Source: Sinorhizobium saheli
Lineage (GTDB): Bacteria; Pseudomonadota; Alphaproteobacteria; Rhizobiales; Rhizobiaceae
NCBI RefSeq assembly: GCF_001651875.1
Contig: NZ_LNQB01000073.1
Coordinates: forward strand, 558,001-622,000
Direction: 5' to 3'
Length of the DNA stretch: 64,000 bases
Under the pieces are notes generated by a model. That model worked only from the letters and a program-made list of their open reading frames with translations. It made no database searches and was not told the origin of the DNA. Both the position numbers and the translations under genes were made by a program. Positions 1-64,000 of this stretch are shown piece after piece; the stretch's first letter is position 1, and every line of letters starts with the position of its first letter.

Positions 1-188
1 CCCTCGGCGAAGGCCCGCCGGCGTTCGGCTTCGACGTCGATTTCCGGCATGGCGGGTTTCACGGCTCGGTCGGCATCGGTCAGATCGACATCGATATCCG
101 CAAAATACTTCGGCGGCGGCGGCATCCGCGTGAGCTCGATCTTCGGGGCGCTGAAATCCTTCAGATAACGGGAAAGCGACGCGCTCAT
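1..188 (-). CDS. Hypothetical protein, N-terminal part only
   Basis: An open frame starts with ATG at 186-188 and runs off the left edge, giving the first 62 residues (it begins MSASLSRYLKDFSAPKIEL). The peptide is hydrophilic, has a short poly-proline run (PPPP near residue 23) and has no signal peptide or membrane segment. I do not recognise a domain. It lies on the flagellin strand just after flaC, which in Sinorhizobium meliloti is the place of a conserved hypothetical gene between flaC and motB. A flagellum-associated role is inferred from position alone. Confidence 0.6.
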   Translation of the reverse strand, partial: MSASLSRYLKDFSAPKIELTRMPPPPKYFADIDVDLTDADRAVKPAMPEIDVEAERRRAFAE

Positions 189-731
189 CGGCACGCCTCC
201 ACCTTGCGCGCGATCCGCGTCGATACCCCCTGCCCCGCCGGCAAAGCCTGCCTCATGGCCCGCAAATCCATAGAGCCTGACACGTCTTAAATGTCTCCTT
301 CGGCCCGGAACGCCCGAGACAGCGCCAGGACCAGCATTCTCGATTCTGCAGCGGTCCGCGAAAGGGGAGACCCCTCCGGACAGCGGTGCAGGCGGCGGCC
401 GAAACCATCTCGGCCGGCAGTCGGACTACGGCGCCGCGCGTCTTATCGGACGCGCAAAGGTCGCCGGAGCACTTTGATTCGCTGCATGTTTTCATCCTTC
501 AAACCGGCTAGGATTCAAGGAAGCATGCAGCGAGACCGCCAAGGGAGGCTAGCCGGTCAAACTTGTGCGAAAATGAAGGTGTTGGACCGCGCCAGGGCAA
601 TAGCGCGGTCCAACCAGCCTCCGCCAATGCCGATGACCGGCGGCACGGCGGAAGAAGCGCTCGAGGCCCTGTTTCGTTCTTTTTTCAGGGTCGAGGCCGG
701 ATGTTCGCGCCCGTCGAAGCGGGCGGAACCC
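189..731. other. Intergenic region without a supported gene
   Basis: This stretch lies between flaC and the hypothetical gene at the left edge. Short frames exist on both strands but none has a convincing ribosome binding site or recognisable protein. It contains one copy of dispersed repeat family B (425-531). It presumably also holds the 3' untranslated region of flaC and the promoter of the left-edge gene, but I see no clear T-tailed terminator. Confidence 0.6.
425..531 (-). repeat. Dispersed intergenic repeat family B, copy 1
   Basis: The core reads as paired GC arms (gcgccgcgcgtctt ... gacgcgcaaagg) followed by gcatgttttcatcc ... gcatgcagc, reverse-oriented relative to the copies at 46804 and 55261. 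The shared landmarks are a gcatgt/atgcag inverted pair and a gcgc-rich hairpin spelling CCTTTGCGCG..AAGACGCGCGGCGC. Non-coding. Confidence 0.6.
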
Positions 732-1697
732 TTATTCCTGGAACAGGCGGAGAATGTTCTCGGAGTTGGTGTTGGCGATCGACAATGACTGGATGCCGAG
801 CTGCTGCTGGGTCTGCAACGCCTTGAGCCGGGTCGATTCCTCGTTCATGTCCGCATCGACGAGGCGACCGACACCCTTGTCGATCACGTCCATCAGGTTG
901 GCGACGAAGCCCTCCTGCATTTCGATGCGGCTGGTGATGGCACCGAGAGTGGAGGCGGAGTCGGTCAATTGACTGATCAGGTCGTCGACCACGCTGATCA
1001 TGTCGTCCAGGTCGCTGTCGGCGGTTGTGTCGTCGAGCGCGATCTCCGTCGCGCCGGCCGGCGGGCTGCCGGCATCGATGAGATAATATTCGCGGGCCGT
1101 GCCCGTCGGGCTCGACGTCAGCGCATCCGCGTCCACGGCCTTGGTGAGCATGCCGCGGCTCTCGTCCTGCACATCCACCAGAATGGATGCGGAGGTGTCG
1201 TAGTCGAGCGTCGTCACCGACACGCTGCCGTCGGCGCTGCGGTTGAACGAGGCGACGACCGATTTCATTCCGACGGCCGCGGAAGCGTCGTTATAAAGCC
1301 AGTTCTCGCCCGAGAAGGACGCCGATTGCGCGGCCGACACCAGCTGATCCTTGAGCTGTTCCAGCTCCTTGTCGATCTTGTCCTTGTCGACGCCGGGCTC
1401 CCGGGCCGCGACCAGCTTGGCCTTGATCTCGCTCATGAGATCGATGACGGCATCCATCGCGGCATAGGCGGTATCGACCTTTGCCGCGCCCAGGCCCAGC
1501 GCATCCTGAACGGTGGAAAGCGCCGTATTGTCCGATCGCATGGTCGTCGCAATGGACCAGTAGGCGGCATTGTCGGCAGCGGTTTCGACACGGTAGCCGG
1601 AGGAAACGCGGCTCTGGGTTTCATCCATATTTCGGGTAATCGCGCGCAGGGTCTGCAGTGCAGCCATGGCGGCAGCGTTCGTCAGGATGCTGGTCAT
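732..1697 (-). CDS. flaC: Flagellin (flaC position)
   Basis: Structural subunit of the flagellar filament, exported through the flagellar type III apparatus. The 321-residue product opens with MTSILTNAAAMAALQTLR and carries the D0/D1 signature DNAAYWSIATTMRSDN near residue 40-58. It ends in the conserved helix ESTRLKALQTQQQLGIQSLS followed by NTNSENILRLF. The central region (about 130-220) is unlike the other three copies, as expected for surface-exposed domains. The name follows the flaA-flaB-flaD-flaC order of S. meliloti. It is the most divergent of the four flagellins, for example MDEIKAKLVAARE-type changes in the D1 helix. It has its own upstream promoter block. Confidence 0.9.
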   Translation of the reverse strand: MTSILTNAAAMAALQTLRAITRNMDETQSRVSSGYRVETAADNAAYWSIATTMRSDNTALSTVQDALGLGAAKVDTAYAAMDAVIDLMSEIKAKLVAAREPGVDKDKIDKELEQLKDQLVSAAQSASFSGENWLYNDASAAVGMKSVVASFNRSADGSVSVTTLDYDTSASILVDVQDESRGMLTKAVDADALTSSPTGTAREYYLIDAGSPPAGATEIALDDTTADSDLDDMISVVDDLISQLTDSASTLGAITSRIEMQEGFVANLMDVIDKGVGRLVDADMNEESTRLKALQTQQQLGIQSLSIANTNSENILRLFQE

Positions 1698-1728
1698 CGG
1701 TTGTCGCTCTGTCTGATGAGAATCGAAA

Positions 1729-1770
1729 ACATTCCGGAGGCGACCGGCAACGATGGTAAGGCGTCATGCG
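1729..1770 (-). promoter_or_regulatory. Conserved promoter-like block upstream of flaC
   Basis: A 42-bp block reads on the plus strand acattccgg ... accgg ... gcgtcatgcg. It is shared, with the same 42-bp length, by the regions upstream of flaB, flaD and icpA, and in a 49-bp form upstream of flaA. On the coding strand the order is CATGACGC then CCGG then CCGGAATGT, ending 32 bp before the flaC start. This suggests a common late flagellar promoter. The assignment of -35/-10 elements is not settled from sequence alone. Confidence 0.6.
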
Positions 1771-1811
1771 CACTGCCACTTGTTTGCCCTGAGTGGACAG
1801 ACCATCGGTTC

Positions 1812-1860
1812 TTAACCATTCGTTAACCGTAAATGGTTAACAAATGGTTAATACGGTTAA
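1812..1860. promoter_or_regulatory. Cluster of five TTAACC/GGTTAA hexamers upstream of flaC
   Basis: Hexamers begin at 1812, 1823, 1835, 1846 and 1855 (two as TTAACC, three as GGTTAA). They are spaced 9-12 bp apart, close to one helical turn. The cluster is about 40 bp upstream of the flaC promoter block. Single or paired copies occur upstream of flaD, flaB and icpA, so they may be activator sites. Confidence 0.45.
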
Positions 1861-1962
1861 CGGCCTGTTAAGATTGATAAACACAAAGTAAAGCCTTGGC
1901 GGATTATCTCGCCTCCGGCGGCGCAGGCATGAGATGCGTGCGTTACCTGGGCGCAAAAGCAC

Positions 1963-1993
1963 CGAAGGCCGCGCAGGAGCTGCGCGGCCTTCG
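1963..1993 (-). terminator. Rho-independent terminator after flaD
   Basis: Perfect 14-bp arms (1963-1976 and 1980-1993) enclose a 3-base loop. On the minus strand they are followed by GTGCTTTTGC. The hairpin lies 55 bp beyond the flaD stop and separates flaD from the flaC transcription unit. Confidence 0.75.
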
Positions 1994-2048
1994 GGCGATA
2001 ACGATAACGATTGCGGGGAGACGCAGCCCGGGAAGGCTGCCTGACCTG

Positions 2049-2984
2049 CTACTGACGGAAGAGCTGGAGGATGTTTTCCGAATTGGTGTTGGCGATCGAC
2101 AGCGACTGGACGGCGAGCTGCTGCTGCGTCTGCAGGGCCTTGAGGCGGGTCGATTCCTCGTTCATGTCGGCATCGACGAGACGGCCGATACCGGAGTCGA
2201 TCGAGTCGGTCAGCGCCGCGACAAACTCCTCCTGCAGGCCGATGCGCATGGAGATCGACCCGAGCGCGGAGGCAGCGCTGGTCATCGCCTGCAGGGCGCT
2301 CTCAACCAGGGTCAGCGATTCGGCCATGTTCGTCGCAATATCCGGGTCAGCGAACACGGTGATGTCGAGCGTGTAAACCGATGCAGCGGGCGCGGTCGTG
2401 AAGGTCCCGTCCGTCCCGAGCACCCCGGTGGTGTCATCGATCCCGCCGGCGCCATCGCCGCCGAACAGCAGGTTGCCGGTCGCCGTGTCATCCAAGGTGT
2501 AGGTGGTCGTCTTCACCGAAACGGTGCCGTCGGACGCCCGCACGAAGCCCGAGACGACGCTTTTCGCGACCGCGTCGCCAGCGACCCAATTCTCGCCACT
2601 GAACGAGGCCGATTCGGCGATCGACATCAACTGTTCCTGAAGCTGGTCGATCTCTTCCTGGATCTTGCTCTTGTCGACGCCCTCTTCCGTAGCGGCTACG
2701 ACCTTGGCCTTGATTTCCTTGACGACTTCGATGGCGCTTTCCATCGCGGCATAGGACGTGTCGACCTTGGCGGCACCGAGACCGAGGGCGTCCTGAACGG
2801 CGGATAGCGCCATATTGTCCGAGCGCATGGTGGTCGCAATCGACCAATAGGCGGCGTTGTCCGCAGCCTCGCCGACGCGCAGCCCTGATGAAACTCGGGC
2901 CTGGGTCGTCTCCATGCTGTCGTCGATCGAACGGAGAGTCTGGAGCGCAGCCATTGCCGCCGTGTTCGTCAAGATGCTGGTCAT
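2049..2984 (-). CDS. flaD: Flagellin (flaD position)
   Basis: Filament subunit of 311 residues. The N-terminal D0/D1 region starts MTSILTNTAAMAALQTLRSI and contains RVGEAADNAAYWSIATTMRS. The C-terminal region holds ESTRLKALQTQQQLAVQSLS and ends NILQLFRQ. The centre (about 150-235) is variable and rich in Thr, Gly and Asp (TATGNLLFGGDGAGG), closest in layout to the flaB and flaA copies. It has its own promoter block (3022-3063) and terminator (1963-1993), so it is probably transcribed as a single gene. The paralogue letter is taken from position and is less certain than the function. Confidence 0.9.
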   Translation of the reverse strand: MTSILTNTAAMAALQTLRSIDDSMETTQARVSSGLRVGEAADNAAYWSIATTMRSDNMALSAVQDALGLGAAKVDTSYAAMESAIEVVKEIKAKVVAATEEGVDKSKIQEEIDQLQEQLMSIAESASFSGENWVAGDAVAKSVVSGFVRASDGTVSVKTTTYTLDDTATGNLLFGGDGAGGIDDTTGVLGTDGTFTTAPAASVYTLDITVFADPDIATNMAESLTLVESALQAMTSAASALGSISMRIGLQEEFVAALTDSIDSGIGRLVDADMNEESTRLKALQTQQQLAVQSLSIANTNSENILQLFRQ

Positions 2985-3021
2985 AGTCTAGGTGCCCCTT
3001 GGATAAGCATGTGATGAAGGG

Positions 3022-3063
3022 ACATACCGGATCGCCGCCGGCAACGATGAGCGGCGTCATGCC
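3022..3063 (-). promoter_or_regulatory. Conserved promoter-like block upstream of flaD
   Basis: The same 42-bp architecture as at flaC, flaB and icpA: acataccgg at 3022-3030, gccgg near 3037, and gcgtcatgcc ending at 3063. TTAACC immediately beyond (3066-3071) and GGTTAA at 3085 and 3126 lie upstream on the coding strand. Confidence 0.6.
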
Positions 3064-3192
3064 TGTTAACCCGCTGGTCACCTTGGTTAACTCATCGTTT
3101 CGATGCGGCCAGCTAACGCGACTATGGTTAACAAAAGATAAACCGACGTTAATGAATTTAAGAAAACCTAACGATTCCTTGCCAAAACGCGA

Positions 3193-3220
3193 AAGCCGCA
3201 CCTTTCGCAAGGTGCGGCTT
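3193..3220 (-). terminator. Rho-independent terminator after flaB
   Basis: Perfect 12-bp arms (3193-3204 and 3209-3220) flank a tcgc loop. On the minus strand the hairpin is followed by TCGCGTTTTGG. It lies 45 bp beyond the flaB stop. Confidence 0.7.
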
Positions 3221-3264
3221 CAGCGCGGCGGATATCCGCCCCCGAGCTTGTGGTGCGCTGCCGA

Positions 3265-4185
3265 TTAACGGAAGAGCTGGAGAACGTTTTCCGAATTGCT
3301 GTTGGCGATCGACAGCGACTGAACGGCGAGCTGCTGCTGCGTCTGCAGGGCCTTGAGGCGGGTCGATTCCTCGTTCATGTCGGCATCGACGAGACGGCCG
3401 ACGCCGGAGTCGATCGAGTCCGACAGCTTCGCGACGAAATCTTCCTGCAGGCCGATGCGCATGGAGATCGAACCGAGCTCGGCGGCGGCGCTGGTCATGG
3501 CCGAGAGCGCATCGTCGACGTCCGAGAGCACGTCGTTCATGTTCGCCGTCGCCAGACCGCTGATGTCCAGCGAGTAGACGGCATAAGCACCAGCCGAAGC
3601 GCCGCCGGTGCCGAGGATTCCGGTCGTGGTGTCGAGGGCGCCGGAGCCGTCATCGCTGAACAGGAGGTTGCCGCCGGTTACGCCGTCGACCAGCGCATAG
3701 CTCGTCGTCTTGACGGAGACGGTGCTATCAGAGGCGCGCACGAAGCCCGAGACAACGGTCACGGTGTTGCCGGCAATGCCGCCGATCCAGTTCTCGCCGC
3801 TGAACGAAGCGGATTCGGCGATCGACAGAAGCTGCTCCTGGAGCTGATCGATTTCTTCCTGGACCTTGGCCTTGTCGACGCCTTCTTCCGTTGCGGTAAC
3901 GACCTTGGCCTTGATTTCCTTCACGACCTCGATGGCCGATTCCATGCCGGCATAGGCCGTGTCGACCTTGGCGGCGCCGAGGCCGAGCGCGTCCTGGACG
4001 GCGGAAAGCGCCATGTTGTCGGAACGCATCGTGGTTGCAATCGACCAGTAAGCGGCGTTGTCCGAAGCTTCGCCGACGCGCAGGCCGGAAGAAACGCGGC
4101 CCTGGGTCGTTTCCATGTTGTTGCCGATCGACCGCAGGGTTTCGAGTGCGGACATGGCTGCGATGTTGGTGAGAATGCTTGTCAT
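3265..4185 (-). CDS. flaB: Flagellin (flaB position)
   Basis: Filament subunit of 306 residues. I chose the ATG at 4183-4185 because it gives the family start MTSILTNIAAMSALETLR. An upstream in-frame start would add 29 residues unlike any flagellin. DNAAYWSIATTMRSDN and the C-terminal ESTRLKALQTQQQLAVQSLS are present. The central part contains TGGNLLFSDDGSG and DTTTGILGTG, clearly related to the flaA centre. It has its own promoter block at 4221-4262 and a terminator at 3193-3220. Confidence 0.92.
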   Translation of the reverse strand: MTSILTNIAAMSALETLRSIGNNMETTQGRVSSGLRVGEASDNAAYWSIATTMRSDNMALSAVQDALGLGAAKVDTAYAGMESAIEVVKEIKAKVVTATEEGVDKAKVQEEIDQLQEQLLSIAESASFSGENWIGGIAGNTVTVVSGFVRASDSTVSVKTTSYALVDGVTGGNLLFSDDGSGALDTTTGILGTGGASAGAYAVYSLDISGLATANMNDVLSDVDDALSAMTSAAAELGSISMRIGLQEDFVAKLSDSIDSGVGRLVDADMNEESTRLKALQTQQQLAVQSLSIANSNSENVLQLFR

Positions 4186-4220
4186 GTTGTGGGTGCCCCT
4201 TAGTGGCTGATTAAGAAGGG

Positions 4221-4262
4221 ACATTCCGGAGTTCACCGGGAAGCGACGGTCAGCGTCATGCC
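4221..4262 (-). promoter_or_regulatory. Conserved promoter-like block upstream of flaB
   Basis: A 42-bp block with acattccgg at 4221-4229, caccgg near 4234, and gcgtcatgcc ending at 4262. It is identical in spacing to the flaD block. The palindrome GGTTAACC lies upstream on the coding strand at 4284-4291, and another GGTTAA at 4325. Confidence 0.6.
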
Positions 4263-4358
4263 TGCTAACCAATTGATATTATTGGTTAACCCGCCAGTTC
4301 GATGGTGTTAGGAAACAGCAATATGGTTAAGGAATGTTGAAGCGGACAAAAAAATGCG

Positions 4359-4390
4359 AAAAGCCGCGACCGAATACGGTCGCGGCCTTT
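4359..4390 (-). terminator. Rho-independent terminator after flaA
   Basis: Arms gccgcgaccg (4363-4372) and cggtcgcggc (4377-4386) enclose a 4-base loop. On the minus strand the stem is followed by TTTTCGCATTTTTTT, a strong T-rich tail. It lies about 45 bp past the flaA stop. Confidence 0.8.
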
Positions 4391-4432
4391 TCCAGCGTTG
4401 CGGCACGGTCAGCCTCCGTGCCGTTTCGCCGA

Positions 4433-5341
4433 TTAGCGGAAGAGCGACAGGATGTTCTGCGAGTCGGAGTTGGCGATCGAGAGCGCCTGGATGGCGAGCT
4501 GCTGCTGCGTCTGCAGGGCCTTCAGGCGCGTCGATTCCTCGTTCATGTCGGCGTCGACCAGACGACCGATGCCGGCCTCGATCGAGTCGCTGAGTTCGGC
4601 GACGAAGTCCGACTGCAGGTCGATGCGGGTCGACATGGAGCCGAGGGACGATGCCGCGCTGGTCATTGCGGTAAGCGCGTCTTCAACGTCGGAGAGAGCG
4701 TTGCCGAGCGCGGTGGCATCCATGGAGGAAATATCGAGGCCATAGACCGTATTGCCGTTCGTGCCCGCGGTGCCGAGGATGCCGGTGCCAGTGTCGAGAC
4801 CGCCCGAGCCATCGTCAGCGAAGAGAAGCGTACCGTCGGCGGCGTCCGTCAAAGTGTAATCGGACGTCTTGACCGACACCGTACCATCCGAAGCCCGGAC
4901 GAAGCCGGTAACGACCGTCTTGGTGCCAGCCTCGCCGGCAATCCAGTTTTCGCCGTTGAAGGACGCGGATTCGGCGATGCTCAGGAGCTGGTCCTGAAGC
5001 TGATCGATTTCTTCCTGAACCTTGGCAGCGTCGACGCCTTCTTCCGTCGCGGCGACGATCTTGGCCTTGATTTCCGTGACGACGTCGATAGCCGCTTCCA
5101 TACCGGAATAGGCGGTGTCAACCTTGGCGGCGCCCATGCCGAGTGCGTCGGTTACCGAGGAAAGAGCGGCATTGTCGGAGCGCATGGTCGTCGCGATCGA
5201 CCAGTAGGCGGCGTTGTCGGAAGCCGAGCCGACGCGCATGCCGGTGGAAATCCGGTTCTGCGTATCTTCCATCGAGGAGGAGATGGAGCGTAGCGTCGAG
5301 AGTGCCGCCATAGCGGAGGTGTTGGTGAGAATGCTAGCCAT
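4433..5341 (-). CDS. flaA: Flagellin (flaA position, likely major)
   Basis: Filament subunit of 302 residues starting MASILTNTSAMAALSTLR at the ATG 5339-5341. The alternative upstream start adds 12 residues not seen in the paralogues. It has DNAAYWSIATTMRSDN in D1 and ESTRLKALQTQQQLAIQALS near the C-terminus. It is first in the transcriptional direction of the flagellin array, as flaA is in S. meliloti, where FlaA is the principal flagellin; that ranking is knowledge of the relative, not seen here. Its promoter block is 7 bp longer than those of the other three. Confidence 0.92.
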   Translation of the reverse strand: MASILTNTSAMAALSTLRSISSSMEDTQNRISTGMRVGSASDNAAYWSIATTMRSDNAALSSVTDALGMGAAKVDTAYSGMEAAIDVVTEIKAKIVAATEEGVDAAKVQEEIDQLQDQLLSIAESASFNGENWIAGEAGTKTVVTGFVRASDGTVSVKTSDYTLTDAADGTLLFADDGSGGLDTGTGILGTAGTNGNTVYGLDISSMDATALGNALSDVEDALTAMTSAASSLGSMSTRIDLQSDFVAELSDSIEAGIGRLVDADMNEESTRLKALQTQQQLAIQALSIANSDSQNILSLFR

Positions 5342-5373
5342 ATTCGTTGTCCCTACGAAATACTGATTGGGGG

Positions 5374-5422
5374 ACATACCGGGTTGAAAACCTTACCGGT
5401 CACGACGGCCCGGCATCATGCC
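5374..5422 (-). promoter_or_regulatory. Conserved promoter-like block upstream of flaA (49-bp form)
   Basis: It contains acataccgg (5374-5382), taccgg (about 5394-5399) and gcatcatgcc ending at 5422. The distance between the inner ccgg and the atgcc element (14 bp) is the same as in the other copies. The 7 extra bases lie between the outer and inner ccgg elements. This indicates that the catcatgcc-to-inner-ccgg spacing is the constrained one. Confidence 0.55.
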
Positions 5423-5654
5423 ACTCGGCTCCGCTCAACTTTTGAAGGACACCAAACCCGCCGTGTGAGAACGAAACTCGCAGCCATTTCTTGCCAACTA
5501 CTTAATCCGCGGGGGTACCTCCGGCCCCGCCCGAGAATGTGGTGAATCGCCCGTGAAATCTTATGTTTAACGGATTCTTATCAAGGCGGGAGCCAGGGAA
5601 GGGAGCGCGGGTTTGCGCCCCTCGAGAGCCTGTCCGGGCTTGTCCCGTTTCGGC

Positions 5655-6392
5655 TCAGACGAACGATCGCACGAGGCTTCCGACGAGCAGGTTCCAGCCG
5701 TCGATCAGCACGAAGAAGAGGATCTTGAACGGCAGCGAGATCGCCGTCGGCGGCAGCATCATCATGCCCATGGCCATGGTGATGGTCGAGACGATGAGGT
5801 CGATCACCAGGAACGGCAGCATGATCAGGAAGCCGATCTCGAAGCCGCGGCGGATCTCCGAAATCATGAAGGCGGGCACGACCGCGCGCAGGTCGACCTT
5901 GTCGTCGACGACGACCGTCTGGCCCTTTTCCTTGGCGATGTCGATGAAGAGCTGCAGGTCCTTGTCACGCGTGTTGGCGAGCATGAATTCGCGGAACGGC
6001 TCGGACACGCGTTGCACGGCATCCGTTTCCGAGATCTCGTTCTTCAGGAGCGGATCGATGCCTTCGCGCCAGGCGCGGTCGAAGGTCGGTGCCATGACGT
6101 AGAAGGTCATGAACAGCGCCAGCGACACCATGATCATGTTGGACGGCGTCGTCGCCAGCCCCATGCCCGATCGGAGGATCGCGAAGGCGATGACGAAGCG
6201 CGGGAAGCTCGTCACCATGATAAGGATGCCCGGGGCCACCGAAAGAACGGTCAGGAGGCCGAAGGTACGGATGATCCACGAGGCGGCCGAACCCTCTATC
6301 GGCGTGTTCAGAATATCGGCGGGAAAGCTCTGCGCCCCGGCAATTCCCGACATCGCCATCATGGCGACTATGAAGGTGGCAATGCGAAGCAT
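5655..6392 (-). CDS. fliP: Flagellar export gate protein FliP
   Basis: Inner membrane component of the flagellar type III export gate, working with FliQ, FliR, FlhA and FlhB. The 245-residue protein has a cleavable-type signal (MLRIATFIVAMMAMSGIAGA) and the FliP core, including TSFPRFVIAFAILRSGMG and PFLVIDLIVSTITMAMGMMM, with about four further membrane segments. Length is normal for the family. It is the last gene of the minus-strand basal body run, 21 bp after fliL. Confidence 0.96.
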   Translation of the reverse strand: MLRIATFIVAMMAMSGIAGAQSFPADILNTPIEGSAASWIIRTFGLLTVLSVAPGILIMVTSFPRFVIAFAILRSGMGLATTPSNMIMVSLALFMTFYVMAPTFDRAWREGIDPLLKNEISETDAVQRVSEPFREFMLANTRDKDLQLFIDIAKEKGQTVVVDDKVDLRAVVPAFMISEIRRGFEIGFLIMLPFLVIDLIVSTITMAMGMMMLPPTAISLPFKILFFVLIDGWNLLVGSLVRSFV

Positions 6393-6413
6393 CGAGGGGT
6401 CAAGCCTGCCGAA

Positions 6414-6905
6414 TCACTGGATGACGAAGGTTCGGAACATCACCTTCGTTACGCGGCCCTCGGAGCGCAGGTCAACCCGCTCCTGAATGTCATCCCGGAG
6501 ATATTGGAAGCCGCGCGGACCCTGGATTTGCTGCAGCGATACGGTCTTCAGGTAGGCTGCAATGTCCTGGTGTATCGCCTCCGCCATGCTGACGTCCGGT
6601 ACGCCCTTGAACTGAAGCGCGACCACGATGCGAAGCCAGTTCTCCGAGGGATAGGCGAGGTTCGTCGTGATCGGCTCGAGCTCGACGATGCCGTTGGCTT
6701 CCGTGGCAATCTTCGGCAGCGGCTCCTCGCCCGTGGCGCCCGCCGGCACTTCAACCGCCGCGGCCGTTTCCTCGGCCGGCGGGGGCGCGAGGAGCTCACC
6801 GACGAGCCAGCCCCCGGCGGCGGCCACGAGCGTGAGCACGGCCACGGCGGCAATGGTCATCACCAGCGAGGGGGATTTCGACTCTTTGCTATCGTTTTCT
6901 TCCAT
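6414..6905 (-). CDS. fliL: Flagellar basal body-associated protein FliL
   Basis: Single-pass membrane protein that surrounds the stators near the MS ring and supports motor torque. The 163 residues comprise a charged cytoplasmic tail (MEENDSKESKSP), one membrane segment at about 14-40, an alanine/proline/glutamate-rich linker, and the periplasmic FliL domain ending in the conserved RVTKVMFRTFVIQ. It sits between flgH and fliP, as in other rhizobia. Confidence 0.93.
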   Translation of the reverse strand: MEENDSKESKSPSLVMTIAAVAVLTLVAAAGGWLVGELLAPPPAEETAAAVEVPAGATGEEPLPKIATEANGIVELEPITTNLAYPSENWLRIVVALQFKGVPDVSMAEAIHQDIAAYLKTVSLQQIQGPRGFQYLRDDIQERVDLRSEGRVTKVMFRTFVIQ

Positions 6906-6945
6906 CGTGCCGTTCCGTGGCGAGGATGCCTGATTGTGCCGCCCG

Positions 6946-7656
6946 TCAGATCGGCGAGACGAGGTCCACGACCTGCTGCCCCCACGGCGGCTGCTGCACC
7001 TCCATCAGGCGGCCGCGGCCGCCGTAGGAGATGCGCGCCTCGGCGATGCGGTCGTAGGAAATGACGTTGTCGGCATCGACATCGCGCGGGCGGACGATGC
7101 CGGCGACGTTCAGGATGCGCAGCTCGTGGTTGACGCGCACCTCCTGCGAGCCGCTGATCAGCAGATTGCCGTTCTCAAGGACACCGGTGACCACGGCGGC
7201 GACGAGGAGCCTGAGCTTTTCGGAGCGCTCCGTCTTGCCGTCGCCCTCGGTCTTGGTGTTCGAGCCGTAGTCGAGATCGCCGGACCAGGAGAAGTCGCTC
7301 GTCTGCGACTCGCCGCTGGCGCCGAGATTGAAGCCGCTCGAGTTCGTGCGGCTGCGGTCCGTCTCGTTTTCGAAGGAGGCCTTGTCGTCGATGCGGATGT
7401 CGACCGTGAGGATGTCGCCGACATTGATCGCGCGGGCATCCTTGAAGAGCGCTGACTGCTGGTCGTTCCAGAGCGAATATCCGTGCGTGACCTGATGCGG
7501 CTGCTTCGGATAGGCCGCGAGCTGCGGCGTCTGCGTGTATTGCAGGCCGCTGCCGATCGGGCTCATCGACGGCGCCCGTCCGATCTCGTTGAACGCCTGG
7601 TTCTGGCACCCCGCAAGGAGACCCGCGGCCAAGACGGCCGTAAAATGCTTTCTCAT
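6946..7656 (-). CDS. flgH: Flagellar L-ring lipoprotein FlgH
   Basis: Outer membrane ring protein of the basal body. The 236-residue product has a lipoprotein signal with lipobox LLAGC (Cys17), then the FlgH core with SLWNDQQSALFKDARAINVGDILTV and a C-terminal ISYGGRGRLMEVQQPPWGQQ. The start overlaps the motE stop by 4 bp, indicating translational coupling. Confidence 0.96.
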   Translation of the reverse strand: MRKHFTAVLAAGLLAGCQNQAFNEIGRAPSMSPIGSGLQYTQTPQLAAYPKQPHQVTHGYSLWNDQQSALFKDARAINVGDILTVDIRIDDKASFENETDRSRTNSSGFNLGASGESQTSDFSWSGDLDYGSNTKTEGDGKTERSEKLRLLVAAVVTGVLENGNLLISGSQEVRVNHELRILNVAGIVRPRDVDADNVISYDRIAEARISYGGRGRLMEVQQPPWGQQVVDLVSPI

Positions 7657-8192
7657 GATGGCTCCTTCGAGGTATTCGGGTCGCTGGCGCTCGAGATGAT
7701 GTTGGTCAGCACCGCCGCCTTGTCGTCGCTCATCTCGCCGAGGATCAGCGAGGATTGGCGCGCCGGCAGCTTCATCACGATCGCCGCGGCGATCTCCGGG
7801 CGCACCATCTCGAGCTTGCCGGCGGCGTCGTCCGGCTTCATCGTCTTGTAGATGTCGACGAGCCCGAGTTCCGCCTGCTTGAGGAAATCGTTGCGGCGCT
7901 TCAGCCAGTCCTCGTATTCGGCGCGGCGCTTCTCGAGCGTCGCGATCCGCTCGTCGACGCTTGCCCTCAGCGCCTCAAGATCCTTGCGCTGCAAGAGATA
8001 GCGCTGGTCGCGCGCGGCATCGGCGATGTTGGTGCAGAACTTCTCGATTTCGCTGGCGGTGGGGTTCTCCGCGGGCGGCGCCGTCACGTCCTGGGCGAAA
8101 GCGCCCGGCATCGCCAGCATCAGCGCGCCGGCCGCCGAGGCGAAGAGGATGCGGAGCGCCTTGCCGCGAAGATGGTCGAGATTTCCGGTCAT
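7653..8192 (-). CDS. motE: MotE, periplasmic chaperone of the motor protein MotC
   Basis: Secreted 179-residue protein with a signal peptide (ILFASAAGALMLAMPGAFA) and a coiled-coil-like charged middle (RKDLEALRASVDERIATLEK). Its C-terminal domain resembles the MgtE-N/MotE type (AAAIVMKLPARQSSLILGEM). In S. meliloti the gene between flgI and flgH is motE, required for correct folding and stability of periplasmic MotC. The assignment rests on position, secretion signal and this domain. It overlaps flgI and flgH by 4 bp on each side. Confidence 0.88.
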   Translation of the reverse strand: MTGNLDHLRGKALRILFASAAGALMLAMPGAFAQDVTAPPAENPTASEIEKFCTNIADAARDQRYLLQRKDLEALRASVDERIATLEKRRAEYEDWLKRRNDFLKQAELGLVDIYKTMKPDDAAGKLEMVRPEIAAAIVMKLPARQSSLILGEMSDDKAAVLTNIISSASDPNTSKEPS

Positions 8193-9304
8193 TGCAGGAC
8201 AAGCTCCGCCTGTAGGGCACCCGCCGTTTTGATGCTCTGGAGGATCGCGATGATCCCGTCCGGCTTGACGCCGATGCTGTTCAGGCCGGCGACGAGCGAG
8301 CGAAGGCTCGACCCGTTGAGGATCGCCACCGTGCCGCCGTCGGCCTGGGCCTCGATCGTGGTGTTGGGTTCATAGGCCGTCTCGCCGCGCGAGAACGGCG
8401 CCGGCTGCACGACCGTCGGCGTCTCGCTCACCTGCACCGTCAGCGTGCCGTAGCTGACCGCGACCTCGGATACGCGGACGTCCTGGCCGATGACGATCGT
8501 GCCCGTCCGCTCGTTGATGACGACGCGCGCCGGTGCGTCGGTTTCGATCACGAGGTTCTCGACGTCCGCCATCAGCCGCGCGAGATCGGCCATCTTCGGC
8601 TTCTGAACCAGGACGGATTGCGAATCCAGGGCCTCGGCGATGCGGCCGCCGAACTGCGCCGCCGCATATTTGTTGATCGCCGCGGCCATGCCGACGGCGG
8701 TCGAAAAATCGGGATTGCGGAGCTGCAGCACCAGGTTGAAGCCGTCCTTGAACTTCGACGGCAGCTCCCGCTCGATGATCGCGCCGTTCGGAACACGGCC
8801 GGCGGTGGTCACGCCTTGCGACAGTTCGGCGGCTTCGCCTTGAGCGTTGAAGCCGGTGACGACGACGGAGCCTTGCGCGACGGCATAGATCTGGCCATCA
8901 GCGCCGGAAAGGGAGGTCATGACGAGCGTGCCGCCGCGCAGCGACGTCGCATCGCCGAGCGAGCCGACGGTCACGTCGAGGCGGCTGCCGGGGCTGGCAA
9001 AGGGCGGCAGCGTCGCGGTTACGAGCACGGCGGCGACGTTGCGCGTGCGCGATTCGCCGCCCTGGGTCGAGATGCCGAGATTCTGCAGCATTGCGCGGAT
9101 CGACTGCTCGGTGAAGGGCGAGGAACGCAGGCTGTCACCGGTTCCCTGCAGGCCGACCACCAGGCCGTAACCGATGAGCTGGTTGTCGCGGCCCGACTGC
9201 AGCGAGGCGACGTCCTTGATGCGCGATGCGGCATGCGCGGAGTTCAAGGCCGCGGCGAAAGCCACCGCGAGGGTCAGGAGCCACTGCAATGCACGCATCT
9301 TCAT
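8189..9304 (-). CDS. flgI: Flagellar P-ring protein FlgI
   Basis: Periplasmic ring around the rod at the peptidoglycan layer. 371 residues with a Sec signal (LAVAFAAALNSAHA), then the hallmark ASRIKDVASLQSGRDNQLIG and YGLVVGLQGTGDS. The C-terminal end has NSIGVKPDGIIAILQSIKTAG. An in-frame ATG two codons in is an alternative start. It overlaps flgA by 4 bp, and FlgA is the chaperone for P-ring assembly, so the overlap makes functional sense. Confidence 0.97.
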   Translation of the reverse strand: MKMRALQWLLTLAVAFAAALNSAHAASRIKDVASLQSGRDNQLIGYGLVVGLQGTGDSLRSSPFTEQSIRAMLQNLGISTQGGESRTRNVAAVLVTATLPPFASPGSRLDVTVGSLGDATSLRGGTLVMTSLSGADGQIYAVAQGSVVVTGFNAQGEAAELSQGVTTAGRVPNGAIIERELPSKFKDGFNLVLQLRNPDFSTAVGMAAAINKYAAAQFGGRIAEALDSQSVLVQKPKMADLARLMADVENLVIETDAPARVVINERTGTIVIGQDVRVSEVAVSYGTLTVQVSETPTVVQPAPFSRGETAYEPNTTIEAQADGGTVAILNGSSLRSLVAGLNSIGVKPDGIIAILQSIKTAGALQAELVLQ

Positions 9305-9804
9305 TTCGCCACCACATGGATCGTGCCGTCCGCCATCACCGTCCCGGAAACGATGACGCCGGTGTCGATATTGCGCACGCGGATCAGGTCGCCGATCGCG
9401 GCATCCTGCAGCGGCGAGCCGGCGGCGGTGATCGTCAGGCCGCCATTGCTGAAGATGAGCCGGGTCGTCGAACCGCGCTCGACCGCGTATTGATCGCGCA
9501 GCGCCGAGGCGAGAATCACGCGCCCTGGAAGAAGGGTCCGCTTGGTGACCTTGCCCTGGATTTCCTCGATAGAGCGGACATAGCCGTCGCGCAGGTCCGG
9601 ATTGGTGACGTCGACGACTTCGAGCATGCTCGCCTCGAGCGTTTCCCCGGGATAGATCGTCTGTTTCGGAATGACCGCCGTCGGCGGCTCGGCAGAGGCG
9701 GCCGAAGGCGACAGGAGAGCGATGGCCACCGCCGCGGCTGCAATGGCCCGCAGGCGGGCGAGGCCGTTTCCGGCAACTGTCCCTTCCGATCGGCGAAACG
9801 TCAT
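9301..9804 (-). CDS. flgA: Flagellar P-ring assembly chaperone FlgA
   Basis: Periplasmic chaperone for FlgI. The 167-residue protein has a signal-like segment (IAAAAVAIALLSPSAASA) after a short N-terminal tail and a C-terminal SAF/FlgA domain (VIVSGTVMADGTIHVVAK at the end). It contains TIYPGETLEASMLEVVDV, typical of the family. It is shorter than enteric FlgA, as usual in rhizobia. Confidence 0.92.
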   Translation of the reverse strand: MTFRRSEGTVAGNGLARLRAIAAAAVAIALLSPSAASAEPPTAVIPKQTIYPGETLEASMLEVVDVTNPDLRDGYVRSIEEIQGKVTKRTLLPGRVILASALRDQYAVERGSTTRLIFSNGGLTITAAGSPLQDAAIGDLIRVRNIDTGVIVSGTVMADGTIHVVAK

Positions 9805-9822
9805 GTTTGCCTCCTCTTGCCC

Positions 9823-10611
9823 TTACCTCAGGTTCTTGCTCACCGTGGCCGCCATCTCGTCCGCGGCCTGAATGATCTTGGAATTCATCTCGTAGGCGCG
9901 CTGGGCCGAAATCAGGTCCGTGATCTCCTTGACCGGATCGACGTTCGAGGCCTCGAGGTAGTTCTGCTTGATCTGCGCGAAGCCCGGGTCGGCCGGCGTA
10001 CCGACGATCGCCTCGCCCGAGGCCGGCGTCTGCTTGAACAGGTTTTCGCCCATCGGCTCGAGGCCCGCCTCGTTGATGAAATTCGCGATCGTGAGCTGGC
10101 CGATCTCCTGCAGCTCCGTATCGTTGCCGATGCGCACCATCACCTGGCCGGACGAGGTGAAGGTGATCTCCGTGGCGTCCTGCGGCACGGTGATGCCGGG
10201 CACGACCGTGTAGCCGTCGATCGTCACGAGCTGGCCGGTGGCGTTGGTGTTGAAGGCGCCGGAGCGGGTATAGACCGTCTCGCCATCCGGCGTTTCGACC
10301 TGGAACCAGCCGCGGCCCACGAGCGCCAGATCGTAGTTGTTGCCGGTGTTGACGAGGCTGCCCTGGATGTGAAGGTTGCGCACCGCCGAAGTCTGCACGC
10401 CGAGGCCGATGATCGCGCCTTCGGGGACGATCGCCTGGTTGGAGCGGTTCGGCACGCCCTGGGCGCGCTCGGTCTGGTAGAGCAGGTCCGAAAACTCGGC
10501 GCGCGCCCGCTTGTAGCCGGTCGTGTTGATGTTCGCGATGTTGTTCGCGATGACTTCGAGATTCAGCTGCTGGGCGTTCATGCCCGTGGCGGCGATGGAA
10601 AGGGCCTTCAT
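9823..10611 (-). CDS. flgG: Flagellar distal rod protein FlgG
   Basis: Main component of the distal rod. 262 residues starting [20 protein letters not shown], with the rod/hook signature [13 protein letters not shown] at about 22-34. It has the C-terminal FlgBB motif [20 protein letters not shown] and the ending [17 protein letters not shown]. Length matches the family. It lies between fliE and flgA. Confidence 0.97.
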
Positions 10612-10622
10612 GTCTCGTTCCC

Positions 10623-10958
10623 TCAGATCTGCATGCGCGCGATTTCGAGATAGGCGGTGACCACCTTGTCTCGGATGGCGATCGCCGTCTGCAGCGACTG
10701 TTCCGCGCTCATGACGGCATCGACGACTCCACGGGTGTTGGCCTCGCCGCGGATCGCCTGCAGCGATATGCCTTCGGCGGACTTCATGGAGCGGATCGCG
10801 TCGGTGGTCATGTTGCCGAGGACTTCGGCGAAGCTCTGGGACGGGGGCGTGGCGGCGCCGGCGCCCGGCATGACGAGCGAGGCGGAGGAGGTCGCGTTCG
10901 CTCCCTCGGTCTCCTTCAGGGCCGAAAACGCGCCGACGGACTGGATTGCATCGATCAT
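10623..10958 (-). CDS. fliE: Flagellar hook-basal body adaptor FliE
   Basis: Small exported protein that joins the MS ring to the rod. 111 residues. Family features sit in the C-terminal half: [20 protein letters not shown] and [20 protein letters not shown] followed by EIARMQI. The start ATG overlaps the flgC stop (TAATG) by one base. Confidence 0.93.
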
Positions 10959-11377
10959 TATTGCGAAGCCCTCAACAGGTCGATTGTCTGGGAGATGAGA
11001 TCGCGGGACTGCTTGACGGTCTGCAGGTTGGCCTCGTAGGCGCGGTTCGCCTCGCGCATGTCGGCCATCTCGATCAGGATGTTGACGTTCGGCATCTTGA
11101 CCATGCCCTTTTCGTCGGCCGCCGGATTGCCGGGGTCGAACTCGATATTGAAGTCCGAATCGTCCGTGCCGAGGCGCTGCACCTCGACGAGCGACGCGCC
11201 GCTCGCCCGGTCGACCTCCGCGGCAAAGGAGATCGTCTTGCGGCGGTAGGGGTCGGCGCCGGGAACGTCGCCGGTCGAACGGGCATTGGCGATGTTTTCC
11301 GAGACGATGCGCAAACGGGTCGATTCCGCCTGCAGGCCGGAGGCCGAAACTTTGAGCGCCGAGGTCAATGGATCCAT
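10958..11377 (-). CDS. flgC: Flagellar proximal rod protein FlgC
   Basis: Proximal rod subunit of 139 residues. It has [20 protein letters not shown] followed by ENIANARST, the rod-protein signature, and a C-terminal [20 protein letters not shown]. It follows flgB with a 5-bp gap and overlaps fliE by one base, in the standard flgB-flgC-fliE order. Confidence 0.96.
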
Positions 11378-11382
11378 GGGTC

Positions 11383-11766
11383 TTACTTCCGTACCGTCAT
11401 GAGCATCATCCGGTGAAAGGCCTTCACGAGCCCGGCATTGAGCTCGTGGTCGCGCTTGATCTCACCGGTCTTCATCATTTCCTCTTCGAGCGCGACGGTA
11501 TTGCCGGATTGCTGCACCGCGACATCGTCGAGGGTGCTCACCTCCGTCACCTGCGCTGCTTCCGGGCTCTCGGTGAAGTGGGCGCGGTGGGTCGCGGCCA
11601 TCTGGATGCCGGTGTTCTGGAGAACGCTTTCGAAGGGCAGAACGTCCTTCGCCCGGTAATGCGGCGTATTGGCATTGGCGATGTTGCCCGCCACGATGTT
11701 CTGGCGAACGGTCAGCCACTGGGCCTGCCGCGACGCGAGTTCGAAAAGCTGAATCGGTTCCATCAA
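11383..11766 (-). CDS. flgB: Flagellar proximal rod protein FlgB
   Basis: Proximal rod subunit of 127 residues. The N-terminus has [20 protein letters not shown] and [20 protein letters not shown], the FlgB form of the rod signature. The C-terminus ends [13 protein letters not shown]. Two adjacent ATG codons (11764-11766 and 11761-11763) are possible starts. About 280 bp without a gene separate it from the upstream unknown gene, so a promoter may lie there. Confidence 0.95.
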
Positions 11767-12047
11767 GAGCTCCCGCTGATGATGGCGAACCTAGGCGGGT
11801 AATCTTGCGTGGGACTTGTCGAGAGGAGGCTTGTGCGGTTTTGGTCGGTGATGCCGCGGCAAACCCTTTGGGGCAGAACCCCTCTTCACAACGGGGAGGA
11901 GCTTGCCGCTCGCGGAATCGTCCGCATCTTCAACGGCTTGGCTTATGATCGCAGCGGCGGCACTTGGAGCGGAAGCGGGCGGCAGGCCAAACCCCCTTGT
12001 GGGCCCGTGTGGGGAGGGGCCTCCCCGCCAACCTCGTCGCCTGCTGG

Positions 12048-12599
12048 CTACTTGTCCTGGTAGACCTCACCCTTGGAGGTGATCATCACCCAGCGGCCGC
12101 CTCGCTCCTCGAAGGTTGCAAGCCGGCTGTTGTCCGGCAGGACCGAACCCACGCGGACGATGTACATGCCGCTTGCGTCCTCGATCAGGGCGCGGCCCTT
12201 GGCGACATGCATGAGCTTGAAGCGCGGCACGGCCGGGAAGGGCTGGTTCGGGCCGGCCGGTGCTTCCTCGCGCGCCTCGGCGGGCTTGCCGTCGAGGCCG
12301 GGCACGGTGGCCGTCGTCAGTCGATCGACCGCGGCGGCGGTCTCGTCGTCCATGTCCGTCATCGCGAGCGGCGAGACCGACACGACCGCGGGGCCGGTAC
12401 GTTCCGGCAGGTCGCGCGTCGTTCCCTGCCAGAGCGAGGGCATCGAGAATTTCTCCGGGTGCAGATAGACGTACCACGGCAGGAAGGTCGCGAAGGCGGC
12501 CATCGCCAGTCCGACCGCACCGAGGATCCTGTCGATCAACGGCGTCTTGGCCTCGCGCCGGCGCTGGCGGACGATTTCGTCTGCGTCGAAGTCGGTCAT
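12048..12599 (-). CDS. Membrane-anchored protein of unknown function in the flagellar cluster
   Basis: 183 residues. A basic N-terminus (EIVRQRRREAKTP) is followed by one membrane segment at about 25-46 (ILGAVGLAMAAFATFLPWYV), an acidic/proline-rich linker and a compact C-terminal domain (FKLMHVAKGRALIEDASGMY, then IVRVGSVLPDNSRLATFEER). It follows fliI by 3 bp on the same strand, so it is co-transcribed. The same position in S. meliloti holds a conserved hypothetical gene. I do not recognise a named family. A periplasmic flagellar accessory role is inferred from context. Confidence 0.8.
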   Translation of the reverse strand: MTDFDADEIVRQRRREAKTPLIDRILGAVGLAMAAFATFLPWYVYLHPEKFSMPSLWQGTTRDLPERTGPAVVSVSPLAMTDMDDETAAAVDRLTTATVPGLDGKPAEAREEAPAGPNQPFPAVPRFKLMHVAKGRALIEDASGMYIVRVGSVLPDNSRLATFEERGGRWVMITSKGEVYQDK

Positions 12600-12602
12600 A
12601 TC

Positions 12603-14009
12603 CTATCCCCTGCCCCGCGCGCCGGCACCGGCGCCCGGCTGATTGCCCATCGCTGCCGCCTTCAGCGCATTGGCGAGGTCCGTGAAGGCGTCGAGGGCCG
12701 GCCGCTCGCCGGGCGTCTGCTTCAGGACGTCGTAAATGACCGGCACCTGCTTGATCGCCATGTCGAGATCGGCATCGCCGCCGGCGCGGTAGCCGCCGAT
12801 CAGCCGCAGGTCGCGGGTTTCCTCGAAGCGGTGGATCAAGGATTTCAACCGGGCGACCAGTTTCTCCTGGTCCGGCGTCCAGGCCTTTCTCGCCAGGCGC
12901 GAGATCGAGGCGAGCGGGTTGATCGGCGGATAGCGCCCTTCCTCGGCGAGGCTGCGGTCGAGCACGATGTGCCCGTCGAGAATGCCGCGGGCCGAGTCGG
13001 CGACCGGGTCGTTGTGGTTGTCACCGTCGACGAGGATCGAGATGATCGCGGTGATCGTGCCCGTGCCTTCCGCGCCGGGGCCGGCGCGTTCGAGCAGGCG
13101 CGGCAATTCGGTGAAGACGGATGCCGGATAGCCGCGCGCGATCGGCGGTTCGCCGGCGGCTGTGGCGACCTCGCGGATCGCGTGGGCGAAGCGGGTGACG
13201 CTGTCGACGATCAGGAGCACGTTGTCGCCCTTGTCGCGGTAGTGCTCGGCGATCGTGACCGCCGTCAGCGGCGCCATTTTCCTGAGCATCGGGCTCTCGT
13301 CGCTGGTGGCGACGACCGCGACGGATTTGGCGAGGTTGTCGCCGAGCGTGTCCTCGATGAACTCGCGCACTTCGCGGCCGCGCTCGCCGACGAGCGCGAT
13401 CACCACCTTGTCGAAGGCGTCGGCACGCGCCAGCATCGAGAGCAGCGTCGACTTGCCGACGCCGGAGCCTGCGAAGATGCCGAGGCGCTGCCCGAGGCAA
13501 AGGGGCGAGAAGATATCGATGGCGCGCACGCCGGTCTTGAACCCCTCCTCCACCCGCCGGCGCGTCATGGATGGCGGCGCGGTGTTGGAGATCGAGCGAC
13601 GGACGTCCCCCTGCATCAGCGGCCCCAGCCCGTCGATCGGCTCGGCGAGCGCGTTGATCGTGCGGCCGCACCACTTGTCGGTCGGGGCGACGCGGAAGGC
13701 ACCCTTGCGGATAACGACGTCATGGATGCCGATCGGATCGCCAGGCTCGATCGGGCAGACGACCACCCGTTCCGGCTCGACGCGGACGACTTCGCCGAGA
13801 TGGGTGCCGGTCGCGCTCTTGTGGGCGACGAAATCCCCCAGCCGGACATGGCGCGAGAGACCCGTGACCGTATAGTGGCCCGGCGAGATCGTCTGGACAT
13901 GGCCGCCGGGGGCGATCGCAAAGTGGGGATCCGCGTAACGCTCGACCAGCCCGGCAAGCGCCGCAAGCGAGGTCGATGCCGCGGGTGTCTCAGAGCCGTG
14001 GGGTGCCAT
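12603..14009 (-). CDS. fliI: Flagellar export ATPase FliI
   Basis: Cytoplasmic ATPase that energises substrate loading into the flagellar export gate. 468 residues, related to F1 beta. Walker A is GSGVGKST at 181-188, Walker B is the VLLIVDSVTRFAHA region, and the family block RVIGHVLDRSLAEEGRYPPI-like segment is present as VLDRSLAEEGRYPPINPLAS. It lies between flgF and the unknown membrane gene. Confidence 0.97.
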   Translation of the reverse strand: MAPHGSETPAASTSLAALAGLVERYADPHFAIAPGGHVQTISPGHYTVTGLSRHVRLGDFVAHKSATGTHLGEVVRVEPERVVVCPIEPGDPIGIHDVVIRKGAFRVAPTDKWCGRTINALAEPIDGLGPLMQGDVRRSISNTAPPSMTRRRVEEGFKTGVRAIDIFSPLCLGQRLGIFAGSGVGKSTLLSMLARADAFDKVVIALVGERGREVREFIEDTLGDNLAKSVAVVATSDESPMLRKMAPLTAVTIAEHYRDKGDNVLLIVDSVTRFAHAIREVATAAGEPPIARGYPASVFTELPRLLERAGPGAEGTGTITAIISILVDGDNHNDPVADSARGILDGHIVLDRSLAEEGRYPPINPLASISRLARKAWTPDQEKLVARLKSLIHRFEETRDLRLIGGYRAGGDADLDMAIKQVPVIYDVLKQTPGERPALDAFTDLANALKAAAMGNQPGAGAGARGRG

Positions 14010-14035
14010 CCGGGGTCCGTTTCACACGCGTTGGG

Positions 14036-14758
14036 TCAGCGTTCGCCGCCGAGCGTCTTGATCGCTTCGTCGAGCGATCCCTCGCTGTCGCGCATCAGCG
14101 CGGTGATGTTGTCGAAGGCGCGCGTGACCATGATGAGCTGCGACATCTCCTGGATGGCGTTGACGTTCGATTCCTCGAGGAAGCCCTGCATGACGCCGAC
14201 ATCGAAGCGGTCGACGACGGGCTCGGGCTGTACGCCCGGCATCACGGCGCTGTTGTCGTAGCGCATGAAGCCCTTGCTGAAATCCGCCTCATAGAGGCCG
14301 AGCAGCGCGACCTGCACGCCGTTCTGATGGATGGCGCCGTCGGCGCCGACGGTGATGTCGCCCGCGCCGTTCAACTGGATCGGTGCGCCGCCGGCGTCGA
14401 GCACCGGATAGCCCTTGATGGTCACCAGTTCGCCGGTCTCCGTCAGCGTGAACCGGCCGTCGCGCGTCAGCGCCGTTCCGCCGGGCGTCTCGATCGAGAA
14501 CCAGGCGTCACCCTTGATGGCGAAATCGAGCGCCGAGCCGGTGCGCGCGAGCGCGCCGTTATTGGTGTTGAGGAACTCCTCGCCTTCCGAAACATAGGAA
14601 ACCCGGGTCGGCTTCGTGTCGCCGAGCACCTGGTTGAACTTCACTTCCGTGCCGCGAAAGCCGACCGTGTTGGAATTGGCGATGTTGTCGGCAAGCGTGT
14701 TCAGGCGCTTTTCGAGCGCCATCTGCGACGAAAGCGCTACATAGAGGCCGGTCTGCAC
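14036..14758 (-). CDS. flgF: Flagellar proximal rod protein FlgF
   Basis: Rod subunit of 240 residues. It starts MQTGLYVALSSQMALEKRLN and carries NIANSNTVGFRGTEVKFNQV. The C-terminal part has GFLEESNVNAIQEMSQLIMV and RAFDNITALMRDSEGSLDEA, as in FlgF/FlgG proteins. It is distinguished from FlgG (gene at 9823) by length and neighbours. It is 1 bp from the stop of the upstream DUF1217-type gene and 26 bp before fliI. Confidence 0.93.
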   Translation of the reverse strand: MQTGLYVALSSQMALEKRLNTLADNIANSNTVGFRGTEVKFNQVLGDTKPTRVSYVSEGEEFLNTNNGALARTGSALDFAIKGDAWFSIETPGGTALTRDGRFTLTETGELVTIKGYPVLDAGGAPIQLNGAGDITVGADGAIHQNGVQVALLGLYEADFSKGFMRYDNSAVMPGVQPEPVVDRFDVGVMQGFLEESNVNAIQEMSQLIMVTRAFDNITALMRDSEGSLDEAIKTLGGER

Positions 14759-14759
14759 G

Positions 14760-15539
14760 TCAGCTTCCCCCGAGTTTCAGATTGTTGATGGAGAGCAGCA
14801 GGTCGGGCGAAATCCCGTAACCGCTCGACGAACCGAACACGGCCAGCGGATCGTAGCCGTCCGTGGAATTGTTGATCTCCCAGAGGGCGGTGAACCGATC
14901 GAGGAATGCGGCGAGTTTCTGGGGATCCTTGAAATCCTTGAAATCGATCGCGGCCTCGTAGGCCTGTGCCTGGTGGTCGACGTCGGCGGCCGCGAATTCC
15001 TCGGGCAATTGCAGGGCGGTCCGCACGACCTGCGCAAGCGCCTCGTCGGCGATGATCTCGTAGCCGTTGGCGATCATCGGTGCCATGCGCTCGAAATAGA
15101 GGGCCAGGCGCACGCCGGTGTTCTCTTCGCCGGCACTCTGCTCGAGCGTCTGGCGCGTGTACTTGTCGACGACACCCTTCTGCGCGCGCTCGAAGGAGGT
15201 CGCGGTTTCGCCGTGACGGGCGAAGTTCAACGATTCGACCAGCGCCTTGTAGCGGCTGTCGGCGAGCTTGTTGGCGAAGGCATCGTCGCTGTCGATGCCT
15301 TCGGTCAGCACCTTGCGCATGAAGGCCTTGGCGTAGGCCATGTCCTCGAGACCGTGCGCCTTCATCACGTAGTTGTACAGCCGGTTGTCGGCGAAGAAAT
15401 CGTCGATCGTTGTGATGCTGCCGATCTTCGACAGGTAGTATTCAGTCTCGCGGGCGACATCCGGCTTGGCGGAGACGCGTTCCAGCGATCGCGTGAGATC
15501 GGCGGTGATCAGCTTGTAGCTCGTGTAGGTCGTGGTCAC
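14760..15539 (-). CDS. DUF1217-type flagellar cluster protein
   Basis: Probably 259 residues, starting with GTG at 15537-15539 (VTTTYTSYKLITADLTRSLE). An AGGGCGA ribosome binding site lies about 8 bp upstream. Longer in-frame extensions run into a hairpin and have unusual composition. The body is helical, with repeated segments such as YYLSKIGSITTIDDFFADNR and ALYFERMAPMIANGYEIIAD, as in the DUF1217 family found in rhizobial flagellar clusters. It is the first gene of the minus-strand flgF-fliI run and diverges from motA. The molecular role is unknown. Confidence 0.82.
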   Translation of the reverse strand: MTTTYTSYKLITADLTRSLERVSAKPDVARETEYYLSKIGSITTIDDFFADNRLYNYVMKAHGLEDMAYAKAFMRKVLTEGIDSDDAFANKLADSRYKALVESLNFARHGETATSFERAQKGVVDKYTRQTLEQSAGEENTGVRLALYFERMAPMIANGYEIIADEALAQVVRTALQLPEEFAAADVDHQAQAYEAAIDFKDFKDPQKLAAFLDRFTALWEINNSTDGYDPLAVFGSSSGYGISPDLLLSINNLKLGGS

Positions 15540-15578
15540 GATCGGTTCGCCCTGTCGCACTGAAGCGGATTTCGGAAA

Positions 15579-15603
15579 AGCGTGCGCGGTTTTTCCGCAC
15601 GCA
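15579..15603. repeat. Hairpin in the motA/DUF1217 divergent region
   Basis: gcgtgcgcgg and ccgcacgc face each other across a tttt loop. The element lies in the 5' leader between two divergent flagellar units. It could influence transcription of either, but its role is not evident. Confidence 0.4.
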
Positions 15604-15782
15604 TCCCGCGCCAAGTTTCGAGAATCGGGCGTGGTGGCCCGACCTTTTAAAAATCCTGACCGCACTGGCTTGCGCGAACCTGTCTCGAACACCGCTTTGC
15701 GACCGGGCTTTGCGGCCAGCCTCACGCAAGGATCAAACCCTATCCATCGGAGGGAAAACCACGATCGCGACAGGTATCGGCA

Positions 15783-16661
15783 ATGAATATCATCATCGGG
15801 CTTCTTGTGACTTTCGGCTGTATCCTCGGCGGATACATGGCGATGGGCGGCCACCTGGAAGTCTTGAACCAGCCTTTCGAGCTGATGATCATTGGCGGGG
15901 CCGGCATCGGCGGCTTCATCATGGCCAACTCGATGAAGGTGGTCAAAGACACCGGCCGGGCGCTCGGCGAGGCTTTCAAGCACAAGGTGCCGAAGGAGCG
16001 CCACTATCTCGACACGCTCGGCGTGCTCTACAGCCTGATGCGCGACCTAAGGACCAAGTCGCGCAACGAGATCGAAAGCCACATCGACAATCCGGACGAA
16101 TCCTCGATCTTCCAGTCGGCGCCGACGGTGCTGCAGAACAAGGAGCTCACCGCCTTCATCTGCGACTACGTGCGGCTGATCATCATCGGCAACGCCCGCT
16201 CGCACGAGATCGAGGCGCTGATGGACGAGGAGATCCAGACGATCACCCATGACAAGATGAAGTGCTACCACGCGCTGACGACGATGGGCGATGCCCTGCC
16301 GGCGATCGGCATCGTCGCCGCCGTTCTCGGCGTCATCAAGGCCATGGGCGCGATCAGCGAAGCGCCGGAAGTGCTCGGTGCGAAGATCGCGGCGGCGCTC
16401 GTCGGCACGCTGCTCGGCGTGTTCCTCTCCTATTCGATCGTCAGTCCGCTCGTCTCCAACATCAAGGCGGTGCGGGAAAAGCAGAACCGGCTCTACGTCA
16501 TCGTCAAGCAGACGCTGCTTGCCTACATGAACGGCTCCGTTCCGCAGGTCGCCCTCGAATACGGACGCAAGACGATTTCCGCCTATGAACGGCCGTCGAT
16601 CGACGCGGTCGAGCAGGAGATGATGAATCCGGGCGGCGGCAGCGAGAGCAAGGCGGCTTGA
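15783..16661 (+). CDS. motA: Flagellar motor stator protein MotA
   Basis: Inner membrane stator subunit that, with MotB (outside this window), conducts protons to drive rotation. 292 residues with four predicted membrane segments ([38 protein letters not shown], and two in the C-terminal half around [16 protein letters not shown] and [20 protein letters not shown]). The cytoplasmic loop contains the expected charged residues. It is the first gene of the plus-strand run motA-fliM-fliN-fliG-flhB. Confidence 0.97.
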
Positions 16662-16663
16662 CG

Positions 16664-17605
16664 ATGAGCACGGCATCGAACGTCCACGCATTCGACAAGA
16701 GGCTGCTTGCGCGCATGGTCGGCGCGCTCGGCGACGACAAGGCGATCGGCCGCATCGCGCTGGAGCTCGGCCAGGTCCTCAGCGAATTCCTGCCGGATGT
16801 CCTCCAGTCGGAGACCGGGTCGGACATCACGATCGCCTATGCAGGCTTCCGCACGGGGCTTCGCAACGCGCTCATCGCCGATCTCGGAGACGCGGCCGTG
16901 GTCGCCGACGTTTCGCTGCACAACTGGTGCCCGGAGTTTCAGATCGGCTGTGACAGCCCGGTGCTCGTCACCCTGGTCGAGATCCTGCTCGGTGCCGAGC
17001 CGACGACCATCGATGAGCCGCAGCCGCGATCCCTCTCGAAGATCGAGATCGACATGGCCCTGCCGGTATTCCACGGGATCGCCGAGGTCGTCTGCAGCGC
17101 GGTTCAGGCTGGGGCAGGCGCCGAACCGGTCGTCGCTCGGCCCGTGAACGGTGCGGAACGGGCGGGACCGGACCCGGCAATCGAGGACGTCCATGCCGCC
17201 GCGATCGACATGACTATCGGTCTCGGTCCGGTGCTTTCGACCTTCTCGGTGATCGTCCCGCAAAGCGTTCTCCTGAAGACGAAAATCGTCTCGCCCGACG
17301 GCGCGGGCGGGAAACAGAAGATGAAGACCGAATGGACCGAGCATCTCGAAGAACAGGTCCGCCGGTCGGCGGTAACGCTCGAAGCTCGCATCCGGCTCGA
17401 AAGCCTCACCCTGAACACGATCAGCCGCCTGCAGCCGGGAGACGTCATCCCGTTTCACGACGGCCAGGATGTCCGCGTCGAGGTCAATGCCAATGGCCGC
17501 GACCTCTATGTCTGCGAGTTCGGCCGCGCCGGGTCGAAGTACACGGTGCGGATCAAGGATACGCACGGCTCCGAGCAGGACATCCTTCGCCACATCATGA
17601 GTTAA
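16664..17605 (+). CDS. fliM: Flagellar motor switch protein FliM
   Basis: C-ring component that sets rotation behaviour. I chose ATG at 16664, giving 313 residues (MSTASNVHAFDKRLLARMVG); an upstream TTG at 16658 adds only two. The middle CheC-like domain and C-terminal SpoA domain (ISRLQPGDVIPFHDGQDVRV, then YVCEFGRAGSKYTVRIKD) support the call. The usual N-terminal CheY-binding signature LSQxEIDALL is not present. The protein is only distantly similar to enteric FliM, as known for rhizobia. It follows the motA stop by 2 bp. Confidence 0.9.
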   Translation: MSTASNVHAFDKRLLARMVGALGDDKAIGRIALELGQVLSEFLPDVLQSETGSDITIAYAGFRTGLRNALIADLGDAAVVADVSLHNWCPEFQIGCDSPVLVTLVEILLGAEPTTIDEPQPRSLSKIEIDMALPVFHGIAEVVCSAVQAGAGAEPVVARPVNGAERAGPDPAIEDVHAAAIDMTIGLGPVLSTFSVIVPQSVLLKTKIVSPDGAGGKQKMKTEWTEHLEEQVRRSAVTLEARIRLESLTLNTISRLQPGDVIPFHDGQDVRVEVNANGRDLYVCEFGRAGSKYTVRIKDTHGSEQDILRHIMS

Positions 17606-17659
17606 TCAACCCTCTCCGGCAGAATGCCTGAGGCAAGGTTCAACTGGAATATTCCGCAC

Positions 17660-18250
17660 ATGGCACCCAAGAAAGCAGCACCCATCGCAGAACCGGCCGC
17701 ATTCACGGCGGACGCCGAGCTCGACCAGGCGATCGACGACCTGCGCGGCGTCCTCAAGAAGGATGGCGGACCGGCCGATTTCGGCGCCGACTTCGCGGCC
17801 GCCGAGCCGCTCGGATCGTCGGATTTCGGCAGCGAATTCGGTTCGGCCGAGGGCGCCGGCTTCGGCGGCGATTTCGGCGCAGGCGGCTTCGGCGGCGATT
17901 TATCCGATACCGGCAATGCCGACTTCGGCGCCGGCGCGGATTTCGGCGGCTTCGATGCTGCGGGCGGCGGCGTCGACACACCACCGGGAAGCGGCATGAC
18001 GGCCAATATGGACCTGATCATGGACATCCCGATCGATCTCCAGATCGTGCTCGGCACCAGCCGGATGCAGGTTTCGGGCCTGATGGGCCTGACCGAGGGC
18101 GCGACGATCGGGCTCGACCGCAAGATCGGCGAGCCGGTCGAGATCATGGTCAACGGCCGGGTGATCGGCCGCGGCGAAATCACCGTGCTCGAGGGCGATG
18201 TGACCCGCTTCGGCGTCAAGCTCATCGAGATAATTGGCAGCAGGAAATAG
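17660..18250 (+). CDS. fliN: Flagellar motor switch protein FliN with Phe/Gly-rich extension
   Basis: C-ring component. With the ATG at 17660 the product is 196 residues; an in-frame ATG at 17624 would add 12, and neither start has a clear ribosome binding site. Residues 19-33 ([15 protein letters not shown]) form a short acidic/hydrophobic helix. Residues 38-110 are a low-complexity stretch of DFG/GFGG repeats. Residues about 118-196 are the SpoA domain ([20 protein letters not shown]). The extension makes it far longer than the SpoA-only core of enteric FliN. Confidence 0.93.
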
Positions 18251-18280
18251 CAGCCCGATGATTGGGCGAGGGATGAATCC

Positions 18281-19312
18281 ATGACGGATTTCGAAAGTTT
18301 CGGGGCACAGGCACTGGCGCAACCGCTGAGCCAGACGGAAAAGGCGGCGGCCGTGCTGCTCGCCATGGGCAAGTCGGTCGCCGGGAAACTCCTGAAGTTC
18401 TTCACGCAGAGCGAGCTGCAGGCGATCATCGCCGCGGCGCAATCGCTGCGCGCCATCCCTCCGCACGAACTCGAATCGCTCGTCAACGAGTTCGAGGATC
18501 TTTTCACCGAAGGCGCGGGCTTGATGGACAACGCCAAGGCGATCGAGAGCATTCTCGAGGAAGGCCTGACGCCGGACGAGGTCGACGGCCTGCTCGGCCG
18601 CCGTGCGACCTTCCAGTCCTATGAAGCCAACATCTGGGACCGGCTCCTCGATTGCGATCCCGCCGCCGTCGCGCAATTGCTCGTCGAGGAGCATCCGCAG
18701 ACGATTGCCTATGTGCTGTCGATGATGCCGTCGAGCTTCGGCGCCAAGGTGCTCTTGCAGATTTCCGACCGGCAGCGACCGGACATCCTGAACCGCGCCG
18801 TCAACATCAAGAACGTCAGCCCCAAGGCCGCCGCCATCATCGAGGCACGCGTCATGGAGATGGTCGACGAAATGGAGGCGGAACGCAATTCGCCCGGCCC
18901 GGCCAAGATCGCGGAGGTGATGAACGAGCTGGAGAAGCCGCAGGTGGACACCTTGCTCGCCTCGCTCGAAACCATCAGCACCGATTCCGCCCAGAAGGTG
19001 CGCCCGAAGATCTTCCTCTTCGACGACATCCTCTACATGCCGCAGAGAAGCCGCGTGCAGCTCTTCAACGACGTCTCCACCGACGTCATCACGATGGCGC
19101 TCAGGGGCTCCGCGGCGGAGTTGCGCGAATCGATCCTCGCCTCCATCGGCGCGCGCCAGCGGCGCATGATCGAGTCGGATCTTGCGGTCGGCGATGCCGG
19201 CATCAACCCGCGCGATATCGCCATCGCCAGGCGCTCGATCACCCAGGAGGCGATTCGCCTGGCCGCCGGCGGCCAGCTGGAGCTCAAGGAAAAGGAGGCG
19301 CAAGCCGCCTGA
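18281..19312 (+). CDS. fliG: Flagellar motor switch protein FliG
   Basis: C-ring component that contacts the MS ring (FliF) and the stator. 343 residues. The N-terminal domain has TEKAAAVLLAMGKSVAGKLL, the middle domain has EEHPQTIAYVLSMMPSSFGA, and the C-terminal torque helix region has FDDILYMPQRSRVQLFNDVS with charged residues. Family length is normal. The 30-bp spacing to fliN suggests one transcription unit. Confidence 0.96.
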   Translation: MTDFESFGAQALAQPLSQTEKAAAVLLAMGKSVAGKLLKFFTQSELQAIIAAAQSLRAIPPHELESLVNEFEDLFTEGAGLMDNAKAIESILEEGLTPDEVDGLLGRRATFQSYEANIWDRLLDCDPAAVAQLLVEEHPQTIAYVLSMMPSSFGAKVLLQISDRQRPDILNRAVNIKNVSPKAAAIIEARVMEMVDEMEAERNSPGPAKIAEVMNELEKPQVDTLLASLETISTDSAQKVRPKIFLFDDILYMPQRSRVQLFNDVSTDVITMALRGSAAELRESILASIGARQRRMIESDLAVGDAGINPRDIAIARRSITQEAIRLAAGGQLELKEKEAQAA

Positions 19313-19488
19313 CGCTTGCTTCCTCGCGCGCGGCAACCGGCGTCCCGCGCCTGATTTCTGTTGAGCCGGTCGCATTGCCGGCCCTCGCCCCTTGCGCTCG
19401 AAGCCGCCCGGGTTCACCACGATAGCAGAGCGTCGGCCGGTTGGCCGCCGAAGCATCATGCGCGTGGGCGGCGGGGGCATCCTCCTTC

Positions 19489-20571
19489 ATGTCGGAAGAG
19501 CAGGACAAGGAAAGCAAAACAGAAGCGCCGTCGGAAAAGAAGCTTTCCGACGCGGCCGAGAAGGGTAACGTTCCTTTCTCGCGCGAGGTGACGATGTTCG
19601 CCTCGACGCTGGCGATCTACATCTTCGTCGTCTTCTTCCTTTCGGACGGTGCGGCGACGATGGCCGAAGCGCTGAAGGACATCTTCGAGCAGCCGGAGGC
19701 CTGGCGCCTCGACACGGCAAGCGATGCCACGGCGCTGATTTCCCATGTCCTCCTGAAATCCACGGCGCTGCTCGTGCCGATCTTCGTCCTCCTCATCCTC
19801 TTCGGCGTCGGATCGTCGATCTTCCAGAACCTGCCGCGGCCGGTCGTCGACCGTATCCAGCCGAAATGGAACCGCGTCTCGCCGCTGAGCGGCCTGAAGC
19901 GCATCTACGGCCTTCCGGGGCTGGTGGAATTCGGCAAGTCGCTGTTCAAGATCATCGTGGTTTCGATCGTCGTCGTGCTCGTGCTGTGGAACGATTACTT
20001 CGCGACGCTCGACCTCATGTTCTCCGACCCGGTGTCGATCTTCACGGCGATGATCTCCGACCTCAAGCAGATCATCATCGTCGTCCTTCTCGCAACCGCG
20101 GTGCTTGCGATCCTCGACCTCTTCTGGACCCGGCACCACTGGTACACGGAACTGAAGATGACCAAGCAGGAGGTCAAGGAGGAACTGAAGCAATCCCAGG
20201 GCGACCCGATCGTCAAGTCGCGGCTGAGATCGATGCAGCGCGACCGCGCCCGCAAGCGCATGATCGGCTCCGTTCCCCGTGCCACGCTGGTGATCGCCAA
20301 CCCGACCCACTATGCCGTCGCCCTGCGCTACGTGCGCGAAGAGAACGACGCGCCGGTGGTGGTGGCGATGGGACAGGATCTCGTCGCCCTCAAGATCCGC
20401 GAGATCGCCGAAAAGAACGGCATTCCGGTTTTCGAGGATCCGCCGCTCGCGCGCTCCATGTTTGCACAAGTCTCGGTGGATAGTGTCATTCCACCGGTGT
20501 TTTACAAGGCAGTCGCCGAACTCATTCACCGGGTCTATGCAGCTCAGCCGCAACAAAGACGGGTGACTTAA
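19489..20571 (+). CDS. flhB: Flagellar export switch protein FlhB
   Basis: Inner membrane export gate component that switches substrate class after hook completion. I chose ATG at 19489 ([20 protein letters not shown]), giving 360 residues; an upstream in-frame ATG would add 16 residues lacking family features. There are four membrane segments in residues about 30-210. The cytoplasmic domain has the autocleavage motif NPTH (in [15 protein letters not shown]). It is preceded by a 176-bp gap after fliG. Confidence 0.96.
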
Positions 20572-20573
20572 TC

Positions 20574-21014
20574 TTGAAAAAAAGCGAATTCTCCGAAAGA
20601 CGCGAACAGATAGTGGCAGAGGCGATCCGCCCGGTCGCGACGGAACTGCGCCTCATCGACGCTGCGGATTTCGTCGCGCTCCTGCGATTCGAATCCTATG
20701 CGAGCCTCGCCGATCTGGTGGAATCGGCGGCCGAGCTCTACTTCCTGCCCGGGACCGTGAATTTCGGCCTCGGCGGCAACTATAACCTGGACTGGAACAG
20801 TTGCCCGGAGATCATCCTCGACCTCGAACTGAAGCCGCGCGGCGTCACCGTCTATGCTCGCCTCGTGCTCGCGGCCGAAACGGCCGGTGTCGAGATCAGC
20901 CACATCAATTTCCAGCACCCTTCGAGCGACCCGGACGAGAACACCGCCTTTCTCGCCAGGAGCCTGGAGGAGGCGAAATTCGTCAAATCCTACCCGCTGC
21001 CGCTGGCGAGTTGA
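20574..21014 (+). CDS. Conserved hypothetical protein after flhB
   Basis: 146 residues, apparently starting with TTG at 20574-20576, 2 bp after the flhB stop, so probably translationally coupled. There is no signal peptide or membrane segment. The sequence alternates acidic helices and strands (DFVALLRFESYASLADLVES, AELYFLPGTVNFGLGGNYNL). I do not recognise the family. The same place in S. meliloti holds a hypothetical gene. Its position at the end of motA-flhB suggests a cytoplasmic flagellar accessory function, which is inference. Confidence 0.75.
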   Translation: MKKSEFSERREQIVAEAIRPVATELRLIDAADFVALLRFESYASLADLVESAAELYFLPGTVNFGLGGNYNLDWNSCPEIILDLELKPRGVTVYARLVLAAETAGVEISHINFQHPSSDPDENTAFLARSLEEAKFVKSYPLPLAS

Positions 21015-21040
21015 TCGGATGCGGGGTCTCACCCGGGATT

Positions 21041-21197
21041 GCCCCTCTCCTCGGGTTTACCCCGGGAAACAACCCTCTCCCCGCTCTGACGGGGAGAGGA
21101 CTTAAGCGGCCGCCGCGCGTCCCCTTCGCCCCGCTCGGAGTCCCCTTCGCCCCGCCTGCGGAAAGAAGGTGGCCGGCACGCCGGATGAGGGGCAGGT
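21041..21197. repeat. RIME-like intergenic mosaic element, copy 1
   Basis: It contains the palindromes ctctccccgctctgacggggagag and the tail cggaaagaaggtggccggcacgccggatgagggg, characteristic of rhizobial intergenic mosaic elements. It fills the gap between two convergent genes (the plus-strand gene at 20574 and visR), so it may also act as a bidirectional terminator. Confidence 0.7.
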
Positions 21198-21208
21198 TCA
21201 ACGAAAAA

Positions 21209-21949
21209 CTAGCTGATGTAGCCGAGCCTTATCGCCTTGGCGATTGCCTGGATGCGGTTGACGGAATCGAGTTTCGTCGTGGCCGCGCCGAGATAGGCGT
21301 TCACCGTGTGCACGGAGAGGCCCATCTTCTCGGCGATCTCTTCGCTGATATAACCGTCGCCGGCCATCTGAAGGCAGGCGATCTCGCGATCGCTCAGGGA
21401 CTCGGTCTTGAACAGGCGCTTTTCGTCGGCTGCAAGCATGTCGGTCATGATATGCGCGCTGCGGCCATGCAGGTCGACGATCTGTTCGCCCGAGGCGTCG
21501 ATATAGCTGCCGGTAAACACCACGTAGCCGTTGCCTTGCGCGCCGAGCCTGATCGGGAGAGCGATTCCCGAACAGGAGAGCTTGCGGCCCTTCAGCCGGT
21601 GGGTGAACTGGGCAAAATCCGTCGCTTCCGCCGTCTGGTGTTCGCCCTGGCCGTTCCAGAGCACCGGCAGCAGCGATCGATCGAGATGCTGCAGCAGTTC
21701 CTCGCCATAGACCTGGATCAGTTCATGTGCGTTCGCCTCGGAGGCGGCGCCCCAATTGTGGAGGACGCAGGTAAGCTTGCGGGTCGCCGGCATGCCCCGG
21801 CCGTTGATGCGCAGCACGGCGAAGTTCCGCGCATTGATCTGCCGCTGCATGGCCTGCAGGCGCGTCACCAGCGTCGCCGCTCGCGCCGCGCGCCCGCCTC
21901 GCCCCAATCGGCCGGCGTCGTCGCGGTCTTCCGTCACGAATGGAAGCAT
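21209..21949 (-). CDS. visR: LuxR-type flagellar master regulator VisR
   Basis: Transcriptional activator that, as a VisN/VisR pair, heads the rhizobial flagellar hierarchy upstream of Rem. 246 residues with start ATG at 21947-21949 (MLPFVTEDRDDAG), 11 bp after visN. The N-terminal two thirds resemble an autoinducer-binding-like sensor domain. The last 65 or so residues form a LuxR helix-turn-helix (LSDREIACLQMAGDGYISEE, then MGLSVHTVNAYLGAATTKL). It forms an operon with visN. Confidence 0.93.
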   Translation of the reverse strand: MLPFVTEDRDDAGRLGRGGRAARAATLVTRLQAMQRQINARNFAVLRINGRGMPATRKLTCVLHNWGAASEANAHELIQVYGEELLQHLDRSLLPVLWNGQGEHQTAEATDFAQFTHRLKGRKLSCSGIALPIRLGAQGNGYVVFTGSYIDASGEQIVDLHGRSAHIMTDMLAADEKRLFKTESLSDREIACLQMAGDGYISEEIAEKMGLSVHTVNAYLGAATTKLDSVNRIQAIAKAIRLGYIS

Positions 21950-21960
21950 CCTCGTCGCTC

Positions 21961-22716
21961 CTATACCAGATTGTTGCGAACCGCGTGGGCGATCGCTTCC
22001 GACCTCGTTCGCGTCGCCGTCTTTCGCATCACGCTGGTGATGTAGTTGTTGATGGTGTTGCGGGAGATGCCGAGGATGACCGCGATCTCCTCGCTCGTCT
22101 TGCCTTCGGCGATCCAGAACAGGCATTCGAGCTCGCGCTCGGTCAACTCGAATTCACGGTCCTGGCGCACCTCGACGGCAGTCTTCAGGCTTGCGGTATA
22201 GGCTGCCAGCACCGCCACCTCGCGCAATTCCTCCTGCGAGAGGATGACGTCCTCCGGAAACAACAACATCAACGAAAATCGCGACCGCCCGACATTGAAG
22301 GTGACGGCGCAGTAGGTGCGACTGATGCCGCGCGGCGGATCGACGTCGTCGGGCATCAGATGGAAGGACGGCTGCAGGACGGAAAGGCATTTCTCGAGTT
22401 CCGTCGTCTTCGCCTGAAGCCCGGCGACGATGCCCGACAGGCGCCGGACGATATCGAACGGCCAATCGGAACAGACGACAAAATCAAGGCCGCCGTCCTG
22501 GGAGAGATCATGGCGGGCGAGGAGATAATGCGTTGCACCGACATATTCCGTCAGCGCCGCCAATCCGCCGCCGAGCCCGTTGTGCCCGGCTGCCTCTCCC
22601 AGCCTTCGGATCAACTGCTCCCGCGAAATTCCCCGGCCACACACACGCGCCGGAGCGGCCTGTGAGGACCAGACTGCATCAGCCCGCAACATTTCCATGA
22701 CTTCCAGTGCCCCCAT
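21961..22716 (-). CDS. visN: LuxR-type flagellar master regulator VisN
   Basis: Partner of VisR. 251 residues, starting MGALEVMEMLRADAVWSSQA. A sensor-like N-terminal domain is followed by the LuxR helix-turn-helix (LTERELECLFWIAEGKTSEE, then ILGISRNTINNYITSVMRKT). The two genes are adjacent paralogues in the order visN-visR. About 825 bp without a gene lie upstream, so the operon has its own promoter. Confidence 0.93.
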   Translation of the reverse strand: MGALEVMEMLRADAVWSSQAAPARVCGRGISREQLIRRLGEAAGHNGLGGGLAALTEYVGATHYLLARHDLSQDGGLDFVVCSDWPFDIVRRLSGIVAGLQAKTTELEKCLSVLQPSFHLMPDDVDPPRGISRTYCAVTFNVGRSRFSLMLLFPEDVILSQEELREVAVLAAYTASLKTAVEVRQDREFELTERELECLFWIAEGKTSEEIAVILGISRNTINNYITSVMRKTATRTRSEAIAHAVRNNLV

Positions 22717-23541
22717 GCGCGATCCACGCCCCGAAAATCACGTTGCCCTGCCGCGACGGCACATCGGCCCGAGCCGACATATCTGTGCCACAATTCGCAG
22801 ATCAGGACGCGAATCAATCGTTTAAACTTTACATCGCCTCCCCCAAAAAAACACGGGCATCAGCGAGGGCTTACTTCCGAAAGCATCTCTGAAAACGAAC
22901 CGGCAAGCTCCACTTTTGCGTGCCTAAACTCACCAGAAGCAACCGTGGGGAGATTCGAGCAAGATTCTGATTCAAAAGTACTATTTTCTCTTTCGGTGCC
23001 GACCGGGCGGTTGTCCGGCGTTGAAATGGCGGCATGCCGCCCCGCAAAAGCAGCCAGGCGCCTCGCCTCCTTCCCGAAAAGCAACGGCGATCCATTTACT
23101 TTAATATTCCGCATGTTGCTAAAATGCATCAATCCGAATCCAGCCAGAGAGCAGCAACGAAACGAATAACATAGCCAACGCCGCAAAATTATATTCACCC
23201 CACTCAAGGCTATATTTCGAAAGAACTGCGGATCAGCCAAGAAGCAATCAGTAACCGGCCGCGCCCGCGACGGGCCGGAACGCCGGTGGAATCTAAAACC
23301 GTTAAATTTCTATTAAACTTCGCGAGCGACGCACCGGACATGACTCGAATGCGCCGGACGGATTCTTGACGCGGAGTCCACCCTGTCGTCCGCCGCATTT
23401 ATTAGACTCGAGCAATACTCGTGAACGCGACAGATTCCAACGGGGATGCGTCAGGGCCCCGATGCCCGGAAATCTATCCTGAAAGCGGAAAATCCCGCCA
23501 CCAGGGCGGGATTTCTCGTGCGATCGTTCCGGCGACCTGCC
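22717..23541. other. Long intergenic region between visN and fliF
   Basis: 825 bp with visibly lower GC than its surroundings, especially 22800-23430. Short frames on both strands have poor codon use and no ribosome binding sites. It contains the fliF terminator at 23490-23514 and must hold the visN promoter. I see no recognisable RNA gene or repeat in the rest. Confidence 0.6.
23490..23514 (-). terminator. Rho-independent terminator after fliF
   Basis: Perfect 10-bp arms aaatcccgcc (23490-23499) and ggcgggattt (23505-23514) with a 5-base loop. On the minus strand the stem runs directly into TTTTCCGC. It lies 28 bp beyond the fliF stop. Confidence 0.8.
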
Positions 23542-25215
23542 TCAGGCGGCGCGGTCGAGGGCCCATTTGCGCAGGATCTTGGCGGCCCGTTCCTCGCTGA
23601 TCTCCACCATCCGGGCGAGCCGGCGCTCCGGCCCTTCCTTGACGCGGCGGTTGAAGCTGCTTTCGTCGCCGAGATTGAGCAGGTCGTCGGTGCTGTCGAA
23701 GCCGAAGTCGGAGCCGAAGCCCTCCATGAGGGCGCCACCCGAGGCGGCGCCGGCCGGCGAGAAGTCGGGGAGTTCCAGCCCGGCCGCCTCGCCTTCGAGC
23801 TGACCGGCCTTGCCGCCGAAGCCGAGCTGGCGTGCGAGCGGCCGCATGCCCATCCAGACGACCAGGAAGGCCACCGCGACGAAGGCGAGCGCGTTGATGA
23901 TGCCGCCGAGGTTGCGGGTCAGCATTTCCATGATGCCCGGGCCCGGCACCGGCTGGTCGAGCAACTGGGTCTCGACGAAGTCCATCGCGTTCAAGGTGAC
24001 GACGTCGCCGCGGTTCGCGTCGACGCCGGCGGCCGAGGAAACGATCTTCTGCATTTCCTTGAGATAGGCATCGATCTTCGCCTGGTCGGCCGGTTCGCCG
24101 ACCATGGCGGCGAGCCGGCCGCGGTTGACGACGACGGCGATCGACAGCCGCTCGATCGAATAGCTGTTCTTGACGGTGGCGATCGTCTTGCTGTTGATCT
24201 CGTAGTTGGTCTGCTCTTCCTTCTTGGCCGCCTCGTCGCTCGATTGCGGCCCGGCGCCGCCGCGCGGCGCCGCCTGGGGCACGTTCTGCTGCACGGTCGC
24301 GGCATTGTCCGGCTGCTGCTGGCTGGACTTCTGCTCCTCCTTGATCACGCGCGTCGAGCGTTCCACCCGCGACTCGGGATCGAAGACGGTTTCCTGGATC
24401 TGCTGCGCATCGGTGTTGAGTTCCGCCGTGACGCTGGTGCGGAAGTTGTCCATGCCAAGGAAAGGCGCGAGCGCATTGTCGATCTTCTTCTCGAGATCGG
24501 TCTGGACGTTCTGGACGACGCCGAGCGACTGGTTGAGGACGCTGTTCGCGGGGTCGTCGCCCGAGGCAAGCAGCTGCCCGGTCGAATCGAGCACGGTCAC
24601 GTCGTCGACGTCGAGACCGGGCACGGAGGAGGCGACCAGATGGCGGATCGAGGCTGCGGCGCTGCGGCCGACGGTGGCGCTGGCGCGGATCATCACCGAC
24701 GCCGTCGGCGTCTGCTCGGCCTTGCGGAAGCTGCCCCGCTCCGGCATGACGATGTGGACGCGGGCCGCGGCAATGCCGGAGATCTGCTGGATCGTCCGGG
24801 CGATTTCGCCCTCGAGCGCGCGAACGCGGGTGACCTCTTGCATGAAGGAGGTGAGCCCGAGCGAGCCGACATTGTCGAAGAGCTCGTAGCCGGCATTGGC
24901 ACTGCTCGGCAATCCGCGCTCGGCAAGCAGCAGCCTAGCCTTGCCGGTCATGCCCACGGGCACCTGGATACTGCCTCCGTCGGCACCGACCTCGAAGTCG
25001 AGATTGGCCTCGGCGAGCGCAATGCTGATCTGGGTGATGTCGCTGCGCTCCAGCCCCACATAGAGCGTCTCGAAGGACGGTCTGTTGACATAGATGCCTG
25101 CGCCGAGGACGAAGCCGACCGCCACGATACCGGCAACGGCAAGCGCAATCAGCTTGCCCTGCCCGAGATTGCTCAGGTTTTTCGTGAACGTCGAGAATTG
25201 ATCGAACAGATTCAT
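23542..25215 (-). CDS. fliF: Flagellar MS-ring protein FliF
   Basis: Membrane ring on which the basal body is built. I chose ATG at 25213-25215 (MNLFDQFSTFTKNLSNLGQG), giving 557 residues. Two membrane segments flank the periplasmic region (about 25-47 and about 430-455). RBM-type content includes VGLERSDITQISIALAEANL and the C-terminal FliG-binding tail SEERAAKILRKWALDRAA. A strong terminator follows. The gene stands alone between visN and the end of the che operon. Confidence 0.96.
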   Translation of the reverse strand: MNLFDQFSTFTKNLSNLGQGKLIALAVAGIVAVGFVLGAGIYVNRPSFETLYVGLERSDITQISIALAEANLDFEVGADGGSIQVPVGMTGKARLLLAERGLPSSANAGYELFDNVGSLGLTSFMQEVTRVRALEGEIARTIQQISGIAAARVHIVMPERGSFRKAEQTPTASVMIRASATVGRSAAASIRHLVASSVPGLDVDDVTVLDSTGQLLASGDDPANSVLNQSLGVVQNVQTDLEKKIDNALAPFLGMDNFRTSVTAELNTDAQQIQETVFDPESRVERSTRVIKEEQKSSQQQPDNAATVQQNVPQAAPRGGAGPQSSDEAAKKEEQTNYEINSKTIATVKNSYSIERLSIAVVVNRGRLAAMVGEPADQAKIDAYLKEMQKIVSSAAGVDANRGDVVTLNAMDFVETQLLDQPVPGPGIMEMLTRNLGGIINALAFVAVAFLVVWMGMRPLARQLGFGGKAGQLEGEAAGLELPDFSPAGAASGGALMEGFGSDFGFDSTDDLLNLGDESSFNRRVKEGPERRLARMVEISEERAAKILRKWALDRAA

Positions 25216-25575
25216 TCTGTTTCCGCACCCAGTATCGCAAGGCAATCGAGCCGATTATCCGCCCGCCGCCATGCGCAGCTCCAACATTCGGGTTTGCTGG
25301 ACATCGGCTTTTCGCATAGCCGAATGCATTCCGCGCGAATCTACCAGCCCCGGAAGCGAAGCTAGGCGGCGAAACTTGCGCGAACTTGACGAAGAACAGG
25401 GAGCGTGCGTCGAAAGGTGCGGCCACCCCTCATCCGGCCTGCCGGCCACCTTCTCCCCGCAGGCGGGGCGAAGGGGACTCGCGGGGGCGCTCAAATCCCC
25501 TCTCGCCGTCAAAACGGGTAAAGGGCTAGTCCTCGGGTTAAACCCGAGGAGAGGGCAATCGGCTGCATTCCTGCG
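25216..25575. other. Intergenic region between cheT and fliF
   Basis: 360 bp without a gene. The half near cheT is the RIME-like element at 25424-25558. The half near fliF (25216-25423) probably holds the fliF promoter, but I do not see the late flagellar block described at the flagellins. Confidence 0.6.
25424..25558. repeat. RIME-like intergenic mosaic element, copy 2
   Basis: It starts acccctcatccggcctgccgg, continues with the hairpin cttctccccgcaggcggggcgaag and closes with cctcgggttaaacccgagg. It is inverted relative to copies 1 and 3. It lies just beyond the last gene of the che operon. Confidence 0.72.
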
Positions 25576-25953
25576 TCAGAATGCCTCGAAATCGCCGGAG
25601 GCCTTGGTCAGCGGCTGTGAGTGGCCGTGGCGCAGCATGCCGCTGGCGAGCGCCCTCTTCATGTCGGCGAGCTTGACCAGATTGACGGCGGTGCTGATGT
25701 CGACCAGCCAGGTGTCCGGGATGGCTGCGGTGATCGTATCGATGAACTCGGCGAGCCCGCGCGTCTTCTGGACGGCAAGGTCGATGCCCTGGATGACCAT
25801 CATCTTGTCCGTCGCCGCGCCCTCGCCGGCAAGGAGCTGGGGTTCGATGCGTTCGATGAGGTAGGCGACGTCGTGGAGTTCGGTGACGATACGCATCAGC
25901 ACGTCCGGCAGCGATTCTTCCGCGTGAGGCATGTGGTTGTAGTCAATCTGCAT
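25576..25953 (-). CDS. cheT: Chemotaxis protein CheT, candidate CheY phosphatase
   Basis: Small cytoplasmic helical protein of 125 residues, starting MQIDYNHMPHAEESLPDVLM at the ATG 25951-25953 behind GAGAGAA. It is the last gene of the che operon, after cheD. It contains DLAVQ (Asp58, Gln62), a DXXXQ motif of the kind used by CheZ-type phosphatases, within a helix GIDLAVQKTRGLAEF. In S. meliloti the equivalent gene is cheT, reported to act in signal termination. The phosphatase activity of this copy is inferred. Confidence 0.8.
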   Translation of the reverse strand: MQIDYNHMPHAEESLPDVLMRIVTELHDVAYLIERIEPQLLAGEGAATDKMMVIQGIDLAVQKTRGLAEFIDTITAAIPDTWLVDISTAVNLVKLADMKRALASGMLRHGHSQPLTKASGDFEAF

Positions 25954-26015
25954 CGTTTCTCTCACGTGGCTTGCGGGACGCGGTTTTGGTTTGAAGTGCC
26001 GGCGGGCCGGCGCGG

Positions 26016-26570
26016 TCAGAAGAATTCGATAGAGCTTTCCACCGGTTTCGGCGCGGGCGCAGGCCGCTGGTCCATCTGGATCGCCCGCTGGGCTTCCGTG
26101 CCCGTCAGGGCATATTGGCGGGCACGCCCCGAAAGCGGCCAGTATTCGAGCTTGCGCCCGTGCTCGCCGCCGGTGCTTTCGCCGACGATGCGGATGCCTT
26201 CGTCCAACAGGAACTGGCGTGCGAAGGCGGCATTCTGCTCGCCGACGTTCGAGAAGCGCGCGATCGTCCTGGCACCGCCAAAAATCTTCGCTTCCAGCCG
26301 GTCGCGCCGCGCACCCTGCTTCAACAGCCCGTTGATGAGCAATTCCATCAGATGCACGCCGTAGCGCGTGGCATCCCCGCCCGAGTTCGGCGAGGTCGCC
26401 GAGCCCGGCAGCAGGAAGTGGTTCATGCCGCCGACACCCGCCACGGGATCGCGCATGCAGGCAGCCACGCAGGAGCCGAGGATGGTCGAAAGAACGACAT
26501 CCGGATCGTTGACGACCTTGAACTCGCCCTGAATGACATGCACGCGCCTGCCGGCAGCCTCAGCGTTCAT
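26016..26570 (-). CDS. cheD: Chemoreceptor glutamine deamidase CheD
   Basis: Deamidates receptor glutamines and can act with CheY or phosphatases. 184 residues. The catalytic Cys is in [11 protein letters not shown] and the His in [10 protein letters not shown], both standard CheD positions, with a Thr/Ser-bearing KIFGGA segment later. The start overlaps the cheY2 stop by 4 bp, showing translational coupling. Confidence 0.95.
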
Positions 26571-26956
26571 TTCAATGCCCCGAACACGGCCTCGATCGCC
26601 GCTTTCATCTTTTCGATCGTGAAGGGCTTCGCCAGCACGTTGTTGGCGCCGAGCGCGGCCGCCTTCTGCACCAGCGCCCGGTCGCCCTGGGCCGTCAGAA
26701 TGATGAAGGCGGCCTTCTTGGTCGTCGGGTTCGAGCGCACCGCCTGCAAGAGGCCGAGGCCGTCCATCTTCGGCATGTTGAAATCCGAAATGACCAGGTG
26801 ATGGGGGTTCTGGGCCATGATCTTCATGCCCTGCTCCCCGTCACCCGCCGCAGTGATCTGCTTGAAGCCGAGCTGCTGCAAGGCATCGCCCAGGAGCAGG
26901 CGGCTCGTGACCTGATCGTCGACAATCAGAACTTTAATCTTTTCGGCGAGGGACAT
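26567..26956 (-). CDS. cheY2: Chemotaxis response regulator CheY2
   Basis: Single-domain receiver of 129 residues. The acidic pocket is Asp13/Asp14, the phosphoacceptor is Asp58 ([12 protein letters not shown]), the switch Thr is Thr88 and the conserved Lys is Lys110. In S. meliloti the CheY located between cheB and cheD is CheY2, the output regulator that slows the motor. It overlaps cheB by 1 bp and cheD by 4 bp. Confidence 0.95.
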
Positions 26957-28005
26957 TATTCGCTTCCTTCTTTTCGGGCTGCCGCAGTCTTCAGTATCTC
27001 TTCCCCGATCGATCCGAGGGGTAGCTGGGTTTCGACGGCACCCAATTCATAGGCGACTCTCGGCATGCCGTAGACGACACAGGTCTTTTCGTTCTGTCCG
27101 AAGGTGCGTGCTCCGGCATGCCGCATCTTGAGGAGACCGGATGCGCCGTCGCGACCCATGCCGGTCAGAATGACGCCGATGGCGTTGCGACCCGCCACTT
27201 CGGCGACCGAATCGAACAGGACGTCGACCGACGGGCGATGGCCGTTGACCGGATCGCGATCGACGAGCCGGCAGCAGGGTGCCGAGGCATTGGCGACCTG
27301 GAGATGGCGTTCGCCGCCGGGCGCCAGATAGATCTTGCCGATCTCGAGCCGCGCGCCGTCCGTCGCCTCCTGGACGCTCGGGGCGCAAAGCCGGTTCAGC
27401 CTCTCGGCAAAGCTGCGCGTGAAAGTGTGCGGCATGTGCTGGGTGATCACCGTCGGCGGGCAGTTGGCCGGGAACTTCTGCAGAACCGTGATCAGGGCTT
27501 CGACGCCGCCGGTCGAGGCGCCAATGGCGATGATCTTGCGTCCTGCCCTGTAGTCGGAAGCCGCGGCTGCAGCCGGCGCGGCAGCCTTGTTGCTGGTGAT
27601 CATCGACTTGCGCTGCGAGCGCGCCGCCGCCTTGACCTTTTCGGCGAGGTCGCCGAAGGGGCTAGGATCCCCCGGATGGGGCTTGCCGACACAATCGAAG
27701 GCGCCGATCTCGAGGGCGGCGATCGTCGCCTCCGCGCCCTTGTGGGTGAGCGTCGAGACCATGATGACCGGCATCGGTCTCAGCCGCATGATCTTGTCGA
27801 GGAATTCGAGGCCGTTCATGTTCGGCATCTCGATGTCGAGGGTCACTACGTCCGGGTCGAGCTGCTTGATCGCCTGGCGCGCCTCGAGCGCGTCGGCCGC
27901 CTGACCGACGACGGTCACTTCCGGATCGGAATTGAGCACGGCGGAGATGAGACCGCGCATGGTGGGAGAGTCATCGACGACGAGGACGCGTGCTGGAGCG
28001 CTCAT
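26956..28005 (-). CDS. cheB: Chemotaxis methylesterase/glutaminase CheB
   Basis: Removes methyl groups from receptors. I chose ATG at 28003-28005 ([20 protein letters not shown]), giving 349 residues; longer frames run into cheR. The receiver domain has Asp57 ([14 protein letters not shown]). The C-terminal esterase domain has [10 protein letters not shown] (Ser), [16 protein letters not shown] (His) and MGRDGASGL (Asp). It overlaps cheR by 4 bp. Confidence 0.96.
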
Positions 28006-28910
28006 GCCCGAACTCCATGGAATCTGCCGGTATGGCGATAGGTGGTGATGCCGATATTGTCGAAGAGTGCCTTGGCGTCCCCGGACACGCGTTCCGAGTG
28101 GCCGATGTAGAGATGGCCGCCGGTGTCGAGGACGCTGGCGAAGCGCGACCAGATCTTCATCTGCGTCGGCTCGTCGAAATAGATCACGACGTTGCGGCAG
28201 AAGATCACGTCGAAAGGCCCCTTGACCGGCCACTGCGCCATGAGATTGAGCTCGTTGAAGGTGATCAGCCGCTTGACGCGGTCGTCGATCTGCCACTTCA
28301 GGCGGCCGCCGACCTCGATCTCGCTGAACCATTGCTTGCGCATGGCGGGGTTGACGGTTTCGAGCGCGGTCGCGTCATAGGCGCCGGCGCGCGCCAGTGC
28401 CAGGATCTTCGGATCGATATCCGTCGCGAGGATACGGAAATCGTAATCGGCCGCATTCGGCAGGAGCGAGAGGACCGTCAGCGCGATCGAATAGGGCTCT
28501 TGCCCGTCCGAGCACGCCGCCGACCAGATGCGGACGCGGCCGCCCGCCTTGGCGCGGGCGATCAGCTCCGGCAGGACATCCGTCTTCAGGTGCTCGAAGT
28601 GATGGTTCTCCCGGAAGAAGCGCGTGAAATTCGTCGTCAGGTGCGAGAGCATGTCGCGGCGCGCCGCAGCGCCTGCCGGAGAGGCCACGAGCTGGCAATA
28701 GTCGCGGAAGCCCCTGAGCCCGAGATTGCGGATATGCTTCGACAGCCGCGAGTAGACGAGCGAGGCCTTGGATTCGTTCAGATAGATGCCGGCATCCGCA
28801 TAGATCATCGCGGCGATCTCGTTGAGGTCGCGGCGGGTCAGCGGATATTCGCCGCTCGCCAGACATTCGTCCGACGGGAGCTTCGGTTCCTGCACTGCCA
28901 GGCCTCTCAT
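28002..28910 (-). CDS. cheR: Chemotaxis receptor methyltransferase CheR
   Basis: SAM-dependent methylation of receptor glutamates. I chose ATG at 28908-28910 ([20 protein letters not shown]), giving 302 residues. An N-terminal CheR helical domain is followed by the SAM-binding site [18 protein letters not shown] and the later [20 protein letters not shown] block. It overlaps cheW by 4 bp and cheB by 4 bp. Confidence 0.96.
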
Positions 28911-29374
28911 GCGGCTTCCCTCTCTTCGCTCGGGAAGACCGAGTCGAGCTCGACGAGGCAGATCATCCGCCCCTCGATCGCCAGCACGCCGCGCGCGAAG
29001 GTCCTCTCGAAATCGGAGGCGATATCGGGGGTCGGCTGGATGTCGCTGTCTGCAACGGTCAGTATGTCGGAGACGGCATCGACCAGCAGTCCGACGACCT
29101 GGCTCTTCACCTGGGCGACGATGATCACGTGCCGGACCGTCGGCTCCGACGGCTTCATGCCGAGGCGGGCGGAGAAGTCGACGATCGGCAGCACCGCGCC
29201 ACGCAGGTTGATGACGCCGAGCATGTAGGGCGGCGCATGCGGCATGGCGGTCGCCGGCGTCCAGCCGCGAATTTCGCGGACCGACATGATGTCGACGCAG
29301 AATTCCTGGTCGCCGACGCGGAAAGCGATCAGCTCCCGTCCGCCAGTGGTCAGATTCTTTGCGGCATTGGTCAT
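28907..29374 (-). CDS. cheW: Chemotaxis adaptor CheW
   Basis: Couples receptors to CheA. A single CheW domain in 155 residues: [60 protein letters not shown]. It lies 5 bp after cheA and overlaps cheR by 4 bp. It belongs to the main che operon; other CheW paralogues, if any, are outside this window. Confidence 0.96.
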
Positions 29375-29379
29375 GAGGA

Positions 29380-31674
29380 TTATCCGGCAGCAGCAAGAGA
29401 CATTTCAGGTTTCAGGGATTGGCCGCGCGACGCGGCGACGATGGCGTCGACATCGAGGATGAGCGCCACGCGCCCGTCGCCGAGGATGGTGGCCGCGGCG
29501 ATGCCGGGAACATGGGTGTAGTTCGCCTCGAGGCTCTTGATCACCACCTGGCGCTGCCCCTGGATGGCGTCCACCATGAGGGCGCGCTGCCCGCCGCCCT
29601 CGGATTCGACGAGGAGCGCCACGCCGTCGACCGGATTGGCCTGGCTCGCGCGGAAATTCAGGATGCGGCCGACATCGACGAGCGGGCAGAAGGAGTTGCG
29701 GATCGAGATGAGCCGCTGGCTGGCGCCGAAGCTATGGATCGCGGAAGCCTCCGGCTGCAGGGTCTCGACGATCGCCGTCAACGGCACGACGAGCGTCTGG
29801 TTGGCGACCGTGACCACCATGCCGTCGAGGACGGCGAGCGTCAGCGGCAGGCTCATCGTGAAGACCGAGCCATGCCCCGGCTTCGACGAGATGTTGATGC
29901 GGCCGCCGAGCGCCTGGATCGAGCGCTTGACCACGTCCATGCCGACGCCGCGGCCGGAAATGTCGGAGATCTTGTCGGCGGTCGAGAAGCCCGCATGAAA
30001 GATCAGGTTGTCGATCTCCTCGTCGGAGAGATTGGCGTCGGCGGCGATCAGGTCGTTGTCGATCGCCTTCTGGCGGACCTTCTCGCGATTGATGCCGGCG
30101 CCGTCGTCGGCAAGTTCGATGACGATGCGGCCGGAGCGGTGCTTGGCGGTCAGCCGCACCGTGCCTTCCGGGTTCTTGCCGGCGGCAACGCGTTTCTCCG
30201 GCGTCTCGAGCCCGTGGTCGACCGCGTTGCGGATCATATGGGTGAGCGGCTCGGCGAGCTTGTCGATGACCGTCTTGTCGACCTCGGTGTTCTCGCCCTC
30301 GGTGACGAGGCGCACCGACTTGCCGGTCATGTCGGCGATTTCGCGGACGATTCGGGACATGCGCTGGAAGACCGGCTTCACCGGCTGCGCACGGATCGCC
30401 ATGACGCTGTCCTGGATCTCGCGGGTGAGCTGCTGCAGCTCCTCGAGCCCCATATTGATCGACGAGGTGCCGTTCGTGTCGTTCTCGATGACGCTCTGCG
30501 ACAGCATCGCCTGGTTGATGACGAGCTCGCCGACGAGGTTGATTAGGCGGTCGACGCGATCGAGATCGACGCGGATGGTCGGGGTCGCCGCCGAGGCAGC
30601 CTGCTGCGAGGCGCTCGCCTGAGCGGCGGCTGACGTCGACGCGCTCCGGCCGCCGTCCCCGGGCGCCTGGGTCGCGGCCTGCGCCATCCGCACGACGTTG
30701 CTTGCCGTTTCCGCCGCCGACACGGCGGCATCCCGGACTTCGCGTTGCCGGGCAACGGCCTGGTCTTCCTCCTCGTCCGCGCCGGCCTGCGCGGCCGGCT
30801 CTTCGTCAAGCATGGAGAGATCGAAAGGCACCGGCTGCATCGGCAGCTCTTCGCGCGCATCGCCCGCGTCGCCGCCCGCAAGCGTCACTTCGAGCTCGCA
30901 GTCCCATTCGGCGAATTCGAACACGGACCGGATCGCGTCTTCGCCCTTGTCGGTCTTCAGCGAAACCTTCCAGGCGAAATAGGCGGCCTCCGGGTTCATG
31001 CGGTCGAGCGGCGGCAGATCGTCCGTATTGCAATGAATGCTCATTTCGCCGAGGCGCGAGAGGTCGCGGAGCAGCAGCGTCGCGTCGTTGCCCTTGGCGT
31101 AGAGGTCCGACTTGGGCCTGAAGGCAATTTCATAGGTCGAGGGCTCGATCGTCGGCTCTTCGCTCGTCTCGAACTCGTCGAAGGAGAAGGCGACGGGCTG
31201 GAAGCCTTCCTCGGTCGCCGCGGGCGCAGGCGCGGGCGCGGGGGCAGCAGCGGCTTTCTTCGGCGCGGGCTCGGCCGCCGCCTGCGGCAACTCGCCATTG
31301 GCCAGCGCCTCGAGTTCCTTGATCAGTTGCCGGCTGCGCCCCTCGTCGACGCTGCCGCCGTCGCGGGCGGCGTTGGTGAGGTCGGCAAGCACGTCCGCCG
31401 ATCTCAGCATGACCTTGAGGACATCCTGGTTGGGTTCAAGCCGGTTGGATCGAACGCAATCGAGCGTCGTCTCGAACACATGCGCGAACGAGACGAGATC
31501 ATCGAGCCCGAACGCGCCGGCGCCCCCCTTTATGGAGTGGACCGCGCGAAAAACGGCGTTGACCGTTTCGGGATCGCGGTCGCCGTCATTGAGCTTGAGG
31601 AGACCCGACTCCAGTTCCGCGAGCTGCTCCTCGCATTCCTGGAAGAAAATCTCTTTGATTTCGTTCATATCCAT
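29380..31674 (-). CDS. cheA: Chemotaxis histidine kinase CheA
   Basis: Receptor-coupled kinase that phosphorylates CheY and CheB. 764 residues. P1 has the phosphoacceptor His46 ([16 protein letters not shown]). A long Ala/Pro linker (about 125-155) and a region at about 185-290 form a rhizobial P2 part. P3 starts near 365 ([20 protein letters not shown]). The ATPase domain has [12 protein letters not shown] and [13 protein letters not shown] CheW-like domain closes the protein. ATG codons at residues 1 and 3 are alternative starts. Confidence 0.97.
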
Positions 31675-31693
31675 TGGAGGCTGTCCCCGGATT

Positions 31694-32059
31694 TCAGGCC
31701 GTTACGCGCTCGATCGCATCGATCAGCTTGGTGGGGTCGAACGGCTTGACGATCCAGCCGGTGGCACCGGCCTGCCGCGCGCGGTTCTTCTTTTCGGCGT
31801 CGCTTTCCGTGGTCAGAACCAGGATCGGAACCGCGCGGTAGCGGTCGTTCTTGCGCACGCCCTCGATGAAGCCGAAGCCGTCGAGGCGCGGCATGTTGAT
31901 ATCGGTGACGATCACGTCCGGATTGGCCGTCTCGAGCACTTCGAGGCCCTCGACGCCATCTTCCGCCTGGATCGTCTCGAACCCGGCATTGTTGAGGGTG
32001 ACGAGAAGCATGTTCCGGATCGTCCGGGAATCGTCGACAGTCAGAACTCTCTTCTTCAT
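31694..32059 (-). CDS. cheY1: Chemotaxis response regulator CheY1 (phosphate sink type)
   Basis: Single-domain receiver of 121 residues. Acidic pocket Asp9/Asp10, phosphoacceptor Asp53 (VIVTDINMPRLDG), switch Thr83/84 and Lys105. In S. meliloti the CheY between cheS and cheA is CheY1, which drains phosphate from CheA rather than binding the motor. The same role is inferred here from position. It is 4 bp from cheS. Confidence 0.95.
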   Translation of the reverse strand: MKKRVLTVDDSRTIRNMLLVTLNNAGFETIQAEDGVEGLEVLETANPDVIVTDINMPRLDGFGFIEGVRKNDRYRAVPILVLTTESDAEKKNRARQAGATGWIVKPFDPTKLIDAIERVTA

Positions 32060-32063
32060 TTTC

Positions 32064-32357
32064 TCAAATCTCCTTCGCCATCAGCGGGGCGAAATCCACG
32101 CCGATGAGCTGTGTCGTTTTAACGAAGGCGTCCGACACCTTGGCAAAGGTGAAAGACGAGTGGTCTTCTTCCCAACTTCTTGCGGCGGCCATCAGCACCT
32201 GGATGCAGAGCGCGCCGACGCGTTCCACCGCCGAAGCGTCGATCGCGACGGCGCCGCCCCTCAGCGCCAGGAGCTTTTCATGCAGCGCCGTCGCCTCGTT
32301 CAGGTCCAAGACCGGAGCGAGCTTCAGCGTTTTTCGAGCGGTGTTCTTGCTGGCCAT
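32064..32357 (-). CDS. cheS: CheS, STAS-domain chemotaxis protein
   Basis: 97 residues starting MASKNTARKTLKLAPVLDLN at the ATG 32355-32357. It is a STAS-like fold: LNEATALHEKLLALRGGAVA, then IDASAVERVGALCIQVLMAA. In S. meliloti the gene between icpA and cheY1 encodes CheS, which strengthens the CheA-CheY1 interaction and helps dephosphorylation. Function here is inferred from position and domain. An upstream in-frame start would add 13 residues overlapping icpA. Confidence 0.85.
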   Translation of the reverse strand: MASKNTARKTLKLAPVLDLNEATALHEKLLALRGGAVAIDASAVERVGALCIQVLMAAARSWEEDHSSFTFAKVSDAFVKTTQLIGVDFAPLMAKEI

Positions 32358-32383
32358 ATGTTCCCTGCCTGATTTCCCCTGGA

Positions 32384-33997
32384 CTAGCGCCGCCATCCCG
32401 CGACATGGCGTTCGGAGACGGTGTCGTTGCCGAAGGGCATCGCCGGTTCCTCTTCATGTGTTGCCGCCGGCAATGCGGGCGGCGGAGAGACGCTGGCGCC
32501 CGAGGAACGCGCCTGCCGCTCGAAGCGGAAGCGGCGGATCGTCTGCCCCAGTTCCACGATGACGTTGTGCAAGTCGTCCGAGGACGCCGCCGTCTCGCCC
32601 GCGAGCCCCGCGCTTCGGCTCATCGCCTCGGAGATGCCGCCGATGCCGCAAGCGGCGGCGGCAAGGTCGCTCACCTGGCCTTCCGCATCGCGGGCAATGC
32701 CGGTCACGGCGTCGTTGATGGAGATCACCTGTTCGGCGATGCTGCTGATCGCATCCTGGGTGCGGCCAACGATCTCGACCCCGGCCTCGACCTGGGTCTT
32801 GGTGCCGGTGACGAGCTGCTTGATCTCGCGCGCCGCCTCGCCGGAGCGCTGGGCGAGGGCGCGGACTTCCTGCGCCACCACCGCGAAACCCCGGCCGCTG
32901 TCGCCGGCGCGCGCCGCCTCGATGCCGGCATTGAGCGCCAAGAGATTGGTCTGGAAGGCGATCTCGTCGATCACCCCGATGATCTGGCCGATCTTCTCGG
33001 CCGAGGCCTCGATGTCCGCCATGGCGGCGATCGCCTGGCCGGCGATCTCGCCGCTGCGTTCGACCGCCGCGCGCGTTGCGCTCGCCTTGGCCTCCGTTTC
33101 GCCGATGCGGACCGATCCGGAGCGCATGCGCTCGGCCATTGCCCCGAGGGTCGCGACATGCTCACCAAGCGCTTCCGCCTCGCTCCCGGCCTTCCCGGAA
33201 AATTCGGCGGCGCTGCCGCGCAGGGCCGAGACGATCGTCTCGGCGGCGGCGGTGCGCCTGTCTGCCGCGAGCAGGGCTTGCTGAACCCCGTCCAGAGCCG
33301 CATTGAGCCCGGCAACTATCGGCCGATAGGCCTCCGGCGCGTCTTCCGGAAGACGCGCGGCGAAATCGCCATCGCCGAGCGACCGAAGGAAATCCGAGAA
33401 CAGCGCCGCCACCTCGGTCTCATCGCCTCGGCGCTGCTCGGAGAGTTGCCGCTGATGCTGCTGGCGGAGCGCGTTGAAACGCAGGGAAACGGCGATCTCG
33501 GTGTCGACGAAGGCGGCGCGGACGACGGCGGCGACGAGGTCCGAGAGTTCCTTCCTGCGCGCTTTCCCGAAGGGCAGCAGCGATTTCGGCCAGTCGTCCT
33601 CGATGGCGCCGACGATCAGATGCTCGAGCACGACCGCATGACTCGCGATCTGCCAGCGCGGGTCGAGGCCCATGCGGGCTTCGCTATCGGCGAGCACCTT
33701 GACGCGCTCGGCATAGAGCGCGTCGAAGCGGGCGTCGGTCAGGACGTTCCAGTGGGAGGATTGAAGGTCGTGCAGGCGGTCGAGCTGGCGGTCGCTGTCG
33801 AAGTGGCGCGCCGCGTCGGGATTGCTCTGCAGGCGGTGGAAAAGGTCGCGCAGCGCCAGCTCGATGCGCGGCGACAGGCCTTGTCGACGATCGCGAAGCA
33901 GCGCGCAGGCCTCATCGTCGAGGCCGGCAAAGCGCAGGCGCTCCAGCAGACTGCCTGCCTGGCCCCTCCTTGCCTGTTCTGACGCTTCCTGGTTCAC
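32384..33997 (-). CDS. icpA: Soluble chemoreceptor with globin-like sensor domain (IcpA)
   Basis: Cytoplasmic methyl-accepting protein, first gene of the che operon. I chose GTG at 33995-33997 ([20 protein letters not shown]) behind GGGGATA, giving 537 residues; a TTG 33 bp upstream is possible. No membrane segment. Residues about 20-185 look like a globin-coupled sensor fold ([39 protein letters not shown]). The receptor signalling tip is clear ([20 protein letters not shown], then [16 protein letters not shown]). In the globin motif HxRIGL the proximal His is Glu106 here, so heme binding is doubtful. Confidence 0.9.
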
Positions 33998-34152
33998 GCT
34001 TATCCCCGGCTGCTGACGCGCGGCGCTCAAAATTGCGCAATCGAAATCTGCCCGAGGGAGGATCGCCCGCCGGCGACCGGCCGCGCCAGATCGATGAGAT
34101 CAGCGCGCGCTAAGCGTCTGCAATCGTCCGCCCCACAAGTAATTTCGTGAAT

Positions 34153-34194
34153 GCATACCGGACCGGAACCGGTACGGCGGCGCGGCATCATGCC
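34153..34194 (-). promoter_or_regulatory. Conserved promoter-like block upstream of icpA/che operon
   Basis: A 42-bp block: gcataccgg at 34153-34161, aaccgg at about 34167-34172, gcatcatgcc ending at 34194. It has the same length and order as the flagellin blocks at 1729, 3022 and 4221, about 155 bp before the icpA start. It suggests that the che operon and the flagellins are driven by the same late promoter class. Confidence 0.6.
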
Positions 34195-34307
34195 TGGTGA
34201 AGACCTGAAAACTTCCCATTCCGACGTGTTGGACCATGTTTATGGTTAATTCCTTGCTTGAAGGTTAACGGTCCCTGACCCGTAATCGGAATCGCTAAAA
34301 TTCAACC

Positions 34308-34356
34308 CTACAGCGCCGCGTCTTTTGAGACGCGCAAGGGTCGCTGCAGCACTCTG
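34308..34356 (-). repeat. Dispersed intergenic repeat family B, partial copy
   Basis: ctacagcgccgcgtcttttgagacgcgcaagg ... gcagcactctga matches, in reverse, the distal half of the copies at 46804 and 55261. The gcatgt half is missing. Confidence 0.5.
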
Positions 34357-34512
34357 AATCGGAATCATGAAAGGCGCGTTCTCATTGCTGTCGCTGCACG
34401 GTTTTATTCGAGCGCCGAACAACAGGTTTTCAATCACAAGAGTTTAGAATTGCGGTTCTACTTGCCGTCCAGTATCGAGGCGGAGATGTAAATGGCGCGA
34501 ACTGCGCGTCAG

Positions 34513-34607
34513 GGCATTCTGCAGGTGGAATCACCTGACGTCGCACAAATGCGGCAACACAGACAGATAGAGCGGTGGCGCGAACGCCTGTGAGCGCATC
34601 CCGCTCC
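34513..34607 (+). repeat. Dispersed intergenic repeat family A, copy 1
   Basis: It runs from ggcattctgcaggtgg through the palindrome caggtggaatcacctg, then gacgtcgcacaaatgcggc, to gagcgcatcccgctc. It is closely matched by the copies at 46054 and 48401 (reverse). Confidence 0.7.
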
Positions 34608-34665
34608 AAGTACCATCGTCGGGGTCAGGGCGGCATCATGAGGGTGCGCCCACGGGAAGTGAACA

Positions 34666-34779
34666 ATGATTGTTCTTGGATTGTGTGCCATTGTCACCGC
34701 AACGCTCGCAATGACGGCAATATCGATCGTCGTCAATATCGAGCATAGCCGACCGGCAGGCAGCAAAGCCGTATTCTGA
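34666..34779 (+). CDS. Possible small single-pass membrane protein
   Basis: A 37-residue frame starting MIVLGLCAIVTATLAMTAIS and continuing into a short polar tail (NIEHSRPAGSKAVF). A GGGAAG ribosome binding site lies 8 bp before the ATG. The N-terminal 25 residues form one membrane helix. It sits directly after a family A repeat. I recognise no family; it may be a real small membrane protein or chance. Confidence 0.4.
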   Translation: MIVLGLCAIVTATLAMTAISIVVNIEHSRPAGSKAVF

Positions 34780-34831
34780 CCTCGGCTCCTGCCCGCGGCG
34801 TTCAGCCGTACCTCATTGATCGGCCGCTCGT

Positions 34832-36217
34832 CTATTCGTCACCGCCGCGGAGATGCACGGCGGTCAGCCGCCGCCATTCGTCCGCATAGGCGACATAAGC
34901 ATCCTCCATCGCATCCCTCACCGGCTCGACGCCCGTTCTGACGCGGGCGCCCGCGACGAGGCAGGCGGCGCCGAGACTGGTTCCGGTGCTGCTCTGCCTG
35001 TTGGCGAGAACCGGCCGGCCGGTGGCAGCGGCAAGCATCCGCAGATAGGCGTCGTTCGCGGCAAACGGGCCCTCGACGACGGTGTCCCCCCGCGCGCCGA
35101 TGAGATCGAGGCAGGTCGCCGTCATCAGGGCGAGATGGAAGGAAACCGCGGCGAGCCGTTCGGCGGGGGCGAGCTTGTCCTCGTCCGTCGTCCAGCGGGG
35201 GCTCGCCGTTGGGAAAGGGCCGGAGCCGCCGGGCACCGAAGGCAGCAGCATATGCCCTGCCGCCAGCACCCCTGCCTCGGCCTCCGGCGCGGCCGGCGGC
35301 GGCTCGTCGCCGATCAGCAGCGAAAAGGCGCGGCCGCCCATGAAGCGGGCCGAGGGCACCGGTTCGCCAAGCGCGTTGACGTTGATCAGCGTGTCGCGCC
35401 GCTCGTCGAGTTCCACGGGCTCGCCGCCAACGGCCATCATCACGACCCAGGTGCCGGTCGAAACGACGGAGAACGGGGCCCGCCGCGTGACGAGATGCGG
35501 CAGCAGCGAGGCGTTCGAATCGTGGATGCCGCAATGGACCGGCGTTGCGGGCCGCAGGCCGGTCTCTTCCGCCAGCGGCTGCGATAGACTGCCGAGCACG
35601 TCGCCCGCCTTGCGCACCGGCGCAAAGAGCTGGCGCCACCCCTCGGCCTCGACCATCGATGAAAAGCTGCCGGCCTTCGGATTCCAAAGATCGGTATGGC
35701 AACCGAGCGAGGTCAGCTCGTTCGACCTGACGCCCGTCAAGCGATAGGACCAGTATTGCGCATAGGTCAGGATCGCGGCTACGCGGGCGAAATGCTCGGG
35801 GAAACTCCGCTGCTGCCAGAAGAGCTGGGCGCCGAGATTGAGCCCCATCGGCAGGCGCGCAGAACCGGTCTCGGCGAAGGGCGGCCGCGCCTTGTCATAT
35901 TCATCGGCGAGCGCATCCGGTCCGGCGAATTCATAATCCAGAACCGGCAAGGCGAGGTCGCCCGCCTCGTCGAGCAGAACGGCGGTGGCGCCGTGCGTCG
36001 TCACGGAAATCGCGTCCACCGGGCGCTCGCGATTGAGCGCGGCGAGGCTGTCGAGGATGAAACGCCACAGCCGCTCGGTGTCGAAATGCGGATAGAGCCC
36101 GCCATCGACCACTGCGTTCGCCGTCCTGCGGACGGCGATTTCTTCGAACCGGTCGAGATCGACCAGCGCGACCTTGGCATTCGTCTTGCCGATGTCGATG
36201 ACGGCGACGGTCTTCAT
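34832..36217 (-). CDS. rhaK: L-rhamnose catabolism kinase RhaK (FGGY family)
   Basis: Sugar kinase of 461 residues with the N-terminal phosphate-binding VIDIGKTNAKVALVDLDRF, VLDYEFAGPDAL and the FGGY C-terminal block (VVEGPFAANDAYLRMLAAAT). It is the last gene of rhaRSTPQUK, 10 bp after rhaU. In R. leguminosarum RhaK phosphorylates the rhamnose-pathway intermediate and is also needed for activity of the RhaSTPQ importer, an unusual coupling of kinase and transport. Confidence 0.93.
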   Translation of the reverse strand: MKTVAVIDIGKTNAKVALVDLDRFEEIAVRRTANAVVDGGLYPHFDTERLWRFILDSLAALNRERPVDAISVTTHGATAVLLDEAGDLALPVLDYEFAGPDALADEYDKARPPFAETGSARLPMGLNLGAQLFWQQRSFPEHFARVAAILTYAQYWSYRLTGVRSNELTSLGCHTDLWNPKAGSFSSMVEAEGWRQLFAPVRKAGDVLGSLSQPLAEETGLRPATPVHCGIHDSNASLLPHLVTRRAPFSVVSTGTWVVMMAVGGEPVELDERRDTLINVNALGEPVPSARFMGGRAFSLLIGDEPPPAAPEAEAGVLAAGHMLLPSVPGGSGPFPTASPRWTTDEDKLAPAERLAAVSFHLALMTATCLDLIGARGDTVVEGPFAANDAYLRMLAAATGRPVLANRQSSTGTSLGAACLVAGARVRTGVEPVRDAMEDAYVAYADEWRRLTAVHLRGGDE

Positions 36218-36227
36218 CGTCGCACCG

Positions 36228-36542
36228 TCAGCTCATGTGAAAGACGGTCGTGAGCGGCACGGCGACCGGCTCGTTATCGGCGCGGGTTTCCATGATATCG
36301 GCCATGTGGGCCCACCATTTCTGCATCACCGGATGCGAAGGCAGGTCGGCCATGCTGTGGTCGTCGGTGCGCCAGAGGACGCCGAAGAGCAGATTGGTCT
36401 CCTCGTCGAGATGGATCGAATAGTCGGAAATACCGGCGTCCTTCAGGAGCTCGACCAGCTCCGGCCAGATCGCGTCGTGACGCGCCTTGTACTCTTCGGC
36501 CATTCCCGGATTGAGCCGCATGCGGAAGGCGTATTTTTCCAT
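36228..36542 (-). CDS. rhaU: L-rhamnose mutarotase RhaU
   Basis: Interconverts alpha and beta rhamnose before isomerisation. I chose ATG at 36540-36542 ([20 protein letters not shown]), giving 104 residues. Family motifs: [39 protein letters not shown] and the Trp pair [11 protein letters not shown]. It follows rhaQ by 10 bp and precedes rhaK by 10 bp. Confidence 0.95.
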
Positions 36543-36552
36543 GGGGGAGACC

Positions 36553-37557
36553 TCAATGCGCAAGCCGGCGGCGGGCGCGCTGCCAGAGAATCGGCAGCGC
36601 AATGACCGAGATCAGCAACAGGCCGATGAAGATCGACATGACGATACCGGGCACGTTCAGGAGACCGAAGCCGAAGGTGACCATGCCCATGATCAGCGCC
36701 GCCAGCACGACACCCGGTATCGTGCCGGAACCGCCGAGGATGTTGACGCCGCCGAGCACCACCATGGTCACGATCTCGAGCTCCCAGCCGAGCGCGATCG
36801 AGGGCCGGGTCGAGCCGAGCCGCGAGGTGAGGCAGATCGAGGCGAGCCCGGCCATCAGGCCGGTCAGGAGGAAGAGCGTGAACTTCACGCGCGCCACCCG
36901 CACGCCGGAAAAGAGCGCCGCGGTCTGATTGTTGCCGATCGCATAGACAGCGCGGCCGAAATTGGTCTTGTGCAGCAGTACGCCGTAGATCACCGCAAGC
37001 AGAAGGAAGAGCGCGAACTCGAAGGAGAAGACCCACCAGACATAGCCCTGGCCGAACCAGGCGAAGCTTTCGGGATAGCCGGTGAAGGCCTGGTCTCCGA
37101 GCACGATGAAGGACAGGCCGCGAAACAGGCTCATGGTGCCGATCGTCACCACGATCGAGGGCAGGCCGAGGCCGGTGATCAGGAGGCCGTTGACGGTGCC
37201 GCAGAGGAGCCCGACGCCAAGGCCGATCGCGACCAGCGCCGGCGTGTCGAAGCCGAGCTGGACGGCATAACCCATCGCCGTCGAGGCAAACGCGATGATC
37301 GAGGCGACCGAGAGGTCGATCTCGCCGGAGATGATGACCAGCGCCATGGCGAAGGCGATCATCGCCTTTTCGGTGAAGTTGAAGGTGGCGTCGGAGAGGT
37401 TCCACGGGTCGAGGAAATAGGGCGAGGCCAGCGAATTGCCGAGGAAGATGGCGGCGGCAACGACGACCAGCAGTGCTTCCCAGCTCTTGAGGAGGCGCAC
37501 GCCGCGCCCCTCGAGGCGGTCGGGAATGTTGCGGGGAGAGATTTGCGCGTCCGCCAT
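36553..37557 (-). CDS. rhaQ: Rhamnose ABC transporter permease RhaQ
   Basis: Inner membrane permease of the RbsC type, 334 residues, with start ATG at 37555-37557 ([19 protein letters not shown]). About eight to ten membrane segments and the family loop [20 protein letters not shown]. It pairs with RhaP; the RhaP stop overlaps its start region by one base (37557), so the two are translationally coupled. Confidence 0.93.
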
Positions 37558-38540
37558 CAGACAGCCTCCGCTTTCTTGAGAATGACCCTGCCCTTGCGGC
37601 GCTCGGCGCGGGCATTGACGGCGACGGCGATGATGATGACCGTCCCGGAGATCGCCATCTGGGCGAAGGGCGAGATGTTGATGACCGGCAGCGCGTTCTT
37701 GATCACGCCGAGGAAGAGCGCGCCGAGCACGGCGCCCGGCACCGAACCGATACCGCCGGCAATCGAAATGCCGCCGATGACGCAGGCCGCGATGATGTCG
37801 AGCTCGAAGCCGGCTGCAATGTCGACATAGGCGACCGCATAGCGCGATACCCAGAGATAGCCGGAAAGGCCGGCGAGCGTGCCGGAGAGGCAATAGGCGA
37901 AGAAGCGGGTGCGGCCGACGTCGATGCCGGTATAGACGGCCGCGTGCGGATTGCCGCCGACGGCATAGAAGGCGCGGCCGAGCGGCGTGCGGCCCATGAC
38001 GAGGACCATCAGGGCGATCATCAGGAGCGACAGCCAGGAGAGCACCGGCGTCCCGGCGAGCTCCAGCCGCGGCAGCGCCTTGAAGGCGTCGCTCATCTCA
38101 TGCGCGTTGATCCATTTGCCGTCCGTCAAGAGGAAGATCAGGCCGCGATAGATCGTCAGCGTGCCGAGGGTGACGACGATCGGCGGGATATCGAGCTTCC
38201 AGACGAGCGCGCCGTTGATCGTGCCGAGCAATGCGCCGAGCGCCATCGCCGCGAGAATGATCAGCGGGATCGGCAGGCCGGGAAAGGCGGCGTTGAGCAT
38301 CGCGGCGACCATGCCGCAGAGCGCGAGGTTGGCGGCCATCGACAGGTCGATGCAGCGCGTGAGGATCACCGCCATCTGCCCGAGCGCGAGGATGACGAGG
38401 ATGGAGGTGTCGTTGTAGACGCCGGCGAGGTTCGCCACAGTCACGAAGGCCGGGAACCGCAGCGCGATCAGCGCGACGAGCACGGCGATCGCGGCGAGGA
38501 GCAGGAGTTCACGATTCTTGAGGAGGAGCTTCGCCATCAT
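37557..38540 (-). CDS. rhaP: Rhamnose ABC transporter permease RhaP
   Basis: Permease of 327 residues from the ATG at 38538-38540 (MMAKLLLKNRELLLLAAIAV); a second ATG follows immediately. RbsC-type multi-span protein with TRCIDLSMAANLALCGMVAA and the GGISIAGGIGSVPGAVLGAL loop. It overlaps the rhaT stop by 4 bp and rhaQ by 1 bp. Confidence 0.93.
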   Translation of the reverse strand: MMAKLLLKNRELLLLAAIAVLVALIALRFPAFVTVANLAGVYNDTSILVILALGQMAVILTRCIDLSMAANLALCGMVAAMLNAAFPGLPIPLIILAAMALGALLGTINGALVWKLDIPPIVVTLGTLTIYRGLIFLLTDGKWINAHEMSDAFKALPRLELAGTPVLSWLSLLMIALMVLVMGRTPLGRAFYAVGGNPHAAVYTGIDVGRTRFFAYCLSGTLAGLSGYLWVSRYAVAYVDIAAGFELDIIAACVIGGISIAGGIGSVPGAVLGALFLGVIKNALPVINISPFAQMAISGTVIIIAVAVNARAERRKGRVILKKAEAV

Positions 38541-40105
38541 GCGGCCCTGCCGTTGACTTGCGTTTCGATGCCCGCCGCCGCGCGCACAAGCTTTTCGGCC
38601 GTCAGTTCGGCGCGGTCGAAGCGCCCTGCGATGCGGCCCTCCCGCATGACGATGACGCGGTCGGACATGCCCATGATCTCGGGGATTTCCGAGGAGACCA
38701 TGATGACGCTCAAGCCTTGCGAGGCGAGTTCGCTCATGAAGGCGTGGACCGCCGCCTTGGAGCCGATGTCGATGCCCTTGGTCGGCTCGTCGAGGATGAT
38801 GACCTTCGGCTTGGTCGCCAGCCACTTGGCGATCACCACCTTCTGCTGGTTTCCGCCGGAGAGCGTGCCGACGTCCTGGTCGAGCGAGGCGGCGCGCAGA
38901 TCGAGGCGCGCGGTATATTCGCGCGCCAGCGCGAACTCGTTGGCGAGCTTCAGGAAACCCGAGCGCGACGTGCGCGAAAGCGACGGCAGGGTGACGTTCT
39001 GGAAGATCGGCATGCCGATGATCGCGCCCTGGCGGCCGCGCTCCTCCGGCACGTAGACGATGCCCGCACGGATCGCCTCTGCCGGGCTGCGGATCACCAG
39101 CACCTCGCCGTCGAGCCTGACGGCGCCGGCCGACGGCCGGGTGATGCCGATCAGCGATTGCATGAATTCCGAGCGGCCGGCGCCGACGAGACCGTAGAAG
39201 CCGAGGATCTCGCCGCGTCTCAGTTCAAAGCTGATGTCCTCGAACTCGGTCGGATGACGGTAGCCGGAGACGGCCAGCACCGGCTCGCCGATCGCGACCG
39301 CCTTCTTCGGATAGACGGAGCCGACGGCGCGGCCGACCATCATGCGCACGAGATCGTCCTGGCTCACATCGGCGATCAGTCCCTCGCCGACCAGGGTACC
39401 GTCGCGGAAGACCGTGTAGCGGTCGGCGATCCGGAAGATCTCGTCGAACTTGTGGCTGATGAAGAGGATCGCCTTGCCGTCGGCCTTCAGCCGCTCTATC
39501 AACGCATAGAGTTCATGGATTTCCTTGTGCGACAGCGCCGCCGTCGGCTCGTCCATGATGACGACCTGCGCATCGACGGAGAGCGCGCGGGCGATCGCCA
39601 CCAGATGCTTCTTGGCGATGCCGAGATCGCGCAGCCGGATCGTCGGGTCGAAATCGGCACCGGCGCGCTGCAGCAGGGCCTGGGCGTCCGCATTGAGCTT
39701 CTTCCAGTCGATCAAACCGAAGCGGTTGCGCGGCGCATGGCCGAGGAAGATGTTTTCCGCAACCGAAAGCTCGTCGAAGAGCACCGTCTCCTGATGGATC
39801 GCGGTGACGCCGGCGCGCGCCGCGGAAAGAGCCGTCGGAAAGGTGACGTCCTCATCCGCGACCCGGATGACGCCGGAATCCGGCTGATAGATGCCGGTCA
39901 ATATCTTGACGAGCGTCGACTTGCCGGCGCCGTTCTCGCCGATCAGCGCCGTCACCGAACCGGGATAGAGCGCCAGAGAAACATCGGAGAGAGCCCGCAC
40001 GCCCGGAAAGGACTTCGATATCCCCTCGAGCGTGATGGCGGGCTTCATCCGCGATGTGGTCGTATCCTGCAACAAGAGAGGGTCCACCAGTTTCAGTCGT
40101 TTCAT
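38537..40105 (-). CDS. rhaT: Rhamnose ABC transporter ATPase RhaT
   Basis: RbsA-type duplicated ATPase, 522 residues with the ATG at 40103-40105; a second candidate at 40046-40048 starts MKPAITLEGISKSFPGVRAL and matches the usual family start better. The first domain has Walker A GENGAGKST and signature LRDLGIAKKHLVAIARALS. The second domain has a degenerate P-loop (GLVGAGRSEF), normal for RbsA, and LSGGNQQKVVIAKWL. A RIME-like element separates it from rhaS. Confidence 0.94.
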   Translation of the reverse strand: MKRLKLVDPLLLQDTTTSRMKPAITLEGISKSFPGVRALSDVSLALYPGSVTALIGENGAGKSTLVKILTGIYQPDSGVIRVADEDVTFPTALSAARAGVTAIHQETVLFDELSVAENIFLGHAPRNRFGLIDWKKLNADAQALLQRAGADFDPTIRLRDLGIAKKHLVAIARALSVDAQVVIMDEPTAALSHKEIHELYALIERLKADGKAILFISHKFDEIFRIADRYTVFRDGTLVGEGLIADVSQDDLVRMMVGRAVGSVYPKKAVAIGEPVLAVSGYRHPTEFEDISFELRRGEILGFYGLVGAGRSEFMQSLIGITRPSAGAVRLDGEVLVIRSPAEAIRAGIVYVPEERGRQGAIIGMPIFQNVTLPSLSRTSRSGFLKLANEFALAREYTARLDLRAASLDQDVGTLSGGNQQKVVIAKWLATKPKVIILDEPTKGIDIGSKAAVHAFMSELASQGLSVIMVSSEIPEIMGMSDRVIVMREGRIAGRFDRAELTAEKLVRAAAGIETQVNGRAA

Positions 40106-40140
40106 TTGGGCGGCGGTTTTCGCGCTTAGGTGCTTCTCAA

Positions 40141-40300
40141 AGCCCCTCACCCGAGCCCTCTCCCCCCGCGCGCGGAGAGAGGGGACAGCGTTGGCGGGCG
40201 CCGCGCGCACTAGCGTTCCTAAGGGGCGAGGCGGCGCCGCGAATTCCCTTCTCCCCGCCTGCGGGGAGAAGGTGGCCGGCAGGCCGGATGAGGGGCAATT
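40141..40300. repeat. RIME-like intergenic mosaic element, copy 3
   Basis: It starts agcccctcacccgagccctctcc, contains the hairpin cttctccccgcctgcggggagaag and ends ggccggcaggccggatgagggg. It lies inside the rha operon between rhaS and rhaT. By analogy with REP elements it may stabilise the upstream rhaS message or lower readthrough. Confidence 0.75.
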
Positions 40301-40316
40301 CGCCCCTCCCCTCAGA

Positions 40317-41306
40317 TCAGAAGATCTTCGCGAATTCCTCGACGTTCTTGGCATCATAGACGAACGGGTCGGCCATGGCGCCCTCGTTGTTGTCGTCGAG
40401 CTTCACCGTGCCCATGCGGCCCATCTTCAGTTCCGCACCGGGCTTGGCTTCGGCACCGTTGATGAGGTCGTAGGCGATCATCGTGGCCGAGTAGCCGAGG
40501 TCGATCGGGTTCCAGATGGCGAAGGACTTCGAGGCGCCGGACTTGACGTGGCCGGCCATTTCGGACGGCAGTCCGAGACCGGTGACGTTGATCTGGCCGA
40601 CCTTGCCGGCGTCGGTGACGGCCTGGGCGGCGGCGACGATGCCGACCGAGGTCGGGGCGATGATCGCCTTCAGGTTCGGATAGGACTGGATGAGCCCCTG
40701 AGTCTCGCGGTAGGACTTGTCGGCAAGGTCATCGCCGTAGACGGTGGCGACGACGTTGATGCCCTTGTAGTTCGCCTGGACCTTCTTCATCTCGGCGATC
40801 CAGGTGTTCTGGTTGGTCGCCGTCGCCGAAGCCGAAAGCACCGCGACGTCGCCGCCTTCCGGCAGGTTATCGGCGGCAAGCTTGATGATCATGTTGCCGA
40901 TCAGCGCGTTCGAGGACGGATTGAGGTGCATCATCCGGCCTTCCTTGGCCACGCCCGAATCCCAGGAGATCACCTTGATGCCGCGGTCCATCGCCTTCTT
41001 CAGGGCCGGGACGAGCGCGTCGGTGTCGTTCGCCGAAACCGCGATCGCATCGACCTTCTGGGCGATCAGCGAGTTGATCACCTCGATCTGGCCCTCCGCC
41101 GTCGTCGAGGTCGGACCGGTATAGATGACCTCGACGTCACCGAGTTCCTTGGCCGCTTCCTGGGCACCCTTGTTGGCGGCCTCGAAGAAGCCGATGCCGA
41201 GCGCCTTGACGACGAGGGCGATCTTCTTGTTCTCCGCATGCGCAGCATTGGCCATGAGCGCGACCGCAACGGCCGCCGTGACCATCAATGACTTCAGGAT
41301 CTTCAT
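40317..41306 (-). CDS. rhaS: Rhamnose-binding periplasmic protein RhaS
   Basis: Solute-binding protein of the importer, 329 residues, with a Sec signal (MKILKSLMVTAAVAVALMAN, cleavage after AHA). Type I periplasmic fold: LVVKALGIGFFEAANKGAQE, and later DAIAVSANDTDALVPALKKA. It lies between rhaR and rhaT; the long gap to rhaT carries a hairpin element, so RhaS can be made in excess of the membrane parts. Confidence 0.95.
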   Translation of the reverse strand: MKILKSLMVTAAVAVALMANAAHAENKKIALVVKALGIGFFEAANKGAQEAAKELGDVEVIYTGPTSTTAEGQIEVINSLIAQKVDAIAVSANDTDALVPALKKAMDRGIKVISWDSGVAKEGRMMHLNPSSNALIGNMIIKLAADNLPEGGDVAVLSASATATNQNTWIAEMKKVQANYKGINVVATVYGDDLADKSYRETQGLIQSYPNLKAIIAPTSVGIVAAAQAVTDAGKVGQINVTGLGLPSEMAGHVKSGASKSFAIWNPIDLGYSATMIAYDLINGAEAKPGAELKMGRMGTVKLDDNNEGAMADPFVYDAKNVEEFAKIF

Positions 41307-41414
41307 AACTTTCTCCTCCCTTGGGCCCTGCCTCCGGATTGGTGCAGCCTGCGGCCCGACAACTCATCCACCGGCCTGCCGCGGTCTTCCCGGGCACGAC
41401 CGTTTCCCCTCTCC

Positions 41415-42236
41415 TCATCCGCCCCCGGCGGATGTTGAAGCAGTCTCGGCGTCGCTCGCGGGCTTCGCATTGGCGATGATCAGATTGACGCCGGCATTTT
41501 CGAGCATAGAGGCATGCCTGTCCTCGATGCCCGAATCGGTGATCACGGTGGCGATGCGCTTCAGGCCGCAAAGGATGAGGCTCGAACGCTTGTGAAATTT
41601 CGAGGAATCGGCGAGCACCACGAGCTCGTCGGCCTGGTCGATGAGCTTCTGCTCGGCCTGGATCAACAAAGGATCGGCCTCCATCAGACCGAGCGGCCCG
41701 AGCCCCTGGGCGCCCATGAACATGCGCCGCGCATAGAAATTGCGCGTCACGTCGTTGTCGAAGGGGCTGAGGATGATGTTCTGCTCGCGATAAATCGTGC
41801 CGCCCGAGAGCATCACCGTATTCTTCGAGTGCTTGAGCAGGTGCTCGGCAATCGGAAAGGAATTGGTGAAGACCTGCATCCGCCGGTTGGCGAGGAAGTG
41901 CACCATCTGGAAGGTGGTCGTGCCGCCGTTGATGATGATCGGCTCGCCGTCCTGGCAGAGCGCCACCGCCTCCCGCGCGATCGCCTGCTTCTCGCGCGCA
42001 TGCAGGCCTTCGTTAACGCTGAAGGGCCGGCCGGCGAGGCCAACGAATTGCGGCGGGTTGATCGCCTCGGCGCCGCCGCGCACCCGCCGCAGGCGCTTCT
42101 GCACATGCAGGGCGGCGATGTCGCGCCGGACGGTGGCTTCCGAACTGCCGGTCAGATCGACCAGCTCGGGCACGGTGACGACCGGCTTTTCCTGCACCGC
42201 CGACAGGATGATCCTATGTCTTTCTTTCTCGTGCAT
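41415..42236 (-). CDS. rhaR: DeoR-family rhamnose regulator RhaR
   Basis: Repressor of the rha genes. 273 residues from ATG at 42234-42236 (MHEKERHRIILSAVQEKPVV). N-terminal winged helix-turn-helix (VPELVDLTGSSEATVRRDIA) and the C-terminal sugar-phosphate sensor domain (INGGTTTFQMVHFL, FTNSFPIAEHLLKHSKNTVM). It is divergent from rhaD over a 200-bp control region containing its likely operators. Not related to the AraC-type RhaR of enterics. Confidence 0.93.
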   Translation of the reverse strand: MHEKERHRIILSAVQEKPVVTVPELVDLTGSSEATVRRDIAALHVQKRLRRVRGGAEAINPPQFVGLAGRPFSVNEGLHAREKQAIAREAVALCQDGEPIIINGGTTTFQMVHFLANRRMQVFTNSFPIAEHLLKHSKNTVMLSGGTIYREQNIILSPFDNDVTRNFYARRMFMGAQGLGPLGLMEADPLLIQAEQKLIDQADELVVLADSSKFHKRSSLILCGLKRIATVITDSGIEDRHASMLENAGVNLIIANAKPASDAETASTSAGGG

Positions 42237-42279
42237 GCGCTCCTCCGATGCCCCGCATGCTTCCACCACTCCCAAGCAT

Positions 42280-42352
42280 TGTCAATCAGTTTCGATCATA
42301 AATTTTCATTGTGCGCTGCAATATGAACGTTTTTGATCGTTTTTGATTGACA
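42280..42352. promoter_or_regulatory. Divergent rhaR/rhaD control region
   Basis: A perfect 9-bp inverted repeat tgtcaatca (42280-42288) / tgattgaca (42344-42352) contains TTGACA on each outward-facing strand, usable as -35 boxes for rhaR (minus) and rhaD (plus). Between them are tttcgatcataaa and the tandem gtttttgatc/gtttttgatt (42329-42348), direct repeats of the type DeoR proteins bind. Confidence 0.6.
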
Positions 42353-42436
42353 TCTGCGCAACGACCGTGTGATCTGATGCCAATCATATCGTCGCGGCCC
42401 GAGTGCCGGCGGCTAGCTTACCGGGAGGAATTCGAG

Positions 42437-44536
42437 ATGCTCGACAAGCAACAGGGCGCACGGCTCGCCAATCTCTGGGATGACGCGAAGGCGGCGGCAA
42501 TGAGCGAGCCGGAGCGGCTTCTCTATCGCTCGAATCTGCTCGGCTCGGACAAGCGCATCACCAATTACGGCGGCGGCAATACCTCGGCCAAGGTCATGGA
42601 AAAGGACCCGCTGACCGGCGAGATGGTCGAGGTTCTCTGGGTCAAGGGCTCGGGCGGCGACGTCGGCACGATCAAGATGGACGGCTTCGCGACGCTCTAC
42701 ATGGACAAGCTGAAGGCGCTCAAGGGCATCTATCGCGGCGTCGAGTTCGAAGACGAAATGGTCGGCTACCTGCCCCATTGCACCTTCAATCTAAACCCGC
42801 GCGCCGCCTCGATCGACACGCCGCTGCACGCCTATGTGCCGAAGGCCCATGTCGACCACATGCATCCGGACGCAATCATCGCGATCGCCGCCTCGAAGAA
42901 CAGCCGCGAACTGACGCAGAAGATCTTCGGCGACGAGATCGGCTGGCTGCCGTGGAAGCGGCCCGGCTACGAGCTCGGCCTCTGGCTCGGAAAATTCTGC
43001 CTCGACAATCCGGGCGCGCGCGGCGTCGTGCTTGAGAGCCACGGCCTCTTCACCTGGGGCGATACGGCCAAGGAAGCCTACGAGACGACGATCGAGATCA
43101 TCAACCGGGCCATCGCCTGGTTCGAGGCCGAGAATACCGCACCCGCCTTCGGCGGACAGGCAAAGCCGGTGCTCGCCGCTGCCGAGCGCGCGGCCGTCGC
43201 CAGGAAGCTGATGCCGGTGATCCGCGGCCTGATCGGCGCGGAGGAGAACAAGGTCGGCCATTTCGACGACAGCCAGGCGGTGCTCGATTTCGTCACCTCG
43301 ACCAATCTCATGCCGCTCGCCGCTCTCGGCACGAGCTGCCCCGACCATTTCCTGCGCACGAAAATCCGTCCGCTGGTGATCGATTTCGACCCGGCTGAGC
43401 CCGATATCGACAGGACCCTTGCCGGCCTCCCCGAGGCGGTCGCCGCCTATCGCGCCGACTACGCCGCCTATTACGAGCGCTGCAAGCGCGCCGACAGCCC
43501 GGCGATGCGCGACCCGAACGCGGTCGTCTATCTCGTTCCCGGCGTCGGCATGATCACCTTTGCCAAGGACAAGGCGACGGCCCGCATTTCCGGCGAATTC
43601 TACGTCAACGCCATCAACGTCATGCGCGGCGCCTCGGGCGTCTCGACCTATGTCGGCCTGCCGGAACAGGAGGCCTTCGACATCGAATACTGGCTGCTCG
43701 AGGAGGCCAAGCTGCAGCGCATGCCGAGGCCGAAGAGCCTTGCCGGGCGGATCGCGCTCGTCACCGGCGGCGCCGGCGGCATCGGCAAGGCGACGGCCGA
43801 CCGGCTGATGCAGGAAGGCGCCTGCGTCGTTCTCGCCGATATCGACGAGACGGCGCTCGACACGGCGCACAACGATCTCGCCGCGCGCTACGGCAAGGAT
43901 TTCGTCCGCTCCGTCAATATGAACGTTACCAGCGAGGCGGCGGTCGAGGCAGGCTTCGGCGACGCGCTGCTTGCCTTCGGCGGCCTCGACATCCTCGTCT
44001 CCAATGCCGGGCTTGCCTCGTCGGCGGCGGTCGAGGACACGACGCTGGCGCTCTGGAACAAGAACATCGACATTCTCGCGACCGGCTATTTCCTGGTGTC
44101 GCGCGAAGCCTTCCGGGTCTTCCGCAACCAGAAGGCCGGCGGCAACATCGTCTTCGTTGCCTCGAAGAACGGCCTTGCCGCCTCGCCCGGCGCCTCGGCC
44201 TATTGCACCGCCAAGGCGGCGGAGATCCACCTTGCCCGCTGCCTGGCGCTCGAAGGCGCGTCCGCACAGATCCGCGTCAACGTCGTCAATCCGGATGCGG
44301 TGCTGCGCGGCTCGAAGATCTGGACCGGCGAATGGAAGGAGCAGCGGGCCGCCGCCTACAAGATGGATGTCGACGAGCTGGAGGCGCATTACCGCGAGCG
44401 CTCCATGCTGAAGCGCAGCGTCTTCCCGGAGGACATCGCCGAGGCCGTCTACTTCCTGGCGTCCGAGATGTCGGCGAAATCGACCGGCAACATCATCAAT
44501 GTCGACGCGGGCAACGCCCAGTCCTTCACCCGCTGA
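42437..44536 (+). CDS. rhaD: Bifunctional rhamnulose-1-P aldolase/short-chain dehydrogenase RhaD
   Basis: Fusion of 699 residues from ATG at 42437 behind GGGAGGAATTCGAG. The N-terminal class II aldolase part has metal ligands in HVDHMH (138, 141, 143) and LESHGLFTWG. The C-terminal SDR part has TGGAGGIGKA (443-452) and YCTAK (Tyr589, Lys593). It splits rhamnulose-1-phosphate and oxidises the lactaldehyde product. It is followed 13 bp later by rhaI, and is divergent from the transport operon. Confidence 0.95.
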   Translation: MLDKQQGARLANLWDDAKAAAMSEPERLLYRSNLLGSDKRITNYGGGNTSAKVMEKDPLTGEMVEVLWVKGSGGDVGTIKMDGFATLYMDKLKALKGIYRGVEFEDEMVGYLPHCTFNLNPRAASIDTPLHAYVPKAHVDHMHPDAIIAIAASKNSRELTQKIFGDEIGWLPWKRPGYELGLWLGKFCLDNPGARGVVLESHGLFTWGDTAKEAYETTIEIINRAIAWFEAENTAPAFGGQAKPVLAAAERAAVARKLMPVIRGLIGAEENKVGHFDDSQAVLDFVTSTNLMPLAALGTSCPDHFLRTKIRPLVIDFDPAEPDIDRTLAGLPEAVAAYRADYAAYYERCKRADSPAMRDPNAVVYLVPGVGMITFAKDKATARISGEFYVNAINVMRGASGVSTYVGLPEQEAFDIEYWLLEEAKLQRMPRPKSLAGRIALVTGGAGGIGKATADRLMQEGACVVLADIDETALDTAHNDLAARYGKDFVRSVNMNVTSEAAVEAGFGDALLAFGGLDILVSNAGLASSAAVEDTTLALWNKNIDILATGYFLVSREAFRVFRNQKAGGNIVFVASKNGLAASPGASAYCTAKAAEIHLARCLALEGASAQIRVNVVNPDAVLRGSKIWTGEWKEQRAAAYKMDVDELEAHYRERSMLKRSVFPEDIAEAVYFLASEMSAKSTGNIINVDAGNAQSFTR

Positions 44537-44549
44537 CCGGGAGGCAATC

Positions 44550-45842
44550 ATGACAGGGATGATCAGCACGTCCGTCCTCGATGCCGACAACGCAAGCCGG
44601 GAGCCGGCGCTGCGGCGCGACTATGACAGCCTCGGCGAGCGGCTCTCGGGCCGCGGCATCGACATCGACGCGATCAAGCAAAAGGTCGCCGCCTATGGCG
44701 TCGCCGTCCCCTCCTGGGGGGTCGGCACCGGCGGCACCCGCTTTGCCCGCTTCCCCGGCCCGGGCGAGCCGCGCAACATCTTCGACAAGCTCGAGGACTG
44801 CGGCGTCATCCAGCAACTGACGCGGGCGACGCCGACCGTTTCGCTGCACATCCCCTGGGACAAGGTCTCCGATCTCAAGGCGCTGAAGGAGAAAGGCGCG
44901 GCGCTGGGTCTCGGCTTCGATGCCATGAACTCGAACACCTTCTCGGATGCGCCCGGCCAGGCCCGTTCCTACAAGTTCGGCTCGCTCACCCATACCGACG
45001 CCGCGACGCGCCGGCAGGCGATCGAGCACAATCTCGAATGCATCGAGACCGGCAAGGCGCTCGGCTCGAAGGCGCTCACCGTCTGGATCGGCGACGGCTC
45101 CAACTTCCCCGGCCAGAGCAATTTCACCCGCGCCTTCGAACGCTATCTCGACTCGATGAAAGCGGTCTATGCGGCGCTTCCGGACGACTGGCGCGTCTTC
45201 ACCGAGCACAAGATGTACGAGCCGGCCTTCTATTCGACCGTCGTGCAGGACTGGGGCACCAACTACATGATCGCCCAGGAGCTCGGAGCGAAAGCCTTCT
45301 GCCTCGTCGACCTCGGCCACCACGCGCCGAACGTCAATATCGAGATGATCGTCGCCCGGCTGATCCAGTTCAAGAAGCTCGGCGGCTTCCATTTCAATGA
45401 TTCGAAATACGGCGACGACGACCTCGACACCGGATCGATCGACCCCTACCGGCTGTTCCTCGTCTTCAACGAGCTCGTCGATGCCGAGATGCGCGGCGCC
45501 GAGGGCTTCGAGCCGGCGCATATGCTCGACCAGAGCCATAACGTGACCGACCCGATCGAGAGCCTGATGACGAGCGCCATGGAGGTCGGCCGTGCCTACG
45601 CCCAGGCGCTCCTCGTCGACCGGCGGGCGCTCGAGGCCTATCAGCAGGATAACGACGCACTGATGGCGTCGGAAACGCTCAAGGCCGCCTTCCGGACCGA
45701 TGTCGAGCCGATCCTGGCCATGGCGCGCCTCGAAAGCGGCGGCGCGATCGCACCGGTCGCCGCCTATCGCGCGAGCGGCTACCGCGCCAGGGTGGCGGCA
45801 GCGCGGCCGGCGGTTAGCGGCGGTGGCGGCGGCATCGTCTGA
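44550..45842 (+). CDS. rhaI: L-rhamnose isomerase RhaI
   Basis: Converts L-rhamnose to L-rhamnulose. 430 residues from ATG at 44550 behind GGGAGGCAATC. TIM-barrel isomerase features: SKALTVWIGDGSNFPGQSNF, metal-site-like TEHKMYEPAFYSTVVQDWGT, VDLGHHAPNVNIEMIVARL and GGFHFNDSKYGDDDLDTGSI. It is of the short-form rhizobial/Bacillus-type family, not enteric RhaA. Second gene of the rhaDI unit; a GC-rich hairpin follows. Confidence 0.94.
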   Translation: MTGMISTSVLDADNASREPALRRDYDSLGERLSGRGIDIDAIKQKVAAYGVAVPSWGVGTGGTRFARFPGPGEPRNIFDKLEDCGVIQQLTRATPTVSLHIPWDKVSDLKALKEKGAALGLGFDAMNSNTFSDAPGQARSYKFGSLTHTDAATRRQAIEHNLECIETGKALGSKALTVWIGDGSNFPGQSNFTRAFERYLDSMKAVYAALPDDWRVFTEHKMYEPAFYSTVVQDWGTNYMIAQELGAKAFCLVDLGHHAPNVNIEMIVARLIQFKKLGGFHFNDSKYGDDDLDTGSIDPYRLFLVFNELVDAEMRGAEGFEPAHMLDQSHNVTDPIESLMTSAMEVGRAYAQALLVDRRALEAYQQDNDALMASETLKAAFRTDVEPILAMARLESGGAIAPVAAYRASGYRARVAAARPAVSGGGGGIV

Positions 45843-45867
45843 ATTGGCCTTGAGCTTTCCCGTTCAT

Positions 45868-45894
45868 GATCCCGGGTCGCTGCGGCCCGGGATC
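45868..45894 (+). terminator. Probable terminator hairpin after rhaI
   Basis: Perfect 9-bp arms gatcccggg (45868-45876) and cccgggatc (45886-45894) with a 9-base loop, 25 bp past the rhaI stop. There is no T-run, so termination is likely but not certain. Confidence 0.5.
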
Positions 45895-46053
45895 GCCGGT
45901 TTCAGGCGAGCCGGCCCCGGCTCGCCCGGTATTGCGTAGCGACGGCAGACCCGGCGATAGCCGAACCGCGGCGGGCAATCCCGTTTGCGCAGAAAAATTG
46001 CCGCGCGATCGAATTGCCCTCCACTGATCCAGGATCATCGGATATCTTTTTCC

Positions 46054-46157
46054 TAGAGCATTTTGCAGTCAGGTGGAATCACCTGACGTCGCACAGATGC
46101 GGCAAAAACAAGCAGATGGGGCGGTGCCGCGAACGCAGGTGAGCGCATTCCCGCTCT
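46054..46157 (+). repeat. Dispersed intergenic repeat family A, copy 2
   Basis: tagagcattttgcagtcagg, the palindrome caggtggaatcacctg, then gacgtcgcacagatgcggc, ending gagcgcattcccgctct. Same orientation as the copy at 34513. Confidence 0.7.
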
Positions 46158-46182
46158 CGGGATACAACCGAAAGGAACATCG

Positions 46183-46437
46183 ATGGGTATCGAAAGCATT
46201 CTGGTTTTGCTGATCGTCGGCGCCGTTGCCGGCTGGCTCGCCGGCCTGATCGTCAGCGGCTTCGGATTCGGGCTGATCGGCAACATCGTCGTCGGCATCA
46301 TCGGCGCCCTGATCGCCGGCTATATCTTTCCCGCGATCGGCATCACCCTCGGCAACGGCATCATGGCGTCAATCTTTCACGCGACGATCGGCGCCGTGAT
46401 CCTTCTGGCGCTCATCCGTATCATCAAACAGGCCTGA
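46183..46437 (+). CDS. GlsB/YeaQ/YmgE-family small membrane protein
   Basis: 84 residues, almost entirely hydrophobic, with three membrane helices and glycine-rich packing motifs (AGWLAGLIVSGFGFGLIGNI, VVGIIGALIAGYIFPAIGIT). This is the transglycosylase-associated/YeaQ family, often stress-induced; the molecular role is unknown. AAAGGAACATC gives a good ribosome binding site. It stands alone between repeats. Confidence 0.88.
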   Translation: MGIESILVLLIVGAVAGWLAGLIVSGFGFGLIGNIVVGIIGALIAGYIFPAIGITLGNGIMASIFHATIGAVILLALIRIIKQA

Positions 46438-46585
46438 AATGGCGCTGCTCCCGATGAGGATTCGCCTATCATCGGAACCGGTTTGAGGACAAAATCATTG
46501 AGCGGCTAAACCGCTGCGGCGCCTTTTCGCCCGCCCCTTGGGGCGCGGTCGGGGAAGCCCACGCAATGACGAAGCGGAGGAGAAG

Positions 46586-46774
46586 ATGACCGAGTTCTAT
46601 GCCGAGAAGATCGAAACGGCGCTGCAGACCTATATCAGCGATCACCCCGGCCCGCTGACGCGCGAGCAGGCGATCTCGGCGATCCTCGAAAACTGGTTCG
46701 CGAGCCATGGCTACCTGCCGCCGCAGCAGGAGGGTCGGCGCCCCGAAGACCTTGACGCCTCCAACGACGACTGA
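46586..46774 (+). CDS. Small conserved-type hypothetical protein
   Basis: 62 residues from ATG at 46586 behind GGAGGAGAAG (an upstream in-frame ATG would add 16 residues and lacks a site). Hydrophilic and helical: AEKIETALQTYISDHPGPLT, REQAISAILENWFASHGYLP, then an acidic tail. Ribosome binding site and codon use support a real gene. I do not recognise the family, although the middle resembles ribbon-helix-helix-like small proteins of rhizobia. Confidence 0.7.
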   Translation: MTEFYAEKIETALQTYISDHPGPLTREQAISAILENWFASHGYLPPQQEGRRPEDLDASNDD

Positions 46775-46803
46775 GACATTCGCTTCCCTTCACACTTCCC
46801 TAT

Positions 46804-46906
46804 TGCATGTCTCCTTGAATCGACATCGATTTAAGGACAAAGACAGGCAGCAGATCAGAGTGCTACAGCGGCCTTTGCGCGCCTGATAAGACGCGCGGCG
46901 CTGCAG
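46804..46906 (+). repeat. Dispersed intergenic repeat family B, copy 3
   Basis: tgcatgtctccttgaatcg ... agtgctacagcggcctttgcgcg ... aagacgcgcggcgctgcag. It aligns nearly end to end with the copy at 55261. Confidence 0.65.
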
Positions 46907-46968
46907 AGACAGCCGAAGCGGCGTTCCGTCGACGCCTCGTTTTCGTTCAAGAGCAAAGATCGCCCGAA

Positions 46969-47430
46969 ATGAGTCTTGCCTCCGTCAAACAGTTCTTTTC
47001 CCGGCACGCGCCCGATATCGACGTCATCGAACTCGAACAGAGCACCGCCACGGTTGCGCTCGCGGCCGAGGGCCACGGCGTCGAACCGGCGCAGATCGCC
47101 AAGACGCTCGCGCTTCGCGTCGGCGACGACGTCATCCTGATCGTCACGCGCGGCGACGCGCGCCTCGACAACAAGAAATACAAGGCGCGCTTCGGCACCA
47201 AGGCTCGCATGCTCGACCTCGACGAGGTCGAGGAGGAGACGGGCCATCCGGTCGGCGGCGTCTGCCCCTTCGGGCTGGCGAAGCCGCACAGCATCTATTG
47301 CGACGAATCCCTCAAGGCTTTCGACGTTGTCGTGCCCGCCGCCGGCGCGACCAACGCTGCGGTTCACATCAGCCCGAAGCGCATCGCCGAACTGACCGGC
47401 GCGGAATGGATCGACGTCTCGGCGCTGTGA
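46969..47430 (+). CDS. YbaK/EbsC-family aminoacyl-tRNA deacylase
   Basis: Editing-type deacylase fold of 153 residues that probably hydrolyses mischarged tRNA (Cys-tRNA-Pro in characterised YbaK). Motifs: AQIAKTLALRVGDDVILIVT, KYKARFGTKARMLDLDEVEE, and TGHPVGGVCPFGLAKPHSIY with the conserved GGVCPFG loop. Start ATG at 46969. Substrate is inferred from the family; this subgroup (with KARMLD) is a YbaK relative rather than a strict orthologue. Confidence 0.88.
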   Translation: MSLASVKQFFSRHAPDIDVIELEQSTATVALAAEGHGVEPAQIAKTLALRVGDDVILIVTRGDARLDNKKYKARFGTKARMLDLDEVEEETGHPVGGVCPFGLAKPHSIYCDESLKAFDVVVPAAGATNAAVHISPKRIAELTGAEWIDVSAL

Positions 47431-47436
47431 TTGCGT

Positions 47437-47500
47437 GCTGTTTGTTTCGGCCGCATTTGTGCAACGTCAGGTGATTCAACCTGAGTGCAACGAGCCTTAG
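47437..47500 (-). repeat. Dispersed intergenic repeat family A, partial copy
   Basis: gtttcggccgcatttgtgca, acgtcaggtgattcaacctg, agtgcaacgagccttagaga: reverse orientation, truncated, with a diverged palindrome. It lies just after the YbaK gene and before the small gene at 47497. Confidence 0.5.
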
Positions 47501-47583
47501 AGAACGGCGACGAGGAACATCACGGAGCCGAGCGAAAGTGCGGCAATGATGCTCATCAACACTTTCATCATGTGATTCGTCAT
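47497..47583 (-). CDS. Possible 28-residue membrane peptide
   Basis: Frame starting MTNHMMKVLMSIIAALSLGS and ending VMFLVAVL, one hydrophobic helix preceded by a short polar head. GAGGCGAGG lies 7 bp upstream; an alternative ATG at 47590-47592 adds MYA. Such tiny membrane peptides are common in rhizobia, but I cannot assign a family. Confidence 0.45.
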   Translation of the reverse strand: MTNHMMKVLMSIIAALSLGSVMFLVAVL

Positions 47584-47619
47584 TGCGTACATCCTCGCCT
47601 CAACTCCCCAGGAAGACGA

Positions 47620-47661
47620 ATGCGGCTTGCGCGCCTTGATAAGACGCGCGCGGCGCCGTAG
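47620..47661 (+). repeat. Dispersed intergenic repeat family B, partial copy
   Basis: tgcggcttgcgcgccttgat and aagacgcgcgcggcgccgta match the GC hairpin half of family B (compare 46876-46906). It overlaps the upstream leader of the small gene at 47497. Confidence 0.45.
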
Positions 47662-47872
47662 AGCCCCATCGAACGCCGACAATTTTGTGACAAATTGCTT
47701 AAGAAAACATCGTGCCTATTGGGAGTAGCCCGACGGCGCAACGCCGTCCCTCCAACGCGCATCGTGGGGCGGCGCCTGGACGATAGGAGGCTTCAAGGCT
47801 TTCCGGACAGCGAAAAACGGCGCCATGCATTCAGCCGCATGGCGCCGCGGATGGACGTGCCGCTCGCAATGT

Positions 47873-48187
47873 TTATCTGAGGATGCCGCCGGACTTCGAG
47901 CCGCTTTGCGACTGCCCGCCGCCCGGACCGCCATGCGACACGCCGCCGCCATGGAAGCTCCCGGGATTGGTCCCGTCCGGTCCGTTGCCGTATCCGTTAT
48001 TGCCCTTGATGTGGCCACCACCACCGCCGCCGCCTGACTTGGCGATCGCCTTCGAGTTGAGGCTCGTAGAAAGCAGCATCGTGACGGCCGGCGGCGTCAC
48101 CACCGCAAAGCGTCCGCAGCTTTTCAGGAATTCGCGTCGGTCTTCCTCGCTGCGCGACGGCAGTTCGCTCTGGCTTTCGGGTTTCAT
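47873..48187 (-). CDS. Glycine-rich small protein with twin-arginine-like leader
   Basis: 104 residues, start ATG at 48185-48187 behind GGGGAGGCGTT. Residues 16-49 form a Tat-like leader (DRREFLKSCGRFAVVTPPAV, then a hydrophobic stretch). Residues 51-104 are about half glycine, with seven consecutive glycines, then HIKGNNGYGNGPDGTNPGS and Gly/Ser/His repeats. There is no known fold. It lies downstream, on the same strand, of a PqqD/HprK-like kinase and a nucleotidyltransferase, and could be their substrate or a cell-surface product. That link is inference. Confidence 0.75.
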   Translation of the reverse strand: MKPESQSELPSRSEEDRREFLKSCGRFAVVTPPAVTMLLSTSLNSKAIAKSGGGGGGGHIKGNNGYGNGPDGTNPGSFHGGGVSHGGPGGGQSQSGSKSGGILR

Positions 48188-48488
48188 AACGCCTCCCCTT
48201 CGCGTCGGTAATCGTGGTGAACGATACAGTAATCGTCGACCGCTTGACAGTGATGCTGCTTGATTACTTCTCTTGATATCAGTACAACTATAATTCTTTG
48301 GGATTAATCATAAATACTTAATCCGCCCAATTTCCGCAATATTACAGTTGTTTAGCGCAAAAGGCAAAAATACAGGCGCTAATTTTATTTGATCGGCATT
48401 AGAGCGGGATGCGCTCACATGCGTTCGCGCCACCACGTATCTGTTTGTTTTTGCCGCATTTGTGCGACGTCAGATGAACTGCAAAATG
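48188..48488. other. AT-rich upstream region of the glycine-rich gene
   Basis: 301 bp. The part at 48240-48400 is markedly AT-rich (cagtacaactataattcttt), suggesting a separate promoter for the glycine-rich gene. Family A repeat copy 3 (48401-48494) fills the rest and reaches into the stop codon of the upstream gene. Confidence 0.55.
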
Positions 48489-48494
48489 CTAGAG
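48401..48494 (-). repeat. Dispersed intergenic repeat family A, copy 3
   Basis: agagcgggatgcgctcacat, gcgttcgcgccaccacgtat, ... ttgccgcatttgtgcgacgt, cagatgaactgcaaaatgct: reverse complement of the copies at 34513 and 46054. Its end includes the TAG stop codon (48489-48491) of the nucleotidyltransferase gene. Confidence 0.65.
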
Positions 48495-49577
48495 CTTCCC
48501 CAACGGCTTCGGGCGGAAAATGCGCCATAACTCACGCAGTTTGCGCTTTGCTTCGAGCCGCCGCGAGGGATAGGGCTCGCCGCCGAAGCGATCCCAGGAG
48601 GCGTAATGGGCGATCTCGGTCAGAAGCGTGAAGAGCGTGAAAGGGACGGCGAGGCTGTCCCTTCCGATCTGCAGTCGTCGGCGTGCCAATTGGAGACGCG
48701 GCAGCCTGCCAAAGGATAGGTCGGATATCCGGTCGATGCCGAACAGCGCCTGCGCCGTCAGGATCTGCGTGTCGGCGGCATTTCTTTCGTAGCCCGGCGC
48801 GAAGAGCGATCTCAAGGCCTGCCAGTCGATGTCGCCGGCCCGGGCGAGCTTCGCCATGTCGAGGAGGTGACGCAGGTCGATCAGGCCGCGCCAATAGTCG
48901 CCGTCCTGGAACTGGTCGTGCAGGATCAGGAAGACGATCTGGGCGAAGGGCGAGGGTACGTGGACATATCCTCCGTCGAGCGCGATCCGCCGGCTGTTGC
49001 CGTAAAGCCATTCGATGTCGCTGAAGGAGGCCGGGCCTCTCGGGCGGCATTGCAGATCGATGCTGCCGGCATCCGTCGGGCGCTCCAATACGGTCGGCAG
49101 ATGGAACCTGGGGTTTCCCGGCCATGAGCCGCGGCCGGCGGTCAGCCGGACCTCATAACCGATGCCCTGAAGCGCCCCGATCGAAGCCTCCACGTCGGCC
49201 GGGCGGACGAGAATGTCGAGGTCGGTCAGGATCCGCGCCCCGACGTCGTCCCGCGGCTCGCCAAGCAAAATCGCAGCGCCCTTCATGACGAGCGGCTCGA
49301 TGCCGATGCGATTGAGGCAGGTCACCGCCTCCGTCGCCTGCGCCATCAGCCTTCTATTGCGCTCCGCATTCCTTTCGTGGATCACGGAAAGGTACTGACG
49401 CACATCGTCCGGCAGGTCGTTCGCGCCCGCGGATTTCCCCATCGCCACGGCGAGCGACGGAACCGTCAGGCTTTCATTCGCCAGGGCTATGACGTTGTCC
49501 CAGTCGACTCCGGCCGGAGGGCGGCCATCGAGACAGGCGGCAAGCGCAAGGAGGTTTGCGTAGCTATGGCGCTTCAT
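48489..49577 (-). CDS. Nucleotidyltransferase-family protein, HPr-rel-A type cluster
   Basis: 362 residues. The minimal nucleotidyltransferase core is visible: VMKGAAILLGEPRD (Lys99-Gly100) and the metal motif ILTDLDILVRPADVEAS (Asp119, Asp121). The rest is helical (LIDLRHLLDMAKLARAGDID). This is the NTP_transf_5-like type. The start overlaps the kinase stop by 14 bp, so the two are co-translated. The family recurs beside HprK-like kinases and PqqD-like proteins in systems of unknown function. Substrate unknown. Confidence 0.85.
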   Translation of the reverse strand: MKRHSYANLLALAACLDGRPPAGVDWDNVIALANESLTVPSLAVAMGKSAGANDLPDDVRQYLSVIHERNAERNRRLMAQATEAVTCLNRIGIEPLVMKGAAILLGEPRDDVGARILTDLDILVRPADVEASIGALQGIGYEVRLTAGRGSWPGNPRFHLPTVLERPTDAGSIDLQCRPRGPASFSDIEWLYGNSRRIALDGGYVHVPSPFAQIVFLILHDQFQDGDYWRGLIDLRHLLDMAKLARAGDIDWQALRSLFAPGYERNAADTQILTAQALFGIDRISDLSFGRLPRLQLARRRLQIGRDSLAVPFTLFTLLTEIAHYASWDRFGGEPYPSRRLEAKRKLRELWRIFRPKPLGKL

Positions 49578-50667
49578 GATGCCTGCTCAGCGTCTCCACG
49601 GCCTCGTCGAGCCGGGAATAGGACAACTCGACGGCGCGGGCGCCGCGGATGGCGCCGAGCAGGGTCTCGAACTGCGCCAGGCCGAGGCGCTGCGCCGGCG
49701 TGAAGGCGCCGGCGAAGAGTTCGGAAAGGACCCGCGCCGGCTCCGCCTCGCAAATGGCGACGGGGCCCGTCCTTCGGCGGCGAAGAAGCACGATCGTGCC
49801 GAGCGGCACCGCTTCGCCCGGCGCATAGGGGATCGACGCGATGTAGCGGACGCGCTTGCCGTCGAGGCGGCGATGGATCGGAGCGGCCCCGATCGTCTCG
49901 CGCATGCCGTCGACGAGATCCCACGAGCCGCGCTTGAGTGCCGGAGCGAAGGGCACGCCTTGCACCCGTCCGTCCGCACCGAGGAGCGCGATGTCATCGC
50001 CGCCGCAGGCAAAGCCCGCTTCGAGCAGCGCCAGCGTCAGCGTCGTCTTGCCCGCGCCAGGCGCGCCGCAGATCAGCAGGCCCTTCGCGTTCCGCACGAG
50101 AAGGGCCGCATGGAGCGCAATCTTCGCGCCGAGGCTTGCGAGCATGTCCTCCGTCAGCAGCGCCTTCAGCGCCGGCACCGCCTCGTCGGCCGCGACGATC
50201 ATGCCGCGGGAGCGGTTGCGGCTGATGCAGGCACGGTCGTCGAACCTCGCCAGCTGATAGGAAATCGAGGCTTCGAGCCCCGGCGACGCCTGATGCTCGA
50301 AAACCGGCAGGGAGAGATCGAGGAGGCGTCGGTCGTGATAGGCTATCGAGACCGCCGTTCCCGACAAATCGAGCACCTGGATGTGCAGCGGCTCTCCCTC
50401 CTCCTCGTCGAGCACGATGTCCACGAGACCCCGGCTCGACCAGGAAAGGAGATATTTCCGCACGACCGCCCGTGCCCGGGACCGGCCGGTGCCACGCGCC
50501 ACGAGGTCCGCCTCCAGTTGCCGGGCCGACGCCGGCTCGACAAGCACGCAGGTGAGATAGGCGGTGAGGTCGTCGACCTCAAATATCTGCTGCGACGATT
50601 CGACGAAAATCGTCTTGCGCTGCCCAAGCAGGAAAAATCGTGCCCCCTCCGAGACGCGGAACTTCAT
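49564..50667 (-). CDS. PqqD-like domain fused to HprK-related kinase
   Basis: 367 residues. Residues 1-85 (FVESSQQIFEVDDLTAYLTC, then EPASARQLEADLVARGTG) look like a PqqD-type peptide-binding winged-helix domain. Residues about 95-340 resemble HPr kinase, with P-loop CGAPGAGKTT (Gly201-Thr208) and CGGDDIALLG (Asp224-Asp225). It matches the HprK-related kinase A type seen with NTP_transf_5 proteins and short peptides. It is first in a two-gene unit, divergent in function from the true HPr kinase of rhizobia. Substrate unknown. Confidence 0.85.
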   Translation of the reverse strand: MKFRVSEGARFFLLGQRKTIFVESSQQIFEVDDLTAYLTCVLVEPASARQLEADLVARGTGRSRARAVVRKYLLSWSSRGLVDIVLDEEEGEPLHIQVLDLSGTAVSIAYHDRRLLDLSLPVFEHQASPGLEASISYQLARFDDRACISRNRSRGMIVAADEAVPALKALLTEDMLASLGAKIALHAALLVRNAKGLLICGAPGAGKTTLTLALLEAGFACGGDDIALLGADGRVQGVPFAPALKRGSWDLVDGMRETIGAAPIHRRLDGKRVRYIASIPYAPGEAVPLGTIVLLRRRRTGPVAICEAEPARVLSELFAGAFTPAQRLGLAQFETLLGAIRGARAVELSYSRLDEAVETLSRHHEAP

Positions 50668-50846
50668 CCCAAATCCCCTCGCCGCTCAACCCAAGCGAGC
50701 GGTTCCCGGACATGCCGGCATGCCTACCTATTTGTGATCGAAATTTCGGCTTCCCGCCAGCCCCGGTGCGGTCTAAACGGCAGGGAACTCAAGGGGATAA
50801 TGCGAAAGATATGTGGTTTGCGGGGGGGCTTAAGCAACTTTGAGTA

Positions 50847-50922
50847 TGGTGCCCGGAGGCGGATTCGAACCACCGACACGCGGATTTTCAATCCGCTGCT
50901 CTACCAACTGAGCTATCCGGGC
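50847..50922 (-). tRNA. tRNA-Phe (GAA)
   Basis: Full cloverleaf on the minus strand: acceptor GCCCGGA/TCCGGGC, D-loop AGCTCAGTTGGTAGAGC, anticodon loop with GAA flanked by TT and AA, T-arm GTTCGAATC, encoded CCA. 76 nt. Confidence 0.97.
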
Positions 50923-51185
50923 ATCCGCCTTGACGGCGCCGCTTCCTGGAGAAACCGTGGGGCTCGCTGTCGTTCGCCCCGGAAGCGAGCGGGGTTATAG
51001 CATCTTGTTCGGCGGTGTCCAGCACCAAACGACTCTTTTTTGAAGGAAATTGGCAGGCGGTGGGAAAAGCCGCGAAAAGCGAACGGATTCAGGAGGATCG
51101 GAGAGACACGGCGCATCGAATCGGAACCGAGGCAGGACGCCGGGGCGGAGGTCTCGTGCGGGAAGCGCGGTGATTGCCGGCGACC

Positions 51186-51395
51186 TTACCGGTCGTCCTC
51201 GTCGGCCTTCGACTCGTCGTCCGTGACGGGGATCGCGTAGGAGCCCGACAGCCAGCGATTGAGGTCGACGTTGCGGCAGCGCTCGGAACAGAAGGGGTAG
51301 TGCTCGCGCGCGGACGGGCGGCCGCATTCCGGGCAGGGGCGCGTCGCGCGCAGGGGCTCGACATTGGAACCCTTGTTTTTGCCTTGACCGCTCAC
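51186..51395 (-). CDS. yacG: DNA gyrase inhibitor/zinc-binding protein YacG
   Basis: 69 residues with the YacG zinc motif CPECGRPSAREHYPFCSERC, then RNVDLNRWLSGSYAIPV, as in the family that binds and inhibits GyrB. It starts 5 bp after the maf stop; the infA-maf-yacG order is usual in rhizobia. Confidence 0.93.
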   Translation of the reverse strand: MSGQGKNKGSNVEPLRATRPCPECGRPSAREHYPFCSERCRNVDLNRWLSGSYAIPVTDDESKADEDDR

Positions 51396-51400
51396 TTCCT

Positions 51401-52021
51401 TCAGCCTTCCAGCCAGCGATCGTGGACGTCATAGCCCTCGCCGACGAGGAGATTGACGGTTTCATGGAGCGGCAAGCCTACCACATTCGTATAGGAGCCG
51501 ACGAGCTTTACGACGAAACTTCCGGCAATGCCCTGGATCGCGTAGCCGCCGGCCTTGCCGCGCCATTGGCCCGAGGCGAGATAGCTTTCGATGTCGCGGC
51601 CGGAGAGGCGCTTGAAGCGCACCTTGGTGTCGATCACCTTCTGGCGAAGCGTCCGGTCGGGCGTGACGAGGCAAATCCCGGTATAGACGCGATGGCTGCG
51701 GCCCGACAAAAGATGCAGCGCGCTCGAGGCCTCGCTCACCAGGTCCGGCTTCGGCAGAATTCGGCGGCCGACGCAAACAACGGTGTCCGCGGCCAGGATG
51801 AAGCTGCCCTCCCAGGCCGGGTCGCCCTTGATCGCCGAAAGCGCCGCCCTCGCCTTCTCGGCGGAAAGCCTGCGCGCGAGCGAGCGCGGGTGCTCCGAGC
51901 GCTTCGGCGTTTCGTCGAGGTCCATCGGCAGAAGGCGCGCGGGCTCGATGCCGGCCTGGGCCAAGAGCTCGACGCGGCGCGGCGATCCGGACGCCAGTAT
52001 CAGTTTTTTGGTCACTGCCAT
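51401..52021 (-). CDS. maf: Maf-like nucleotide pyrophosphatase
   Basis: House-cleaning hydrolase of non-canonical nucleotides, 206 residues. Motifs: [19 protein letters not shown], the [20 protein letters not shown] block, ADTVVCVG and [20 protein letters not shown]. It sits between infA and yacG on the same strand. Confidence 0.95.
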
Positions 52022-52123
52022 CGAAGCGCGCCGTCAATCCCGGAAATTATCGCTGCCTTTTTCTTCACGCATGTCGTCCGCCCTGAACGCTCGGCATTCC
52101 GGGGCGACATGCATTGCCGGGGC

Positions 52124-52342
52124 CTACTTGAAGCGGTAGGTGATGCGGCCCTTCGTCAGGTCGTAAGGGGTCATTTCGACGAGCACCTTGTCGCCGGCGA
52201 GGACGCGGATGCGGTTCTTGCGCATGCGGCCCGCCGTGTGGGCAATGATCTCGTGTTCGTTTTCAAGCTTCACGCGGAAGGTCGCGTTGGGAAGCAATTC
52301 GGTGACCACGCCTGGAAATTCGAGGACTTCTTCTTTCGCCAT
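52124..52342 (-). CDS. infA: Translation initiation factor IF-1
   Basis: 72 residues, S1/OB fold: [60 protein letters not shown]. Binds the ribosomal A site during initiation. Typical length and no anomalies. Confidence 0.98.
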
Positions 52343-52508
52343 GCAGGATTGTTCTTTCTCGTGTTCGTACCGGATGCCTCACGCATCCTCAAAAGTTGCC
52401 GGAAACTACACAATCGCCGCGGCTTTGTGAACCGCCTTGATTCCGCTTTTTCCGCGAATTCAACCCGAGCGGCGATCTACGCAGCGCGGGACCGCGCCGT
52501 GCCTGCGG

Positions 52509-52976
52509 TCAGGCGCCCTTCCGCTGCTCCTTTGCGACGAGCCGGCTGGCAATCAGCGTCGCCAGGTGGTCCCTGACTGCCCGATAGGCCGCGACGATCT
52601 GCTCGCGCGTCCCGGTCGCGACCGTCGGGTCGGGTGTCGGCCAATATACCACGTCGACGGCCATCGACCGGGTCAATTCAAGCGCCTTGTGGTGCGCCTC
52701 CGGCGCGAGCGTGACGATGACGTCGAAATAGTCGTCCTCGAGCTCCTCGAGCGTGCGCGGCTGATGCCGGCCGATCGACAGCCCGATCTCCTCCAGCACC
52801 ACGTCGACGAAGGGGTCGCGCTCGCCCTGGCGGACGCCCGCGGAGGCGACATAGGTCCCCTTCGGCAGCGCGGCTCTCGCAAGCGCCTCCGCCATCGGCG
52901 AACGGATCGCATTCATGCCGCACATGAAGAGGACCGAGCGCGGCGAATTCGGATATGGCGCGGCGGTTCCGGTCAT
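52509..52976 (-). CDS. Low-molecular-weight phosphatase (ArsC/PTP-like)
   Basis: 155 residues from ATG at 52974-52976 (MTGTAAPYPNSPRSVLFMCG) behind GGAGCGGAG. The CX5R loop is CGMNAIRSPMAEALAR; the distal acid block is YWPTPDPTVATGTREQI. Cytosolic LMW protein phosphatase type; substrate unknown. It sits in the conserved hisD-UPF0262-phosphatase-infA run. Confidence 0.93.
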   Translation of the reverse strand: MTGTAAPYPNSPRSVLFMCGMNAIRSPMAEALARAALPKGTYVASAGVRQGERDPFVDVVLEEIGLSIGRHQPRTLEELEDDYFDVIVTLAPEAHHKALELTRSMAVDVVYWPTPDPTVATGTREQIVAAYRAVRDHLATLIASRLVAKEQRKGA

Positions 52977-52986
52977 CTCCGCTCCG

Positions 52987-53463
52987 TCACCCTCGCCAGT
53001 ACAAGACACAGACGAGCGTGAAGAGCCGCCGCGCCGTATCGAAATCCAGCCTGATCTTGCCGGACAGCCGATCCATCAGCGTCTGCGAGCCTTCGTTGTG
53101 AATGCCGCGGCGCCCCATGTCGATCGCCTCGATCTGGCTCGGCGTCGCCGACCGGATCGCCTCGTAATAGCTTTCGCAGATCATGAAATAGTCCTTCACG
53201 ATCCGGCGGAAGGGCGTCAGCGACAGGATATGCGTGGCGACGTCGGCGCCGCCGTCGGTCGAAATCGCAAAGACGAGTTTCGAATCCACCAGCGACAGCT
53301 TGAGCCGATAAGGTCCGCCCGGATGCCCGAGGGGTTCGAACAGGTTCTCCTCGAGCAGGTCGAAGATCGCAACCGCGCGCTCGTGCTCCACGTCCGGCGT
53401 CGAGCGGCCGATCGTCTCGTCCAGGACGACATCGCAGAGGCGCAGGTTGCGGTCTGCCTTCAT
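52987..53463 (-). CDS. UPF0262 family protein
   Basis: 158 residues of the alphaproteobacterial UPF0262 family: [40 protein letters not shown], and [20 protein letters not shown]. Function unknown. It overlaps the hisD stop by 4 bp and is 10 bp from the phosphatase, so co-translation is likely. Confidence 0.95.
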
Positions 53464-54764
53464 CCCTCGCCCCCGAGATTGAGGCGAATGGCGACGGAAC
53501 GGGCATGCGCCTCGAGCCCTTCCGATTGCGCCAGCGCGATCGCCGCGGGGCCGAGCGCGCGCAGCTGGTCGGAGCCGAGTCTCAGGATCGAGGTTCGCTT
53601 CATGTAGTCGAGCACGCCGAGGCCGGAGGAGAAGCGGGCCGAGCGCGCCGTCGGCAGCACGTGGTTGGAGCCGCCGACATAATCGCCGATGACCTCGGGC
53701 GTGTGGCGGCCGATGAAGATCGCGCCGGCATTGCGGACCTTCGGCACCATCGCGTCCGGATCGGCGATCGCGAGCTCGAGATGCTCGGGCGCGACGCGGT
53801 TGGCGAGCGGCACCGCCTTGTCGAGATCCGGCACCAGGATGATGGCGCCGAAATCGCGCCAGCTCGCTGCCGCCGTCTCGGCCCGCGGCAGGGTCTTCAG
53901 CTGCCGCTCGACAGCCTTCTCGACCGCATCGCCGAAGGCGGCGTCGTCGGTGATCAGGATGGCCTGGGCGCCGGCATCGTGTTCGGCCTGCGCCAGAAGA
54001 TCGGCGGCGATCCAGTCGGGATCGTTGTCGCCGTCGGCGATGACCAGCACCTCCGAGGGGCCGGCGATCATGTCGATGCCGACGGTGCCGAACACCTGCC
54101 GCTTGGCGGCCGCGACATAGGCATTGCCCGGGCCGACGATCTTTGCCACCGGGGCGATCGTCTCGGTGCCGTAGGCAAGCGCGGCCACCGCCTGAGCGCC
54201 GCCGATGCGATAGATCTCCTCGACGCCGGCGAGCCGCGCCGCGGCGAGCACGGCCGGATTGATAGCACCGTTGCTTGCCGGCACGACCATGACGATGCGG
54301 GGCACGCCGGCGACCTTGGCCGGCAGCGCGTTCATGAGGACCGAGCTCGGATAGCTTGCCGTGCCGCCCGGCACGTAGAGGCCGACCGCATCGATCGGCG
54401 TCCAGCGCGAGCCGAGGCCGACGCCCATCGCGTCTTCATAGAGATCGTCCTTCGGCAATTGCCGCCGGTGATGGGCCTCGATGCGGATGGCCGCGACCTT
54501 GAGCGCGCCGAGCACTTCCGGCGCCACCGCCTGGATCGCCTGGTCGATCTCGGCCGGGGTGACCGCCATGCCGGTCGTATTGAAGTCGATCCGGTCGAAG
54601 CGCGCGGAATAATCGGCGAGCGCCGCGTCGCCGCGCGCGCGGACATCGTCGATGATCGCGCGGACGGCGGCGTTGACGTCTTCGGAAACTTCCCGCTTGG
54701 TTGTCAGGAACGCGGCGAATTCGCGTTCGAAGCTCGTGTCGAGATAGTTCAGCCTGATTGCCAA
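53460..54764 (-). CDS. hisD: Histidinol dehydrogenase HisD
   Basis: Last two steps of histidine synthesis (histidinol to histidine, NAD-dependent). 434 residues. [20 protein letters not shown], the zinc-site region [17 protein letters not shown], and the catalytic Glu-His in [13 protein letters not shown] are present. It is 33 bp after the DUF2948 gene and overlaps UPF0262. Confidence 0.97.
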
Positions 54765-54797
54765 TGCGATGATCCTCTGGTGGTGGCCGGCGGGTGC

Positions 54798-55238
54798 TCA
54801 GGCGCCTTCGGGATGGCGCGGCCTGAATGCGGTTTCCCAGGCGCCGCCGGTATCGGCGAGCTGCGCCTCGATGCATTCCACGTCAAGCGCGATCGATGCC
54901 TCGCCGGCGAGCACGAGCTCGATCGTGCCTTCCGGGCCCTCCGCCTTGCGGGAGAAGCTGAGGGCGAGGAGATCGAGCACCGCTTCCGGGTCGGCGCGGT
55001 CGAAGCCGACGGAACGAACGGCCGAGACGCATTTGAAGAGCAGCACCGCTCGCCGCCGCTCGAAATTCCGGCGCTTGCCTTCCGCCTTTTCCCAGACAAA
55101 GCGATTGATCACCACGCAGAACTGGTGTCGACGGGCATCATAGGAAAGGCCGCCCACCTTGAAGACTGCGTCCTGCACGTGGGCGGAGACGACGGCAAGG
55201 TCTTCCTCGTCGAGTGCAAGCAGTTTCAAGGCATCCAT
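54798..55238 (-). CDS. DUF2948 family protein
   Basis: 146 residues from ATG at 55236-55238 (MDALKLLALDEEDLAVVSAH); another ATG 9 bp upstream is possible and longer frames run into repeat B. Contains GGLSYDARRHQFCVVINRFV and LSFSRKAEGPEGTIELVLAG. Small conserved alphaproteobacterial protein always near murA/hisD; function unknown. Confidence 0.92.
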   Translation of the reverse strand: MDALKLLALDEEDLAVVSAHVQDAVFKVGGLSYDARRHQFCVVINRFVWEKAEGKRRNFERRRAVLLFKCVSAVRSVGFDRADPEAVLDLLALSFSRKAEGPEGTIELVLAGEASIALDVECIEAQLADTGGAWETAFRPRHPEGA

Positions 55239-55260
55239 GCGGTCCATCCCCGTCCATCCC

Positions 55261-55362
55261 TGCTGCATGTCTCCTTGAATCGCGGTCGATTCGAGAAGAC
55301 ATGCAGCAATTCCAAGTGCTACAGCGGCCTTTGCGCGTCTGGTAAGAGGCACGGCGCTGTAG
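55261..55362 (+). repeat. Dispersed intergenic repeat family B, copy 4
   Basis: tgctgcatgtctccttgaat, cgcggtcgattcgagaagac, atgcagcaattccaagtgct, acagcggcctttgcgcgtct, ... acggcgctgtag. It contains a gcatgt/acatgc dyad, and lies in the leader between murA and the DUF2948 gene. Confidence 0.65.
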
Positions 55363-55494
55363 GCCCGCATATTAGCGGGTAACCGTCAAGGACATAGGAC
55401 GTCGCGCCGGAAACCGCAACGCTCCCGCACGCGCCAAGCGGTTTTTGTTCATCCGAAAACGGCTCGAGCGGTGCTCACCGGCATGCGTCGAAAC

Positions 55495-56787
55495 TCAGTC
55501 GCTGACACGCTCCACATGGGCGCCGCAGCGGGTAAGCTTCTCTTCCAGGCGCTCGAAGCCGCGATCGAGATGGTAGACGCGCGAAACCATGGTTTCGCCC
55601 TCCGCCGCCAGCGCCGCGATCACCAGCGAGACCGAAGCCCTGAGGTCGGTCGCCATGACCGGAGCGCCCTTCAGCCGCGACACGCCCTCGACCTTCGCCG
55701 TCTGGCCGGAGAGCGAGATCTTCGCGCCGAGACGCGCGAGCTCCTGCACATGCATGAAGCGGTTTTCGAAGATCGTCTCGGTGATGTGGGAAACGCCGCT
55801 CGATTTCGTCATCAGGCCCATGAACTGCGCCTGCAGGTCGGTCGGGAATCCCGGAAAGGGATCGGTGACGATATCGACCGGCTTGATGCCGGCGCCGTTG
55901 CGAACGATGCGGATGCCGCTATTCGTTGCGCTGATCTCGGCGCCGGTGCGGCGGATAGCCTCGAGCGCGGTCTCGAGCAGGCTCGCGTCCGTGTCCTCGA
56001 GGATGACGTCGCCGCCGGTCATCGCGACGGCCATGGCGTAGGTGCCCGTCTCGATGCGGTCGGGCAGCACGCGGTGACGGGCGCCCGAAAGCGAACGCAC
56101 GCCCTCGATGGTGATCGTGCCGGTGCCGGCCCCGGAGATCCTGGCGCCCATGGCGTTGAGGCACTTGGCAAGGTCGGCGACCTCCGGCTCGCGGGCGGCA
56201 TTGCCGATCACCGTCGTGCCGTTGGCAAGGGTCGCCGCCATCATCAGGACATGGGTCGCGCCGACGGAGACCTTCGGGAACACGTAGCGCCCGCCGACGA
56301 GCCCGCCTTCCGGCGCGGTCGCGTTGACGTAGCCGCCGTCGATCTCGATGTTGGCGCCGAGCGCGGCCAGGCCCTCGATGAAGAGGTCGACCGGCCGCGT
56401 GCCGATGGCGCAGCCGCCCGGCAGCGACACCCGCGCCTTGCCTTCGCGCGCAAGCAGCGGCCCGATCACCCAGAAGCTCGCGCGCATCTTCGAGACGAGC
56501 TCGTAAGGGGCGGTGGTCGAGACGATGTTGCGGCTCGTGAAATGGATCGTGCGGGCATAGCTCTCGCCCTGGCGCTCGCGCCGGCCGTTGACGGAGATGT
56601 CGGCGCCGTGATTGCCGAGGATGCGGATCAATTGCTCGACGTCGGCGAGATGCGGCACGTTTTCGAGGGTCAGCGTGTCGTCGGTCAGGAGCGACGCGAT
56701 CATCAGCGGCAAAGCGGCGTTCTTCGCGCCGGAAATGGGGATGACCCCGTGGAGTTCATTTCCGCCTACGATCCTGATGCGATCCAT
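55495..56787 (-). CDS. murA: UDP-N-acetylglucosamine enolpyruvyl transferase MurA
   Basis: First committed step of peptidoglycan synthesis. 430 residues. Lys22 in [20 protein letters not shown], catalytic Cys126 in [15 protein letters not shown] (fosfomycin-sensitive form), and late [20 protein letters not shown] are seen. Upstream of the DUF2948 and hisD genes on the same strand. Confidence 0.97.
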
Positions 56788-56979
56788 GAGACCTCTCGCA
56801 CGGGCGCTGCCCGCCTTTCTGAAAATCCGGTACCGGCAATTCCGGGTGTTGCTAAAGGGCGTCTCTTAGTGGAGATGCTGTGAAATTAGAAGTGCCTCGA
56901 AATGCGGGCGCAGGAATAATGCGGCAGGACCCGGAATGGGTCCTGCGACATCCGTCCCCGCAACCCGGCGGGCCAGGAC

Positions 56980-57189
56980 CTAATCTTCCGATTCGTCCGT
57001 TTTTGCGGCAGGCAAGCCGGAGGTCTCGTCGGCGCCGCCGGCGCGGCGGGCACGCATCTGCTGTTTCCGGCGCTGGAGATTGTCGCGCAGAGTCTTCGCC
57101 AGCCGCTGGCGCCGCACCTCCGCCTCGCTCGGATGCGCGTCGCCCTTCGCCGGGCCCGGCGCATGCTTGTTGTGATCGTCGTTCCGCAT
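56980..57189 (-). CDS. Small basic hypothetical protein
   Basis: 69 residues, strongly charged: PSEAEVRRQRLAKTLRDNLQ, then RRKQQMRARRAGGADETSG and an acidic end. Rhizobial genomes have such short proteins next to murA. A GGAAGC site precedes the ATG. Function unknown. Confidence 0.75.
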   Translation of the reverse strand: MRNDDHNKHAPGPAKGDAHPSEAEVRRQRLAKTLRDNLQRRKQQMRARRAGGADETSGLPAAKTDESED

Positions 57190-57457
57190 GCGCTTCCATT
57201 AGCGCAAAAACGGAGCCTCCGGAAGGCGTGAGGCCGTCGGCGCGCGGGTCGAACGCGGAAAAATGCACTGCCGTCGCCCGCCGGAACTTCGCCGCAACGC
57301 CTTGAAATCGCTATTTTCCCTGACTCTTCTCCCGCCGCGCTCGACACCATGACGATCCGCCCCGATCAAAAACTTCGAAATGCGGCTTGCGCTCTCCCTC
57401 AAGCTATGGCAATAGGCCCCTCGCCTGCTGCGGCACGTCACCAGACGCCGCCGGAAT

Positions 57458-57532
57458 GCTGCTATAGCTCAGGGGTAGAGCACTCCCTTGGTAAGGGAGA
57501 GGCCGAGAGTTCAAATCTCTCTAGCAGCACCA
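57458..57532 (+). tRNA. tRNA-Thr (GGT)
   Basis: Full cloverleaf: acceptor GCTGCTA/TAGCAGC, D-arm AGCTCAGGGGTAGAGC, anticodon stem CTCCC/GGGAG with loop TTGGTAA, T-arm GTTCAAATC, encoded CCA. 75 nt. Confidence 0.97.
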
Positions 57533-57623
57533 GTTTTTCCAACGAAATCAATGGTGCTATCAGCACCTTAGTCACTACCTACCGACGGCCGGAAAGATCA
57601 GAGCCGACCCTTACCGTTGCTGT

Positions 57624-57941
57624 TTACCATCTGTTTGCGTCACGTTGGCGCTCCTCAACTGCCCGGCGCATGGCGTCCTCGCGATTACATTCGAACTTCT
57701 CCATGTAATAGCGGATCAGTGACTGTCGGCGGCCCTCATCCATTATGGCGAAGACGTTCCTGAATTGCCGCTCGACTGCCGGCGTGACCTTGGTCGACCG
57801 ACCGTAGCCGATCAGTTTTGACACTGCAAAGTACGCCAGCAGTCCGACGAAGATTCCAACCAAAAGACCGAAGCCTGTTTCCTTGTCGATGAAATCTCCC
57901 ACAAGAATCAGAATCGGGCCGATTGGAAATTCATCCTGCAC
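57624..57941 (-). CDS. Hypothetical membrane protein in tRNA-Thr islet
   Basis: 105 residues, apparently with GTG start at 57939-57941. One membrane span (ETGFGLLVGIFVGLLAYFAV) followed by a charged cytoplasmic part (MDEGRRQSLIRYYMEKFECN, then REDAMRRAVEERQ). No family recognised. It faces the tRNA-Thr gene and lies in the patch of small orphan genes. Confidence 0.6.
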   Translation of the reverse strand: MQDEFPIGPILILVGDFIDKETGFGLLVGIFVGLLAYFAVSKLIGYGRSTKVTPAVERQFRNVFAIMDEGRRQSLIRYYMEKFECNREDAMRRAVEERQRDANRW

Positions 57942-58024
57942 CTAAGCACCTCGTGATTGCTCTTGGAACTCGTGATTGTATCGGAGGAGCGGCAGCTATC
58001 ACATTAGCCCGTTCGGGCAGCGCC

Positions 58025-58044
58025 TTAATCCTTGACTGAGACGT
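58025..58044 (+). repeat. 20-bp direct repeat, left copy
   Basis: ttaatccttgactgagacgt, repeated exactly at 58688-58707. It contains CTTGAC, a typical rhizobial -35 sequence, 71 bp before the next ATG, so it may be a duplicated promoter. Confidence 0.6.
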
Positions 58045-58095
58045 CCCCTGTGAGACGCTTCAAGCTCTTCGGTTGCGGCGCGCAGGGGAGTGATT

Positions 58096-58527
58096 ATGAA
58101 ACGCGCGGCTGCGCTGGTCGGCGTCTGCGTTGTCCTTTCAAGATGCTTGCCGGGGGAGTGCGATCGCCGCCTACCTCCGCTACTGCTCAACTTGTCGGCT
58201 GTGGACGAAGGGGACGCGTGGCACCCCGGATGCGGACTTCCCGAAGCGGAACAGCAGCCCACCGCTTTCTCGCCGGAACTCACGAGACGCCTGCAGGTGC
58301 TCTTTCCCGCCGGCAGTGATGCGGCCGCTGTAGAACGGGACCTTAAATCAATGGGATTCAAGGTGGTTCCACCCTGTCCGACCGTCCCGAGTGCGCGTCT
58401 TGCGCAGTTTCTCCAAAAAGGGTGTCCCTTCCCAATGAACGCCAGGCTAACATGGCACCGAACGGACGACGGAAAAGTAGCAGGTCTTAGAGGGTACGTC
58501 TTCTTTAAGCCCGGCGGCGAATACTAA
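58096..58527 (+). CDS. Hypothetical lipoprotein-like protein
   Basis: 143 residues from ATG at 58096 behind GGGGAG. N-terminal hydrophobic stretch RAAALVGVCVVLSRC with LSRC, a weak lipobox at Cys17. The rest is not recognised (TRRLQVLFPAGSDAAAVERD, KGCPFPMNARLTWHRTDDGK). Codon use is less biased than in the flanking core genes, in line with an accessory gene. Confidence 0.6.
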   Translation: MKRAAALVGVCVVLSRCLPGECDRRLPPLLLNLSAVDEGDAWHPGCGLPEAEQQPTAFSPELTRRLQVLFPAGSDAAAVERDLKSMGFKVVPPCPTVPSARLAQFLQKGCPFPMNARLTWHRTDDGKVAGLRGYVFFKPGGEY

Positions 58528-58687
58528 CTTCACGCCGACATATCGTTACCCCGCCGATTGCTGCTAATGGCCTGCCCCTTTGGCCTGCAACCCGCAGCGC
58601 CGCGAAGGCGATGATACCAAAGCTGTGCCCAGGTCCCTCGGCGCAGCGTCGCCCGAGAAGCTGCCATACCCCATTCGAGTGACGTCA

Positions 58688-58707
58688 TTAATCCTTGACT
58701 GAGACGT
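58688..58707 (+). repeat. 20-bp direct repeat, right copy
   Basis: Exact repeat of 58025-58044. The 16 bases that follow are also similar (ctgtga at the same distance), and an ATG follows 53 bp later. Confidence 0.6.
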
Positions 58708-58759
58708 GTGCTGTGACAGTCTGCACCGCCATGGTTGTGGTCGAAGAAACGGTGCAGGG

Positions 58760-59062
58760 ATGCCGGCAAAGGATAGAAAACGTCGTGATGCCCATGTTCC
58801 CTCCGGCAGCTGGCCGGCACGCATGATGGCGGAGATGGCGGCAGGCTACGTGGGTGAAAAGCACGTGGAGGATTTCCTCGAGCGCATCGGAAAAGCCTAC
58901 CCACAGCCGCGCGTCGTCGAGAGCCCGCGGCGCAAGTTCTGGTACAAGGATGATCTCGACAGGGCGATGAATATTGCGCTGTCCAGTTCGAAGCGGCCGG
59001 GCGAGCTTCAGGCGAAAATGGCGGAACGACGCGCCATGCGGCGAGCCCGCGCCAAGGCTTGA
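58760..59062 (+). CDS. Excisionase/AlpA-like DNA-binding small protein
   Basis: 100 residues from ATG at 58760. Residues 17-70 (SWPARMMAEMAAGYVGEKHV, then PQPRVVESPRRKFWYKDDLD) have the layout of an AlpA/excisionase-type winged helix, with the WxxDDLDxA signature. A basic C-terminal tail follows. Such proteins belong to prophages and integrative elements; with the tRNA 1.2 kb upstream this fits a remnant of an integrated element. No integrase is visible nearby. Confidence 0.65.
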   Translation: MPAKDRKRRDAHVPSGSWPARMMAEMAAGYVGEKHVEDFLERIGKAYPQPRVVESPRRKFWYKDDLDRAMNIALSSSKRPGELQAKMAERRAMRRARAKA

Positions 59063-59222
59063 CTACGGGACGTGCCGGCGCTCCAAGACACCGTCGCTAA
59101 ACCCATTCTTAACCATGTCCTACGTTTCCTTCGGAACAGCCAGATCGGCGCCACAGGAATAACTCCATTTCGCGCTCATTCGGCCAAGGGGCCGGCAAAA
59201 CACGCGTTCTGGAGAGATGGGA

Positions 59223-59369
59223 ATGATCAAATCGGGTCTTGGCGTCACCGTCGCGGTTCTTGCCCTCTCGATCGCCGTCAGCGGTGTCCTTCACTTCGCC
59301 CTGTCCCAATATCGGCCGGAAGGGCACCCCACCGTGTCCGGCGAGATCACCTCGTCGATACCGCGATGA
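59223..59369 (+). CDS. Small single-pass membrane protein
   Basis: 48 residues from ATG at 59223, 6 bp after GGAGAG. MIKSGLGVTVAVLALSIAVS then a short periplasmic-type tail with YRPEGHPTVSGEITSSIPR. Upstream ATG at 59217 is too close to the ribosome binding site. Function unknown. Confidence 0.55.
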   Translation: MIKSGLGVTVAVLALSIAVSGVLHFALSQYRPEGHPTVSGEITSSIPR

Positions 59370-59536
59370 ACGAGGTCGCGCGCCGCCGGCCCGGATCACA
59401 AGCGCGATCGATCGCCCGTCGACGCCACGCTGCGGCACTGAGGCCGCAGGAGCGCGAGCGACGTCACCAGCGCTCATCCGCCTTTGCGAAGGAACGTCTT
59501 ACGCGCTCAAACTGTTCGGGAATGCCGCTCGCCGGG

Positions 59537-59749
59537 TCAGGACAACCGGTGACGCGGTTCGGGCCGGAAGTCTCCGAGTTGAGCCAGAAGCTCGTCGCAG
59601 GAGCACTTCCTCTTGCTCATCAGGTCAAGGATGCGTCTGGCGGCCCTGTTGGCCTCCGCACCGTCCTTGCCGACATTATGCAGAGCGCACCAGACATCGA
59701 GCGCTCCGCGCATCACATCGACATCATCCGGAGAATAGGCTTGACGCAC
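59537..59749 (-). CDS. Small conserved-type hypothetical protein
   Basis: 70 residues: SPDDVDVMRGALDVWCALHN, VGKDGAEANRAARRILDLMS, KRKCSCDELLAQLGDFRPEP. Helical, with Cys residues in KRKCSCDE. This type occurs in many rhizobia; function unknown. It lies in the islet region, opposite in strand to the gene before it. Confidence 0.65.
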   Translation of the reverse strand: MRQAYSPDDVDVMRGALDVWCALHNVGKDGAEANRAARRILDLMSKRKCSCDELLAQLGDFRPEPRHRLS

Positions 59750-60053
59750 GAACCCCTCCCAAGGTGTACCTCAATGGCGTCATCATGGGGCATTCCGGGG
59801 GAAATTCAAGGAAATAGTGAGGTACCGCAATAAGTCATACCAATGAGCGCCAGCAGGGCGTCGATCCCGCCTCTCCGGCTCGCGGCGGATGTGCGCTCCG
59901 AAGCCTGAACCTGGACGAGCAAAGTGCGCGGCCTTCCCCCGCGGCCCTGCCTGAGTCTTCGCCAGACGCATCGTTGTTTTCGGCTTCGTTCGCGGCCCGC
60001 GGAAAGCCGATCCCGGCCGTTGCCCCCGCGGCAGGTACTGAACCGGCCGGCCG
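59750..60053. other. Intergenic region before pncB end
   Basis: 304 bp with no supported gene. It has the leader of the small gene at 59537 and the 3' untranslated region of pncB; no clear terminator or repeat is seen. Confidence 0.5.
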
Positions 60054-61358
60054 TCAGACGCGGACGGTCTGCTCGACGAAATCCTGCGTGCCGAAGAATT
60101 TCAGGTAGCGCTCCACTTCGGCGGGATCGCCGGTTGCCTTCAGCGGATTGTCGGAGAGCTTGACCGCCGGGCGGCCATTGGCTTCGCTGACCTTGCAGAC
60201 GATCGAGATCGGGTGGAGGCCGCTGATCTCCGTCGGGGCGCAGCCCGCGAAATCATTGGTGAGGTTGGTTCCCCAGCCGAAGCTCATCCGCACGCGTCCC
60301 TCGAAATGGCGATAGGTGCGGATGATCGTGTCGACGTCGAGGCCATCGGAAAAGATCAGCAGCTTCTCGCGCGGGTCCTGGCCCATCTTCTTCCACCAGG
60401 CGATGATCTTCTCGCCGCCCCCGATCGGCGGCGCGCTGTCGGGCCGGAAGCCGGTCCAGTCTGCCACCCAGGCCGGCGCATCGCGCAGGAACGCTGCGGT
60501 CCCGAACGCGTCCGGCAGCACGATCAGCAGGTTGCCGCCGTAGAGCTGGTTCCAGTCCGTGAGGACCTTGTAGGGCGCGGCCGCGAGCTCGCGGTCGTTG
60601 CGGGCAAGCGCGGCGGCGACCATCGGCAGCTCATGCGCATTGGTCCCGACGGCCTCGAGATCGTTGTCCATGGCGAGGAGCACGTTGCTCGAGCCGGTGA
60701 ACGAGGCGCCGATCCCCTCCTTCAGCGCCTCGACGCACCAGCGCTGCCACAGGAAGCTGTGGCGCCGGCGCGTGCCGAAATCGGAGATGCGCAGCTTCGG
60801 AAATTGCCGCAACTGCTCGACCTTCGACCACATCCTGGCCTTGGCGCGCGCATAGAGCACGTCGAGCGTGAACGGTCCGAGTCCCTTCATCGCCGCCCGC
60901 GAACGCAGTTCGTTGATGATCGCGAGCGCCGGGATCTCCCACATCGTCGTCTCGACCCAGCGGCCGCGGAAGGCGAGCTCGAACTGGCCGTCACGGCGCG
61001 CCAGCTCGTATTCCGGCAGGCGGAAATTCGCGAGCCAGGCGAGGAACTCCGGCGAGAAGATCTGCTTGCGTCCGTAGAAGGTATTACCCGCGAGCCAGAT
61101 CATTTCCTTCTTGGTGAAGCGCAGGGTGCGCGCGTGGTCGAGCTGGTCGCGCAGTTCCTGCTCATCGATCTCCTCGGCGAGACGCACGGTCTTCGTCCGG
61201 TTGATCAGCGAGAAGGTTGCATCGATCTCCGGATAGAGCTTCCAGATCATCTGCAGCATCAGGAGCTTGTAGAAGTCCGTGTCCAGCAGGCTGCGGACGA
61301 TCGGGTCGAGCTTCCAGGTATGATTGTAGACCCGCCGCGCTATATCGGTTTTCGGCAT
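60054..61358 (-). CDS. pncB: Nicotinate phosphoribosyltransferase PncB
   Basis: NAD salvage: nicotinate to nicotinate mononucleotide. 434 residues. [20 protein letters not shown], the [13 protein letters not shown] block, [20 protein letters not shown] and [20 protein letters not shown] (phosphate-binding region) are typical. It follows pncA by 34 bp, so nicotinamide is deamidated and the product used in one operon. Confidence 0.97.
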
Positions 61359-61392
61359 TTGGGCGATGCTCCTCCTCGATCCACGCCTCTGA

Positions 61393-61992
61393 TCAGATCA
61401 GCCGGACGCCGGCCTCCTGCATGCGCTTCATCATCGCCGCGAGCGAACCGTTGAGATCGATGCCGCGGCAGGCGTCGAGAACCACGGATGTTGAGAAGCC
61501 TTGGGCGACCGCGTCGAGCGCCGAGAAGGCGACGCAGAAATCGGTCGCAAGGCCGCAAAGCGACACCCTGGAGATGCCGCGCTCGCGCAGGTATCCGGCA
61601 AGGCCGGTCGGCGTCCGGTGATCGTTCTCGAAAAAGGCGGAGTAGCTGTCGATCTCGCGCCGGAAACCCTTGCGGATGACGAGTTCGGCGGTCGTCCAGC
61701 GGAGCGCCGGATGAAAATCGGCCCCGGGCGTTCCCTGCACGCAATGGTCCGGCCAGAGCGTCTGCTCGCCATAGGGCATCGCCACCGTCTGGAAAGGTGC
61801 CTTGCCCGGGTGGCTCGAGGCGAAGCTCGAATGACCGGCGGGGTGCCAGTCCTGCGTGAGGATCACATGCGGCGACTGCTCGATGAGGCGGTTGACCGCG
61901 GGCACGATCTCGTCGCCGCCGCCGACGGCGAGGGCGCCGCCCGGGCAGAAGTCGTTCTGCAGGTCGATAACGATCAGGGCGTCTTCAGCCAT
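61393..61992 (-). CDS. pncA: Nicotinamidase PncA
   Basis: Hydrolyses nicotinamide to nicotinate. I chose ATG at 61990-61992 ([20 protein letters not shown]), giving 199 residues. Catalytic triad Asp10, Lys108 (VIRKGF) and Cys153 ([14 protein letters not shown]); metal-site [11 protein letters not shown] longer frame would add 17 unlikely residues. Confidence 0.97.
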
Positions 61993-62164
61993 GGCGTCCT
62001 CGCAATCCGGCCGAGCGCTGCGGCCACCGACAAATCGGGTCAATCCAGATCAATCATAGAACGCAGGAGGCGGCAAGCATGTTCATGGGGTCGGGCGGCG
62101 ATCCCCTTCCGGCCAGCGCGCCCGCCTCTCGCGGGAAGGCATGCCCGCGCTCGGAACGGGACTA

Positions 62165-63352
62165 TCAGTTGCCGAAATCGTTGATGTTGTCCGCCATGTT
62201 GACGCCGGTATTCGCAATGCCGATCGGGCGCGCGATGAACTCCAGGAACTTGGAGATGTCGACCGAGGGGTGGCGCGAGGCGTAGATCACGTCGCGGTTC
62301 TTGATCGGGAAGGTCTGGCCGACGATCAGGCTGTCCGGATTCGTCATGTTGAAGCGGTAGACGATCGGATAGCGGCCGACCCGGTCGGCCTTCATGCCCT
62401 TGCTCAGCATGTCGTGGAACCGCTGCTGCCCGAGCAGGCTCATCACGATGTCCGGCTCCTCGTAACGGAAGACGAAGTAGCCTTTGGCATCGACCGTGCG
62501 GTCGGCGCCACCGCCCGCAAGCGCCACCGCTTCGAGCAGGTTGAGGTCGTTGGCGCCGAACTCGACGCGCTGGTTGGCCCGGACCTGGCCGAGGATCGTG
62601 AAGGTGCGCGGATCGCGCGTCACGAAGATCTGGTCGCCCGGCTTGACGTGAATGTTCTCCGACGGGCTCTCGATGATCGACTTCAGGAGGACCGTGCCGG
62701 TCTTCTTGCCGCGCACGAGCGTGACATAGGTCTCGTAGGGCGGGGCCGACGGACCGCCGGCCTTGGCGATGACCTCGTTGATCGTTTCGCTGACGAGATT
62801 GAGCGGCACCACCGAAGGACGCCCGACGGCGCCGGAAACGGTGACGATGCGCGAGGCGGTCGACGTCGATGTCACGATCACGTCCGGCTCCACCGCCTTC
62901 TGCTTCAGGGCGTCGAGGATCGCCTGGCGCGCCTGTTCCAGCGTCAGGCCGGCAAAGCGGACCGAGCCGACATAGGGAATGGCCGCCTTGCCGTCCGGCT
63001 GGACGACGAGATCGATGCTCGTCTGCTTGGATTCCGTTGTCGAAAAGAGACCGTCGCTGCCCGCTTCGAAGATCGTCACCTTCAGCTGGTCGCCGACGCC
63101 GATCACGACCTGGCCGACGCCGCCGCCGATGCCGAAACGACGGCTGAGCGTCGTCGCCACATATTCGGAAACGAGCCGCGCCGACTGGCCGTCGACATCG
63201 ACGATATCGAAGACGGTCGCGTTCCTTCTGCCGATCTCAGTCCCGGACTGGCCGGCGTCCGCGAGGATGTCGGCGGCCAGCGGCCCCTCGCCCGGTACGG
63301 CTTGGCATCCCGCAAGCGCGGCACAAAGCAGAAGGGCAGTCACTCGTTTCAC
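62165..63352 (-). CDS. rkpU: Wza-type polysaccharide export lipoprotein (RkpU-like)
   Basis: Outer membrane export channel component, 395 residues, lipobox LAGC (Cys16). A Poly_export domain (about 90-160; IGVGDQLKVTIFEAGSDG, DLVVQPDGKAAIPYVGSVRF) and SLBB-like domains (FTILGQVRANQRVEFGANDL) follow. It is divergent from the rkpA-type synthase, and in Sinorhizobium fredii a gene at this place is rkpU, needed for K-antigen. The symbol is by context; the family is certain. Confidence 0.85.
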   Translation of the reverse strand: MKRVTALLLCAALAGCQAVPGEGPLAADILADAGQSGTEIGRRNATVFDIVDVDGQSARLVSEYVATTLSRRFGIGGGVGQVVIGVGDQLKVTIFEAGSDGLFSTTESKQTSIDLVVQPDGKAAIPYVGSVRFAGLTLEQARQAILDALKQKAVEPDVIVTSTSTASRIVTVSGAVGRPSVVPLNLVSETINEVIAKAGGPSAPPYETYVTLVRGKKTGTVLLKSIIESPSENIHVKPGDQIFVTRDPRTFTILGQVRANQRVEFGANDLNLLEAVALAGGGADRTVDAKGYFVFRYEEPDIVMSLLGQQRFHDMLSKGMKADRVGRYPIVYRFNMTNPDSLIVGQTFPIKNRDVIYASRHPSVDISKFLEFIARPIGIANTGVNMADNINDFGN

Positions 63353-63756
63353 TACGACACTCCGTATTCGGCACAGCGATGATTCTATTCAGATATCTGC
63401 GCCGCATTTCTTTTGGCAGGGAATCCACCGGTCTCTGAAAAGCACAAAGGCCGTCCCACAACAAGCCACCTCACCGTCGCTCCAGCCAAAATATTAGGGA
63501 CTGCGCCTTTCCGGCCATACCGCCACGATCCTGTTTCGGACTGTCGCCGTAATTGTGTTGGATGAGTGACGCCGGACGTATATCTGAGCCTTCGGGGTTG
63601 AAAGCTAGGCGCTATGAGTTAAAAGCTCGCTAATACAGCAGAGGGGATAAAAACCGGGGAAAGCCACCTCAGCGGAATGTTGTCGATTGCAATTTACGTT
63701 CAATGTTGCAATCGGCTAAGACAATTTTAACGGCAGTTCAGAGCGTTCGATCTTAC
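63353..63756. promoter_or_regulatory. Divergent control region rkpU/rkpA
   Basis: 404 bp without a gene. A perfect 9-bp inverted repeat cgattgcaa (63684-63692) / ttgcaatcg (63706-63714), 13 bp apart, lies about 43 bp before the rkpA start. The rest is moderately AT-rich (63600-63760) and holds nothing else I can name. Confidence 0.5.
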
Positions 63757-64000
63757 ATGACGGTTGAAATCATAGGGCGTGCATGCCTTGCCCCTGGGGC
63801 GAAATCTCCGCAGGCACTGTTCAAAATCCTTCGTCAGGGCAAATGCACCGTGACCCGCGTCCCCGCGGACCGGTGGGACCTCGCGCGCTTCTGGCACCCG
63901 CTGATGGGGACGCAGGGCAAGACCTACTCCTTTGCCGCCGGCGTGCTCGACGAGCTCTATGACTTCGATCCCGCCGTCTTCGGCATGTCGCAGCGCGAGG
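63757..64000 (+). CDS. rkpA: RkpA-type fatty acid/polyketide synthase, N-terminal part only
   Basis: The first 81 codons are seen (MTVEIIGRACLAPGAKSPQA onward), then the window ends. VEIIGRACLAPGAKSPQALF and later FYSFAAGVLDELYDFDPAVF-like text (TYSFAAGVLDELYDFDPAVF) are typical of a beta-ketoacyl synthase domain at the start of a modular synthase. In S. meliloti the large synthase downstream of this kind of export gene is RkpA, which makes the lipid part needed for K-antigen. Start ATG is supported by the conserved N-terminus. Confidence 0.85.
   Translation, partial: MTVEIIGRACLAPGAKSPQALFKILRQGKCTVTRVPADRWDLARFWHPLMGTQGKTYSFAAGVLDELYDFDPAVFGMSQRE

Follow-up and report, generated by a model that had tools for sequence, protein, structure and literature searches.

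A candidate RiPP-like peptide-modification cassette with a fused RRE-HprK kinase in Sinorhizobium and its likeness to Linear Polyphosphorylated Peptide systems

The window analysed here (a 64,000-nucleotide stretch of the Sinorhizobium saheli genome, in which all coordinates below are positions) encodes on its minus strand an RRE-HprK fusion kinase, a nucleotidyltransferase and a 104-residue precursor-like protein, which together probably constitute a minimal RiPP-like peptide-modification cassette acting through the full pathway proposed below. The trio is best read as a relative, on the Gram-negative side, of the Linear Polyphosphorylated Peptides (LPPs), reported in 2026 from members of Bacillota and called restricted to them (Popov et al., Nat Commun 2026, PMC13381572). 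We found no described function for the kinase/nucleotidyltransferase pair. The features of the locus are as follows:

50847..50922, minus strand, tRNA-Phe(GAA) flanking the cassette
49564..50667, minus strand, RRE-HprK fusion kinase (367 aa)
48489..49577, minus strand, NTP_transf_5 (PF14907) nucleotidyltransferase (362 aa)
48188..48488, minus strand, 301-bp gap between nucleotidyltransferase and peptide genes, AT-rich by eye
47873..48187, minus strand, precursor peptide (104 aa)
47817..47848, minus strand, terminator-like stem of 13 pairs with a T tail, just 3' of the peptide gene

The kinase comprises an N-terminal PqqD-like RRE (residues 1-87), a further alpha/beta domain (~95-178) and an HprK-like domain (180-365). 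In its structure model (pLDDT 93), residues 1-87 match the winged-helix fold of leader-bound lasso RREs and residues 180-367 match HprK/P; profile and structure comparison both assign the RRE to the lasso B1 type, and among solved kinases HprK/P comes closest in the profile comparison. Searched alone, the window protein shows no PqqD match at E <= 1, a sub-threshold match to Pfam Hpr_kinase_C (E 0.003) and a score of 68.3 bits against TIGR04352 (HprK_rel_A), below the cut-off of 200. Within its 40-member family, at E <= 0.01, PqqD (PF05402) is recovered in 29 proteins, Hpr_kinase_C in 34, TIGR04352 in all 40 and TIGR04353 in five. The fusion of a PqqD-like domain to an HprK-like kinase proposed in the first-pass annotation is accordingly borne out by both folds in the model and by the family profile matches, and the P-loop it placed at residues 201-208 is found there as GAPGAGKT. 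The His-Lys-Asp-Asp residues of the lasso kinases are kept (H186, P-loop K207, D224 and D225); the roles of these motifs in HprK-like kinases are discussed in a review (PMC9266682). By its predicted fold, P-loop Lys and putative catalytic His and Asp pair, the protein is an HprK-type kinase. Its gene overlaps that of the nucleotidyltransferase by 14 bp (49564-49577), as had been noted earlier, and the DxD motif ascribed to the latter corresponds to D119 and D121, both invariant across 30 homologues; K99 G100 and R115 are further invariant positions. The nucleotidyltransferase matches PF14907 with E 2.8e-29 and 102.9 bits (gathering threshold 31.2).

The 301-bp gap may hold a separate promoter for the peptide gene; a sigma-70 consensus scan recognised none there. 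We regard its ORF as a real gene because of its low dN/dS (median of 0.03 for the leader and 0.17 for the core among ten homologues), the Shine-Dalgarno-like GGGGAGG ahead of the ATG and the downstream stem with a T tail, a type of site found three times in the window against 3.2 expected in shuffles. These sequence comparisons indicate that purifying selection acts on the leader. The leader (residues 1-49) features RR17-18, GRFA, TPPA and A47-x-A49, and the predicted core (50-104) has Ser51 at +2 followed by a Gly/Asn/His/Ser-rich tail. Across the family the leader is conserved (RRxFL..GRFAxxTPPA) and the core is variable: RRxFL, an AxA-like site ([AP]x[ATM]) ahead of the Ser, and the +2 Ser counted from the predicted cut are each present in 90 of the 91 window-type peptides, and, as read from the alignment, the core mostly begins with Lys/Arg/His/Gln-Ser-Gly. 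By reading, no Ser is seen at +2 in the weakest peptides from a class-level sample (genomes G326 and G539). The window peptide has no NCBIfam match at E <= 1, and Pfam yields just a keratin-tail match below the cut-off. Its 104 residues, location on the strand of the two enzyme genes and Gly/Asn/His tail are as first described; the Tat-like leader holds by resemblance and not by profile, there being no match to the Tat signal HMM at E <= 1.

Constant co-occurrence of the three genes had been set as a test, and a survey of the genus recovered all three in the same 21 of 33 genomes; S. meliloti carries the full set. Elsewhere, both enzymes lie near the peptide at 39 of 79 loci and just one at none. 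A full kinase is encoded in 26 of the 27 genomes with unlinked peptides and a kinase fragment in the other; within the genus, unlinked peptides occur only in kinase-bearing genomes. The grouping of the three genes is not due to chance. There are instances of a split nucleotidyltransferase with the kinase and peptides retained (locus L109, genome G929) and of an internal stop in the kinase gene with peptides still present (genomes G901 and G923). At the thresholds used for the class sample, the kinase is absent from 3/11 peptide-positive genomes and the peptide from 8/16 kinase-positive ones; among 15 peptide regions taken around its hits, both enzymes are beside the peptide in four, neither in 10, and one has a kinase piece at a contig end without the nucleotidyltransferase. 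The gene set is patchily distributed, and homology with cassette-less relatives stops at the 3' end of the tRNA-Phe(GAA).

We propose that the RRE of the fusion kinase would bind the conserved leader of the 104-residue precursor, as its fold suggests; we count this contact as predicted only, since the lasso/LPP RRE-binding motif [Y/W]xxPx[LVIAFY] occurs in 0/91 window-type peptides. The HprK-like domain would then phosphorylate Ser51, perhaps repeatedly, by analogy to LppK and PadeK/ThcoK and given the conservation of this residue. The PF14907 nucleotidyltransferase might add a nucleotidyl or sugar group to the phosphate in the manner of PsmN; this is the weakest step, for in B. subtilis no effect of LppN could be detected (PMC13381572), leaving PsmN as the sole precedent. 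The modified, uncyclised precursor would be exported via its twin-arginine leader and probably cut after A49 by a housekeeping signal peptidase, which would free a Gly-rich core of ~55 residues with the modified Ser at the second place. A single enzyme pair would serve several precursors, both linked and unlinked. The earlier suggestion that the two enzymes may modify the glycine-rich protein is supported.

The likeness to the LPP systems (PMC13381572) extends to a linear precursor with a conserved N-terminal and a variable C-terminal part, the combination of RRE, HprK-like kinase, NTP transferase and precursor in one cluster, a Ser within three residues of the leader cut (Ser3 in LPPs, +2 from the predicted cut here), a signal-peptidase-type cut (predicted here), one to several precursors, a frequent polysaccharide-locus setting and a patchy distribution. 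In contrast to the LPP clusters, with their discrete RRE protein, SipW-like peptidase (LppS), MsbA-like exporter (LppD) and leader motif YxxPxVLxHQxIxFETxxS, all from Bacillota, the alphaproteobacterial systems have an RRE fused to the kinase, a twin-arginine-like leader with GRFAxxTPPA and many precursors unlinked to the enzymes. No SipW-like peptidase or MsbA-like exporter was found by Pfam among the ten flanking window proteins, nor among the annotated genes next to the S. meliloti and E. canadensis cassettes; in the wider set of loci, a mixed ABC-ATPase family occurs near 6/39 cis and 2/40 orphan loci. The fused RRE, the want of an adjoining dedicated peptidase or exporter and the other leader motif rule out an LPP by definition.

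The paeninodin/pseudomycoidin-type phosphorylated lasso peptides (PadeK, ThcoK, SyanK, PsmK, PsmN; PMC9266682) share with the trio the HprK-like kinase with His-Lys-Asp-Asp, the nucleotidyltransferase and the PqqD-type RRE, but differ in that their phosphoacceptor is a C-terminal Ser, whereas the putative acceptor here is the conserved Ser at the start of the core. The B1-type RRE and the retained kinase residues would also suit a phosphorylated lasso peptide whose cyclase is encoded elsewhere. However, as first observed, no lasso cyclase lies nearby: neither a macrolactam cyclase nor a B2 peptidase is present among the ten flanking proteins or the annotated S. meliloti neighbours, no fourth gene is common to the cassettes of the compared lineages, and, on reading the alignment, the core has no common Asp/Glu at ring distance, making this reading most improbable. 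We likewise give very little credence to an ordinary Tat-exported small protein adjoining unrelated enzymes: the twin-arginine leader, AxA and low-complexity tail would fit, but not the linked and unlinked co-occurrence with the enzymes or the invariance of G25, F27-A28, T31-P33 and S51 beyond the twin-arginine motif.

In other lineages the cassettes sit among polysaccharide genes, the Mesorhizobium-type versions adjoining a Wzy_C ligase, polysaccharide flippase, bacterial sugar transferase and sulfotransferase, and the Bradyrhizobium-type versions dTDP-rhamnose genes; this setting points to a putative role in cell-surface polysaccharide. It would also accommodate a peptide that acts as a polysaccharide primer or anchor, with the enzymes building a phospho-sugar on the Ser for exopolysaccharide attachment and the product being a surface-layer glycopeptide rather than a free peptide. 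In keeping with this, PsmN is reported in a review to be required for hexoses on phospho-Ser (PMC9266682), and capsule loci often house LPP and paeninodin loci (PMC13381572). Yet no polysaccharide genes adjoin the window-type cassette in Sinorhizobium, and among the neighbor families those for the flippase, ligase, sugar transferase, sulfotransferase and rmlA/C/D-like proteins include no orphan peptide locus, while the rmlB-like family includes one (L137). We therefore deem a primer or anchor unlikely. Alternatively, the kinase could act on HPr, on the nucleotidyltransferase or on some other protein and, by phosphorylating it, regulate surface polysaccharide, with the peptide as a co-regulated secreted sensor or matrix protein. 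The match to HprK/P in profile and kinase-domain fold, and the naming of the wider kinase family after HPr in NCBIfam, are in its favor; against it, the RRE-type domain suggests a binder of peptide leaders, unlinked peptides in the genus accompany the kinase, and the constant position of the conserved Ser fits a substrate, so we hold such regulation to be decidedly improbable.

Returning to the peptide-modification cassette, its kinase family matches TIGR04352 (HprK-related kinase A) of the HPr-rel-A set, which also includes the TIGR04353 PqqD family chaperone and was compared by NCBIfam names only; the window kinase differs in scoring 68 bits against the cut-off of 200 and in its fused rather than discrete RRE. 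A literature search found no paper under the HPr-rel-A names. The distant relatives L224 and L227 combine the kinase with a PF14907-like protein and small RR-leader peptides, and only they have a discrete PqqD (by Pfam in L224, by reading in L227); [YW]xxPx[LV] is present in both and in L267. HPr-rel-A kinases are detected at E <= 1e-15 in 91 of 299 genomes of the phylum, with a PF14907-like ORF near 18 of the 20 loci taken. We tentatively raise the possibility that HPr-rel-A kinases at large run peptide-modification pathways on small twin-arginine-leader peptides. Such linear peptides would form a large Gram-negative class, be exported and phosphorylated on Ser, perhaps carry sugars as well, and be tied to the polysaccharide of the cell surface; the rhizobial fusion, with many precursors in trans, would be the most compact form of this class. 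The odds of this wide reading are lowered by the recognition, partly by eye, of a small RR-leader peptide beside only 3/20 distant and 10/20 nearer kinases.

The enzyme pair thus gains a testable candidate substrate and a probable acceptor residue. The cassette suggests that a type of phosphorylated peptide so far reported from Gram-positives may also be produced by Gram-negative bacteria; if so, phosphorylated linear peptides would extend beyond Bacillota to symbiotic Gram-negatives. As S. meliloti, a model legume symbiont, carries the set, the link to surface polysaccharide is testable there.

The kinase, nucleotidyltransferase and peptide genes that the first-pass annotation grouped together are confirmed as lying on one strand, with the two enzyme genes overlapping by 14 bp:

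49564–50667, minus strand: RRE–HprK fusion kinase, 367 aa, first in transcription order
48489–49577, minus strand: PF14907 (NTP_transf_5) nucleotidyltransferase, 362 aa, second, overlapping the kinase gene by 14 bp
47873–48187, minus strand: peptide, 104 aa, third, 301 bp after the nucleotidyltransferase
50847–50922, minus strand: tRNA-Phe, upstream of the kinase

Downstream of the peptide gene lies a stem with a T tail, at a frequency not above that in shuffles. The ten flanking proteins are, by Pfam, housekeeping types or unknowns (YacG, Maf, IF-1, LMW phosphatase, UPF0262, histidinol dehydrogenase, sugar isomerase-like, Transgly_assoc, a tRNA-editing domain, and one without a match). A second cassette (L032), encoding two peptides, and one unlinked peptide (L171) are found in the same genome.

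The neighborhood survey proposed in that annotation bears out the association. A pattern derived from an alignment of 14 homologs (A1) found 203 peptide stretches in genome contigs, the best 80 of which yield 79 loci: 39 with both kinase and nucleotidyltransferase (cis loci), 40 with neither (orphan loci), and none with a single enzyme. The 47 peptides of the cis loci are no more than 893 bp from the enzyme pair (median 82 bp). Eleven of the 40 orphan loci are stretches shorter than 16 kb ending at a contig end. The genomes of 28 orphan loci (27 genomes) were searched for the kinase, and 26 contain a full-length version (E ≤ 3.8e-109); in Mesorhizobium WSM3862, the one exception, the match is a 58-residue N-terminal stretch that probably lies at a contig end. 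Judged by record titles, the remaining 12 come from organisms already tested or, for L154, from the same record as a complete cassette (L120). Across 33 genomes of the genus, all three genes are present in the same 21 and absent from the other 12 (Fisher 2.8e-9); in a hisD phylogeny covering 30 of these (three gave no locus), the joint presence state requires at least 5 changes versus a shuffled mean of 9.2.

The order sample was the source of the peptide model and was therefore not used as a test. In the class sample of 385 genomes (peptide E ≤ 0.001, kinase E ≤ 1e-20; both samples assumed identical, as their handles agree), the peptide occurs in 11, the kinase in 16, and both in 8 (p = 1.8e-10; 5.7e-8 minus two model-building genomes). 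Three genomes have the peptide without the kinase (G361, G369, G539) and eight the reverse, with a small RR-leader ORF seen by reading near four of these kinases (L220, its region cut by a contig end, L223, L224, L227) and not near the other four. Among 15 regions around class-sample peptide matches, both enzymes are found in four (L159, L162, L164, L167), neither in 10, and one (L165) retains part of a kinase, truncated where the contig begins. One cassette (L040) has no adjoining peptide, its genome (G035) encoding three elsewhere, and the kinase genes of genomes G901 and G923 contain an internal stop.

The 14 homologs share R17, R18, F20, L21, G25, F27, A28, T31, P32, P33, L39, A47, A49, and S51. 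RRxFL is present in 90 of the 91 peptide ORFs of the 79 loci, and the same 90 have a serine two residues past an [AP]x[ATM] site (Ser51 in the window peptide), the 91st being a leaderless remnant. A stricter site pattern places this serine in 88 of 90 peptides; serine frequency elsewhere in the core is 8.5%. The position is looser in the most distant matches, the serine being absent, by reading of 15 further regions, from the G326 and G539 peptides. The cores are diverse (NGYGNGPDG, GWGDKNHIHxGPPG, His runs, WLERFLDWLF, GGSRSGDPN), and in ten homologs of the window peptide the median dN/dS is 0.03 for the leader versus 0.17 for the core. Variants include a leader in tandem duplicate ahead of a single core (Ensifer sp. 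Root278, L148 7893–8303), a conserved leader with a long core that is not glycine-rich (Bradyrhizobium, L126 7893–8369, L131 8007–8384), and diverged precursors sharing a C-terminal RNGHSGC in otherwise different cores (L048 7902–8216, L050 10036–10281).

The report on Linear Polyphosphorylated Peptides (LPPs) describes loci, termed restricted to Bacillota and frequently among capsule genes, that encode a precursor, a discrete RRE (LppB), an HprK-like kinase (LppK), an NTP transferase (LppN), a SipW-like protein (LppS), and an exporter (LppD); LppK attaches multiple phosphates to core Ser3, and LppN has no detectable effect in B. subtilis (PMC13381572). For pseudomycoidin, a Ser is reported to be phosphorylated by PsmK, with hexoses on that Ser requiring PsmN (PMC9266682). 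The window system has the same enzyme set as LPPs and a serine close to the cut; however, its RRE is fused to the kinase, neither LppS nor LppD is found among the ten flanking proteins by Pfam, and its leader motif differs, with [YW]xxP in 0 of 91 window-type peptides. It would operate like an LPP pathway, yet it is not classed as an LPP. A discrete RRE in distant relatives (L224, L227) and a small peptide with [YW]xxPx[LV] in L224, L227, and L267 hint at a continuum. Elsewhere, groups of 59–92-aa peptides that carry AQAQ(V/A)ANGSG close to the C-terminus and have a leader with F-x-x-P-x-V (L051 7918–9152, L052 10459–11099) adjoin an HprK-like kinase, a PF14907-like gene and, by reading, glycosyltransferase-like ORFs.

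The window nucleotidyltransferase matches PF14907 at 102.9 bits (cut-off 31.2), and K99, G100, R115, D119, and D121 are invariant (n=30); a PDB sequence search returned no relative. The nucleotidyltransferase gene is in two pieces in L109 (5321–6395) and genome G929 (C70:279391–280462), where kinase and peptides are kept, and may be dispensable there.

Homology to the window in the ten cassette-less genus genomes compared (of 12) ends at position 50846, the tRNA-Phe 3' end, or at most 7 bp away. The far flank resumes after 212–292 bp in G899, G910, and G918, an empty site, and after 3.7 kb in G903; in the other six it is unaligned, or in small out-of-order pieces, within the stretch taken. Between tRNA and kinase in S. 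meliloti (L033 6400–6950), 47 bp repeat the tRNA end at 89%, a degenerate copy that might be the trace of an integrating element. The trio is on plasmid pT173c in E. canadensis and far from hisD in several genus members.

Mesorhizobium-type cis loci lie near polysaccharide genes (families of flippase in 13, Wzy_C ligase in 14, sugar transferase in 11, and sulfotransferase in 8), as does L037 on a Parasedimentitalea plasmid; Bradyrhizobium-type cassettes have dTDP-rhamnose genes in their vicinity, from families present in 6 to 8 cis loci. Names rest on Pfam for one member each (flippase, sulfotransferase, ligase, sugar transferase, rmlC-, rmlA-like) and on reading for rmlB and rmlD. None of these families occurs in orphan loci, save an rmlB-like one in L137, and no polysaccharide genes adjoin the Sinorhizobium window type (ten window flanking proteins by Pfam; annotated S. 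meliloti neighbors). Among 45 listed neighbor families, none apart from the trio was recognized as common to the lineages, the widest being a mixed ABC-ATPase family (6 cis and 2 orphan loci). A 1356-aa cadherin/metallophosphatase/RTX protein lies near the second cassette (L032 11758–15828), its family recurring in 17 cis loci.

The established gene set, co-occurrence, folds, conserved serine, and selection favor, with some reserve, an LPP-like peptide phosphorylation pathway. The split nucleotidyltransferases, internal-stop kinases, and co-occurrence exceptions count against it. That HPr-rel-A kinases generally modify small twin-arginine-leader peptides, as a large Gram-negative class, is a tentative proposal that we hold the less probable; it is weakened because such a peptide was recognized next to just 10 of 20 nearer and 3 of 20 distant kinases. 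These counts and those of the 15 regions lower our confidence very slightly in the favored pathway and more in the wider proposal. In the pathway that we favor, the RRE domain likely binds the peptide leader and the kinase likely phosphorylates Ser51, with transfer of a nucleotidyl or sugar group to Ser51 as a candidate later step; Tat export and a cut after A49 are plausible, the peptide having no Tat HMM match. The modified peptide may be a candidate for a role at the cell surface or in polysaccharide.
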